A stretch of DNA of 64,000 nucleotides. Origin: Saksenaea vasiformis B4078. Its lineage: Eukaryota; Mucoromycota; Mucoromycetes; Mucorales; Saksenaeaceae. The stretch covers positions 44,024 to 108,023 of the forward strand of contig JNDT01002369.1 in NCBI GenBank assembly GCA_000697055.1, given 5' to 3'. The notes below the pieces were generated by a model that was not told the DNA's origin, made no database searches, and saw only the letters and a program-made list of their open reading frames with translations. Numbering within the stretch: the stretch's first letter is position 1; each line of letters begins with the position of its first letter. A program made the position numbers and the translations under genes. Shown here piece after piece: positions 1 through 64,000 of the stretch.

Positions 1-3000
1 GAACAAGATTCGACGGCAAACCAATCTGAGATGAGAGCGGCGTTCAGTAGTCGGCTAAACGCTAACGATAATGAAGGCCTGGTTGCATTGGCAGATCATA
101 ATAACAACAACGCCGAAGGCTTCTTTTCTACAACGAGTACTGATGGAACGCTACAGCAACCTCTCCACGGACATGCAGCCTACAGAGATGACGATTTTGG
201 AATGCCTCACTATGAAGACCGTGCGGAAGTAATAGGGTCCTCGTCATCCTCTTCTTCTTCTTCTAGTCATCGTCCAGAATCTGACGAAAATAGACACCAC
301 CGTTACAAAGGAAAAGAAAGGGAAGAGGAAGTACATGGAGATGTTCCATGGAGAACGGCAACTTCTACGGCGGACGCCGTGCATGAAGAGGAAGATGAAC
401 AAGACAGCGAGAGTATCTGGCAACGGTACAAGGAGAATGATAGACATCGTCGAGCGGCGTCTGAAGAAACGTGGCGAGAGGATGACGCTGTTCGCCAGAG
501 ACAGGCGTGGAGAAATACACGCAGGGTTCTTGATGACCACGAAAGATGGATAGACGAGATGATTAATATGGCCGAGGTCCGTCAGGAGCAAGCTCGACAA
601 AACCAGCGTAGAATCGTTGACAATCGCGCAAGAGAATGGGCTTTAGAAGGAGCGGCAGAGAGAAACAACAACGTTGGCAACCACCAAGAAAATGCTGAAC
701 CTGATAATGATGAACCGTTTGATATTGGCGAGGACATGGATGGCGTTCTGGAAGCGATTGGTATGCGTGGCAATATGCTAACACTTGTGCAAAACGCTAC
801 TTTGATGTCTCTTATGATCACTTTGTGCCTCGTTATAGCCGTCTGGCTCCCATATGTAGTGGGGCGTTTCATCATCTTGGTAGGACAGGTACCTTAATTT
901 TTAGTTTCATAGTTTAACCTTCTTTTGCCGTCGTAGTTACAACCAATTCACCTTGTACAGAAGCCTATCTATATCATGAGATTAGTCACAGATCCTTTGG
1001 TTGATTTTACCTTGGATCACGCTATTCCCTTTATGTGGTCCACAACCATGTTAGATCGTGTTGTTTCTAGACATGCTGGGGACACTCTACGCCAGATCGG
1101 AGATACCATTTATCAAGCCGCGCTTGGTTTCCACGGGCATCCTCAGACAGACAATGGACGGCAAATCGGCAGCGAAACGCAAGTAGACGCTTCATTAGAT
1201 TCTGTGGTCACAACAGCCTGGTCCGTGGTGAAATCGGTGTTTGAAGTAGCCGAGCGTACCTGTCGCGGCTTTGCTATGGGGCAAACAGGACTAGATCGGA
1301 CCGTGTGTATCGTGGCAGGATATACCTTCCTCATTCTTCTCGGATCATGGTACCTTGGTCGTGCCCGTGCTATGCGGGCAAGAGAAAATGGTGTTCAGGT
1401 GCTGTTACGACAACAAGGCGTTTTCCTCAAGGTGCTCTTCTTCACTGGACTTGAGCTGGTTATCTTCCCTATGTTCTGTGGATTCTTCCTTGATTTTACT
1501 GCCTCGCCTGCGTTTTCTGATACATCGCGATGGTCATTTTATCGAGAGAACCCATACAGCTCGGTGTTCCTGCACTGGTTCCTGGGTACAGGCTTCCTGT
1601 TTCACTTCGCCATCTTTATTACACTTTGTCGCGAGATACTCCGACCAGGCGTGATGTGGTTCCTGCGGGACCCAAATGACCCACAGTTCCAGCCTATTCA
1701 GGAAATGGTAGATCGACCAACGCCAATGCTGATCAAGAGGATTTCTCAAAGCATCCTCATGTACTCAATCGTGGTGGCAGTGGGTGTCGGCCTTTCAACT
1801 TGGATCCTTAGTCAATGTACATCCTTCTTCCCTCTGCGCCTACCCTATCGGTGTGTTTTTTTTTTTTTAAGATGCATGCATGCTCATGAACTCTTCTTTT
1901 TCTTGTAATAGGACACCGTTGTCGACACTTGCATTGGACCTTCTGGCACTACAGTTCATTTCGTCGCCTTTGATGCGTTATTTGAACCCACGGCAAGTTT
2001 TCAAGAATCTGCTTGTACGATGGTGGCATGTGACATCTCATCAACTCCGTTTGACATCGTACATGTTCAATGGCCGCTACCCCGAGGAGGAGGGAGTTCA
2101 TGTGAGGCGAACATGGAAGGCATGGCTTCTGCGACAAAAGGCTCCTATCGATAATGATGACACCTATGCAGACGTTTCCATTGGGGATGCTCCGGTCATA
2201 TTTAAGCGTGAGGGGCAATTGGCTAGAGTACCAAAGTATGACAATGTCCCGGTTGTACCTGGTCGCCCCATGGTCATCCCAGTGAACCCTGTAACACTTG
2301 AGCCGATTGATGAAAAAGAACAAGGACAACTTCATCCTGCGGCCACGGAATCGAAAGACCAAGAGCATTCCACAGCCATTGTATACGTACCGCCTCATTT
2401 CCGATGGAGGGTAAGCTGCTGGCCAAACTGTGGACAAAGCTAAATCTTGGTGGCTAGGTGATTTTGTTTCTGGTAGTAATGTGGCTGTCTGGACTTGTGT
2501 TCGCTGTTGGTGTTCTTGTGACGCCAGGTTGGTTCGACGGATCAAATTTGAACGGGTCATTCATTTGTTTTTTATAGTTCTTCTTGGTCGTTTGGTGTTT
2601 GATATTTGTCTTCCGGCGAATACTGCCGTTCACGACGTTTATACGTTTACGCTTGGTGCTGGAATTATGTTATCAGCTGGGTTTACGTTAAATTGGGTCG
2701 GTCACAAGTTCGCCATGCTGAAAGCAGATGGCTACAAAGTGGCCCTAGCATCTGTAGTGGCAAACTGCAAGGAGAAACTTGCTTTGGTCAGATTATTTAA
2801 TTATCACTTTTGGCGGTTCCTGACATTTTTTTTCTTTTGGTCATAGACGTTGAAGCTTGGCTATCTGATTGGTGCATTTGGAATTGTCATCCCATTACTT
2901 GTGGGTGTGGCGGTTGATCTTTACCTATTTATACCTATTCAGGGCTCAAAATTACCATTAGAAATCCACGTTTCGCAGGTAAGGGTTTAAAGTCGAACCT

Positions 3001-3520
3001 AAATGTTTGGGGAGGACTCATAATCTACATTATAGGATTGGTCCCTAGGTGTTGCACTCGTAGGCTTACTTTACGGGGCTGTGTACGTGTTACCGAATAA
3101 CGCTTGGCGACGAAAGCTTGACCAAATATTCGGGAATGACATGCTCTTTGTGAACCCATGGGAAATCACACGTTCCATGGTCTTGTTTATGATTAGCACA
3201 ACCGTTGCAGCTATTGTTGTACCAGGCACGCTAGCGGTGGGATTAAGTTATGTCTTTGGTAAGAATCAACTGTAACTCCCTTCTTGGTTCGCTAATCTTT
3301 TTTTTTCTCTTTTACCCTACAAGATCCTTCATTACAAGTTACCCTATTTCGGGGAATCTATCCTGTTGTTTTGTTTTTATCTGCAACCGTCGCTACACTT
3401 GCAGTATGTGCCAAATTATTCGGTGTCTGGATGAGAAAGGTCCGAGATGACGCTTACATGATTGGTAAACAGCTGCACAATCTTGAAGAGACGGGGACCA
3501 TGTCAACGTCAATGAAATAA
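1..3520 (+). CDS. SSM4: Doa10/SSM4/MARCH6-type ER membrane E3 ubiquitin ligase, C-terminal part (5' end outside window)
   Basis: The family is a multispanning ER/inner-nuclear-membrane RING-CH ubiquitin ligase of ERAD-C. The coding sequence is already open at base 1, so the RING-CH domain lies upstream. Exons read by hand: <1-888, 937-1850, 1912-2410, 2458-2527, 2578-2786, 2847-2978, 3036-3258, 3324-3520; all phases agree and all introns are GT-AG and about 47-65 nt. The first part is a charged, low-complexity cytosolic loop with serine and Glu/Arg runs. It is followed by many hydrophobic segments. Family hallmarks are HWFLGTGFLFHFAIF, REILRPGVMWFLRDPNDP and LRLPYRTPLSTLALDLLALQ, the Doa10/MARCH6 core, and the C-terminal VRDDAYMIGKQLHN matches the family tail. 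No frameshift was seen. Identification is strong; only the N-terminus is missing. Confidence 0.93.
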
Positions 3521-4166
3521 TTTGTCTATATTTGCGTCACACTAATTGTATTACAAAGCTAGAAAAAGCGATGTAGAACCTTTTTGTCCTTTGTTGTATT
3601 GTTTGTTCTTTTTTCTTAAAAAATTGCATGTTATTTTATTAGCTTATACAGTGGAAAATGAAAGAGAACAGGTTTTCCACGGTGAAGGGCCCCCATGACG
3701 AAAGATAAAAAAGAAAAGAGGGTGTCAAGGTGCATTATAAACCCTAGATCTTATGCTTGTCATCTGCTACAGTCTTGTGCGAGATAGCGATCCGATAGGA
3801 TTACATCATTTATGGTTCCGCATGATGTTCATATAGTACCTTAGAGCCTTATTACGTGGCACATGAAAAAAGAGCGACTATTAACGGAACCCGTGACCAT
3901 TGATGAAAGTGCAGAGTAACGTTCAAAAAAAAAAAGGAATCGTCACGATAAACAAACCTAAATTGTAGTCTTTATAAGTCTGTTCGCGAACGTTTCTTTT
4001 CCCTTTTTCTCTTTCCCTTTCGTATAAACTTTGTCTTTCTTCCTTGTCTCTTTGTCTCTCTGTTTCTATCTCTTTCTTCCTCTTTTTTTTCTTTTCCCGG
4101 AAGTAAGATTACCGAGAAGGAAATTGGTGTTTTTTTTTCTTGTGTTATTAAATTCTATTTCAGCAG
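3521..4166. other. Intergenic region, no gene seen
   Basis: AT-rich spacer between the ligase stop and the next gene. The last 200 bases (about 3990-4160) are a pyrimidine-rich T/C tract, typical of a fungal promoter or 5' leader for the following gene. No RNA gene or repeat was recognised. Confidence 0.6.
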
Positions 4167-4700
4167 ATGAGCACTTATTCAGAGCTGAGCCCTGTTTGTC
4201 ATCACAGTTCGTCTTCAAGCCAACATGTCGGTCGTATGCGTAACTCAACTTATTTCTCCAAACAACTCCGGAACGATAAATCAAGGTTGTTGACAACACC
4301 ATTGAATTCCCCTTCTTCGCCTCCTTCCTTTTTAGCCACACCTCCCTCGACTCCTTCCATTGCCACGACAACGACAACGATCCCTACAACAAGTACAAGA
4401 ACTTGTAATTTCACATGGCTGGTTTTTATGAATGAAAAATGGGTTCCGTTTGACGTACCCAACCAGACAAAACTAGAACAGACCCTGTCGTTGGGTGGGA
4501 CCTTTGTAGACATTACCGATTCCCATTTTCCCGACGTCAAGCGCGTGCGTGTTTTCCCGAAAAACAATTATCTTAGTTATCTTGGGGTGAAATACAGACT
4601 ATCTCGGATCATGCAACCCGACGCTTGGCTGGACCATGTCAACTTGCATCGTGAAAGAGAAAACAAAAGAATGGAAGGTCGGATCTGGGCAATTTCATAA
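4167..4700 (+). CDS. Small protein with a WWE-like C-terminal region, function unknown
   Basis: An intronless 177-codon frame follows a pyrimidine-rich leader and precedes another C/T-rich tract, so both flanks look like a real transcription unit. Residues 1-85 are Ser/Thr/Pro-rich and probably disordered. Residues 88-155 are compact and aromatic: NFTWLVFMNEKWVPFD, then LGGTFVDITDSHFPDVKRVRVFP, then YLGVKYRLSRIM. The pattern of a tryptophan, a basic W-x-PF motif, a short helix and a final RLSRI strand resembles the WWE fold, which in other proteins binds poly-ADP-ribose or mediates ubiquitin-system contacts. That assignment is inference from pattern only; the frame could be a lineage-specific family. 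Confidence 0.6.
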   Translation: MSTYSELSPVCHHSSSSSQHVGRMRNSTYFSKQLRNDKSRLLTTPLNSPSSPPSFLATPPSTPSIATTTTTIPTTSTRTCNFTWLVFMNEKWVPFDVPNQTKLEQTLSLGGTFVDITDSHFPDVKRVRVFPKNNYLSYLGVKYRLSRIMQPDAWLDHVNLHRERENKRMEGRIWAIS

Positions 4701-7700
4701 ACAACAACAACCGCCATTTTCCCTTCTCTCTTTCATCTGCTTCTTTTTCTCTCTCCTCACTCTTTTTTTCTCTATAGTAACGTTATTGTAATTTTCTTCA
4801 TCGCATGCATTTCTTTGCTTGTCTTTCTTTTTCCTTTTTGTATCATGTTGGATTCTCATAAAGTTAGCCGTTTGGTTTTTTTCTTACTTTTTCTTCATTT
4901 CGCTTTTAAAGGGACGGGTACGCGCGGCAAGTCCTATTTCAAAAGAAGGTCATCTGATATAGGACATGAGATCCCTTTTTTTTAACGTTGTGTAATGACT
5001 CCAGGTTGTCCACGGGAACTCTTTTGTGTTCAAAACGCCACTACTGAAACACTAAACATGGACATTTGTAGCACGAACGTGGCAAGGTTCGAAACACAGA
5101 CAAGTCAAAACAACGCCAATCCCATGATCAAGGAAGAAATTTGGAAGCCCTTGATTTACCACCCATTTGCATTAAATAGATCTGCTCCGCTTTAAAAAAA
5201 TGTTGCCCTCTCAAAGCATGGCAAAGAGGACCCCTCTTTAGCTGGATTCCGTTACATAGTTTATACTTTTTCAGAACTTCTCTCCTCGCGATGAGCAGGC
5301 TTCTTTGTTAAATTATTTTCCCGTTGCTCAACTTGTCAATGATCTTTTGTTCGTCATCATCGTTGACATGCCTGGTATAGCGAGACGATCCAATGAACCC
5401 GAGCCCCTGATCTTCACATTCGTGATTGTACCGTGATCTGGAGTCATCATGAGTTGCGGGTCTGATCTCACAATTCACCTTTGTTGTTTGAAAAGAAAAA
5501 TACCCCACGCTTGGTTACATAGTAACTGAGTACAATGGCTGATGACCAATAGAGGGCTTAGTCGCAGGAGAAACCAAAACCAAAAAAAAAAAAAGATTAT
5601 TATGTAGGCTGTTCAAAACAACCGGTAGTTTTGCAACTAGTAGCGTGCCTTAAAGGGAACCTGACCAATTCTCCTAGGATCACGGCAGTAGTAGGAAAAT
5701 CGGGATATTTGCACCCCCGCAGGTGACCCTTGTTGATCCTGGGTTGTATTGCAGGAAGACCGTGTGCTTTAAATACACCCGAAATTCCGTTGTAGCTAAT
5801 CCACAGGCACCATACATCATCCTAACGTTGCGTTTTATTTCTTGAGATAAACGAGAAAGGAAGTCGAAGGTGCGCATACCTAAACGACAAGAAAGTTAAT
5901 AATGAAATGCCACAACGCGTGCTACTTACCTTTTCGTTCAGCGACTTCCGATCGAACTGAGCCCTCGTCACACAACCCGGATCGTTTATGAAACGATATA
6001 TAGTATTCGTTCTTTCAGGGCCTCTTCTTCAGAAAAAAGATACGCGACTTTCTGGTGTCCTACTCTCTATTGTACATAAAAGGGTAACAGACATTTGCGA
6101 GTAAGCTGCCAATTTTGAATATCAACGTAAACTTCACATGCGAAACTAGCAACGCTTGCCACGTCCGTGGCATTTGTGACATCAGAACACATTATAGATA
6201 GTGCTGAAGGGTTGCACAGACGTAGCACATTCAACAGATAGAAAATTAGCGCGGGAAATGGTAAAGTCACTGAGACCCAGGAGAATGGATTGGAAAGTCT
6301 GAGAATGATCGGCTGCTGTATCGAACTTTCTTTGATACTTGCATCCTCGGCTTATACTTTCCGATAGAAACAAAAAAATTTATAGTAAAACGAACAAATC
6401 TCTTCCTCAAAGTAATAACAAACATATGTATGTGTGAGAGTGTAAGTAGAGATGAGTGTCTGTTTGCCAAGTCGATGGTTGGGCACAGGAGCAAAAAGAG
6501 AGAAAGAGTTAAAAAAAAAACGTGGACGCAAAGGCGGACCTCGAAAATAGGGTAACGCAAACATCGTCGTGCAACGGAACAGCATCTCTGCTGAAACTTC
6601 GTCCTTAATAAGCCGTTCATTATTACCTTTTCCATTTAGGTGGTTACATGTATCGCTCAACGCACATCAAAATAGCGTATTATCAACTTTATCAAATGTA
6701 CTCCATTCTGACTTTGTTTATATATCGCCTAACAAGGATCCCTAATAGGTAGCTATACAAATAAGGCACTTTGTGACCGGTAACGAACCCTTTCGGTTAC
6801 TGTCGTTCAGTTACGTTGGGCGCCAATGGACGTTCATCCTTCTTATGCGCTATGAAGAAATAGCTTCCGCGTAGTAATAGCAGTCAATACAGTCTCAGTT
6901 TGGCTACACTCCGGGAAACACTGATCAGTTGCAAGCCAGCACAGTGTGTGTCTTCGATCTTTACTTTTTGATTGTGGCTGTAGAAACTTATAATCGCATT
7001 ATAACGTCTTCTGTGATAATCAAAAACAATCGGAGAACCGGTAACTTTTTACCGGAGGATGTAATTATTCTTATCACATCATAGATGGATCTTATGAACA
7101 AAATAATGCATAGATGATCATATCTGTGCATAAACTCAGAACAGCCATTGAGAGCACAGGGATTGATGATACAATTGCTTGTCGTTTACAATAATCAAAA
7201 CGAAGCACTTCGAATGTTTGTCTTCCTTGTTGCAGCAGTAGCGCGCAATGTTACTTGACAACATCCTGCCTTCACATGCCTCCTGATCTTTACCTATCCG
7301 ATATCGTGGGTATCAAAGCGCAAGACTTTCTCCCACTTCACAAATACAACTTTTACTATGCGTTTTTGTTTTTAGTCTTGTGATTGTCGAAAAAAGATAG
7401 CTTCTATTCTTACCTTCCGTCGTGTATGATATGGTCCGTGGTGTGAAGCGTCTGTAATATAGAAATGCAGAAGTAAATAGGATTTTGCTTGCGAAAGAAC
7501 AAGGACTCAGGATACGATGGTAGTTTTCACCGTCTCAGCTCCGGAAACCAGAGTTTTCTGCTAGTTGGTGGTCTGACACTTAGAAAGCTTTAGTTGTGCG
7601 TCCTTTCTTTCGTTTTTAGAGATTGATAACGCTAGCCTAACATGATTTATATATGTTGGCGCTCTTCATTGCAATGTATCGTAGATTAGTACGATGGGTT

Positions 7701-10700
7701 GTTTTTGGACCTTCGTCCTACAAAATTTCGCGTTGGATGTTGATGATAGGCTGCGCATGATGATTGCTGACGAAGCATAACGTGGACGAGTCATTAACAA
7801 GTCAACGAGCTGGATCACAATGTCACAAACCTGTTGACGGCCTCACCCCTTCATGGTCTAAGCGCAGATCGGCATCGGCACCTCTAAGATATGAATGTGA
7901 ATTCAGACGTGAGACAAGGCGACGTCAGTATATGACATTGTTTCCTACAAAAGTGTCCATGCACACGTTTCTTTGTTAAACAGCCTCCTGCTATCTTGAC
8001 GACAAATCATCGCAGTTGACAATACAGCGTCAATATTTATCCACGCGATTCTCTCTAAACTACTGTTTGTGTCGTTTTGAGTAACATGACACCATGTGCA
8101 TGCATTACTGGATTTGTTGTACAACTCTGCGTTAGCTTAAGATTATCGGCGTTACATCCAGGTGAACTTTGCGCTTTGAGCGGTTTTCTTTTTACTCATC
8201 CTTTTTGGTCTGTTGTTTATTAGCCTGCATGATTTCTTTCTTGAACCGTCTTGGTCATGTTGACACTCTCTGCCCATCACTCATTTCCTCAATAGACTAC
8301 TAGACTCTGTATCATCTCAAGATCACTGCAGTGGGCATATTTCACTACCAGTCCCTTCCACACCAGAATAACCTTTACACTGGGCTCACCACAACTGTTA
8401 TTCCATTTACTATCATCGAATTAGCTATACATAGACAGACACAATCTATTTAAAGAAGCGTTAGATAGCATCCAACGGACAGTAAAGTGTGTTGCTCTTC
8501 ACGACCTTAAATCACTTTTATTACTTCGTAATCATGTTTACACGATCCAAAAAATCCAGTTTACACCGAAAGGTAACCATGCCTAGATTACTCTGATGCA
8601 AGATCTTTTCAGGCAATTGTTTTCTCGTTTCTTTTATGTGAGAAAACCTGTTTAGCTCGCCAGCTGTGTTATAATTTACGAAGGTGATTTCAAATAGTGC
8701 AAATTTACGATAAATTGTATTTCATAGATGATGAAGGCAAGTATTGTGCAACCGGAAATTCACCGAAGTAAAAAGTCTAAACCCTTTTGGGATTGTAGTC
8801 ACTCAAAAGTGATTTCCCATTTTGAATAAACTCCCTTTCTTCTGCAGATCAAAGTTCTCCGGAAAAAAGAAAACAGCAATTTAATCGACAGATAACACAA
8901 TGCTCTTATTTGTTCGACTGAAAGGGAGTGAGCTGATATTGTTCTTGGTGCAGGCTTCTATGGTAGCTTCCATTCGGCACAACACCGATCACATATTGTT
9001 TCTATTAAAAAAAAGGAAACAAGCGACTAAATTTACAGTGATGAATAGCGTGCATTAACTCTGTACGTCCTGCAACGTCTAACCTTTCAAAGGCAATACC
9101 ATTCCATCAACGAGGCCAATACTTGATAAAATCAACTCTCACCTTCCTTACGCTTATTTTCTAAATATCAAATATTACTTAATAGATCGAATACGTATGC
9201 AGTATTTGTCCTGAAATGACTAGGTCTGCGTTTCACGGGAACTTACCTATGGACATGACCCGTAACCAACGCTCATACCGGAGCTCCGACGCAGTGCTCA
9301 GTTAAATCCTACGTGCACGATATGTATTGACGCTGCTGTACGTTCTAACGTAGCAGCAACTAATTCGCACGTCTGTGCATGTGGTTCATGTCGCCTTGTT
9401 CGCTTTCTGTCCTTGCTTAATAGCCAATCTAAGCGGCTTTTCAGCCCCATTTACCGTGTAGGGAGTAGCGTATGTTTATGGCTCTCATTTTATTCTGTGC
9501 CACCAGCTTGCGCCATATGAGCGACAAGCAGCAGCGTCTGTGAGCGAATAAGCTTCTTTCCTCCTAGGTGATCTTTGCGGTTATCATCATGGAACGATTG
9601 ATATATATCTAGCCGTCCGTTGCTATTTTGCTCAAGGTGCTGTGGATATTATGCAATTCTATTTTAGTGATTTCTCCACTATCGATGGTAACAACGTGAC
9701 TCGAAGCAATGCTCTCAGTGAACGAACTGATCTTTCATCTAAAATAACTTTTTCAAGCGGCGCCTATGTCTTAGCGAAAAAAACGATGCGCCACAAATAG
9801 GGGAAATCTCCAAGACCGATTTATCAGAGCCATGTACGCATCATTTTGCCTTTCACGCTTACTAGACCGAAGGAATTCTTATTATACTTCGCGATCATTA
9901 ATGATTGGTGCATTCATTTGCTGAAGTTGATGATGCTTCTATTACATTGAACTATGTCAGTAGTACTGTGTTACACTGAAAGTCGGCCTGTCTCTTTGCT
10001 CAAGACGAAGTGCAGTAAGAAATCCTCACCCCTTTGTCTAGCTGAGATACTCTATGCATTAGAGTATCACCATAGAGGAGGAAGAGATTGGCTATGGACA
10101 AGAGACACGAGGACAAGGTCGGCATGACGTCAAATTTGATCTCTATGTACCTCGTGACCGCAACTAGACATACAACCTGCTGTGCATCGTTGAGCTTGGC
10201 CACTGATCTGACGATAGCGACACGTTACTCCGTACGCATGAAATTGGACATGTTGTAGAGCGGCGTCTTATTTGTTTAACAATGTAGGGCTATGAATCTA
10301 ACACAACAGGAACATTATTGTAGTGGAACACGCATTGGTGTACTTTATACGGCTTGCCCCGAATTTTATAGCGTTTTTGAATTAAATATTGAGATATATA
10401 TTCCAATATCTCGTCTGATAAGGAGGGCTTATATGAAAGAGAGACAGGGAAAAATGGATAATTGATTTACCAAATGTGATTTTTTTAATCGGTAATTAGG
10501 ACAATGGTCCACTATGGAAAATGGGTTCCCGATTGTCTAGTTATCGTTAAGCAAATGGCAGCCCATCAAGGGCCCATACCACCTGTTGTCGACTATTTTT
10601 TGGTTGCGGAAAAGCAGTCAATCGGGAAATCACATTAGGTTCTCCTTGAGAGTAATTGACTGGGTTTCATCTTTGGTAGTGCTGAGGTCGTCTATGCAAG

Positions 10701-13296
10701 GCAGAGAAGGAGGTTTGAAATACAGTAGCCGACCTAAACTTCTGAGAACCTTTTGTGGATTCTGTATCCATTCAAACGTTTCGCGTATCTGTTTCATCTT
10801 GATAACTAAGCAAACGGGTAACAATTGAAAATACAAACAGAAATATATTTTGTTATTGATTTGTACAATCGATTGGCTACGGCGTTTTTGCTGTTGCTCA
10901 AATGTGGTGTTTAATTTTCCATAATAAAATACGTTCAATTGAGAAAAATGACAGCAGTGAAAGTTCATTTTGCCAACAATAGACTTGCGACGTGTGATAG
11001 AAGTCAAGATGAATCCGATATAGTTGATATCATTTTTGTGAGTTCTTCATGGATTCGGAGAGCGAAAATAAGATGAAGTGATTAAAGCATCAGCTAACCA
11101 TTTTTAAGTCTGCAGTAAGAACTTGATAGTTTATTTTCGGCATCTGGAGCTACGGATGAAAGGGCAGTCATCTGAAAGAAACCCTTAAACATACTGAGCT
11201 AAATTCCAATGTCTAAAAAAAGCATTTTTCATTTTTCTGTTGTTTAGAGCGCGCATATAGTAATAAGGCGCCATGTGAGCTAACAGATTTCTGGTAACTC
11301 CACTGTGCCACGCGACATAAGAAGTTTGAACGTGTACTTGGATAATGTTCTAAAACATCCGATAGAACTGAAAATAGTCCTGGTAAATGAAAGGAACCGG
11401 TATACGCAAGTTCGCCACGTGGCGGGGATATACGCATGCAATCAATTTGTACGCACATAAGTATCCTGTTCATAATGCGTTACACTGTACCTGCGCCCTC
11501 CCGACAGTATTCTTAGATCCTAAACCGACAGACGGGATTATCTATTACTTGTTTGGATGCTAGGGATCACAACTTGGAGACGCTGCAAGTCCACAAGGTA
11601 GAACGTTCTCAATATTTAATGAATTTAAAGTTGTCTCACCAAGGAGATTTCAGTAGCGCCACAGTGCTTAAAATCATACAGAGCAAGGGGCTTCTCAGAA
11701 GGAAAAAGACGCGAGGAGGAAAAACGGAGCTTGGCCATACAAAGTGGGGGAAGGGATCGACGTACCTTGTATTCAGTTGTCAGCGTGGCATTAACGTCAA
11801 CCCTACCATGTGTCCTTCCCGGCGAAACAGCGGAACCTGCCCGACACCTGAACTCCTGACGTTAAGAGCAGTGTAACGGTGCTACACGAGACTGTGTGAC
11901 AGCGACCCAAAATACGGCACCGAGGGAAGACCTTTCTGACTGAACGTATGTAATCGTCATCTCCAGCGCCCATGATCTGGGGACTTTCAAATGGAAGATC
12001 TCTTGAACTTTGACAGATGCACGGCTTATGCTAAACATGGCATAATCATTGCAGAATTTCATAGTCATGATTTCTACATTTTCGCCACTACGCTTTGAGG
12101 ATATAATTGGTTTTACTTCTATTTCTTTTTCAGCAGTGAAACGGATAAGGAAAATGACAGAGGAGAGCACAAGGAGAGGGAAGGAAAAACGTGGGAGAGC
12201 GGCAAGTGAAAATATCGTAACACAGGAGCGAAAAATGGGTTGTTTAGAAGCGCGCGAGATGAAATATACCTTCATAACAAACGTCATGCGCGTGCTTATT
12301 ATTGTCAGGGAGCCTTGAACGTAACGTCGTTTCCGGCAAATCGTTCAGCCATTACCTTTTCTTTTTTTTTTTTTTACTCTGTCGGTATTTTAACGTTTCT
12401 AAACCGGGATCATGTATCCAATGTTGAACCAATTCGACGGTTCAATCAAAAATGAGTATTTTACATCAATTGATGATTGGGTAATCAATAGTCAGTATTG
12501 GAAAGAATACTCCGCTTTTAAGGGAATCAGAAAAATGGTAGTGCGGATAGGGTCCGTGAAGTAGAATTATTGTTTTGGGCAATGGGTGCTGTAACCACGT
12601 TGCGCTCATCGATTTCAAGGCGAAAAAGGCAAACAACGTGGCTATTACATTGGTGCAACAAAAGCCGTGCCTTTCCTTTTCTTTTTTATATCCAAGTCTG
12701 GAAAATTGTATCGTGTCCACTGTTGTCAAAGAGCGGCTTGGTCCCTTCATATGGTATCTTCCACCATTTCTACGAAAGTTGTCATTATCACGATGAAACA
12801 TACACTAACCTAACCCCTCTGCTCCCTCTGTCTCCAATTTTTTTTTCCTTTGCATGGCAACTCCTACAATGCTATTTATGAGTTGTTTGCTTTGTGTTTT
12901 CTGTATTAGTAACATATTTGTAATCAAAGATCTCTATCGGATCAGGGATTATTCCAAAAAGAAAATGAAGGGTCTTTTTTATTTGTAACGAAACAATGGG
13001 TTGTCGCACAAGAATGGCAGTAGACATTCGGTTCCGGTCCAAATTAGGGCATCGATGGAAATTATATAACAGGCGCCTCTTCACACCCATCTACCTTGCT
13101 CCGGCCCTACCCTTTTTTTTAAGCGACTTCACAACATCTTGCGATTTCTTTTTCTCTTTTTATATATCTATATCTCTTTATCGACTTACTGCACTTTTAC
13201 TTCCCATTTTAAGCCCACAATCGTACCTCTTTTCACTTTCTAAGATCAACAGCAAACAAACAAACAAAAACAAAACAATCAAAAAAAAATATAAAC
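4701..13296. other. Long gene-poor region (8.6 kb)
   Basis: No frame here shows family motifs, consistent splice junctions or a conserved-looking protein; all open frames are short (under about 140 codons) and of biased composition. The start (4701-4990) is a T/C-rich tract that may belong to the 3' end of the preceding gene. A perfect 9-bp stem hairpin lies at 10046-10068. The last 200 bases (about 13100-13296) are pyrimidine-rich and then A-rich, a plausible promoter and leader for the Zn2Cys6 gene. The remainder could hold a decayed element or a noncoding RNA that I cannot recognise. Confidence 0.55.
10046..10068. repeat. Perfect short inverted repeat (9-bp stem, 5-base loop)
   Basis: GATACTCTA at 10046-10054 is followed by TGCAT and by the exact reverse complement TAGAGTATC at 10060-10068. 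It lies inside the gene-poor region with no adjacent gene and no T-run, so its role is unknown. Confidence 0.7.
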
Positions 13297-14529
13297 ATGC
13301 AATTCAACTACAACACCACCTCCAACGCTTCTCTCCTCGGTTATCAATCCAGTGCCATGTATCCTACCGTTCACGACATGCAGCCCACACCACCCTCGAT
13401 CCAGAAGGCATCCACCTATCAAAAATCGACTACGGGCAAGGCCGAGAAGCCCAAACGTAAACAAGTTAAAAACGCATGTGGTATGTATTCTTTTTTTACC
13501 ATTTTTCTTCGTTACACCAGCGAATTTTCGGCATTTCTACTTTTATATCACCACATGCAAAGAAAAAAAAACTATTATCTGGACGTTCCGCTTACGCACA
13601 ATCTCTTCTTTTTTTCTTGATTAGTCAACTGCCAAAAAGCGTGCAAGAAATGTGACGATGGCCGACCCTGCCAACGTTGCATCAAGTTGGGTTTGACCGA
13701 AACGTGTACCAATTCTGCCCGCAAAGAACGCAAGAAAGGCGTCAAGCGTGGTCCCTACAAGAAGCGCCAGCGACAGTCCCAGGAGATCCAAGGTAAACTA
13801 AGACAGACAAAAGATAGTTTGCGAACTCTAATTTCCTTTTTTTTCTTATTGTTCCATTTAGTTGTCTATCCAACTGAAGAGTGGCAATTGAAACATTCTC
13901 GAAAGAATTCGGACCAACTGTCGCTTCCTTCTTACACGTTTGATGAGTCATCTACAATGACCACCACGGCATCGGCCGGTAACTGGGCCCCGACGGTCAA
14001 TAGCGATGATGCATCGTTTATTAGCCAGCCTATTCTGGACCCTAGTTACACGCAACCCATCCCCATCACCACCCCACCTTTGGTACAGTCGTCTTCCCCG
14101 TTGTCTAGTACGCAATCGGACGATATCTACTACGCGGCCCCTTCATCGTCTCCTTTTGCGACTTCGACCTTCCAAGATGGATGGAACGATCAGACTTTCC
14201 AGAACAGTCCCCCGACTGTCATGTCTTACCAGAATGATCTCACTTCCATGATGTACCCTACCGACAGCTTCCCTCTCACCACCCAGATTACTCCGACCAA
14301 CAACACAACGCCGGCCGTTCCCTCGCAGTCGTCAGGATACATGTATCATTCAATGATGGTTCAGCCAATTTATCAACAACAACAGCAGCAACCTTCCATG
14401 ATGTACAATGCTAAGATGACCGATCCTAATGCAGCCTTTTGGTTTGATCAACAACAGCAACCGTTAGTCATGCCACAACAGCAGTATGGAACATGGCAAT
14501 CGTTCATGAACACCACACCTTTGGTCTAA
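13297..14529 (+). CDS. Zn2Cys6 (GAL4-like) transcription factor
   Basis: Exons 13297-13480, 13625-13792 and 13862-14529 give 339 residues. The junction between exons 1 and 2 falls inside the zinc cluster: KNAC joined to VNCQKACKKCDDGRPCQRC, then a distal Cys in the segment LGLTETC, which gives the six cysteines of a binuclear zinc cluster. It is followed by a strongly basic stretch (RKERKKGVKRGPYKKR) likely to act as linker and nuclear localisation signal. The rest is Ser/Thr/Pro- and Gln-rich with several CAA/CAG runs, an activation-domain-like composition; no fungal middle homology region was seen. Intron 2 (69 nt) is a multiple of three and stop-free, so its retention would still give an open protein. 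An A-rich leader precedes the ATG. Target genes cannot be inferred. Confidence 0.9.
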
Positions 14530-15808
14530 ACCACTGGCTCACTCATCATCATCATCTTTTCATCACGCATCAACACGAGCGTTCCTCCTTTCTAGACTTC
14601 TCACAAGAAAAAACAACAAATCAGCATTTTTTTTCAACGCTCGTTCGTACCAAAAAGACCCTATGCCCCACACGCACTAGACGTTGTATATACTTCATCA
14701 TTTCTATTTTACGTTGCATTTTCTTTTTCTTTTTTTCTTTTTATATCTCACTAAGCTAAATATCTCTCTCCATAGAAAAATCACGCATTTATTATCATTA
14801 TACACTATATTGTCTGTTTACTTATGCATTCTTCAAAAGTTTTTCTTATCCATGCCCTTTCTCTCTCTTAATAATTATCATTTCATCATGCCCTTTAGAC
14901 TCTTTCTTTTTACTATTTCCTCATTGTCATCATCATTAAAAACCACACAAAAAAAGTATTCTATTTTTTCTAGAAAAACTAGTAACGAAAAATTTTTCCA
15001 GTGTTTTGATTTGTCCAACCTATTACAAAAAAAAACGCATTGGGCATTGTTCGCCCTAGTCTCTCTTTGACATGGGGCTATGCACCAATAACAAGAGCCC
15101 AAAAAAAACAGCTCATTCTATATTTTCTATGGATTGTATTAACGCCTTCTCCTTTTTCACATGTGGTTTTCTGAACGGGGAAATCCCGAGACTCAGGATT
15201 TTAGGTTTGTGTTTATCGATGGACGGGCGATCGAAGGTTACAGTTACCTACCATCTAGGGATGTCCTGTTGCCACAACAGGTTGCAACGCACGCAGACAA
15301 TTCGGAACTTTATGTAACCATAATTCCTTTTTTGTGATTAGAAATGTTAATCCTTTTGGGAATGTTAACATGAGGAGGGAAACTTTAAGAGAGAATCCTC
15401 CGTTTTGAAGGAAGTATCGAAATAATAATCCTACTAACGTCTATCAACATGAATCTTCTCACGCTCTAATTCTGATGACTTACAAATATTCAACTGGGAT
15501 TCTCCAATAATGGAATTGCCTCGGAGAGAATCGCTCCTAATTGGATGTGTAACTAAGACCAAGAAAAGGGAGAAAATGAGGCTTAAAAATGAACGAAATG
15601 AAATTTTAGGAGGAGGAAAATCATGGTATAACATAAAAAAAAAAAGACACTCCATTTTCTCCTTTCGAACCGATAAACGCGTGGCACAGACTGACATGTC
15701 GTGAAGCCGCATTACAAATGAGAATATTGAAGGCAACACCTTGGCGCAACAGTCAAAAATAGTGTGGGACCCATGTTGCATCAATAATACAATAGTCTAT
15801 ACCCAAAT
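14530..15808. other. Intergenic region, no gene seen
   Basis: The first 400 bases are very T/C-rich and probably 3' UTR and terminator of the Zn2Cys6 gene. No family-like protein or RNA gene was recognised in the rest. Short frames on both strands are composition-driven. Confidence 0.55.
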
Positions 15809-18789
<2,981 letters not shown>

Positions 18790-19746
18790 TTATTTTTTGC
18801 CGGCTTTTTGACCAGCTTTTAATTGAGTCAATCGTCGATCGTCGACGCGTTGTAGAAAGGCAACCTTTTCCATATAACTACCATTATCATAGTAATTAGT
18901 ATTCCTACAGTCGGTCAAAAAGAAGTATTTACCCGTCTTTGTTGCGATATTGGAGGTCATCCCGGATTCCTGTTCGATCGACATAGCTTTGCCAGTCTAG
19001 ACGACTTTTCTCCAATGTATTCATCTTGGGCACCTTGATTTTGTATTGTGATACAAGGTCGCCTAATGTTGACTTTGGTCGTACAATGGCCGGTTTTCTT
19101 TTGACGGGTGATTCTTCACTTGCTTTGCTCTCCGATACCACACTGTATGTCAATGTCAATCGACCTACTTCTTTTTTTTTTCCCATGGCCATCCACTTGC
19201 CTTTTATCTGGTTGCATTGCGCAATTGACTGAAGAAGAAATATCATCCAAGGGCTGTTTTAGTATTGTTGCTGTATCCTGTGTGGCTGCTGTTTTCTTTT
19301 TTTCACCATCGGTTCCGTTCATCTCTGCCCAGATAGCATCTAGTCTGGCTTTTCTCTCCAACTCTGCTACTTTTAGTTCATCCGTCGTTCTTAATTACAA
19401 CGAATATCATTAACGGAGGATTTTCTTTTTCTTTCATCTTTCTCTTACCTGGGTCGTTTTGCTATAGGACGGTCTCCGTCTAACTTCCTTTTTGACACCG
19501 CGCAGTCCTCTGGCACTTGATCATCGTCAGCAGGATTTTCCTCTTCACTCTCACTTCCTGCTTCTATAATGAACAATTGACGCGCATGATCGTCATTAGT
19601 TATGTGAAGCATTGTTTTTTATCTTACGTACGATCGGGAACATAGTCTGAGTCGTCTTCTGAATCGCTTTGCAGGTCAGTTGTTAATAAGATATCATTTT
19701 TGTACTGGAGCTTGCGCTTCTTCTCATGATCAACTGTGGGTGCCAT
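18790..19746 (-). CDS. SWC5: SWR1-complex subunit Swc5 / BCNT (CFDP1) family protein
   Basis: The ATG at 19744-19746 starts MAPTVDHEKKRKLQYKNDIL, then an acidic segment (QSDSEDDSDYVPD and GSESEEENPADDD) like the acidic N-terminus of Swc5/BCNT, then TTDELKVAELERKARLDAIW. The C-terminus holds the BCNT-C signature: MNTLEKSRLDWQSYVDRTGI, then GYMEKVAFLQRVDDRRL. Swc5 helps the SWR1 complex exchange H2A for H2A.Z. Exons seen: start to the donor at about 19630, about 19565-19450, about 19395 onward, 18933 upward, and last exon 18790-18877. Between about 19160 and 19250 the reading frame changes and no ordinary-length intron resolves it; a very short intron or an indel near the A10 run are options. 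The gene shares a 194-bp divergent promoter region with TIM22. Confidence 0.85.
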
Positions 19747-19940
19747 AGTAAACTAAGAAAATAACAGCAAACAGGGGTGTCTGTTGTTGTGCGTGAGAGG
19801 TGTGTGTTGACGGAAGGAAAAAGAAAAAAGAAAAGCGAAACCGAAGTCTGTGATTTTAGTTCTCCGACCGCCCGCTCAAAGTTCAAAAACGTTTAACACC
19901 TGCTGGACTGGGTAAAAACAAACACCTCGTAACTATCCAC
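19747..19940. promoter_or_regulatory. Shared divergent promoter region of SWC5 and TIM22
   Basis: Only 194 bases separate the two start codons, which point away from each other, so both core promoters and 5' leaders must lie here. No clear TATA box was identified. Confidence 0.6.
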
Positions 19941-20600
19941 ATGGCAAATCCACTGGCAGGTGCTGGCCCCATGGGCGGAAGTTCCGGCATGAGCGAACAG
20001 GAGCAGCAGACGATCCGTATGATCCAAGGTGTTATGGAGTCGTGCCCGTTTAAGACAGGCATGTCTGGTGTAGCAGGTAACCAGCAAGAATTACGATTAC
20101 ACTAGAATGAACCACTCTTTTCTTTAATAAGGTTTTGCCATGGGTGCTGCATTTGGTTTGTTCATGTCTTCATTCGAATACTCTGGTCCCATGATGAATG
20201 AGGAAATGGTGAATCAAACTACAAAACAGCAGCTCAAAGCTGCCATGAAGGATATGGGTCAGCGCTCATACTCGATGGCGAAGAACTTTGCAGTTGTGGG
20301 TGCGATTTATTCTGGAACAGAATGCTGTATTGAATCGGTAAATATATATGAAGAAAGAAGGGTTGGTGTTAATGGCTTATGCAGTATCGCGCAAAAAACG
20401 ACATCTACAATAGCGTTGCTGCCGGTTGTTTTACGGGAGGTGTTCTCGCCGCTCGGGCTGGTCCTCAGGCAGCGGCCTTTGGCTGTGCAGGTTTCGCAGC
20501 ATTTTCATCCGCCATTGAGTGGTATGTAGCAAGGATTACTGTGCAGGACATTTTTTTCTCATCTCAATAATCACTTAGGTACATGCATCGAGATGCCTAG
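19941..20600 (+). CDS. TIM22: Mitochondrial inner-membrane import translocase subunit Tim22
   Basis: Four exons, 19941-20076, 20132-20337, 20385-20521 and 20579-20600, give 166 residues, close to the family length. Tim22 is the channel subunit of the carrier translocase (TIM22 complex) that inserts metabolite carriers into the inner membrane. Visible features are the cysteine before the first membrane segment ([19 protein letters not shown]), glycine-rich membrane helices, [20 protein letters not shown], and [19 protein letters not shown] followed by an alanine/glycine-rich segment, all typical of Tim17/22/23 proteins. The last exon is only 22 nt and encodes the end of the terminal segment EWYMHRDA. 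No defects seen. Confidence 0.95.
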
Positions 20601-20824
20601 TTTTATAGATGGTGGTTTTCGTTGTAGAATTAAAGAAGTAGATACCAATCTATCGTGTGAACATCAGCTTTACGATCCATACATTTGAAATTCTATAGAA
20701 TCGATTAAATTTGTAAATGGAAGCGCAATTATAAGAAGGAAATATAAACGTACAAGAAACATCAGAGAAAGTCAAATGAGATCTCCATTATAAGAGATTA
20801 TAAAAAAAGAAAAGAGGTAGATTA

Positions 20825-22333
20825 TTAATCACGAAGGTGTAGCGAATGCTTGTAGGTCCAAGCACCCTCATCTAGAAGTGGTTTGCCAACCATGTTTTCC
20901 TTCATCAACGCACTACGTTTGGCGTACTCATTTGAAGGCGCATCATCTTTCTCGAATGTGAACAACACAGGTGACCACGTTTCGTTGCTTTCGGCACGGT
21001 CCTTTCGCAACTTGCGCTGCCAATCCTCGATCTTTGATTTCTCCGCAGTAGCCACACCGTAATTCTTCACTTTGAGAGCTTCCGTTACTTTACCCCAAAG
21101 ACGGTGGGACTCGATGTCTTGCTGCTTTTCAATCGGCTCTGTCACGCGTTCTGCCATCGGCTCAGCCTCTGCATCAAACAGGAGTTCCTTGTCGGAACTG
21201 CCGGACTTGACATAGTAGGACTGATGACTCCAACGACCAGACAAGGTGTAACACTCCTTTCCATCCACCGAAATGTTTCCCTTGATATGGTTATAATCAC
21301 CACCAAACCAAGGTTTTGGCACAAATTCAATGACCGTCTTGGTGCCGTTTGTGCTGGAGATCGTACACATACCACCCAATTCAATATATGCCGCTCCTGT
21401 AAGCACGCCACGGATCAACAAGTCCGGAAAATCGATCAGATACACTTCATCCCAGGGCTTGACGTACAACACAGCCCGTCCGACTTGCTCAACCTTTATA
21501 CTCGTGCCCTTGAATTTAGACTTTTGACCACCTGCATATCATCCACGGTTAATCCCTACAGAAAAAACAGCTTGATTCTTTGTACTTACAGTGTCCATTC
21601 AACGATACACCTGTTTTCTCATCTTCCAAATAGAAAGCAGAAATAGGTGGATGATGACAAACTAACCGACAGCATTGAGATCTAGCATTCGAACGCAACC
21701 TTTTCTTTACCTTGCTCGCAGATACACTTGACATCACCTAGAGTACAATGGAACTGTTCACCCAAGATTGGATTGTATGGCTTTTTCTCCGTCAGTCCAT
21801 TCGTACAGCGTGAGGCATAACTACCCCACAAGGTGGACATAAACCACCGTGTCACGGCCAACATTCTCTCTAAAGCAGGGATTAGATCTAAACTGACTTG
21901 CTGTAGATCACTTGGATACCTCGTGGGTCACTTGACACACTGATGTTCGAAAAACTGTGCAGAAAAAAAAATGCTTTGAGTTATTGTGTGATACGTCCAA
22001 AAATGAAAGATATTTACCAAGCAGGATGGTCTCCCCAATACGTTCTAAAAACCCAGCAAATGCATCATGAGACAAGTGATTGCTTATATTCTGCACTTAC
22101 CCATATTCTAGGAGCGAAAGCCCATTTAAAAAGAATGACGGGCAAGTTAATGACGATAGATCGCCAGTAAAACTGACAACCGTCTTTAAAAATTCGCGGA
22201 ATTGTCCTTTCGTGCTAGGCTCCATATGACTTATGGATAGATCATCAACATCACTGACTGTTGGGGTCTTATCACCGTTGCTATTGTTGTCCGGCTTGCT
22301 TTGTCTTTTGCTCGAAAATCTTCCAAGAACCAT
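20825..22333 (-). CDS. Oxysterol-binding protein-related protein, short Osh4/Kes1-like type
   Basis: Six exons (22101-22333, 22018-22044, 21920-21954, 21711-21887, 21590-21661, 20825-21531) give a 416-residue protein with consistent phases. It consists essentially of the ORD lipid-transfer domain, as in yeast Osh4/Kes1, which exchanges sterol and PI4P between membranes. Landmarks: the helical lid-side segment ending in YWGDHPACFSNI, RWFMSTLWGSYASRC, KKPYNPILGEQF, and the family signature EQVCHHPPISAFY, then KPWFGGDYNHIKGNI. The signature has Cys where many ORPs have Ser. No PH domain or ankyrin repeats precede it. Exons 2 and 3 are microexons of 27 and 35 nt. The start was placed at MVLGRFSSKR; an in-frame ATG 18 codons upstream is less likely because of its hydrophobic, unconserved sequence. 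Confidence 0.93.
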
Positions 22334-22599
22334 AGAGAGAGAGAAATGGACTGAAGGAAAAAAGAAGATCCTCGCCTTTAAAAGCATCCTAATCCGGACA
22401 GCTGATCACGTGTAGACAGCCCGAGTTTTTTTTTTTCGTCGCACAGTGGCCCATCAGTGGGTAAGCAGCCTTTTTTGTTTGTCTTTGGTGACCCTTAGTG
22501 ACAGACTGCTGGATGCATACGGAGCCACCTTAAAAATGGCATGTGATATGTAATATCAACCCCGGAGATAATTACTATGGTCAGGATGTCTACACAAAA

Positions 22600-22760
22600 G
22601 ATATACTGCCTGTTGAATGAATTTTTACGCTGCTTTATACAAATCATGCATCTATCAAGAGACAGATTTACACTAAAGTCTGAATTAAATATGCGCTTAT
22701 CAGTACATAAACTGGAAACAAAACTGTACGTATAAAAATTCATTCACAGTTAGTAAATGG
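22600..22760. repeat. Diverged copy of a palindromic repeat (MITE-like)
   Basis: The segment aligns in the same orientation with 23590-23730: shared blocks include TTTTACGCT, CAAAT/CAAATT-ATGC, AAGAG and GG/GCAACAAAA-type stretches. Its own ends are partly inverted: TGAATGAATTTTTACGC near 22605 matches the reverse complement of the segment ending in AAAAATTCATTCACAG near 22748. Confidence 0.55.
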
Positions 22761-23576
22761 ATGTCAATTTGTTTATCCCCGAAGGCGTAGCCACCCAACG
22801 ACGACAGCCTGCTCCTTACCGGAGGTGCCTTCTTTAAAAACAGGATGCTAAGAGACCATCACTGATACAGTGAACTATTCCAATGCAAAGATCATCTAAT
22901 CCTGGTGCAAACTATTCCTTGATTGAAGTAAAATAACCTACGCAAGGGTTCATCACTTTCCCAATACAAAATTATTCCACCTGAGCGTATGAGTATATTT
23001 AATCGACGCAAAAGTTGATTCAAGTTCTGTACTTTCTTTTGCCATCACAATGTGACGCGCTGGTCTCTTTTATCCTCTTGAATGTGACATTCCACATTAG
23101 TACTTGGTAGGTGTAACCCATATCAGGGTAATAAGAAGACGAAGCACTACGTTTTGTACTACTTACGCTGGCTTCTGGATTTGTCTTTTCTCTCTTCGTA
23201 TCATGTAAAAGTGCGTCATCAAAGCCTATAGAACGCGCTCTGACAATTGCAGCACTTTCTTACACAGGTCAACGTACCCTGTCCTGGCGGCATTTAAAAA
23301 TGAACTAAACTCGTGCGGTCCTGGTTACACAATCCGTGAAGAACAAGATCATTTCGTTGAGTTCGCATCTGTAACTTACTCCGGCTCTGCATTTCTTATA
23401 CACTCTTTTCAGATTTGTTTGGTCGTCTCTCATTGCCCCTTTTCTATGTTTGAATTCGCACTTGTCCCTTTATTTTCGTACGTGTCCACTCTAGAAATAC
23501 AATATATACGTAATTATCATACTAGTTTAGATGTAACATTTTTGCGAGTATGATGATTACCAATTCTTTGCTGACC

Positions 23577-23800
23577 GCACTATTTTACTGTTTATTGAAC
23601 CACTTTTACGCTACTCTAAACAAATTATGCGTCCCTGAAGAGCCAATTTTGCACTGAGAGAAAAATAAGATTTGCGGTCTTCAGTTAATGAATTGGCAAC
23701 AAAATCATTCGTTTACTTACATCAACTTAGCCCTCAGTGGACGCATAATTTATTGGAGTAGCATAAAAGATTGTTCACGGTTAGTAAATAGAAGATGCTC
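23577..23800. repeat. Palindromic repeat with about 30-bp inner inverted arms (MITE-like)
   Basis: TTTTACGCTACTC followed by AAATTATGCGTCC at 23607-23637 is matched by the reverse complement at 23738-23768 (GGACGCATAATTTATTGGAG then TAGCATAAAA). The match is about 28 of 31 positions and weakens outward to about 23577 and 23800. No transposase frame is inside. This fits a small non-autonomous DNA transposon or a foldback element; target-site duplication was not resolved. Confidence 0.65.
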
Positions 23801-24192
23801 TGATGTCAGTTTACTTACACCGAGGGTAATCCCACATAAACATGGGGGTCTACTCCGCGCCCTGGCCGGGTGGGAGCGACGTGAGGAGATTATCCTGGCA
23901 TTACGGCCAGTGTTTATTGCACTGCAGAGGACTTGAAGCGATACAACGTCCAGCGATCTATTGTACAAGATGAGTGATGTTGAGTGCGACATGCATTTAC
24001 TTTAAGTGATGGGTAAAAAACGCCACCACAGCCGAGACGGTTCGACAGCAGAGATCATGCAGGCTAAACAATAAATAAAAAGACATGAATGATCCTGTAT
24101 ACGTAATGAAGAATTGACATCCTTACCGGGATGTTTTGGAAGAACAGAGCCAAAGAAAAAAAAAAGAATTCATGCGTCCTTTTAAATACGGA

Positions 24193-24975
24193 TCATTTAC
24201 GCGTTCCGATTGGTGCGTTGGGGAACCTATTACAATGGACCAGCGCAATACACCTTTGATTTAGAAGTAAAAGGTACCTGATTCTCTGTGCAAAGATACA
24301 CTGCTTCTCACCGCAGGATTGAGTTGGTGTCGACGCAAGGTAATACTTGGACGACGTAAATGTGTGTTCAAAATCCAGTATTCCATAAAAGTTATTATCT
24401 CTGTTGATTGATATACATTCGCAGTGAATTCTGGTTACTGTTATGTCTTTGATATAATTGCTTCTGTTAGCATGAATCACTTCAGTCAAGACACTGTAGT
24501 AGACGGCAGTGGAGATCATCCAATGGACGCAAAAGTTGAAACTGGTGAAGTAGGGTTTGTAATTGAAAGTGAATAAATGAAAGAGTGACGCACGCTTACA
24601 GTACGCCTTGGTACGTTTTCGTTCACCACTACGCATACTCTTCCAAGCCGACAAGACTTTGTCGTCGATCTGTGCGTAATGGTTCAAATACACATCCAAG
24701 GTTTTCTTATGTGGGATCAACTTAGCCAGACCTAGATCGGGCCGATGAAGTGATTGGACTGGGCCCTGGATTGTTGTTTTTCTCATGACCACCGTTACGC
24801 TGAAGTACCTGACACAAGCGTCAGACAGCAAGATGAACATCTATTATTACACCACGTGCTTATCGAAATATTCCCTAATCAGTGCGCTACAGGTCATTGT
24901 GCAAGTGCCTTTAACCATATGCCACAAGTCGGATGGATCAGACCTGTCCCGACTCCATAGCGTAGCAATGACACG
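24193..24975 (-). pseudogene. Possible decayed protein-coding segment, unknown family
   Basis: Minus-strand reading gives protein-like stretches in two frames: SDLWHMVKGTCTMTCSALIR near 24950-24880 and then PVQSLHRPDLGLAKLIPHKK and DVYLNHYAQIDDKVLSAWKS at about 24760-24640. The second stretch is followed by a GTAAGC donor-like site. A stop and a frame change separate the two. I do not recognise the family. It may be a transposase remnant or a broken gene; it could also be chance. Confidence 0.25.
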
Positions 24976-26313
24976 TTAAATGTTACCATTGATTGATCAT
25001 TGGACCGTATCTACTTCGCATATACTTACTTCAAGAGATTGCGTATGTAATACTCGCTCTCTAAAACGTGCTCATACAAGCAGCTAATGAGTTCAGTCTA
25101 CTGTGAAAAGATATAGCGGTACGCTCTATATGCCAATTGAACGACGATTCATCCATTTTTTCGTTGATCCTTCGCGCATTTATTCATTCCAGGTGAGCAT
25201 GTCACACAGTCCGATGACAGAGACGTGGCACAGCAAGAAAGCAAATGTGAGGCACAAGTGACTTACAGCATCCTCTACGCATGACACGCTCGCTGCATAT
25301 CACTGTCTATTTTGGTCAGATCCGGTTATAAACATTCTTGCAGTCTATGATGAGCAGCTCGGGGTATTAGACTTTACGTGATCAATGTCAGTTATGCCGA
25401 GTCCTTTGCAAGGGCACTGAGTACTATTCAATGACGAACAGTACCATGGTACACGCTCCGGATTCCAAGGTCAACTCGAATTTGCATATATCAGACGTAC
25501 CAAGGACTGAATAGGATAGTGGTTGTAGTCTGTCTTTGGAGAAATCTAGTCTAACCAATGTTTGTAGTGCAGAGGTTTTCTTCATCCTTTAGTGGTGTAA
25601 TTGCTGTCGGCACAGCTACTCCGGGAGTGGATTGTTCCTTGAGCAATTTCTTCGTCTTCCTCCGGAAATTTGCTGTTCCTTGCTAGTATTATTGGCTTTT
25701 TCTTCATGGCCACCGTGCTTCGCAGAAGATCCTTCATCTCGGTTCAGCTAGACCCATATTATAGATTCCCTTTGCGGTCCGTGACAAGGTCGACCTGTTA
25801 TTACTTGAAACCTGCCATCACTGACAAAGATCGCAGTCTGATGCCATGGGAATATCTCCATGTACTAACTTCGTTCTGCACAGGTATCCATCTTTTCTGT
25901 TTTTCCCCGGGGGATCATCAGCCACTCCTAATGGAATGAGTATGCGCTGGATGGAAATATGGTGCCCATTTGCAGCTCGTGGCGGCTCTGCTTTTACCAG
26001 CTATCCAGCTGTTTTTTTAAAAAATGTAATTCATGCTGTGTGTCAACCCAGATGAGATGCATCAGGACTACATCAATGGTAAGTGGGCTAATAAAGCATA
26101 ATCGAATGTACTTCCGTGAATTATGCTACTTTAATAAGTTTTGCGCCTATGGGGAATCAAGTTTCGCTTAAGTAAGCTTATCCTTCTTCTCATAAACGAT
26201 ATATTAACAATGCATATTCTTTTTCAATAGGCGGTGAAGGTAGGACTTTCTACAAACAAAAGTAGAGGTGGGACAGAAAATGCGGCGCAGCATAGCTCTT
26301 TCGTTCTTTCACC

Positions 26314-27556
26314 ATGGTATCCAGCGATCTCAAAGACTATTGTGTGAAGCTTCCTAAAATCGAACTTCATGCCCATATTAATGGTAGCATAAGTGCCGAG
26401 ACGTTGCGTACATTAGTTGATCGCAAGAAGGATACCAACCCAAGCTTAGCGCAATTCCGCATTCCTGATGAGATAGAACAAGTCGATGAGTATGACACGG
26501 CAAAAAATTGCAAAACAAGATTTAGCAGCGACCATACTCATCGGCCTCTGTTATTAGTTTCTTTTCTCTATTCAAATTTATTTATCAGCTCACGGACGAC
26601 GAAGAAGCTATACGTATCACTACGAATAACGTGATTGACGAGTTTGCCAAGGATGGTGTGCGTTACTTGGAGCTGCGTACCACTCCACGACAAAACAAAG
26701 AGACTGGTAGATATTATCTTTTAACCCAAATGATATAAACGATTGATTAATTAGGAATGACGAAGCAATCTTATCTCTCTACGGTGCTTTCAGCCATCAA
26801 TAAGCCCCGAGATAATATCATTGTTCGACTGATTGTAGCAATTGACCGCAGAAACAGCATCGAGGAAGCCCAGGAGGCTGTGGATTTGGCTTTGCAGTTC
26901 CGTTCTCAGGGAGTGATCGGTATCGATCTATGCGGTGATGTCAAGGCTGGAAACATCGAGAAATTGAAGCCTGCCTTTGACAGAGCTCAGGCTGAAGGAT
27001 TTAAGATTACATTGCATTTTAATGAGGTACATCCGACAGAAAGGCGCCGCAGTTTACTGATCGATGCTACAACCCTTAGATCCAAGAAAATATGCCTGAG
27101 GCGCCTTTTCTCTTGTCAATGCAACCAGACCGCTTGGGTCACGCAACCCTGTTAGATGATGAGTCACGTCGGACAATCTATAAACGTGCAACCCCGGTTG
27201 AAATTTGCATGACGTCTAACGTTCACAGCAAGACCGTTGCTTCATATGAACAGCATCATGTTAAGGAACTACTGGTCGAAAGCCATCCATTTGTGCTCTG
27301 TGTAAGTATTGAGAACAAGATGTTTACATGCCTGTTACTAAATTCCGTATAGACCGACGATAAAGGTGTATTTTTCTCTGATCTTTCCAATGAATATTTC
27401 GTTGCCGCTAAAACATTTAAGATGAGCCGTCAGCAACTATTCGACGCGTCGTTGCAGTCCATTGATGCCATTTTTGAAACTGAGGAGATGAAGGACAAGC
27501 TCAGAAAGGAATGGCTTGCATGGAAAGAAGACAATAGACACGAGTTCGAGCAATAA
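26314..27556 (+). CDS. Adenosine-deaminase-like protein (ADAL / N6-methyl-AMP deaminase type)
   Basis: The family hydrolyses an adenine-ring amino or methylamino group, in the ADAL branch N6-methyl-AMP to IMP. The start MVSSDLKDYCVKLPKIELHAHINGS carries the HxH zinc ligands. Later come LHFNE (the HxxE-type His and catalytic Glu), PDRLGHATL (zinc/catalytic His) and TDDKGVFFSDLSNEY (zinc Asp plus second Asp), which are the ADAL-type forms of these motifs. Introns seen: about 26706-26754, 27028-27078 (52 nt or so) and 27302-27352. Exon 2 begins at 26589 with LTDDEEAIRITTNNV. Between IPDEIEQVDE (about 26490) and that exon, the short Phe-rich helix usually present (FF..F....Y) could not be found in any splicing, so this join is unresolved. 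Stop at 27554-27556. Confidence 0.85.
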
Positions 27557-28547
27557 ATTTTAAAGCATACTCTATGTTCAGCACATGGAAAGTACTTCAC
27601 CTCTGCTATATTGCTAGTAGACAAAGTATATTTCAATGGCAAGAGGGAAACAGTAATTCCGAGCTGCCGAGATCACTGTCTGCGCTCGAGGAGATATATT
27701 TGTAAAATCGTTGCCCTTTGTAGAACGTCCGATTAACACTGACGTGTAATTTTGGACATAGCTATGCTGTCCATCTACCTGGATGTTTAACGTATGTAGA
27801 CCTAATGAAAGTAGGAGCATTGTAGTTACCGTAGTTGGCTGTCGCGAATTCGGAAGGGCTTTAAAGAATTGTTTTTATGATCTACGTGACATAATAGGTT
27901 ACACACTATAAAAGGGCATCATTACGCCTTATATTGACCACCACGTCGAACTAGTGGACTCATGCTCCAAAAGCTTAGGGCGCAAGTACAAAATCACCTC
28001 ATCTTAGTCTCTGTTGGCAACGACCGGAAATAGTCTTAATTTGCAAACACTGCGCCTCAGCAATGGTGTACGATGCTCGCCGGCGAACATGTGCATGAAA
28101 GATCTTGCTAAGAATAACCCGCCTTACTTTCTAACCACCTTACAATGTGTCTTGGAGATCCATGTTGGGGAGTCAGAATATATAGAGCATGTGTAGTAGA
28201 TATATAGCAGATCCAAAAAGCTAAAATGCTAGCAGACCGAACGAGGTGAAAAGGGAAGTCGCCGAACAAAGCTGCTCTTTAAACATCACAGATCTATCTA
28301 TGAGTTGATGCACAGCAGCTTATACAACGTGTATATCCATTCAAAGACAGCTTATGATGGAAACAACGATAGGCATCATAGATGTGTTACTGTCTGCACG
28401 TTAGTCATTCGTGTGCGTTCTCATTTTTTGTTTTGTTTTGTTTTGCCCTTTCTTCTTCAAAAATGCATACTTGTTGGATATCAGGGGCTTCAACTAAATT
28501 CAGTGGTGTTGATCGCAATCTGTTATTGGGTGTGGTCACATGTATCC
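27557..28547. other. Intergenic region, no gene seen
   Basis: This is spacer between two genes that end towards each other. No protein motif or RNA gene was recognised. A TTTTG repeat run lies near 28425-28445. Confidence 0.55.
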
Positions 28548-30162
28548 TTAATCTTCCAGTTTGCTTGTCAAATGCATAGGGAGTATCTGGTATTGCGGCT
28601 TCTCTACATAGCGTTCCTTGGAGAACTTGTAATAGTTGTAGCAAATTATACCAATGATCGATACAAAAAGACTACGCATTAAACTGTTAGCGAGTATCTT
28701 AGAAAAATGTGACCTTACCCTAACAGATTTTTTGGCGTAAGGACATCACCGTATATCACAACGGAAAGAGCTATAATGATAATCTCCTTGCTGATCCCAG
28801 CAACGCTTAGGGTGAGGGTATCCGTATTTTTAATAAGACACAGCTCGGCAAGAGTCATAGCAAAGGCTAACATATTTTCAGCGTCATTGCCGGTATTTTC
28901 TGTATCTTACCGAGGATACCACCAATGGCCATCAAACCAAATGATTCGAGAACATGAAACATACTATCAAAGTGCTTGGAATATTTAAACTGCTCGATGG
29001 GGTTTTCAAAGAGCAAACTTAAGGTCAGCATGGTGACAAACATGACAGGACTGAGATAATAAAGCGTAGCAATGGGATTGTTGATGCCAAGGTGATCTTG
29101 CTGTAACAAAAGCTGGGTTAAATTCCATCGAAGACCAGATACAATGGCCGCCACCAGGACCAATAAGAAGCCAAGCATATCGAATTTTGTTTCACCTTCG
29201 ACGGTTAGGATGACACCAGTTACCATCAGAAGTATGATTGCTATGAGAATGAAACGTGGTCTTTCAAAACCAAAGATAAATGAAAATAATAGCACCCAGA
29301 TGGGTGTGCTTGATTTCACCATGGTATAAAAAGAAAGCGTGATCAAAACAAGTGATGCATTAGAGCAACAAATTTCCAACGCTGCAGCAATGCCACATGG
29401 TACCTGAGTAAAACGTTTTGTCAGAAACAATACGTGTTATATCTCATGACCTACCACTTTTATAAAGTAATTGGCCATGGATATAGTTGGCCCGGATTTT
29501 TGTGAATTCCAACGATCGCCACCAAACGACATCATCGCAAAGGTAATCATTGAATAGAGACCAGCATGGATGGAGCTCACCAGTAAAGGAAAGTTAAAGT
29601 TAAATCGATCTCTTCCCATCAAATTCTTGTTGTACAGAGAAAGAGTGGTAGAAAAAAAGTACCACAGAAAGATATACATCAAGTTTTTTATGAATTTCTG
29701 GTGTTCCATGATGTGAAAGTCAAGGAAATTGGACTTTGGGTTTGCGATTTGAATCGAGATTGCGCCTTTTTCTGGTAGTGGAGGTATCGACGTCGCAGAG
29801 AAGAAGGGTGACCGGATGGGTGGAGCGAAATCTGAGTTGCCAAGTTTATTATCCATGCCGACATGTAATGGAGGTAATGAACCACGCCGACCATGGGATT
29901 TCTTTACGGTTACGCCATGGTTATGTATTGAATGAGTGCGACTATGAAGGTATCGTTTAGGTTTGTTGGAGGATACATCAACTGATGACGAAGGTGGTGT
30001 TGAAGTCTTTTTGAATCCCGTGGATCGCAAGGGCGTTGATGGTGTTGATGTTGCTGAACCAAAAGCTGCTTTATCTCCTTCTGTGTGTTCGCCGCTCTGT
30101 CTTTTTTTATCGTCCGTAAATAGAATAACCTTCTGCCCTGTGTTTTCTGAGAAATCGTCCAT
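28548..30162 (-). CDS. Triose-phosphate-transporter-family (SLC35C2-like) nucleotide-sugar transporter
   Basis: Exons 29455-30162, 28911-29403, 28719-28866 and 28548-28683 give 494 residues in phase. The family moves phosphorylated sugars or nucleotide sugars across Golgi/ER membranes by antiport. The first about 150 residues are Ser/Thr/Pro/Lys-rich and cytosolic. Then come ten or so membrane segments with TPT landmarks: WYFFSTTLSLYNKNLMG, CCSNASLVLITLSFYTMVKS, PIWVLLFSFIFGFERP, GLRWNLTQLLLQ and SLTLSV-like TLTLSVAGISKEIIIIALSV, ending NYYKFSKERYVEKPQYQ. The SNASLVxITLSFYTMVKSSxP motif is typical of the SLC35C2/fungal branch. The substrate cannot be read from sequence. No defects seen. Confidence 0.9.
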
Positions 30163-30706
30163 TGAGAAAAAGGTGTGCTTCTGGCGGACATCGAACCAGC
30201 TCGCCCTCTCACCAGATCCCTCCTCAGTGCCCCAACAGCAAAGTTTACGGTCACATACTGTGATCGCAATTCACACAGACACTGCTTTCTGTGAAACAAT
30301 GTTTGCATGAACTGAAAGGCAAGTTTGCATCGGCCCTGGAAGCATGACATGGTATGGAATCGTGAGAATCTCCGTTTTCTGAACAAAGAATCTTCATACC
30401 CGAACGATATACATTACGGACAATACGAGGAATATACTAAAAACGTGTTGAGCTTACCGTAAACGTAAATATCGGGATCTCTGTCGCTTTTGGACAACAG
30501 AAAAAACTACATTCGTAGTGACGATGCGAAAAGACGAGTTACATGACAGACCAATAAATGCGATATAAAATGAATCGAATTAACCTGAGATGTATAAAGT
30601 TCATCTACAGTAGCCGCGATCAGCTCACCTCGTCGCTCCCTTCTTTCAAACATCCACCGTAACTTATTGACTATCGTCACCGCCTTTCTCTTCCCTTGTA
30701 GCGTGC
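30163..30706. other. Intergenic region between divergently oriented genes
   Basis: Probable promoter region of the transporter (minus strand) and of the plus-strand gene that follows. No motif beyond AT-rich sequence was recognised, and a first exon of the downstream gene could be hidden here. Confidence 0.5.
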
Positions 30707-31326
30707 TTGCACGCGTCAGACGTCGCAGAACCAAAGGCAACCAAGGTATTACATAATATCTCCTTATTAGAAACACGTCGTAGCTGGTGCGACCCGGAAC
30801 CACTTACAACTACGGCTATAAACGTCTGCTTGTGGCCAGGGTCAAAGGGGCTGATGGCTCAGAATGATGTTTCCAAGGACTCGGTACTCACCCTCTTTCT
30901 TGAAAATGGTAAATTAACTATAAAGCCGTCCGTAAGATACTGGTAAGTAAAGCGATGGTCAGGATCCTTTGATTACACATCAACAATATTTGGTTTAACT
31001 TCTAATTTATTATGCATTGTATTACGGACATTCATCTTTTTTTTTTTCCAATGAGAAAAGAAGGACGCCGTATTTCTCTTAAAACCTGTTACACCTTTGA
31101 CAAAGGCTCTTTGACGAGATTTCAAACTGGAGAGCAAGATGCGGTGGCATATATATTGCCAGATGTCTATGCAGCAGTGAAGCGGTTACTAAAGCATTGT
31201 ATTCTCTCTTTATCGTTTAGCCAGGACCGCCACTGGATTTTTTCTCAGTGCGTACCACAATTTACAGAACATGCTTTCCGCGAAGGGAACTGCCTGTCCG
31301 ATTGGAATTTTTAATTGCGGGGTGAC
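30707..31326 (+). CDS. Unrecognised multi-exon protein (5' end uncertain)
   Basis: Three plus-strand blocks read as one protein. Block 1 (to about 30908) gives KVLHNISLLETRRSWCDPEP, then AINVCLWPGSKGLMAQNDVS and KDSVLTLFLEN. After an intron with GTAAAT donor, block 2 (about 31041-31182) gives GRRISLKTCYTFDKGSLTRF then TGEQDAVAYILPDVYAA. After a second intron ending TATCGTTTAG, block 3 (31221-31326) gives PGPPLDFFSVRTTIYRTCFP then RRELPVRLEFLIAG and stop. Phases fit with the donors GTAAAT and GTGAAG. No ATG precedes block 1 in frame, so a 5' exon is missing from this reading. I do not recognise the family. It ends about 40 bases before the ELP5 start, so the two genes are very close tandem neighbours. 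Confidence 0.5.
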
Positions 31327-31366
31327 TTGGAATTTCAACTTCTCGCTTCAACGAAAACCTTGCGCG

Positions 31367-32457
31367 ATGGCCTCATTATGCTTGGATCAACTGTTGAATA
31401 ACAGGAAATCATCACAGTTCATCTTACTTAACGACACTATCACGTTTTCTGCGCTTCCTCTTCTCACCGAATTCGGCGCGCGCGCATTAGACGACAACCA
31501 TACGCTGATCGTAGTATTGACCGAGAGTTCTCCAGCAGCATGGTTTAAGCGTCTCAAACATGCGAAATGCGACGCGAGCTACATTATTGATGCTTATACA
31601 GATCCCCTTGGTTGGGATGAATTAACCACCGAGAAAAATACATTGGTTGTGCAAGACATCAACAACATGGAGAGATCTGTACTTGAACCTATCATAAAGA
31701 AAACGCAAGAGACTCCGCGTTGCACGATTTTGATAGACTCACTTTGCTCTTTTGAGATGATATCGCAACAAAGAACGTACCAGATGATGAAGGCATTGGA
31801 ATCTTTAACAACCGGTAATAAACACATGATGTGTTCCTTTGTGCTCATGTTCATCTTTAAGAATCCGTCCGTCTTGTGGCAATAAACCATGTGGACGTCC
31901 GATTACCATCCAATAATATAGTCATGCCATCACTGACCGACTCTTTAAACCGGCTAGCGTCAGTTATTGTTACGATGGAAGCTGTCAAGGAACGGACGTA
32001 TTACGAGACGCAAACTATGCTGACCGGATTCGTCCCGCAGGAATCGTTCTCTTATTTGACGACCATGTCCAATTCATTTTCAACTGGAGGACTTGCAAAA
32101 ATTGAATGGCGTCGCAAGAGTGGAAAAGTGCAATATGAAACGAACGGCTTTTACTTGGAAGAAGGATCGCTGAAAGTGGTCCCAGCTGAACAGCTAACTG
32201 GGGTGGAGACAAAGAATACCATGGATGTGGATGAAGCTGAAGAAGAAAAACCAGATATTATGTCCAACTTATCGTTTAATTTGTCATTGACGGAAGAACA
32301 GCGCCAGGCAAAAGAAAGCATTATACTTCCCTATATGAAAGCACAACAAACCATTGAAGTTGAGAAAGCAGCACCCAGCGGCGGAAATATATACTATGAA
32401 CCTGATGCAGCAGATGATTTTGATGATGAAGATCCTGATGACGATTTGGACTTATAG
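31367..32457 (+). CDS. ELP5: Elongator complex subunit Elp5
   Basis: Two exons, 31367-31814 and 31862-32457, give 347 residues. Elp5 is a RecA-like-fold subunit of the Elp4-5-6 subcomplex of Elongator, needed for wobble-uridine modification of tRNAs. The N-terminal part has FILLNDTITFSALPLLTEFG and a strand/helix alternation, the central part TTESVRLVAINHVDVRLP (across the junction), and the C-terminus the family hallmark SFNLSLTEEQRQAKESIILP followed by YMKAQ and an acidic tail DDFDDEDPDDDLDL. Walker motifs are absent, as expected for Elp5. The start is the first ATG giving the conserved opening MASLCLDQLLNNRKSSQFIL. No defects. Confidence 0.92.
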
Positions 32458-34583
32458 ATATTACCAGCGGCTACAGTTATGGAAGTTTTGTATTCTTAGA
32501 GTAGCAGCGTCAGTCGCCCAGACTGGATTGAATAAAATTAGCTTATCTCTCCTGTTTAATACCTAAAGCTACTGTGTGTTGGACATTGATTGCTAATATT
32601 CATATCCTACATTTCACAAAAAAAATTGCTATGATATTGGTAAATGATAGAAAAGACTCAGCATTTGACGATAGCAAGAGAAGAGAAATCATTACCGGTA
32701 TCGACGAAGATCACCGCGAGCTAAGTATTACTTGAATCCGGAAGATCGCGATCCATTGACATATGTAAATGTGGTATCCTGATTGTCGCTGTTCCCATCC
32801 TGTGACCTGTTATGGTCCAAACGAGTGCATGTTATGTAGGCATAGTAGCTGTGACACTTTTTAAATATTTACATGCAGAGGTTTCTCTTATCCTTTTCTT
32901 TCTCATTGAGAAGTAACTCGCTTTATCAAAGATTCTCGACAGCCGACGCGATTACCTTTTGTAAGCGAGAAAACAAAACAATTTATCAAGGAAATTGCCA
33001 GACTGATGTCATTTTAATGTTTGCGTACGGTTTTTGTTAGCATGTCATCTTCAACTGCCCGTTCCCGGAGACCACTGGAAGGAGTCAAAACTATACTCGG
33101 GAAAAAACGGAGGATGCGATCGTTAGTGCATAGATTTTACTTAAATAACACCAGGTTCACGATAGGTGCGAATCAAGATATGTGGTCCCCTATGGAGTGG
33201 TAGTGTCCATGTTGTTTCAAGTATCTACAGAGAAATTCGAAGTCATACAGCACCTAGCGAGCTAATATAGAAAGTGAAATAATCCTGTATACATCATGAG
33301 CTAAAATCTATGCTGAAATGCTTGTGAAAGCAAACCGGAAACAATGGATTGAATCTTTCCCCTAAATAGCTATCACATCCCGTTACTTGAAACATATTTT
33401 ACAAGATATAGCGAGGGTCATCTATGATACATCTTGTCGTCAGATACGGAGTCTATCGCTGACGAGCGACACGGAACAAATACAATACGGAGATCTTAGC
33501 ATTGTGCTAGTATAGAAGTGGTTATCCTGAAGCAAAGTCCATTTGGGATTAACGCAGAACGCCTTCAACTTGGGGCAAAGTCATAACGCAATGCCCGAAA
33601 CTTTGTGTCTCTCTCTTTGGAACTTAAATCCTGGCGGTCTTTAACCTAAATTCCATGTTCTTTGAACTCAGCAACGAGATGCAGCAATTATTTCAATATA
33701 GAAGAAGCCCAGGAATCCAATGGTGTTGAGCAAACGTCAGCCCATTTCAATTGACCTTTTACTGCGTTTGGCACGCAATTCATACCCAGTTTGGGATTAA
33801 CTTCGAACCCAGTTTTGACATACATAGTTCAACATGGGTATTCGATAGACGGTAGATGAGGGCACTATCCTCAAGTCTCTACTAAGAGTGCCTTTTGATG
33901 TTTCCATTCGTTTCACTTTTGGTTGAAACAAGGAGATATACTTGGATGAATATCCAACACGGTTCTATGAATGCTTAATGATGATGTGACGAAATAATAC
34001 AAATGTTTAGTTGACAGTTCATGCCTTTGTTCAGTCGAAAGATGAAGTATTGGACGCTGGAGCGACTCTGGGCCTAGGCTCGATGCCCGTACAAGGGGCA
34101 GCTGAATCCGTCACTGCTGAATGTCTATCTTCTTTGTGTATAAACTCTCGTTGTCCCCATCTATCGTTGGTTTACTCTATTCGTCCATCTTGTTACCAAA
34201 TCAGTTGATATTTCTCTCGCCTTTTTGCAGTAAACCTGTGCAGTAGGAGTGAACCCACTCAGGTACCACTGTGACTGAATTTGTCTGGGTACACGACAAC
34301 TTCTGGTGTGTCCGGAGCAGAGATCCCTTGACTTTATCTCAGAGGCGGTCGTACTTAAGTGTACCCGTTCTTTCCAACTCATTTTTCTTATATACCAACA
34401 GAGTTTTCTACACCCCTTTCATATGGTTGGTTGACAGGTCAATCAACGACTCTGGTCTTCATTCTTTGAATTACGTGTATCGAGTATCAAGTTGCCGAGC
34501 GACATATAGCATCACTCCTTTTTCTTCCCTTTTAACCCCTCTCCATTCCTTCTCTCGCCTTCTCGTTACCAACAGTTTACGCT
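32458..34583. other. Gene-poor region upstream of the LIM-RhoGAP gene
   Basis: No gene recognised. Two phrases are repeated internally (TTTGGGATTAAC near 33543 and 33790; CAGTTTTGACATACATAG-type context near 33810), but too weakly to call an element. The last 300 bases are T/C-rich and likely hold the promoter and leader of the next gene. Confidence 0.5.
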
Positions 34584-37500
34584 ATGCAAGGGACGATTCC
34601 CGCTACTTCATCACCCCACTCTCCGAACCTAACAAACGGGATCTCATCATCCTGTACTGCTTGCCAGAAACCACTTCAGGGAGAATTCGTACGAGCACTG
34701 GAGGGCACTTTCCACTGGGAATGCTTTACTTGCCTGGTATGGTTCTCTCTTTAACATAGCTTTCGCTTAACATGGTGGGTAGGATTGCCATGAGCCCGTT
34801 GCCACGAAATTCTTCCCCATTGAAACCTATGACGGTACCCAGAGACCGCTCTGCGAGCGGGACTATTTCCGACGACTCAACTTAGTCTGTGACCACTGTG
34901 GAGACGCACTGCGGGGCTCCTATATTACTGCTGTGAACAAAAAATATCATTTGGAACATTTCGGTTGCAGCGTGTGCGGTGAATCATTTGGTCCAGACGA
35001 TTCTTACTATGAGCATGATAACAACGTATATTGCCACTACCATTATTCCATCAAATTTGCAGTTAAATGCAACGGGTGTCAAACAGCTATCCTAAAGCAG
35101 TTCGTGGAAATAAATAGAAACAACATTGATGAACATTGGCATCCGGAATGTTATATGATTCACAAGGTAAACAGTTCCTGCATATTCCCACGCACTTTAA
35201 TCAATTGCCTCAGTTTTGGGATGTAAAACTCGTCGAAAGCCCTGACATTGAACAAGAAACAAACCAAAATACAGGTAGATTTTGCATCACCTCCGAAGAA
35301 ATATCTTGGTAATTGGTGTTCCATAGACCTCAGTCAGATGACTGCAGCCAGCGTTGCGGAAGCACAAACTGCCATGGAGGAGAAGGTATACCGTATATGG
35401 ACTGTACTCTCAGCGTTTGAAGGTAAGCCTTTCGCTGATTGGTTATTCTGTTAATCAGTGTTCTATCCGCGCTCAGATTCCGCTGCTGCTTGCATCTCGG
35501 ACATGCTTGTCCACTTCTCCGAGGGAACTTACATGGACGGCATAAGGATGGCTGACTATTTCATTGCCCATGTCCACTTCTTGTTTGCTGCTATCGATGA
35601 TCTTGCTGCTCAGTACCAGGATTTGGCTAAGGAGGAACTCCTCTATGACCGAGAAGCTAAAATGCTATGTAAAAAGATGGCCAATGTCTTTTCTTTGTTG
35701 TCGCATACCCAACAGAATGGTCTGCGTGAAATTGGGATCACCCAAGAACTTCTTTCTTTAGTCACCGGCTTGGCTCACTACCTAAAAATACTCATTCGGA
35801 TTGGTCTAACAGGCGCTCTCAGACTGGTAAAACAATTGAAGACTAACGCTCTCATATACTCATGGCACGTATAGGAAAGAAAATATAGTGTCAAATCGGC
35901 TGCAATCGCTCATTTTCTCAGTAATCTGATGGAGCTGGCAAACAAACAGCGCAGTTACGCCAATGAGATGAGTCTTTCTGTTACTTGTGATCTGTGCCAG
36001 TTCTGTAAAAAGGTCTGCGAAGATCAATGCTTCATGCTAAACCATTATCGATGGCATGACAACTGCTTTGCTTGTTCCCAATGCTGTATTCCTCTTCGCA
36101 ATGAATTCGGGGACGCTGTGCTAGATAATAATGATCTTTCACTGTACTGCAAACTATGCGCGAAACAGAAAACGAACACTATACAAGGTTTTGAGCACGT
36201 TACTCAACTGCAACAACTCTCGTTTGTACTACGTGTCTCTCTAAAGCGACTGTATGGTCTACTAAGTGTGCCTGGTAAGGGAACCTCCAAAATTTACGTC
36301 TCCTGACATTCCCTTATAGATCCCCAACCAGGATACAGCCATCTGATGAATGGTCACCTTCCTAATGTCCAACATACCAATGCTACGCCGGAAACTCGAC
36401 CAAACGAAGCCATTCATCTCCAAGATATAAAGCGAATGAAATCAACCTACACGGGTCGCAAGACAGCAGACTCACAACGTATCGCGAAACGCTCAACCCT
36501 TATGGAGACACCGAGCCCTACTGCTGCCTACGTTACCAGCTCGCCCGAAGATGAAAAGAGCCAACCAAACGAGCATGCTCAAGGACCAGCACGGCCGATA
36601 GCGTCTACTGAAAGAGAGAGCGCGGCCAATCTACAGACCGTGTCCCAGATGACTGCTGGCCAGCACCAGACTCCTAACCAAAACTACACGAAGACAACGC
36701 CCAAAGCGAAGAGTTACTATTTTGCAGAAGTGGGTGCTCTGGATCATTTTATGTTGAAACATATTGCCGTCTTGGACCTTGCTGTGCTACTGAAAGAACA
36801 TTATATGTTGGAGGAGTTGGTCGATCTAATTGACGAAAAGAAAAACCCCACGCTGTGGACGAAGTTCGTGACAGGACTTAAAGCAGGAAACAAGAAGACA
36901 TCTCGTCCAAAAGGTATATGCAAACGTATGGTTCTATATTATCCAATATGCTGAAGATTTCCAACAGAAGGGACATTTGGCGTACCTCTCGATGTCCTTG
37001 TTGACAAGGATGGTGTCGAGTCTACTTTAGGCGCTGGTCCCACACGAATCAAGATACCCACGTTCGTTGACGAAAGTATATCTGCTATGAAACAAATGGG
37101 TAAGTAGATAAATAGTAATAGCGGCCTCGTGTTTAGGGCTTCGTAGATATGTCAATCGAAGGCATTTTCCGTAAGAACGGAAATATCCGAGGTCTCTCTG
37201 ATCTCATCGATGAAATTGACCGAAATCCAAGCACTTTCAGTCTAGCCGGCGAGAACCCGGTGCAGATTGCTGCATTGCTGAAGACGTTTCTGCGTAAATT
37301 GCCAGATCCACTGTTGACATTCAAGTTACACAAGCTGTTTGTAGCTGCACAAAGTAAGCGCTGATGTCTCGTCGTGCGGAAAGGAGGAAGTTAATTTTCA
37401 ACGACCAGAACTTGAGTCGGAAGCTGACAAGAAGCGGGTGACACATCTTGCATGCTGTTTATTGCCAAAACCTAACCGGGACACCATGGAAGTTCTATTT

Positions 37501-38087
37501 CTTTTTATGAAATGGGCCTCTACGTTTGCCTACATCGGAGAGGATGGCGGTAGTAAAATGGATATAGGAAATCTGGCAACCGTCATAGCGCCCAACATTC
37601 TTTATTCGGAAAGCAAAGATCCTACCAAAGATGATCTTCCCCGTTGTATCGAAGCAGTGCGCATGTTGATACAGTACCAAGAAGAGTTTTCATGCGTAAG
37701 GTTACTTGTGTCGTTAGTCCCCAGTATATAATGTGAAGTTTAGGTACCCGAAGATTTTGTGCCGCTTCTCCAAAATCTGAACTACGGCGAAAGCGACATG
37801 GATCTTAGCGTTCGACATATCTTGAAAAAATGTGAAACTGTGATGAAACTCAAGAGATCGCCCTCAGGTGGGGACGTCGTCGCACCACATCCCGCAATTA
37901 TTAGACAATACTCGTCACCCGCGGCTGTTTCTACGCAGAGTCATTCACATCCAAGTACACACGACTATCATCCTTCGCCTCTGTCGGACGATTCATCTTC
38001 TCCAAGTGACGTCCCTTCTTCGCCCGTATCAACCGAAGATCTGCCACGATCCCCTAAACCCCATCCCCCGCAGCATACAATGCGATA
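34584..38087 (+). CDS. LRG1: LIM-domain Rho GTPase-activating protein, Lrg1/Rga type
   Basis: The family inactivates Rho1/Cdc42-type GTPases and couples them to cell-wall synthesis and polarity. Exon 1 (34584-34736) begins MQGTIPATSSPHSPNLTNGI and enters LIM1 (CTACQKPLQGEFVRALEG). Exon 2 (34783-35166) completes LIM1 and carries LIM2 (CDHCGDALRG ... CSVCGESFGPDDSYYEHDNN). A helical region follows (about 35330-35930), then LIM3 at about 35985-36170 (CQFCKKVCEDQCF ... CSQC). A disordered Ser/Thr/Pro linker (36310-36690) precedes the RhoGAP domain at 36960-37700: FGVPLDVLVDKDGVE, arginine finger in SIEGIFRKNGNIRGL, LLKTFLRKLPDPLLTF, and NLATVIAPNIL. The tail is Ser/Pro-rich. About ten exons; some mid-gene junctions (35170-35460) were not fully settled. 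Confidence 0.9.
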
Positions 38088-38474
38088 GCATTCATTATCC
38101 GATATACTTTAGCATCAATGAGATCCTACTCAATACACAGAATTAACATGGCTAAGCTATAACCATGGGTGGCTGAATATAAAGCGGGAAATGGCGCCAC
38201 ATATCAACATTCGTTGTTCTTTTGCATCGTAAAAGTCTTCTTCGAAATTGCCAGGTTTCTGCTCTTATTATTCCAGTGTCGTCTTGTAAACGCTACTGTA
38301 ACTGAAGAGTGTCTGCAAAGAAAATTCAGGATGTAAATCTGACCATCGAGCATGAGAGCTGTGTTCCACCATGTTACCCACTTATATGAGGACTGAATTG
38401 TGGAACAAATATCAGCTCTGACTATTTAGGTGTTGCACTAGATTTAGGATGCTTCCACTGTAATTCGCTTCAGA

Positions 38475-38774
38475 TCAGCCACACCTGCAATATTGAGCAT
38501 CAAGCAGATACAAACCCTCCTGCGAGTGCCATGGACTTTTATAGGCTGATGTCGCATTGACAGCAGTCGTACTGAAGTAATCAGACAGGTTACGGATAAT
38601 TGATGAAGCATAGAACATGGCGTCTTCAAAGCAATTAAAGTCTGGATAGATCCTGGTATCTTTGTGCATAGAGACGATGGATGTTTTTATGAGGCGATCT
38701 TCTTTCTTCCTGAATGAAGATGATCTTCCAGTGCTTCGCCTGGTTTCTTGCCATCTACTCAATGATATACCCAT
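38475..38774 (-). CDS. Short frame of unknown identity, possibly a gene fragment
   Basis: Ninety-nine codons from an ATG at 38774. The segment SIVSMHKDTRIYPDFNCFED then AMFYASSIIRNLSDYFSTTA is compositionally protein-like, in contrast to most short frames here, but no start context, splice structure or family supports it. It may be a remnant of a larger gene or of a mobile element. Confidence 0.2.
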   Translation of the reverse strand: MGISLSRWQETRRSTGRSSSFRKKEDRLIKTSIVSMHKDTRIYPDFNCFEDAMFYASSIIRNLSDYFSTTAVNATSAYKSPWHSQEGLYLLDAQYCRCG

Positions 38775-39104
38775 AGATTCGCTTATTTCACTGTAGGTAG
38801 GACAATTTGCGTGCAGGTAGCCGCGTCCTCATCTTCTTATGCACTCGACTTCCATTTGGTTGCGTTGTAAAGCTCGAGAATGCTTATCCATTAATACCAC
38901 CAGTGCTCGACCTGAAATTCCGCTGGACGTATAATAGCTGACGTGATGAATGCAGCTTTGGTAAGTCTAGTTCACCTATCACGTTTTAGGGAACGCGCTA
39001 CTTAATTCTTAAAATAAAATATTCTCGTTATATGATTTTACGCGCGATTTTGTGCCATCTTTACGATATTTGGCGTGAACTTCAAGCAAGCTGATGTAGG
39101 AAAA

Positions 39105-39200
39105 GGCTTACAAGTTACTGATACATCGGCAATCTTTACTTAATCCAAGTTTGGCTCCTCGTGGACGTAAAGCTTTACTTAAGCGGTGTAAAAAAGATGT
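39105..39200. repeat. Dispersed diverged repeat, copy 1
   Basis: Aligns in the same orientation with 53609-53700. Shared blocks: AAGGCT-CAAG, TACTGAT, then the 13-mer TCGTGGACGTAAA and GC-GTG-AAAAA. Identity is roughly two thirds by eye with small indels. Flanks are gene-poor. Confidence 0.5.
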
Positions 39201-39285
39201 CCAGTAAGCAATATAGTTGGTGAAACTGACTGTACTTCGAAACATGCACATAGAAGGGTGGTGTCGTAGGAGAAATATCGGATGC

Positions 39286-41370
39286 TTATTTTATCTTTTT
39301 CTGTAGCCTAACCTTTCCTCCGAATTTAGGGGCATTAGTTTGTAATTTGACAGGCCCTTCCGCCGAGAGATTATATTGCCGGATCAGAAACGATACCACT
39401 GCCTTGATCTGAGTAATAGCGAACCATCGAGCTAAGTTAACATAAGAGCGCATCAGTCGACAAAGAATTTCGTTAGTTTGATTATTTACCTGGGCAAGCA
39501 TGTCTGTATGACATTCGCATAAAAGACAAGAAGGCATACATGAGTTTCATGGACCTATATGCCACACATTACTATTCTTACCTTCCCAAACCGAAAGCGA
39601 CATAGTCGTGTCCCACTTTGCTTGCCTGCTTTTCAAGCCCAACGTAGCGGAAAGGCCGGAAGCTTTCCAAGTCTTCATTCGCAGCCTTTTGCAAAGTTTT
39701 GTCGTGGTGCACATGCCACATGTTAATATATACTTCGTCGCCTTTTTCTCAATTAGCATGGATGAGTGGGTGGGTGACCATCTTCGCTTACCAGGACGGA
39801 TGACGGTTCCATTTTTTAAAACAATGTCTTCTTTTCCAACGTGGAGATGTGCAAGGTTAAGCGCTCGACTCCTTGAGCGAAGACTCTCACGAATAAAACT
39901 GTCAAGTTTTACTAGCTTTTTGCAAACATCAGCGGTAAACAATCCTTTCGCCGGTTCCGTGTGAGGATTATAGTCCACTCCTGCTTTAGAAGCTTCTTCT
40001 TTCAGTACTTCCTCTTGTTCTTTCAGTAGTTCTTCGATGTATTCCGGATGAGCTACCAGCTGGTAGATCACGAAAGCAGCAGCCTCCGTTGTTGTATGTA
40101 TACCAACGAAAACAACCAATGTCAACCAGGTTGTCATTGTTTGAAAATAGGCTTCATCAAGATCCCTAGGGTAGGTCTCGATAATATATTGTAGTGTATC
40201 CTCCTAAGATTAAGGGAGAGTTTAGCTTCCATCGGCCTCGGCAGCCCATTCGCAATCTACTCACAGGCATCTCCTGATTGGGATTCTCTTTCATCATAGC
40301 TACGCGCCTCCGGATCTCCGGTTCTATTGCGTTGCGGATTTTACTGTGATGATATTTCATCGATGTGCAAAATGGGTATATAATACTTCACAGGTGATGA
40401 GCTCGTGCACGCCTAACACGACAGAAGACGGAACCTTACCGCTTATACAGGCTATTGTACCAAGGGAATATCACTTGTAAAAATCCTGGGGACATCTCTT
40501 TGCTCACGTCGGATACAATATTTTCAAAGGTATCCATTAGCTCCGGATCTTTGCAAAGCTCAAGACCAACAAAAGCAGAACCGCTGGAACGACATATTAA
40601 TCGCCGCACGTATGGCAAGAGTTCGGGTAAAACGACGGAACCATCTCTGACTTCAAGTACTGTATCACCAACTTCAAGGAACTTGATTTGAAAGATATTA
40701 GATGTCCACTGAGTAGCACATCTTTTTTTTTCTCTTTAGTACCTTGTCGAACACTCTTGGACTATATTTCTTGAGATTGGGAATCAGGTGCTTCATGATG
40801 ACCTCAACGAGGGAGTTAGGAGGTAGTCTGTAATTTTTAAAGTCTAACATAAGACCAAAATCAAGGAACTAGATTTTTTGATTAGGACTTTCTAGCAATA
40901 CACTTCCAGTTTACCTTTCGCTGACTTGCGAGAAAACTCATATTAGGGTTGGTGAATACTTCATGGGCGTTTTCAGCGCCAATCACAGTGACGAGCTAGA
41001 GCAATCGATGTTAGTGGGTCGTACTAAGGAGAAAGGATTGTTTCTTTACCTGACCAAAGAGATGCATGCGGAATGCAGATCCATATTTTTCCGTTGCTTC
41101 TCGTGTAAATTTTGGGGGATCTTTCATATAATCGGCCGTTGAGCCGATAAAAGGATATTTGTAAGGGATAGTGGGCGTGTTGTCACGCTGAACCATTAAA
41201 TGGTTAGTGTTGATAGTACACATCGCGTTGTAGATCACCTTAGACGTGGCCCGTCGTACTGCGAGTGCCGTGACTAAAATGGCGCTTGCAATGGCAGCTG
41301 AAGACTTTAAATCCAATTGCTTGACGGCTTCATGCACGTTCCATTTCTGAATGATGTCTGAAAAATCCAT
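39286..41370 (-). CDS. Cytochrome P450 monooxygenase
   Basis: The ATG at 41370 begins a helical N-terminus with a hydrophobic anchor (SSAAIASAILVTALAV), then a proline-rich hinge (TIPYKYPFIGS). P450 motifs follow: I-helix VFVGIHTTTEAAAF, K-helix ESLR (ExxR) in DSFIRESLRSRSRAL, the PERF-like segment NEDLESFRPFRYVG, and the heme loop FGLGRHACPARWFA. The heme loop is assembled from three exons; the middle one (39490-39503) has only 14 nt and contains the heme-ligand cysteine codon. The last exon is 39286-39431. About nine introns; the donor between the second and third exons (near 40915-40930) is ambiguous. It resembles the expanded membrane-bound P450s of early-diverging fungi. The substrate is unknown. 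Confidence 0.92.
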
Positions 41371-41741
41371 TGTTGCTTTGTTTTCCCCGTTGACATGTAA
41401 ACGCTATTTATTCATTTTCGGATATGGATCAATGTGTTTACCTCTTATATCCAAAACTGGCCGAAACTCGCCGTCTCCGATTGCGGCTGTTCAATGGGAA
41501 TCAAAAGAGGAAAAGACGGCTTTGGCATATGCGCCAGGCATACAGCATAGCGATCATGGGTAAATCTCAGGCGTAACTTTTTCCCAGATCCAAGTGGCTG
41601 CGTTCCCAAAAAGCACTTCACATAGAAAAACAATGCATAATCTCTTAAAAAATTTGATTTTTTTTTCATGTGCAAACAAGAAAAATACGAGTGATAAGTC
41701 AATGCTGTTAATGGAATAGATTTAGGACAAAAATGGTTTAT

Positions 41742-44700
41742 TTATGATGTTTCCTAGAGAGAAATCAGTATATGCGACTAAGATTGAGGCACCATTGCGT
41801 TGCTTACCTTCTCTGATAATGCCTTCTTGTAATTCTCCTTTAATCGCATAAAGGGTGACACGTAGCCTGAGTCGTCTTCCCCTTCCTCGGGAATAACTTC
41901 AGATGGATCGACACCAGCTGCTACAAGGATATTCACCACGTGCTTTGGTGCTTGAGGGACGTCAATAGTCAAATCTTCGTAACCTTCCATGAATGACTTC
42001 AGAGCCTTGACGTAGGCATCCTTGGCAATCAATTCTTCCTTGTAGAGGTCGCCAATCATTTCGCAGACCAGTTTAACGTCGTCATCCTTCTTTTCAACAA
42101 CGCCCAGCATCTTCGAGACGAAAATGACGTGATAATCGGGATGATCCAGCTCCTTGATACATTCGAACAATTCCTACAAGCTAGTGTCAGAAAACATGCT
42201 ATAGTGCATCAGCTTATATGTACCTTCTTATCGCGAATGCTAAAGTATTCTTCCAAAGTGTTCTTTGCTCGTCGCTCAACAACTTCATCGCTCAACTTTG
42301 GCTTCTCCTCTGCAGATGCGGCTGGCTTGGGTTCTTCAGTAGAACGAGGCAACAACTGAAGCTTCTTTCGTTCGGCGGGTGCTGCCTGCTCAGATTCTTC
42401 TCCGTCTCCGCCCAAGGCACTGATAGTAACCCCATTAGTTAACTGATAAATGCTTAAAACCACAAAATAAAATATTTACCTGAACATGTTGGTCATGGTG
42501 GCACCAGCACTGGCACGGTTTTCCGCAGCGTTTGCCTTCTTGTCAGTGCCTGCCTTCGATCCAGATCGACTCAAGCTTGCAAATGGACTGTTGGATGGAC
42601 CGAGCACACTGTTACGAGATTTGCTGCGATCGGCTTTGCCGAAGTTAGCGAGCTCGTTTGTTCGACCCCGTGAGCTACCCATCGGAGATGGGGTACCAAC
42701 GGTACTCCAGCCATCAGCAGTTGGCGTGGAAGCACCACTAGAAGATCCTTCGCGCTGGACATCACGGCCTCCACCGCGATGCGAGCTCTGTCGGGATACA
42801 GGATGGGACATATGTCCACGGGAGCTACCAGAGCGTTTCATTGTCTCCTTCTCTTCGTTCTTGGCCTTCTGAGCCTGTATATCCTGTCATTAACAATTGC
42901 GTATTTACTAACTTTTGCACGCACCTGTTCACGGATCTGTGCAATCGTTGTTGGCGCAGGCTGGTTACCGCGACGCAAAGTCCACTTGTTCTTTCTCAAG
43001 TCAAATACATCCTACACTCTTATGTCAGCGAATGCTCATCAGCCTACAATGTTCTCTTACCATGATCATAAACTTGACACGTGAACTCAAAGTAGGGCAG
43101 TTCATCATTTCCTTCATTCTTTCGAAGTAAGTGTCAAGCCATTCCTTGTTTCGTCGGCTGCTGCTGTCTAGTTCCTTGCCAATGGTGGTCAACATCTTGC
43201 ACATGGTTTCTGTTTCTTCGTCTTCAGCTTCAGAAGGCTTGCTGCACAATCTCGTCAAACATTCGATCATAATGCGGTCAGTCAGCATGCCGCGCTTGAA
43301 CAATTCACCAATGAACTGGACAAGACCAAGACCTTGGCGCTTCGCCTTGACTGCAGCATAGTATTCGTCAGTCAACATCACATCAGGTGATGACTCATCG
43401 ATCTTGGGAATATTGGTTTTCCAACCACGTTCGAAGTTTTGCTGACAGCGGTTCAAAAGATATTTACGGAAGAGAGAGAAGCCTGCAACAGGATTACCCT
43501 TGTTGTCCTTGATGTTGACGTCCTTGATGTCGTCTGTCATAAGATCGTACATCTTTCGGCAAAGTTGGGCCCACATGGGTGCGAACTGGGCTTCATCACA
43601 AGCCTTCTCGAAAGTGAGTTCGATGACGGTCTTCAACGATTCGCCACCTTCCTCCTTGGCTGATTGTTGAGCATACTCCCAAATTTGGTTTGAAATCGAG
43701 TCGAATTTTTCCAGCGTGAGCTTGTTCAACAACGCCTTCACCTTACGAATAATGACATCCTGGGGAATCAAGTCGTTTTCAGTAGTGGGCTGAGGTTGTT
43801 GATTGCTGAGCAACGTAGGAACCCAGCGGTTCTCACTCTTTTCCAAAGGTACCACTTGATCCAAGGGAATGGTAGGACCGCCTTGCTGCTCTCTAGGGGG
43901 ATGTCTTCCCTTGCCACCACGGTTACTGCGGCTACGACCACCATGAGAGCCTTCTCGTTGCATACCGCCAGGAGAACCAGGAGAAGGCATACCGTGACTA
44001 CCACTGCCGGAACGATGCGACAAAGGTCTGCCACCAGCGAACTTGCCCATCTCTGTGCGGCCATCTCTTGATCCATGTCTGAACATACCCATCTCCATAG
44101 GCGAACCTGGGGTACGTGGACGACCACGTTCGGATGTCTGACGACGCTGCATACCACCACGTGAGCCCTTATCGTTCTGCTCATCACCAATATTTTGGAA
44201 AGCAGACAGATCTTCTGATGATTCCAGACAGAGAGACTGGAATTGCAACAAAAATGCTGGGTCATACTGAATCTTTCCGCTGACGGGATCTTTTCCAACC
44301 TTTGGAGCGTTGATCTCGGGCGGGTATTTAATCTTGCTAAGGTCGGAGATCTTACGGATAACCGTAGGTGTGGTCTTAGCAGCACGAGGTGATGACACTG
44401 GTTCATCAAACACATGTGGGGGAATGGCTGACATATCCAAATGACCAGGAGCCTTAGCGCTCTTTTCCGCAGTAATAGCAGCAATACGCTGTTCCTCGGT
44501 CTGTGCAGTCTTGTCTTTCTGTTCCGACTCTGTGTTTTCTCGTTGCACTTTGTCCTCACTCTTAAGGGCAGCATTTTTCTCAGCCTCTTCCTTTGCCTTA
44601 CGCTCAGCCTCTTCCTTTGCTTTTCGTTCAGCTTCTTCTTTGGCCTTGCGCTCAGCTTCTTCCTGTTCTTTACGCTCGGCTTCCTCTTTTTCTTTAGCCT

Positions 44701-46373
44701 TACGCTCTTCTTCTTCCTTAGCCTTACGTTCAGCCTCTTCCTTTTCTTTGCGTTCGGCTTCCTCCTTTTCTTTAACCTTACGCTCGGCTTCCTCCTTAGC
44801 CTTACGTTCAGCTTCCTCCTGAGCCTTACGTTCGGCTTCTTCCTTTGCCTTGCGCTCAGCCTCTTCCTTAGCTTTACGCTCAGCTTCCTCCTTCACCTTA
44901 CGTTCAGCTTCTTCCTTTGCTTTACGCTCGGCTTCCTCCTTAGCTCTCTTTTCCTCTTCTTCCTTCTCGCGCTTTTCACGTTCTTCGCGTTCTCTGATTG
45001 CTGGATCCACAATAGGGATTGCACGGGATGGAGAGGGAGATGCAGCCTGTTTAGTGTCCTTTTCTTTCTTCTCTTCACGCTTCACTTCCTTGCTGTTCGT
45101 TGTCGTCGCACCGGATGAAGACACAGCTTCTGCGGTCACAGGCGTTCTGGTTTCGGGGTTAATGATAGGAATTGCTCTGCTTCTAGGAGGCTGCGCGACA
45201 AATGACTGGGAAGAGCCAGATCGGCTTCCCTGAGGCACACTGACGTAAGGTGGCATAGATAGCTGATAAGGCGGGGCATAGTATTGGGACTCGTATCCTT
45301 GAGAGACATACTATATATAATTATGAGTTTCCTGATTACGTCAAAAGTCAGTCAACGTACATATTGTCCAGGTATCTGATTCGTCCATGAATGAGGCATA
45401 GAAGGATTTTGAGAGCCCATGGATGGAGAAGATGGAGAGCCCGCATGAGGCGACATCGATTTCTTCTGATGATGAGAAGCAAAGCCAGGGGTGTTCTTGC
45501 CCTGATTGGATCCGGAAGGACGGTTTCCTTGGGTACTCTGAGGCTGGGAGGATGCGCCAGCCGAATTTACCGAGTCACGGCGTTCAGGAGTAGAGTCCTG
45601 GGAAAACATGATCCAATAAGCGTCAGCCTATAATTAACCCGAATTTTTCATCCGAATTACTTACCGATAAAGCCTCTCCTGGTCCCAAGCTTCCAAATGT
45701 GACATCTGCTGTATTAAGCACAGGTTTTGCGTTCTCTACCACGGTAGACTCTTCCTTGCTCGAGATATCAATGGTTTGATTGATAGATCCGAACTGGATG
45801 GCAGCTAATTAAAAAAAAAGTTCAGTAAAGCTTGCGCTGATTGAATGACTTGAACTCACCATTGTCAGTTACAGGTGCCCTTGGCAACTGTACAGATGCG
45901 TTTTTAGAGAGTTTTGTTGAAGACGCTGTCGCCGACTGCGAGGAACTCTGTTTGGATGTCGCTCTGAATAAAAATAAGTTAAGGAATAACTTTTTTTCTG
46001 GCTTGTGATTAGATTTTCAATATAATCAGGCAACAAAAGGATACGGGTTGGACTGTGTGTTTTTGGCCAATGCAGCCGCAAAAGACGTCTTGTTAGACAC
46101 AGATTCTTGAGTTTGTGACAAGCCGTTCAGTTGAGATTTTCCATTAGAGGTTGTTTTCTGAGATGCATTGGTTGATTCATGAGTGGAAGACGATGCGGAA
46201 TTGTTTTGTGATGCGTTAATATTTGATGCTGAAACTGGTGACCCGGACTTGGACTTTTGTGCTTGTGTATCCAAATTCTGTGAGCTTTTCTTTGCAGCCT
46301 GTGCGTAGTTGAACACTGGTTGTGTAGTCGACTTTGCGTTGGTTTTTTCGTTCGTATTTGGAGTTCTATTCAT
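41742..46373 (-). CDS. TIF4631: Translation initiation factor eIF4G
   Basis: eIF4G is the scaffold that joins cap-bound eIF4E, eIF4A and the ribosome. The ATG at 46373 opens a Ser/Gln/Asn-rich, disordered N-terminus spread over several short exons (46026-46373, about 45900-45965 and so on). A run of about sixteen EEAERKAK-like units lies at about 44560-44960. Then come the eIF4E-binding motif YDPAFLLQF (near 44250), an RGG/Gly-Ser-rich linker, the MIF4G domain (about 43060-43760: IRKVKALLNKLTLEKFDSIS through LNRCQQNFERGW), an SR-like linker (42480-42840) and a C-terminal MA3-type domain (41800-42290). The end is uncertain: reading through gives ALSEKVSNAMVPQS with stop at 41778, while a GTAAGC...CTCTAG 54-nt intron gives ALSEKETS with stop at 41742. 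I prefer the spliced form. Confidence 0.92.
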
Positions 46374-46770
46374 TAGTTGGAATTCTTTAGGTGCATATCC
46401 CAGTAGGACCTATATATGACTTGAACAGGATCAATGTAAGATTCGAGATAATGAGTCACATCAAGTTACTCACTTGCTAATTTTGAGGGTGGTGCGGTTT
46501 GCAAAGTAGAATTAAATAGTTGCACCCAAACGTCGTCAGCCAAGATAGCTTCAAAGCAAAAAAATCTTTTCAGAAGGCTTATGAGACGAATTTTGCCGCC
46601 CGGAGTTCACGTGCAGTGACTACTTTGTGCCGTGAAATGAGCACACACTGCGAGAAAATTGGTACTGTACAGAATAAAAAAGGAAATTAGCACACTCACG
46701 TGAAGAAAATTTGGCACACCGCCCGAAAGATAGTTCGCTCAGGTCCAAGATCACACGCAGTAGCTCAAAA
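46374..46770. other. Upstream region of eIF4G, insertion site of the Helitron
   Basis: Promoter side of the eIF4G gene (minus strand). It contains two CACGTG-type palindromes (TTCACGTGCA near 46608 and CTCACGTGAA near 46699), which could be bHLH binding sites; this is inference. The Helitron terminus lies directly at its right edge. Confidence 0.45.
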
Positions 46771-49700
46771 CTAGCCCTTCTCCACTTCGCTTCGCTCGTT
46801 CTGTTGCAGCTGCACGCGGCTGGAGGTTGGATATGTGTTGTGCTCCCCCATTATGGAAAAAAGCGGCAGAAAGAGCCATTAGAAAAGGGAAAAAAGAGGT
46901 TTGTATTGGAAGGTCCGTAACTTGACAGAGAGTTATTGTCAGGATAAGACTATCAGTGTATAGAGCATTCAGAAGACGTGCATACAGAGTAATGATGAGA
47001 ACTATTGGAAGGCGAAAATACATAAAGTAAATACATAAAGTAAACGAAGATTCTAAGTTGCGTAAAACGGAATGTAGATATAGGAGCATCGGAAATGTTG
47101 ATTGCATGGTATCAATGAAAGGTATAAGGAGAGTCAGGTATATAGAGTCTATTGTATCTACGCTGTAGGTGGCAACAGTAGCTCTTGGTACACGACGTTG
47201 GTGGTTATGCGCTGGGAATTCTCTGGTAAGAGGACTATGAGGCCGGAAGCGCTAGTAACTCTTGACATTGCTACGTAAAAGTGGCCATGTGTAAACACGG
47301 GCTCGCGAAGGTCAACTCCAACGCAGGACAGCGACTGACCCTGGAACTTGTTAATTGTCATCGCAAAAGGAAGCCTCACGGGAAATTGGCGCCGTTTGAG
47401 TGTAAACGGCAGTTCATCGTTACTGGATAAAACGATCTTGGGAATGCAGACTATCTTTCCATGATGTTGCTGTCCTATAATGGATGCCGTCAAAAGATTT
47501 TGAGAGATACTTCGAACGATCATTCGAGTTCCATTGCAAAGACCCTCCTGCGGATCAAGGTTGCGCAATAAGATGATTGGCGCACGACCTTTAAATTGAG
47601 CTGTGCCAGAGGAAGTCCAGAGGTGTTGAAACTGCGCAGAGCTTCTTGGGAAATTTCATCTATACCGTCTTGTTGGTTGACGTCGCAAGAATCTGAGGAG
47701 AGGATCGATATCTGCTGGCCATCAATTCTAGACAATAGCGATTGATTCAGAGCATCTACTTTCTTGTTTGTTGTCGCGAGTATGGTTCGACCTCTGAAGA
47801 ACTCCATAGGATTAGTATTCATGAGCTCATCTATGGGATAAATGCTGCGGATGAGATCCTCTTCAGATTCTGTAGAACGGATATAAGACGAAAGACGAAG
47901 ACTTCCATATAAGGACGGGTTGTATGATAATGCACCGATCCATTCTGCAAAATATCTGTCAATATCTGAGACTGAATGGATTCGCATATTGAGGCGAAGA
48001 TTGAGTTTGTGAAGTTGCGGCCAAATATATGAACTAATCAATGAGGCTTCAACTGTTTCATATCTGTTGCCACGGACGACAGGCGATATCTGGGCAAAAT
48101 CACCTCCAAGTATTACTGCCTTGCCGCCGAAGAGCTCATCGCATCGACAGATGTCGCGCATTGTCCTGTCAAACGCCTCAAAACAAAAGCGAAGCTGCAT
48201 AGGAACCTCGTCCCATATGATCAGGACTGCATGGCGAACGAATTCTGCTAATTGAGAATTTGCTCCGATGCCAGCCATTGAGCTTTCCTGGATGTTAAGC
48301 GGGATTTTGAAGCGGGAGTGAGAGGTCCTTCCTCCTGGAAGTAGAAGGGCAGCAATGCCAGATGATGCCACGCAAATCACTATCTGGCTGCTTTTACGGA
48401 AATAGCTGCAAAGAGTGGTATACAGAAAAGTTTTTCCTGTTCTTGCTGGACCTTGCAGGAAAAATATGGTGCTGTAGCCGAACACTCTATCCGCGAAACA
48501 ATTGCGTCAAATGCCGATTTCTGATCTGAATTGAGCAAGGTGCGCATATTCTCAAAGACACTAGTTTCTGTCGGATATCGTATTGTTGCAGTTCACTGTC
48601 TATCATCTGGTTCCCTGATGACTGAAACGCCCAATTGTAGCAAGGTGTTGGTAGCCCATACTGATTCACGTCGTGTCCCATGTCTTCTATGTCTCTTCTG
48701 ATTAGATAAAGGGCATGGTCACTTGCGGTATTCTCGAGCTCTTCAAATGATGGTGCATCTGGGTTGCTCCGATTGGAATTTTCGTAGTGCCACCGTAGGC
48801 GATCTTCCTGGAGATCATCGCAAAAGTGAGATTTGAATCTATCCCATATGTGTGCAGCATTTGCTATGTCTCCATGAAGTAGTGCTACTATGAAGGGCCG
48901 TCGCAAGCTATGACCAGTAAAGAAATGCACTGCTTCATTAAAGCAAGATATCCATTCTTGGCTGTCTTGCAGAAGACCTCGAGCAATACATGCTTGCTTG
49001 AAATTTGGGTGGACAGTGCGTCTTCCCTGGTCATCTGCAGTTGTGCGCAGGTCTTCAAAAGAAGAAGGCCCAGGTATGACTGTGAGTAACATTCGTAGGT
49101 AGTATCTTTTCCCGGCAAAAGGACCACAGTGATACATCCTACCGATTTGATACCCCTGTCTTTGCTGAAGCCACGCTCGTCGTCGATGATCCCAGCGGAA
49201 ATGGGCCGGGAAGTCATGATAAAGGTACTTTGTAGCATCTGGATTTTGCTGATAATAGTCAAAGTATGCCATTAGTGTGGTACGACTATTCTCCATACGT
49301 TGCGCGATCTCTTCTCGGTCGCCATCCTGGGGAAAAACCACGGGTTGTTCGCCGGGGAGATGCACACTGAGAAGTAACACTGGTGGAAACTCTTCATGGA
49401 GAGGGAATTCGAAAAGGTTCCATACAGCTTCCGTGGGGCCAATGTACCTCCCAAGCAGATACCGTTTGATCTCATCATGTTCATTCCTAATTTCCAAGCT
49501 AGTTCGATCGGCCCCTTATAAACGTACTTGTTGACGTATTTGATGCTTTTGATCGTTGTACAAGCCTCCACGTTGATGTGTGCCTTGTACTTCTTGAGCA
49601 AGTAAGGGTTATACGGTACAACCCATGTATTGTCGACGTAAAAGACTTCACCAGAATGAGTAGGGTGGCGGATGGCGTGTCCCTAGCAATTCCCAACAAT
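46771..49700 (-). mobile_element. Helitron relic, 5'-truncated, with 3' terminus
   Basis: The minus strand carries a Rep/helicase coding relic and, about 390 bases downstream, a Helitron-like 3' end. On the minus strand the end reads GAGCGAAGCGAA, a short spacer and GGGCTAG followed by T; in plus coordinates CTAG is at 46771-46774 and the GCGAAGCG-type stem-forming stretch at about 46785-46798. Helitrons end in CTRR preceded by a GC-rich hairpin and insert between A and T, which fits. The N-terminal Rep (HUH) nuclease part is missing beyond about 49700, so the element cannot move on its own. The 5' boundary was not found. Confidence 0.75.
47158..49690 (-). pseudogene. Helitron Rep-helicase (PIF1-like) pseudogene
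   Basis: Reading from the 5' side: DNTWVVPYNPYLLKKYKAHI and KYVNKYVYKG belong to the helitron helicase-like domain; then GRYIGPTEAVWNLFEFPLH; then the PIF1-like helicase with Walker A GPARTGKTFLY, Walker B VLIIWDEVPM and later motifs GGDFAQISPVV, LPFAMTINKFQGQ (motif V) and HGHFYVAMSRVTS (motif VI). The frame is broken near 49515, between about 48560 and 48490 (twice), and near 47560, each by what looks like a one-base loss or gain. In Walker A, Arg replaces the usual Gly (GPAGTGKT). The upstream HUH domain is absent. The remaining frame stops just before 47158. Confidence 0.9.
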
Positions 49701-50631
49701 TGATGCTCACCATGAACAGTTTCACGCTAAGAAGGGCGTTGACTTGGGGCAAAACTTATGGCCAAACTATCGTGGACGATATAAAGACTTGTCCATGAGC
49801 ATCATTCACCACGACAATGCTCAAAAGCTTGTTATCGGAACACACGTGGCAAATTATCTCGTTGTCTCAAAGTGTACGCCTTGACAGAGACGAGATATGT
49901 GACATTGGTTCATCGACCACCAATTTTCGCCCAAGCGGCAACACCAAGCTATATCTTTTCAAAGCATCTGTGGATAATAGCAAAGAGCTAGGCAAGAACA
50001 AGATTAATCGACTCTACAGCCACAGCATTTTTTCCCAATTACGACAGCTGCGCTCAAAATTTGACATAAAAAGGCACTTATCTGTTATGTCGATCATCCG
50101 CTCACATCACCGCCCGGATTGTAGACCTATAACGGTCGGCACATTGGCAGATTTCGATAGGGCTAGCAAGTATGAAATGTTGGGATCTCGGGTGTTTCAA
50201 ATTGTAGCGTTAAGTACGGCATAATACTTAAGTGACCAACTATAATTTGAGGAACTCAAGGCTACTGTTCAGGATCAAGGTTACAATCTTTGAATTAGCC
50301 AATTGATGGGTAGGATGTAATAAGAACTAGTCGACCTTAAGCGGAATAGAAGTCCATGTAAAGCTCCGAAGTGTTAGGTCTAAAATTTCAACAACTGTTG
50401 CATAAACAATGCTCGCAAGTTCGATGGCACGATGATTTCACTTTATTGTAAAGTATACAGCTGGGTATATATCCCTGGCCATCTATCACTAATCTGTAGA
50501 TTGATATACATCTGGAACATGCTGCTTTTGCCGTATGTCTGGAAAGAAAAAATAAAATAGAGAGATCTCTTTCAACTAAATGACATTTCTTGTTTTTGCA
50601 AGCTTCGGAGGAACGACGATGCACGTCATCG
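49701..50631. other. Intergenic region; one uncertain frame
   Basis: Sequence between the truncated Helitron and the kinase gene. A plus-strand frame at 49817-50224 (135 codons, containing FDIKRHLSVMSIIRSHHRPD) is the only long one; no family was recognised and it may be captured or chance sequence. The rest should be the 3' UTR of the kinase gene. Confidence 0.4.
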
Positions 50632-53188
50632 TCAATATTTACCAGCTTTGAACTTAAGCAATGGTGCCAAAATCTCCAAGGGACCTGCCTTCTTGAGAAA
50701 TTCATGCTCCAATAATTCGGCAGCAGTTGCACGAGATCGAACATCCACACAAAGACATACAGCCAAGAAACCTTTGAGCTCACGCGAGAGCTTCTCCGGA
50801 TTCTTCAGCGTTGGTGTACCGTTTGTGGCAATCAAATAAAGCGCTTTGAGAGGTTCTTCATCAAGATAAGGTGGTTCATTTTCGATCATCTCAATCGCCA
50901 TGATACCAAGAGACCAAATGTCTACCTTGGCGCCATACTCCTTCTGTTTCACAACTTCGGGAGCCATCTATATAAAGATTAGATTCTTTTGTTATGAAAT
51001 CATATCAATTTACCCAGTACGGTGTGCCAACCATAGTAGCACGCTTATTCTTTTGGTCGGTGAGCTTGGCACAGAATCCAAAGTCGCTGATTTTGACTTG
51101 GCCGTGAGCATTGAGCAAAATATTGTCGGATTTGATATCTCTATGGATGATGTTTTGCGAATGCAGATGATGCAATCCAGCAGTGGTCTTTTAAAATGCC
51201 GTTAACAAATGCGAAGTCCATCATTGGTAATAGTTTACCTCGAGACAAACGGTTGCGATCTGTTGTTCAGTCATCGTGTTGTTATCAATGACATCAGTCA
51301 ATGCACCTCCTTCCATGAATTCCATGACTACCCAGAGTTCCATGTTTTTGACAAGGAAAGAGTCAAGGAAATTAACAATATTTGGATGCTGCGATTCCTT
51401 CATGACCAGAATCTCGTTCACAATCAATTCCTTGCGAGGCTGATGCGCAAGATCCATTTGCTTGATTGCCACTTTAACGTTGGTTGCTTGTGTTACGGCG
51501 ACGTACACAGATCCAGAAGCACTGGAATTTCCAGGTAAGTAACTCGACCAAATTGGGCATCTGCTCATAAAGTTACTTACCCTTGGCCGACCCTCTTCGT
51601 TCTCTTGTACAGAGCATTAGGATCTTCGCGAGACACAACCGATCCTTCGGAACCAAGTCAGTTTTAGACCTTTTTTTAGTGCAACTTACGTAATTTTTCC
51701 ATGATCTGTGCTTCAGTCATTGTGCTGATACGCTGTTCGACCTTTTTCTTTGTAGAAGATACTTGTGCAGCTGCTTTTTCACGTTCACGTTCACGGTGTA
51801 TACGTTCACGTTCTTTCTCTCTCTCTCTTTCCTTTTCTTTTTCTCTTTGAATTCTCTCTCTCTCTCTCAGTTCACGTTCACGTTCACGTTCCCGTTCACG
51901 CATTTCTCGCTCCTTCTCGCGTTCATAGAGCAGACGGTTGTCATAAGTAGTCACGCTGCTGGAGCGAGCAGGTACTCTCTGAGGGTGGGATGCGCCATAA
52001 GATTTAGAGGGTTCTGGGCGAGGATGCGAGGGTTTAGGGTATGGTTGGCGTGGACTCGCTGGACCCGCGTCCGTGGGCGTACGTGGGTAATGTCCCTATT
52101 ATTACGGCCATTTTAAGTAAAGCGTGAAATTTTTTAATAAAGTAAAAAAATCTTACTGCAGATGGAGGGCCAGCTGGAGATCTTGGAGATGGAAGAGTAG
52201 GAGGCTGCTTGCGATCCTTTAGTTTGTTCAATCAAATTAGCTGACTAGAATCTTGGCCAATCCCTTTACCTTTTGGCTAATGGCTAACTCATTCATCATC
52301 CCGCTGACATCATTATCAAATCTTTTAGCGCTAGTGGGAGGAGGAGGAGCTGGTCGAGGTGCCGTTCGGATGGGAGCTGGAGATGCCGATTTGGCTTCAT
52401 GCATGATGTTGGCCCAACGATCGTCACTCAAGCGCTCAACCATGCCTTGAAGGTTAGAAGAACCATATTCTTCTGCCTCCCGCTTCGTTTGTTCGGTGTA
52501 AAACTCTAGGACGTCCAAAACGGCTTGAGGATTCTTCGCAGCATCTTCGGCTGTAATAGCCGAGCCTTTAAGCAGTCGAGTCCATTGATCAGGTAGTCCC
52601 TATGAAACACGGATTTATCAGCATTTTTCTTAGCCTCCATTGATCTTACAGTAAAGGCACCCGAAATGGGATCAAAGCCAACGTGGACCTCATGAACAAA
52701 ATTTGTTGGACCTGACGCACCAAGTGGCGATCGCTAAGTTTGAAAAGTAAGCGTTACAAGTAAATAGATTGGTTGTACTACACGTACATTATATATTTCA
52801 TCCATCCACCCATACAGCTCCTCATCGTTCTTGCAAGCGATGTAGTACGTCTTCTCTTTGGTTCCGATCTCAAAACAATAGGGTTTCATTTCTGTGCGCG
52901 CCACAGATGTGATCTCCTTAAGAAATATAAGTGCTACACATTGGCCCGATTGCTACGGAAAAGATGAATAACCATGATATTTCGCCTTCTAAGCTCCGTT
53001 CTGTGGTACATGCACACACACGCGCACATACGCACGTAGACAAAATAAAAAAGATGGGGATAACGTACCTCGTTGCGGTGGAAAGTTAGGGCTTGATCGC
53101 GTAAAACAGAAAAGCGTTTCGACCATATCCATGCTCTCAAGCCGTCTTCCTTGACGGAAAGATAGCCGTCCTTGATGATTTCCGTCAT
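50632..53188 (-). CDS. CLA4: PAK-family Ste20-like protein kinase, Cla4 type (PH-CRIB-kinase)
   Basis: Cla4-type kinases are Cdc42/Rac effectors in polarity, septins and hyphal growth. The start [20 protein letters not shown] begins a PH domain that continues over an intron (HRNE joined to [14 protein letters not shown]) to the segment [20 protein letters not shown]. The CRIB/PBD motif is [20 protein letters not shown] at about 52660-52720. A Pro-rich and then a long Arg/Glu coiled segment (51720-51950) precede the kinase. Kinase landmarks: glycine loop [11 protein letters not shown] split by an intron, [28 protein letters not shown], and [20 protein letters not shown] then DIWSLG, the Ste20 signature. 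The C-terminus [17 protein letters not shown] is typical of PAKs. No inactivating change was seen; several introns. Confidence 0.93.
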
Positions 53189-54931
53189 GATGAGCTAAAG
53201 TAGATTGATCCCGGGCAAGCACAGGATGCAGAAAAGCGATGATGACGGGTAACTGAACAATCTAACTGAGAATACGCCTGAAGTAGCTGAAAGAATACGA
53301 CGTAGTATTAATGGAAAGGAATGCGCGATGCGAGAAAAGCCATTTCGCACCGAATACTTTCGACGGGGTAGAAATGGTGTGTCGGGATATCAATTTGATT
53401 GGACAATAGTCCAAGTGAGCAGAGCTAATCAGGGCGATTACTCGACCGATTCATTAACTCAAGGAAGCTGTTTCTGTCACCCAGAATTTTTTACGCAAAC
53501 TAAAGTTATAGGTTGTATGCATTATTACTACGCGACTAATCTAAATCAAAGAAGAAAATACCAACTGCATGAATGAGCAAGGTACAAACGAGATTTTCTG
53601 ATTAAGGCTCGCAAGGTATTACTGATGCGTACCAACTTTTCCTTACTTCAGATCTGACTCTTCGTGGACGTAAAACTTATTTAGAGCCGTGGAAAAAGAA
53701 ATAGATTTGGTTTGGCGGCGGGAACTAACGCAAAGCAGTCATGAAGCGGGGCAAAGACCAGTAACCACCCGAATCCCTAAAGAAATTCCGCATTTGACGC
53801 GGCGATATGTGTCTATTGTTGTCACTGCATTACTTGTCAAATGAATAGTGCAGATCTACTTCTCCCCAACCAAACAGATACAGCAACCTCGTATAAGGTT
53901 TTCGATGCGTTTATGCTCCCGTCCCGCAGTGCCCCGCAGCGTCTGAATTTTAGGACACTGTCGTTGACCACACCATCAGAATGTCTACAGGTTCTCCAAA
54001 CATTATCTGTGACGGGCATGACATATATAAGGAAATCACGCAAAGTAACCGTTATAAGCACAAGCAGATAATCAAAACGAAACGTTACCGTAATGATCTT
54101 CCTAGGGACCACAGGCGTTACACAAGCGTGAATTACCGATAACGTACATAAAACACAATTTCTCTTACGATCTATGGATGAATTCCAGTACTATGTATTG
54201 TAACAAACATTATAACCAAATGTTAGCGGAAAATGCCTTAGCAAACTAAAAACTAGAGATTGTTTTAAATGATGCAGATATTGCGAAATACGGAGTGGCT
54301 TTGCATAAAATCCGCGTGATGGAGTGTCTCGTTGAATTGTCCTAAGCACAGTAGGGGTTCAAATAAGAGTTTGAGTTTCATAAGATACATGCTTCTGGAA
54401 TTGTGAGTCATGCGCTAGCAGACAACTGCCATAGCACGTATAGAAGTATCGATTTATACGCGTTTTGATTTGTTTTGTATTGTTTTGAGCCAACACGTCA
54501 AGGTGGATATATGGAAGCTTCATAGGTAGAGAATCAATTACCAATTCGAAATATGGCAAATAAATGCGTAATGTCTGAGCGTCTTTTGTGTCCTAGACAA
54601 ACAGAATTGATCGAAATACGAGGCATTATATCAATTGTAAGTAAAACAAGCGATATCAATCGCAAATAAAAGAAGCGTTATGGAAAAATTTAGAGCAAAA
54701 CGCAGTCTTTTACTGAGAGGTTTATAAGTTTATAAAATTGGGACGCTATAAGATGCATTCAATACCTTGGAGTATACACTCAACGTGGTTGGCTGCAGCC
54801 AGCGAATTATTTCAGCTGCCGCAGTGTATAATAATTGATGAGCTTGTAGAAAAGTAGTCATGCTACACCGCGCCACACGTGGAGCCCAACCGCCTTTCCT
54901 CGGCGCAAGTGTCTGACACAAATTTTAGCTC
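53189..54931. other. Gene-poor region between Cla4 and WDR92
   Basis: No gene recognised. It holds copy 2 of a dispersed repeat (53609-53700). The two flanking genes are divergent, so both promoters lie at its ends. Confidence 0.5.
53609..53700. repeat. Dispersed diverged repeat, copy 2
   Basis: Counterpart of 39105-39200, sharing the exact block TCGTGGACGTAAA and surrounding partial matches in the same order. Both copies lie in gene-poor spacers. Confidence 0.5.
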
Positions 54932-56215
54932 ATGGCCAGTATACTAACACTTGTGAAAAAAGATCTATCTTTCACACCCTACGACGTCAAATGGATCCCT
55001 AGCTCTGCACGAGTCTGTGCTATTGGAGCTACAGGGCGGAGCACAGGACAAATTAGCATATATTCCTGGGAAGAAAAGCAACTGCGGTTCACGAATGAAG
55101 TATACAGACGCGTCTTCGCCATGGGACATCGTTAAACTTATTCTGATAAAAGACAGAAGTATCGTCCATTGTGCGATGCGCGACATTCGGTGCAGCCTCC
55201 GCACACACACGCCATTTGGCTACTGGCGATTTTGATGGTCAACTGCAAATCTGGTAACTATTTTTATTCGAATGCTAGTGGAACTTCAACAAATAGTAAT
55301 AAATCAATGAATTAATAAACAAGGGATACAAATCAGTTCGAACTTCCCGTAGTATCAATCAAGGCGCACGAAAGTATCATTAATGCGATTGACGGATGCA
55401 GTAGCGGAGCACGCGAGCTTGTGACAGGAAGCAGAGATGGTATCGTATCGATACTTTATATTAATAATCTCATCTCGCGGTCGATCCTTAAATGCCAATA
55501 GGCTGTGTGAAGATCTGGGATACCCGACAAGCTGAGAAAGCGGTTTTCACAGTCCGTCCAAAACAGGGAGCACAGGATATTTGGTCCGTCGCGTTTGGTA
55601 AGCTCTAAAGATAATGAAGATGTATCTATCTGGTTTTTACTCTGGATTGACAGGTGAACTTGGTCGTGGTCAACGACGCGTAATTGCTGCTGGCTATGAT
55701 AACGGGGATGTAAAACTTTTTGATGTACTCTCCAACCAATACTTGTGGGAAACGAACGTGGGCGCAGGGGTACGTGAAGATGAAAAATGGAGTACACTTC
55801 AGGACAAACAAACATTTCTAGGTCTGCTCGCTTGATTTTGGTAAAGAGTGTCTCCTGGCCGGTACATTGGATAGTACCTGTACCATACAATTGGATTCAG
55901 GCACGGTCTCCAAGAAACCTGTAAGTCTTTTTCTCTGTTTTCGTTTTTCAGATTGGAGTTTGACACAAAGCCTAGGCACCCAATACAACCATGTGGTCCG
56001 TTCGACATCTACCCCAGGACTGCTCATATTATTCAGCAACAGACGGTGATGGTGCTATTGTTTTCGGAAGTCATACGCACGCTGGTGATCCCTCTCGCAC
56101 ATCTGTGTCGCAGCACCCTATTACATCATTCGACTGGCATAAGGAAAAAAAGGGGTTGTTTGTTTGCAGTGCCTTCGATCAAAAAGTCAGGATAGGAATA
56201 GTGCAAGGTATTTAA
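54932..56215 (+). CDS. WDR92: WD40 protein of the WDR92 (Monad / DNAAF10) family
   Basis: The start [20 protein letters not shown] then [20 protein letters not shown] matches the WDR92 opening. Later exons give [20 protein letters not shown] then [59 protein letters not shown] then [35 protein letters not shown] and the family end [20 protein letters not shown]92 is a beta-propeller co-factor of the R2TP/prefoldin-like machinery and a dynein-assembly factor in ciliated cells. The segment between GTLDSTC and MWSVRHLPQ is shorter than in animals. The exon 1 to exon 2 junction (55095-55180) did not resolve cleanly; others fit GT-AG introns. It converges on UTP11 with 28 bases between stops. Confidence 0.85.
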
Positions 56216-56243
56216 ATGACATGTATTATACAAAATATGATTA

Positions 56244-57230
56244 TTATTTCTTGCGATCAGCCTTCCACTTGTAAACAGGTAATCCATGCTTGTCTACACC
56301 AATCTTCTTTCTAGCTCCCTTTGTCTATATCAATGATTAGATGACATATCCACATAACAATCCCTTTTACGTACTGTGAGTGCTTTCTGAATTTGTAATT
56401 CTCGTTCTACGTGTGCAAGCTCTTCTTCGCGCTTTGCTCGTGATGCTAATTCCTTGTACTTCATTTCTCGCGCTCTCTTAATTTCCTACGCACATTATAT
56501 AAGCATACCACCTTTAATGACATTGTTATCTACCTTTAACGATCGATTGTCGTCTGGCGCTGCGATTGTAGCATTTCGTAAAGTTTCCACACGTGGTCGA
56601 TTAAACTTTCGATTGACAAGTTCGGGAAGTGTACCGAGATGTTTGACAGGATCAAAGGATTTTGCTTCACTGTCTGAATCCACAAATACGATATGGTTTG
56701 ATTTTTTTGCTGGTCTCTCCTCTTCATCTTCCTCCTCTTCATCCGCGTCCAAAAAATGCAGTGACTCTTTTAGTTTCTCCATTTTCTACAGCAGGACAAT
56801 TGTCAGAAAAGAGAATTCGTGCTATTATATGATCCATTTCTTTGGTACTACCTTTTTACTGAGATCGCGTTGCATTTTAATGTAGTTTTTGTCTTGGGAC
56901 TTCATGAGTCGCACCATTTCGGGAGGCAATGCTTCGTTACGTTGTTGAATATGTACGCCACCCTACAGCAACAATCAGAATTCTGTGAAGGCCAAGAATT
57001 GGGGTTCTTACCTTTGTTTGGGTGCTGATCATTTTGAAGTAGAATTCATCTGGATTCCTAAACAAAGCCTTTTCTCGCAACGCCTTCAGTCGTCTCTCTT
57101 TGCTGTGGAAATCTTTGGCACGGAGCAAATAATCTTTCTTCTTTTCGAGCAATCCTAGACGTTCACGGCCAGCCAACTGGCCTCGCTCCTTGTGATTACG
57201 TCGCTGAACCGAGTTTCGCAGAGATGACAT
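56244..57230 (-). CDS. UTP11: U3 snoRNA-associated protein Utp11
   Basis: Utp11 is a subunit of the SSU processome that acts in 18S rRNA maturation in the nucleolus. The start [20 protein letters not shown] is the conserved family opening, followed by [20 protein letters not shown] then [15 protein letters not shown] and [15 protein letters not shown]. Next exons give [20 protein letters not shown], then [14 protein letters not shown]. An acidic segment ([11 protein letters not shown]) and [16 protein letters not shown] come next; the last exons give [20 protein letters not shown] and end in [14 protein letters not shown]. Five exons with short introns. An in-frame ATG 26 codons upstream of the chosen start gives unconserved sequence and was rejected. 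No defects. Confidence 0.93.
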
Positions 57231-58081
57231 GCGTTCCTTGAGCAAGAAGAAAACAAAAATGCAGTGAAGGAGCTCCCTTTTTTGGACTCCAAAATCTACA
57301 GTAGTCACGGCAAGCCACAGTTATTCGCACCACTACAAAATTCCGGACACGACCAAATCACACGAAATCAACATTACTGACACTTGAGCCGAGAAATTAA
57401 GTATTTTTTTCCCAAGGAAGGCGATTGAGCATGTAATTTCTCTATTCAAATGTAGTTTATCATAAAACCACTTAGTAGAATACATTTTCACGTCGGGTTT
57501 GCTATTCGAATACGGCTCAATATGGGTTATTTTCTCGAACTACAATCAAATACATCTGAACATCATGGTTCTCTATTCTAAAAACCATTGAACATTTTGG
57601 TGATTTGCCTGAACGTCACAGAACGAAGTACTTTTTTATTCCAGTACGACGGGACACTGTATTTCTCCATTCGAGCATCGTTGAACACCCTATTTTTCTA
57701 TCTGGCCACGGCGTGGTAAAAGAAGTTTACGAAAAGATACTCTCGGATGACCTCTTTAGCAAAACATAGAAATGCATTACGGCTAGGTTTTTAAATAGCC
57801 AGAAAGACGCAGGCACGCAAAGCAAGCTCGGAGATGCAAACCGTGAAAGTGTACTGTAGATGAAACTAACAGCAGAACAACAGAGGATCATAAATAGAGC
57901 TAGTTAAGGAAACGAATGAGATGCACAACATTGAGAATAGTGTATCTCAGGCAATCACTACGGACCTGTAAAGCTTTTTGCACCATTTTAACCGTATACC
58001 TTTTCTCTATTCGATGTGTTTAGAAATAGTGGTAATCACAAATTTCGGTAATAGATTTTTGAGGAGGGTCTTAAAATCAGT
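57231..58081. other. Intergenic region with a degenerate tandem repeat
   Basis: It contains the UTP11 promoter, the degenerate repeat at 57408-57715, and AT-rich sequence up to the stop of the ribosomal-protein gene. No gene recognised. Confidence 0.5.
57408..57715. repeat. Degenerate tandem repeat, about 30-bp unit
   Basis: About nine to ten units begin with a TTCTC-TATTC-like block at roughly 57440, 57501, 57531, 57569, 57631, 57661 and 57691, often followed by a GAACAT or GAACAC block (near 57555, 57590, 57683). Spacings cluster at 29-38 bases or multiples. Units are strongly diverged, so the exact period is approximate. Confidence 0.45.
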
Positions 58082-58816
58082 CTATTCAATTCTTCTATCA
58101 AGGACGCTATGTAACTGGCTTGCGGGTGATTCCAGCAGGCGGAGAAGTTGTCTTGCTGGGGATTCAATAGTACCCAGCAGTTCAGCTCGGACATGATCCA
58201 GGCCAGGAAGCTCAACAATCTTGATCACATCACTGTGGTTTAACAAAGTATCGTCCATCTTTCCGCCAAGCAGCATCAGCTTTTTGTTCTTGTTTAGCAC
58301 GTCAACGGCTTGTTTCAAGAGCTGTGGGTGCTCTGCGTCTTTGGCGTCTGTCGAGAGAACACAGGTAGGTCCCGTAATCAATGGTTCAAGGTTGGCGAAT
58401 TTTGTGTCGCGCAATACTGAAGAAAAGACACCAGACCGTAAGACCGTCAATTTGATGGGTCCATCGATTTTTGCCAGATCTTGTCGCAACTGAGTGAATT
58501 CCTTCACGGACAAGTTGTTGTGTTGAAAGACAAAGAGAACACGGTTATCTTTGATAAGGGACTGGTACTGCTGATGGAGATAGGTGCGACGTGGAGGATG
58601 AACAGCCTTTTTCGCGGTAGTGGCATCTAGAAGGCGTAAAAATGGAAAATGTCAAACGTCGTAGGTGTATAGGCACACGGGAATAGCGACTTACATTGGC
58701 GGGGCTGACCGGCTTTCAGCCCACGCGCAAAAGAGCAGGCGGCTAGAAAAAATCGGTTATTAGAGTACAGACAATTCTGAGAAACAGGTTTCGTCATTAC
58801 CTGTTCTCAAGGACAT
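58082..58816 (-). CDS. Mitochondrial large-subunit ribosomal protein uL10m
   Basis: Exon 1 is just 16 nt (58801-58816, ATG plus MSLRT); exon 2 (about 58696-58742) gives AACSFARGLKAGQPRQ and exon 3 gives YATTAKKAVHPPRRTYLHQQ followed by YQSLIKDNRVLFVFQHNNLS, VKEFTQLRQDLAKI, and further uL10-like sequence to DRRIE. The basic, acid-poor first 25 residues are a likely mitochondrial targeting peptide. uL10 forms the base of the ribosomal stalk that recruits translation GTPases. The L10 core is recognisable by FVFQHNNLSVKEF and by KLMLLGGKMDDTLLNHSDV. No defects seen. Confidence 0.85.
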
Positions 58817-59242
58817 CGTTTTAAGACAAGGACAGAAAACAACTGTGCTCGAGTAGGGTCTTTCGGCCCTTGCAGCGCAAGCCACTGACAACGGAAATAA
58901 TATTTTTACATCCCGACAGGTTTGCATGGCGGATAACAGCCATCTGTGTCAAGAAAATCTTGTACCAATCCTTGAAGAGTTCTATCGAACGGCATTATGG
59001 AATAGTACACGAGAGCTTATTTATGCTATCTGTCCATAATATTCAGATGTTCCCGAGACTATCTCATTTATTGTCGTCCACTCATGAAATGTTAACACTG
59101 TAAAATACTTGCCTTTCATCAAATAAGAAAAAGATTATTCAAATGAATCACCACCCGCTTCGTGTAAAGCATAGAAACAGGGACAGATAACACCGTTAGT
59201 ATGTTAAAATGTGTTTAGTCTATGTTCCAAATCTTTATGTTA
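58817..59242. other. Intergenic region, no gene seen
   Basis: Spacer holding the promoter of the uL10m gene and the 3' end of the PRPP synthetase gene. Nothing else recognised. Confidence 0.55.
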
Positions 59243-60521
59243 TTAGACAACAGCGTGCATGGGATCAAACAGGATGGATAAGGATTCGCCAAAGTGAATT
59301 CGTCTGATCGACTCTGAAAATATCGGCGTGACATCAAACATCTTGATCTTTGGGCTTGTAATATGCTGATGCTGAGGTACGGAATTGCTAACTACCATCT
59401 CATCAATGGCGCTTCTTTCGATGTTTTCGACAGCGTTCGCAGAAAGAATAGCGTGACTGACCAAGGCTGTGATCTTGAGAGCACCCTTCTTGCGAAGTAA
59501 TTTGGCGGCTTGCGTAATGGTGTAAGAGGTATCTGTAATGTCATCGAGAATGAGACAGTTCTTTCCCTCCACGTCGCCTACAAGAATAAATTCTTGTTTT
59601 TGCGAGGTGATTTGTCGTCGTTCCTTATGGATCAGTGCAAAATCCATGTACAGCTTCTCGGCAATGGAGGTGGCCCTAGTTGTTGTGTTAACTATACTGC
59701 TTCTTCTGTCAATCTATATATTCACCTTTTTGCGCCACCAGCATCTGGTGAGACAATGACCCAGTCTTGATAATTGGGTATCTCCGATCGGATATACTTG
59801 ATCATCAAAGGCATGCTTTGAAGGTTATCGACAGGGCAATCAAAGAATCCTTGGAACTAATGCACATATTATCTTTAGGTACAACTTGCTACCGGTATGA
59901 TTCATCTACCTGAGCATCGTGCAAGTCCATCGTAATGATATGGTCAGCACCTAGTCATCGTTTCATCTTAGACAACAAAAAATCGCATCTTATCTTGCCT
60001 GCACATGTAAGGAGATCTGCCACCAGCTGACCAGAACGTGCTACCCACTCACGGTAGGGTGTCTTCTCGTCGTCCCCCTGAATCTGAGTGGACAAACGGT
60101 TCAGTAATTGCGAGGACAAATCGTCGACGTTGGGCGTATTTGGTGTATAGAGAGGTGTAGCTGCCGCGGACGGTGTCGCAGGGGGTAATTGAGCCAGGGG
60201 TGCACCTGACGACTTGAAAGGTACATCGGCTTGACGCGAATACGGGAAATATGGGATAACAGCGGTGATGCGCTTAGCTGACGCGATCTTGCACGCACTA
60301 ATCATGATGAGCAATTCGATCAAATTGTCGTTGACATGTCCACATCCAGATTGGACGATATAAACGTCGCGTTCTCTGACTGACTCGTTGATCTGCACAC
60401 TGGTTTCGTTGTTACTGAATTTCGTCAATTTTGTCTTCCCTGGAGATACACCAAGTCGGCGACATATCCTTTCAGTTAATTCTGGGTGGGAAGAACCACC
60501 AAACACTACGAGATTGCGCAT
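59243..60521 (-). CDS. PRS1: Ribose-phosphate pyrophosphokinase (PRPP synthetase), fungal Prs1-like
   Basis: It makes PRPP from ribose 5-phosphate and ATP for nucleotide, His and Trp synthesis. The start [20 protein letters not shown] is the typical Prs1 opening; the in-frame ATG 26 codons upstream is less likely. Motifs in order: [30 protein letters not shown], then a Pro/Ala/Thr-rich insertion of about 40 residues, [53 protein letters not shown], and the PRPP-binding region [13 protein letters not shown], which deviates from the common DDxxDTCGT form as in the non-canonical fungal Prs subunits. Such subunits work in hetero-oligomers. Intron 59951-59998 begins with GC rather than GT. The first exon ends at 59999. 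Confidence 0.93.
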
Positions 60522-60691
60522 GACAAGGAAGCATGCAAAAGTTTTCTGTCCACACAGTTTGTGACCGGCTCGTGCAACGTTACGGGGCTCCGTGACCATG
60601 TCTGTAGCCCTGAAATCCCCGATTGTTAGATCCTTTACGGAAATCAGACCCAGTCCTTACCTGTCATACAAAGTGACGAGTGAGCAGTTCC
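60522..60691 (-). other. Short spacer between Fanzor stop and PRS1 start; candidate omega-RNA region
   Basis: 170 bases downstream of the Fanzor stop codon. In studied Fanzor loci the guide (omega) RNA derives from the gene's 3' end and flank, so this is where one would look. No structure was folded here and no repeat was identified; PRS1 promoter elements must share the same space. Confidence 0.3.
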
Positions 60692-63600
60692 TTACTGCCT
60701 AACTGTCCTGGACAGTGCTGCCGGGCGAGATGCTAATTGGCATCCTGATTCGATGTAGCGAACTAGTATATCACGAATATTTCGGCCGGCATTAACATCC
60801 CTATTCCAAAACTAATCAAATAGTTAAGTATCAACGTGTCAAGCCAAGCAGTACGGCTTACTAGAGATGTTCTGATTCCTCGTCTATCATATGCGCACTG
60901 AGGGCACAGTCGGATAGGATGGACGATATTTCTATAATTGTTGCGAGCTATTCCTGTGTTAAAGAAATATTTATAACAGCCTGACTAACTCATACCGGGT
61001 CGGCGTCTATTGGGGCATTCACTGCTTAGATGCAGAATCTGCTCGTCGTCACTTAAGCAGTATTGACGTTTGTGCTTGTGATGCCGGCGTCTGATATACT
61101 TCTTACTAGAGATCAATTCATATGAGTCAGGTTTCCACTGTGTCCATTTGTTTCCCAAACATACCGATGATTACACAGTTGCATGTTATAGTCACGGAAA
61201 TCGACTGTATCGTGATGACATATGCTGCATACTTTGCTGGTTTTGTACTCGTCTACGCATATGACTGGACATCGCTATGCTAGCACCTTGCGAAAGGTCT
61301 ACACATGGATAGTAAATATTAATAGGATTCTCACTACCAAGAGAACTTCAACACTCTCACCTTCACCGGTAACGGTGCATATGTCTTATAGCCTCCACTA
61401 TGCAGGTCGGCATCTCCGTATGCCACAAATGCCCGCCGCTGGTCACGTCTACTGTTTTGTGCCTCACGATGCTGACGACGTTGGCGATACCGCGCTTTTT
61501 TGTTCTGTTTTTGCACATTTGCAACTGGAGGCTGACCCAGTGAAATAATTAATGAACGAAGAATAAGCAGGCAAATGCTCACCAGGGTTGAATTGGGATA
61601 AAATCCCCCGACTTGATCCGCGATAACGTCCATGGTCATACTTCTGGAAGAGCCCTGCAAGGCACGCCTTTCCCTGTGTCTGTAATGACGGTTGAACTCA
61701 TCCATTCTGGAAAAGTCCGTTCAATATGACCACATATTGACAAGAACATTCTGTTGCTACCTCTGTTTTTCGCTAAATTGCGCCATAAGAAAGTGCTGGG
61801 ATTCCGGAACAGATGAGGCCGTCTTAGGATGTTCCGAAAGACAATCGTAGATTTCCTGCATGTTGGCACTTTCACGATTTTTCCTTTCTATCTGAAGACT
61901 CCAGTTAAATTTGGAGCTGGCACTAAAAAAGCATGCAGTTATTGCACTGACTACATACAGGATCTTGTTCTTACTAATAATAACCGTTCGTGACAGAAAA
62001 TGTATGGCTATTTCTTGCCTCTTCATCATGAAGATCCTCCGCTGTGTCTACGGCGGTCACAAGGGAACGAATACCTACGAAATACGTATATAGCCTTTGT
62101 TAGATTCTTTGTAACAAGGAGCATACCAGGATCGATTCCCACAATGCGAGTTCTTTCAGGGTCTAAATGGCGTGCGACCGTTAAGCCCGTGGGCTCCTTC
62201 TTCAAATGATAGATGCCACAATGCAAATCAGAGAAATCCCTGTTACGAAGAAGGAACTGAAAGTCTCTTTGGGAGGACGGATAAGATGCTGAAATGCAAC
62301 CTTTCTGTTAGCGTGCTCCACGATATAACAAAACTGGACTGACCTTGGTTTGGTTTGCGAGATTTAAATCTGACTGCCACCATAACACCATCCGTTTCAA
62401 AGCCATAATCAGACTCTACTTCTGGTAGCTCATCGTTGTTTATCCCTTATATGACAAGTGTAAGGACATTACTTCCATGCAGTTGAATATGACCAAACCT
62501 TGTGCCCGGCGGCGGCGAGGCATGACTCTATCAAGACAAAAAATTGCTTCCCAAAGTTGTTCGCTGTATATCATGTCCTTGAGCGCATTATTGAAGGTAT
62601 GAAAGCCTTGCAAAGGACCCTAACGTAAGAGAGTCAATTTTTCTTCCGTCAATTTATGCTTTTTTTACGAGACACCTACTGCTAGATTTTCCGGGAGGTT
62701 GGTGGTAATGTCTTTAAGCGCCCAGTAAAGTATTTTACCGGTTACGGGGAAGTAGCCTAGCGTAGTATTATTGCTTAGCCCATACTATGGTTCAAAGAAG
62801 GTCACCGGGTTCCAGCTTACCTATCTGGTTTTTAGCCATTGGAACGAGAGCCCAGCCTTTTCCATTGAGTTCATTTGTTTGCTTAAGCATCAATGCTGAG
62901 AGACGAAGCATACACGGAAGCAACCGCTGGCTTTCATCGTCACTGAGGTCTGCGGTTATATCTACATTACCAAGGTTTTCCTGGTAAACATTCTGAAACT
63001 CTCTAGCAAGCACCCAACGGTACGTAATCGTGAGAAAGAAAATAACTTCGTATCTTGTCTTATCATACCCATAAAAACTTCAAGTTCGGTGATTGAATCA
63101 TCATCTAAAGTTGCCCATGCACTACGGTCAAAAAGTTCTTGTGTTGTTATTCCCTGGACACATCTGGATGCTACAAATTGGAAGCAAGGCGATATACCTA
63201 CCAAGAGAACTTCAACACTCTCACCTTCACCGGTAACGGTGCATATGTCTTATAGCCTCCACTATGCAGGTCGGCATCTCCGTATGCCACAAATGCCCGC
63301 CGCTGGTCACGTCTACTGTTTTGTGCCTCACGATGCTGACGACGTTGGCGATACCGCGCTTTTTTGTTCTGTTTTTGCACATTTGCAACTGGAGGCTGAC
63401 GCAGAGAGATAATTAATGAACGAAGAATAAGCAGGCAAATGCTCACCAGGATTGAATTGGGATAAAATCCCCCGACTTGATCCGCGATAACGTCCATGGT
63501 CATACTTCTGGAAGAGCCCTGCAAGGCACGCCTTTCCCTGTGTCTGTAATGACGGTTGAACTCATCCATTCTGGAAAAGTCCATTCAATATGACCACATA

Positions 63601-64000
63601 TTGGCAAGAACGTTCTGTAGCTACCTCTGTTTTTCGCTAAATTGTGTCATGAGAAAGCGCTGGAATTCCGGAACAGATAAGGCCGTCTTGGCATGTTCCG
63701 AAAGACGATCGTAGACTTCCTGCATGTTGGCAATTTCACGATTTTTCCTTTCTATCTGAAGACTACAGTTAAATTTGGAGCTGGCTCTAAAAAAGCATGC
63801 AGTTATTGCACTGACTACATACAGGATCTTGTTCTTACTGATAATAACCGTTCGTGACAGAAAATGTATGGCTATTTCTTGCCTCTTCATCATGAAGATC
63901 CTCCGCTGTGTCTACGGCGGTCACAAGGGAACGAATACCTACGAAATACGTATATAGCCTTTGTTAGATTCTTTGTAGCAAGGAGCATACCAGGATCGAT
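60692..64000 (-). CDS. Fanzor, eukaryotic TnpB-like RNA-guided endonuclease (5' end outside window, internal duplication)
   Basis: C-terminal exons 61361 upward, 61165-61274, 60996-61105, 60862-60953 and 60692-60811 join in phase. RuvC-I is RIVGIDPG (exon low end 62127) continuing as IRSLVTAVDTAEDL; the segment before it, YGFETDGVMVAVRFKSRK, is the usual pre-RuvC strand. RuvC-II is VICVDEYKTSKVCSICHHDT, also giving the first CxxC; the second CxxC is LCPQCAYDRRG, and RuvC-III is FWNRDVNAGRNIRDI. All three acidic residues are therefore present. Upstream exons (62790-63190) give FQFVASRCVQGI and WVLAREFQNVYQENL, then LPCMLRLSALMLKQTN and WALVPMAKNQIGKLEPG, matching the Fanzor N-terminal lobe. 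A tandem copy of the central part begins at 63198 and runs off the window. The true first exon is not visible. The family cuts DNA guided by an omega RNA. Confidence 0.88.
61334..62136. repeat. Direct repeat copy A inside the Fanzor gene
   Basis: Matches 63198-64000 base for base with offset 1864 and no indel; about 23 substitutions over 803 bases were counted by eye, most of them between 61535 and 61880. It covers the intron before the RuvC-II exon and the exons up to and including RuvC-I. Confidence 0.95.
63198..64000. repeat. Direct repeat copy B inside the Fanzor gene (continues past the window)
   Basis: Second copy of 61334-62136. It begins at CTACCAAGAG and ends at the window edge inside the codons for the RuvC-I IDPG motif. 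Coding frames remain open in both copies. If the duplication is complete the unit would extend to about 65061. Confidence 0.95.

Follow-up and report, generated by a model that had tools for sequence, protein, structure and literature searches.

A damaged copy of a multi-copy DNA transposon carrying a predicted Fanzor1 gene beside PRS1 in Saksenaea vasiformis

Fanzors are eukaryotic RNA-guided nucleases. Fanzor1 families are known in Rhizopus, Phycomyces and Mucor (Bao and Jurka 2013, PMC3627910, available part of the text), which agrees with the statement of an initial annotation of this DNA that Mucorales carry Fanzors, and the kind of element described here is already known in such fungi. 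In the same part of that text ROr-4, PBl-3, MCi-4 and MCi-2/MCi-5 are Mucorales DNA transposons carrying Fanzor1, as in the family reported below, and the MuDr-like ones among them are without a transposase of their own, just as none was detected here. Duplications of 9 bp (MuDr-like), 11-12 bp or, putatively, 6 bp are given there for the Mucorales elements (PMC3627910), whereas the Saksenaea vasiformis family combines an 8-bp duplication with a one-sided insertion motif. With 8 bp instead of 9 bp, the family differs in this feature from the MuDr superfamily, to which ROr-4, PBl-3 and MCi-4 belong. An 8-bp target-site duplication is a hallmark of the hAT superfamily; that feature is present here, but a transposase was not detected in the element. 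The Fanzor1 family could not be matched to a described one, the Mucorales elements being compared by description.

A close point of comparison outside the Mucorales is Spu-1 of Spizellomyces punctatus, whose protein SpuFz1 (PDB 8gkh) aligns with the protein of the present family at RuvC-I (IDPN in SpuFz1, IDPG here) and shares with it the string DEYKTS..C..C. Like the family here, Spu-1 is a repeat family with flanking inverted repeats, in which a transposase was not found and some copies are intact (PMC10432273 and PMC3627910, in the parts available), and it has a conserved stretch running from the stop codon to the right end (PMC10432273, same part). The two differ in that SpuFz1 is encoded by one ORF of 633 aa and the present protein by 19 exons (781 aa), and in that Spu-1 has a TA target-site duplication and a length of 2.1 kb, against 8 bp and about 5 kb here. 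The insertion-site motif of Spu-1 touches the left end, whereas the motif here lies about 17 bp away from it.

The DNA analysed here, called the window, is a stretch of 64,000 nucleotides (contig JNDT01002369.1), and its features are collected in Table 1. The region at its right-hand end is best explained, with a probability of roughly 0.87, as a damaged copy of a multi-copy DNA transposon in which the only gene detected is a 19-exon gene for a predicted Fanzor1 nuclease. The neighbouring host gene PRS1, whose closest match is in Apophysomyces sp. BC1034 (88% identity over 75% of the query), does adjoin the element, as initially annotated, with 64 bp between the right end and the likely ATG.

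Table 1. Features of the transposon copy and its surroundings, in window coordinates.
Feature	Positions	Strand	Basis or remark
3' part (~2.6 kb of ~5 kb) of DNA transposon carrying predicted Fanzor1	60586..63197	-	sharp right end at 60586
Fragment of another family copy, last bases of exon 11 to exon 15	63198..64000	-	
Exon 6, 1 base short (frameshift)	63069..63143	-	against 21 other aligned copies
Exon 7	62821..63002	-	family exon map
Exon 8	62680..62756	-	family exon map
Exon 9	62499..62619	-	family exon map
Exon 10	62344..62445	-	family exon map
Exon 11, RuvC-I (IDPG) at its end	62127..62288	-	
Exon 12	61975..62074	-	family exon map
Exon 13	61761..61916	-	family exon map
Exon 14	61583..61706	-	family exon map
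Exon 15	61361..61531	-	family exon map
Exon 16, in-frame stop 61277-61275, then RuvC-II VDEYK and CxxC...CNH ribbon	61165..61298	-	
Exon 17, part of ~70-residue stretch between ribbon and RuvC-III	60996..61105	-	
Exon 18, CPQC (first Cys kept in homologues)	60862..60947	-	
Exon 19, RuvC-III NRDVNA, C terminus and stop codon	60692..60811	-	
Least variable 75 nt, across stop codon; candidate omega-RNA scaffold core	60656..60730	-	
Post-stop region to right end (GGTCACGGAGCC); rest of candidate omega-RNA scaffold	60586..60691	-	
8-bp target-site duplication CCGTAACG	60578..60585	-	partner beside left end, contig C460
Host PRS1 (ribose-phosphate pyrophosphokinase), likely ATG 60521-60519	59243..60521	-	Pfam matches

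At least 39 other places in the genome match the query 60690-64000 at 74-99% identity, many of them partially; this count is a lower bound, as 40 of the 66 candidate places were scored. Copies are up to 95-97% identical over the 2.5-kb query. Family copies share the sharp right end seen in the window, beyond which their sequences are unrelated, and three full copies span about 5 kb. In these the left end is GGCTCGCCTGCGGTGTCTGT, and the right end reads, in reverse complement, GGCTCCGTGACCATGTCTGT or a close variant. The element has imperfect terminal inverted repeats. Among the 29x25 pairs of left and right flanks there are 12 exact 8-bp matches at the ends (allowing a slip of at most one base), against a mean of 0.055 and a maximum of 2 in 200 shuffles. 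Six of these pairs lie within one contig and six across contigs, including the left end on C458 with the right end on C573, though C458 has a right end of its own. By eye, a duplication is common to 7/10 same-contig left/right pairs and absent from 3/10; that of copy L032 was seen in this way, outside the 12 counted matches. The 29 left flanks omit one chance match (L071); right flanks number 23 for motif composition and 25 for the duplication test, some right ends having missed the end pattern. No transposase was recognised in the ORF lists of three copies, and three 5' pieces of the element gave no Pfam match above the cut-off. Elements on contigs C383 and C396 share with the family just the first 119-123 bp of its left end; one ORF of the C383 element gave no Pfam match, and a search for the right end of this element turned up nothing convincing.

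The structure of the gene can be read from variation among copies. In an alignment of 22 sequences (window included), those of 30 loci that reach both ends of the 2.6-kb query, variation has a strong three-base periodicity that changes frame at short gaps; it sets in at about 600 nt of the alignment reference and continues almost as far as the right end. An alignment of the 5' 1.5 kb gives at most a weak local signal at ~211-330 and is poor beyond about 900 nt. The best spliced path in the reference copy, L012, has 19 exons and encodes 781 aa, the acceptor of intron 5 being tentative. On this map exons 6-19 of the window copy have GT...AG at 13/13 junctions. The minus-strand motifs IDPG (62136-62127, completed across an intron), VDEYK (61256-61242) and NRDVNA (60805-60788), together with CSIC and CPQC, occupy separate open frames, and the initial annotation's joining of all five, in one frame, was confirmed. 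As the map was derived from codon periodicity in 22 copies, this joining is not due to chance. Under the common map 8/21 other copies have no stop or frameshift and 13/21 have indels or stops; of the uninterrupted ones, L012, L014, L015 and L017 keep every GT-AG, and L011, L018, L032 and L034 are off at one or two splice sites. Purifying selection acts on the spliced gene of the family, dN/dS being 0.12-0.27 in 20/21 pairs drawn from seven equal-length uninterrupted copies; the youngest pair of uninterrupted copies gives 0.94.

The active-site motifs of the encoded protein can be followed across the copies. DPG is present at RuvC-I in 22/22. RuvC-II reads VDE-YKTSKV-CSIC, with E649 six residues before the first CxxC (C656). 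At RuvC-III the Asp of NRDVNA is kept in 21/22 copies and is His in the uninterrupted copy L014, and all three catalytic residues are present in 21/22 copies. Fanzors are said to be marked by two signatures, DPG and a glutamate placed six residues ahead of the zinc finger (PMC10711439, available part). The ribbon and spacing pattern published there, DPG-x(120-160)-E-x6-CxxC-x(12-18)-CxxC-x(4-8)-D, differs from the present protein, in which 199 residues separate DPG from E, the second metal pair is C-x-H after x14, and 70 residues lie from there to the RuvC-III Asp. Since that pattern was made to find TnpBs sharing Fanzor RuvC features (PMC10711439), the mismatch was treated as an elaboration of Fanzor1 and not as an exclusion. 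C-x-H (CNH) is the invariant second pair across five homologues, and CPQC keeps just its first Cys; thus, of the two CxxC pairs originally pointed out, CSIC and CPQC are both present, but CPQC is not the conserved second metal pair.

Searches with the spliced protein gave a graded picture. A profile of the 781-aa protein and four relatives retrieved two PDB sequences at E<=10, the best being Spizellomyces punctatus Fanzor1 (8gkh, E 0.0026); the main matching stretch covers RuvC-I, and a second (DEYKTS..C..C) is insignificant alone. A single-sequence PDB search found nothing. Pfam PF07282 (Cas12f1-like TNB) scored 25.3 bits with the spliced protein and 22.8 bits with the exon 16 region, both below the gathering cut-off of 26.3, and NCBIfam TnpB scores for the RuvC-II piece were insignificant. 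TNB matches were found at no fewer than 137 other places in the genome. At E <= 0.001 there are six homologues. Two are unnamed and weaker; the other four are named fungal proteins of 27-29% identity from Rhizopus microsporus (two), Lichtheimia ornata and Cunninghamella echinulata (here P0001-P0004), called 'hypothetical' or 'uncharacterized protein'. A further search using the alignment added nothing. The four named proteins are homologous to the family protein over most of residues 200-780 and share most active-site positions. Two of the four are without one catalytic Asp (NPG at RuvC-I in P0003, RGIN at RuvC-III in P0001), and in P0002 the first CxxC is without its second Cys; an AlphaFold model of P0002 has a mean pLDDT of 32, too poor for use. 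On its active-site motifs and its best PDB match, SpuFz1, the family protein is predicted to be a Fanzor1, and the initial assignment to the Fanzors holds in this more specific form (DPG, shifted glutamate, match to 8gkh). Inverted repeats and 8-bp duplications are more in keeping with a Fanzor1 transposon than with an IS607-type Fanzor2. No serine recombinase was found among the ORFs of three copies, nor by Pfam in three 5' pieces.

The copy present in the window is an ordinary, damaged one. An in-frame TAG in exon 16 lies between RuvC-I and RuvC-II, and the open frame that bears VDEYK starts directly after it. The base missing from exon 6 is present in 21/21 other aligned copies, and exons 1-5 are absent from the window. 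The segment 63198-64000 was rejected as the 5' part of the gene, as it consists of repeated exons of another copy, repeating 62136-61334 at 97% identity. Upstream of 63198 other copies carry on with a common sequence that the window lacks; the junction sequence at 63197/63198 occurs a single time in the genome, and the window end (64000) is also the contig end. In exons 7-19 the window copy has 7 private changes at first, 4 at second and 2 at third codon positions, without the third-position excess that is seen in the diverged copies L028, L032 and L034. With the lesions as they stand in the assembled sequence, this copy of the gene cannot make the full protein. The duplication CCGTAACG at its right flank pairs, with one base of slip, with a left end on contig C460 (L055), which places the left end of the window copy there. 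Taken with the C458/C573 pair, this indicates that different insertions have been joined at these repeats, either by the assembly or through recombination; the left part of the window may be such a join.

These data bear on several other ways of reading the locus. The initial annotation saw a complete gene for an intact nuclease, retained or recently active beside PRS1. The three RuvC motifs, the ribbon and the GT-AG at every one of the 13 junctions are what such a gene would have, and the catalytic codons of the reported RuvC triad are indeed all present. A TAG, however, separates RuvC-I from RuvC-II, and this stop, the frameshift in exon 6 and the missing exons 1-5 contradict an intact gene at the locus. 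Nor is there a retained single-copy gene, given the many other matching places: the element is one transposon insertion among them, bounded by a target-site duplication, so its position next to PRS1 is no sign of retention. Recent activity fits the family, with its up to 95-97% identical copies, uninterrupted frames and duplications, but not the copy in the window. An intact or retained gene at this position is therefore most improbable. It is also improbable, if somewhat less so, that the locus is truly full-length and uninterrupted and that errors of assembly or sequencing produced the junction, the stop and the missing base. The assembly does join different insertions at repeats (C458/C573, and the window copy's left end on C460), and the junction is unique in the genome; yet such joins account just for the missing 5' half, as both the stop and the missing base fall within unbroken sequence, and indels or stops occur in 13/21 other copies as well.

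A different proposal accepts the Fanzor fold and holds that the protein has ceased to be a nuclease and now serves in DNA binding or regulation. The long stretch between zinc ribbon and RuvC-III would suit such a role, as would the absence of one catalytic Asp from two of the four named homologues. Within the family, however, the full set of catalytic residues in 21/22 copies and purifying selection on the whole protein make it very unlikely. A damaged copy of a nuclease-carrying transposon thus remains the favoured explanation.

The most interesting by-product of the family analysis is the one-sided insertion motif. Among the 29 left flanks, of which no two are alike at >=35/60 bases, the strongest positions read TTnAAnC[TC]C[CA]GC at -28 to -17, about 17 bp before the left end, together with a C at -8, where the duplication starts. 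Information content reaches 1.40 bits at -20 and 1.07 at -8, against maxima in 1000 shuffled left-flank sets of 0.30 bits on average and 0.76 at most. In a leave-one-out search over 98 positions and both strands, the motif was recovered at the exact place in 16/29 flanks and within 3 bp in 25/29 (L043, L050, L056 and L069 miss the expected place). Insertion is thus oriented and takes place at a nearly fixed distance. In the right flanks of 23 copies, C at +1 carries 1.30 bits and the next position 0.43. The pattern TTNAANCTCCGC, stricter than the motif itself, is not over-represented in the genome (56 exact matches against 51 for a reversed control), giving no support to a common genome motif. 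No report of a one-sided motif was present among the matches listed for open-licence literature, covering titles and the starts of abstracts and leaving most subscription literature outside, and in open-licence literature no paper was found on Fanzor in Mucoromycota.

An ordinary TAM at the start of the guide does not fit the geometry, 9 bp lying between the G of the motif and the duplication. Being away from the predicted guide start, the motif is more likely read by a transposase than as a TAM of the usual geometry. It has also to be considered that the Fanzor itself recognises the motif through a TAM-like C[CA]G and that the element integrates into the Fanzor's own staggered cut. Counted from the G of the motif, the 8-bp duplication occupies the stretch from 10 to 17 bp downstream, and, in the available part of PMC10432273, MmeFz2 cuts after bases 17-18 on one strand and 9-14 on the other, SpuFz1 cuts after 16-17 and 20-21, and the TAM of NlovFz2 is CCG. 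It counts against such integration that the guide would not begin beside the motif, and we regard it as scarcely probable; if true, an RNA-guided nuclease would choose the insertion point of a eukaryotic transposon. Insertion guided by the flanks of other copies found no support, which also tells against integration at a Fanzor cut: right-flank guides match the insertion sites of other copies no better than chance (longest shared words 8 bases, shuffles 6-10), and 6/7 of the shared 8-base words are target-site duplications.

The 3' end of the element holds a further conserved feature. A scan of variability that starts at alignment position 601 has its lowest value in a 75-nt window straddling the stop codon, with 32 minor letters against a median of 128. 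In a set of 25 copies just 3 minor letters fall on third positions within the last 13 codons, whereas the first 26 codons of exon 19 have 100 (p 0.049 for the third-position test in the 22-copy set). Of the first 31 nucleotides after the stop, 25 are invariant, against 303/664 intron sites (p 1e-4). When L034, the copy that has diverged most, is used for comparison, 9.5% of 75-nt windows equal the stop-codon block in conservation. The 3' region gives weak folding z-scores, and an Rfam search gave no match. In Spu-1 the omega RNA is situated between the stop codon and the right end, and that of GtFz1 overlaps the last 17 codons (PMC10432273, available part). The low-variability block thus sits where Fanzor guide RNAs lie and is a candidate for the core of an omega-RNA scaffold; the window copy retains all of it, as well as the right end.

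From these features a working model can be drawn. Intact copies would encode a working protein, and this would bind an omega RNA that is transcribed from the right end and takes its guide from host DNA at the flank; the complex might then cut the empty site and so favour copying of the element back in. Movement of the element, in which a transposase was not detected, presumably depends on one provided in trans. The window copy, with its complete right end, could still give omega RNA to the protein of other copies, the sequence upstream of PRS1 acting as guide.

For the role of Fanzors in transposition the genome of S. vasiformis offers a natural test set: a family in which some copies are uninterrupted and others are broken but keep a complete right end, and the many TNB matches elsewhere. 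The insertion motif, at its nearly fixed distance from the element, makes a link between the target choice of the transposon and recognition by the Fanzor testable.

Insertions of the Fanzor1 family share a one-sided motif, TTnAAnC[TC]C[CA]GC, that lies upstream of the left inverted repeat at a distance of about 17 bp, and in addition the 8-bp duplication begins with C. Both features come from 29 left flanks (loci L043-L072 minus L071), among which the window copy is entered as L055 on contig C460.

The elements L050/L073 (contig C383) and L051 (contig C396) resemble the Fanzor1 family only over 119-123 bp at the start of the left end, and their interior is unlike that of the family. At L050, ACTCCG can be seen by eye at the usual motif distance; the best match of the leave-one-out scan lies elsewhere. 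A segment of about 390 bp, lying some 0.9-1.3 kb in from the left end, is present in two full copies, A (C665) and B (C626), and missing from a third, C (C633); in copy A it is flanked by inverted repeats of about 50 bp. The segment is probably a small insertion within the transposon.

Flank pairing shows, for C458/C573 and C632/C460, that the left and right parts of separate insertions stand together on single contigs, C632 carrying the right part of the window copy. The mixed insertions are attributed to chimeric assembly or to recombination at repeats.

Genome-wide, matches to PF07282, the Fanzor/TnpB ribbon domain, number at least 137 (150 of 388 candidates scored). Among the matches listed, none falls on the window contig and, with coordinates compared by eye, none overlaps the listed copies of the window's Fanzor1 family. 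The S. vasiformis B4078 genome is Fanzor-rich, with families beyond that of the window present. A second Fanzor family is found at L003.

Within the Fanzor1 family, copy L014 (contig C363) has the RuvC-III Asp replaced by His and is otherwise uninterrupted; it is a readable copy that may be catalytically dead. L034 (contig C431) is a diverged copy, with dS of 0.82-0.93 against the other copies and two splice-site deviations. Its frame is still uninterrupted under the family exon map, and this readability despite divergence points to long-term selection on the Fanzor1 protein.
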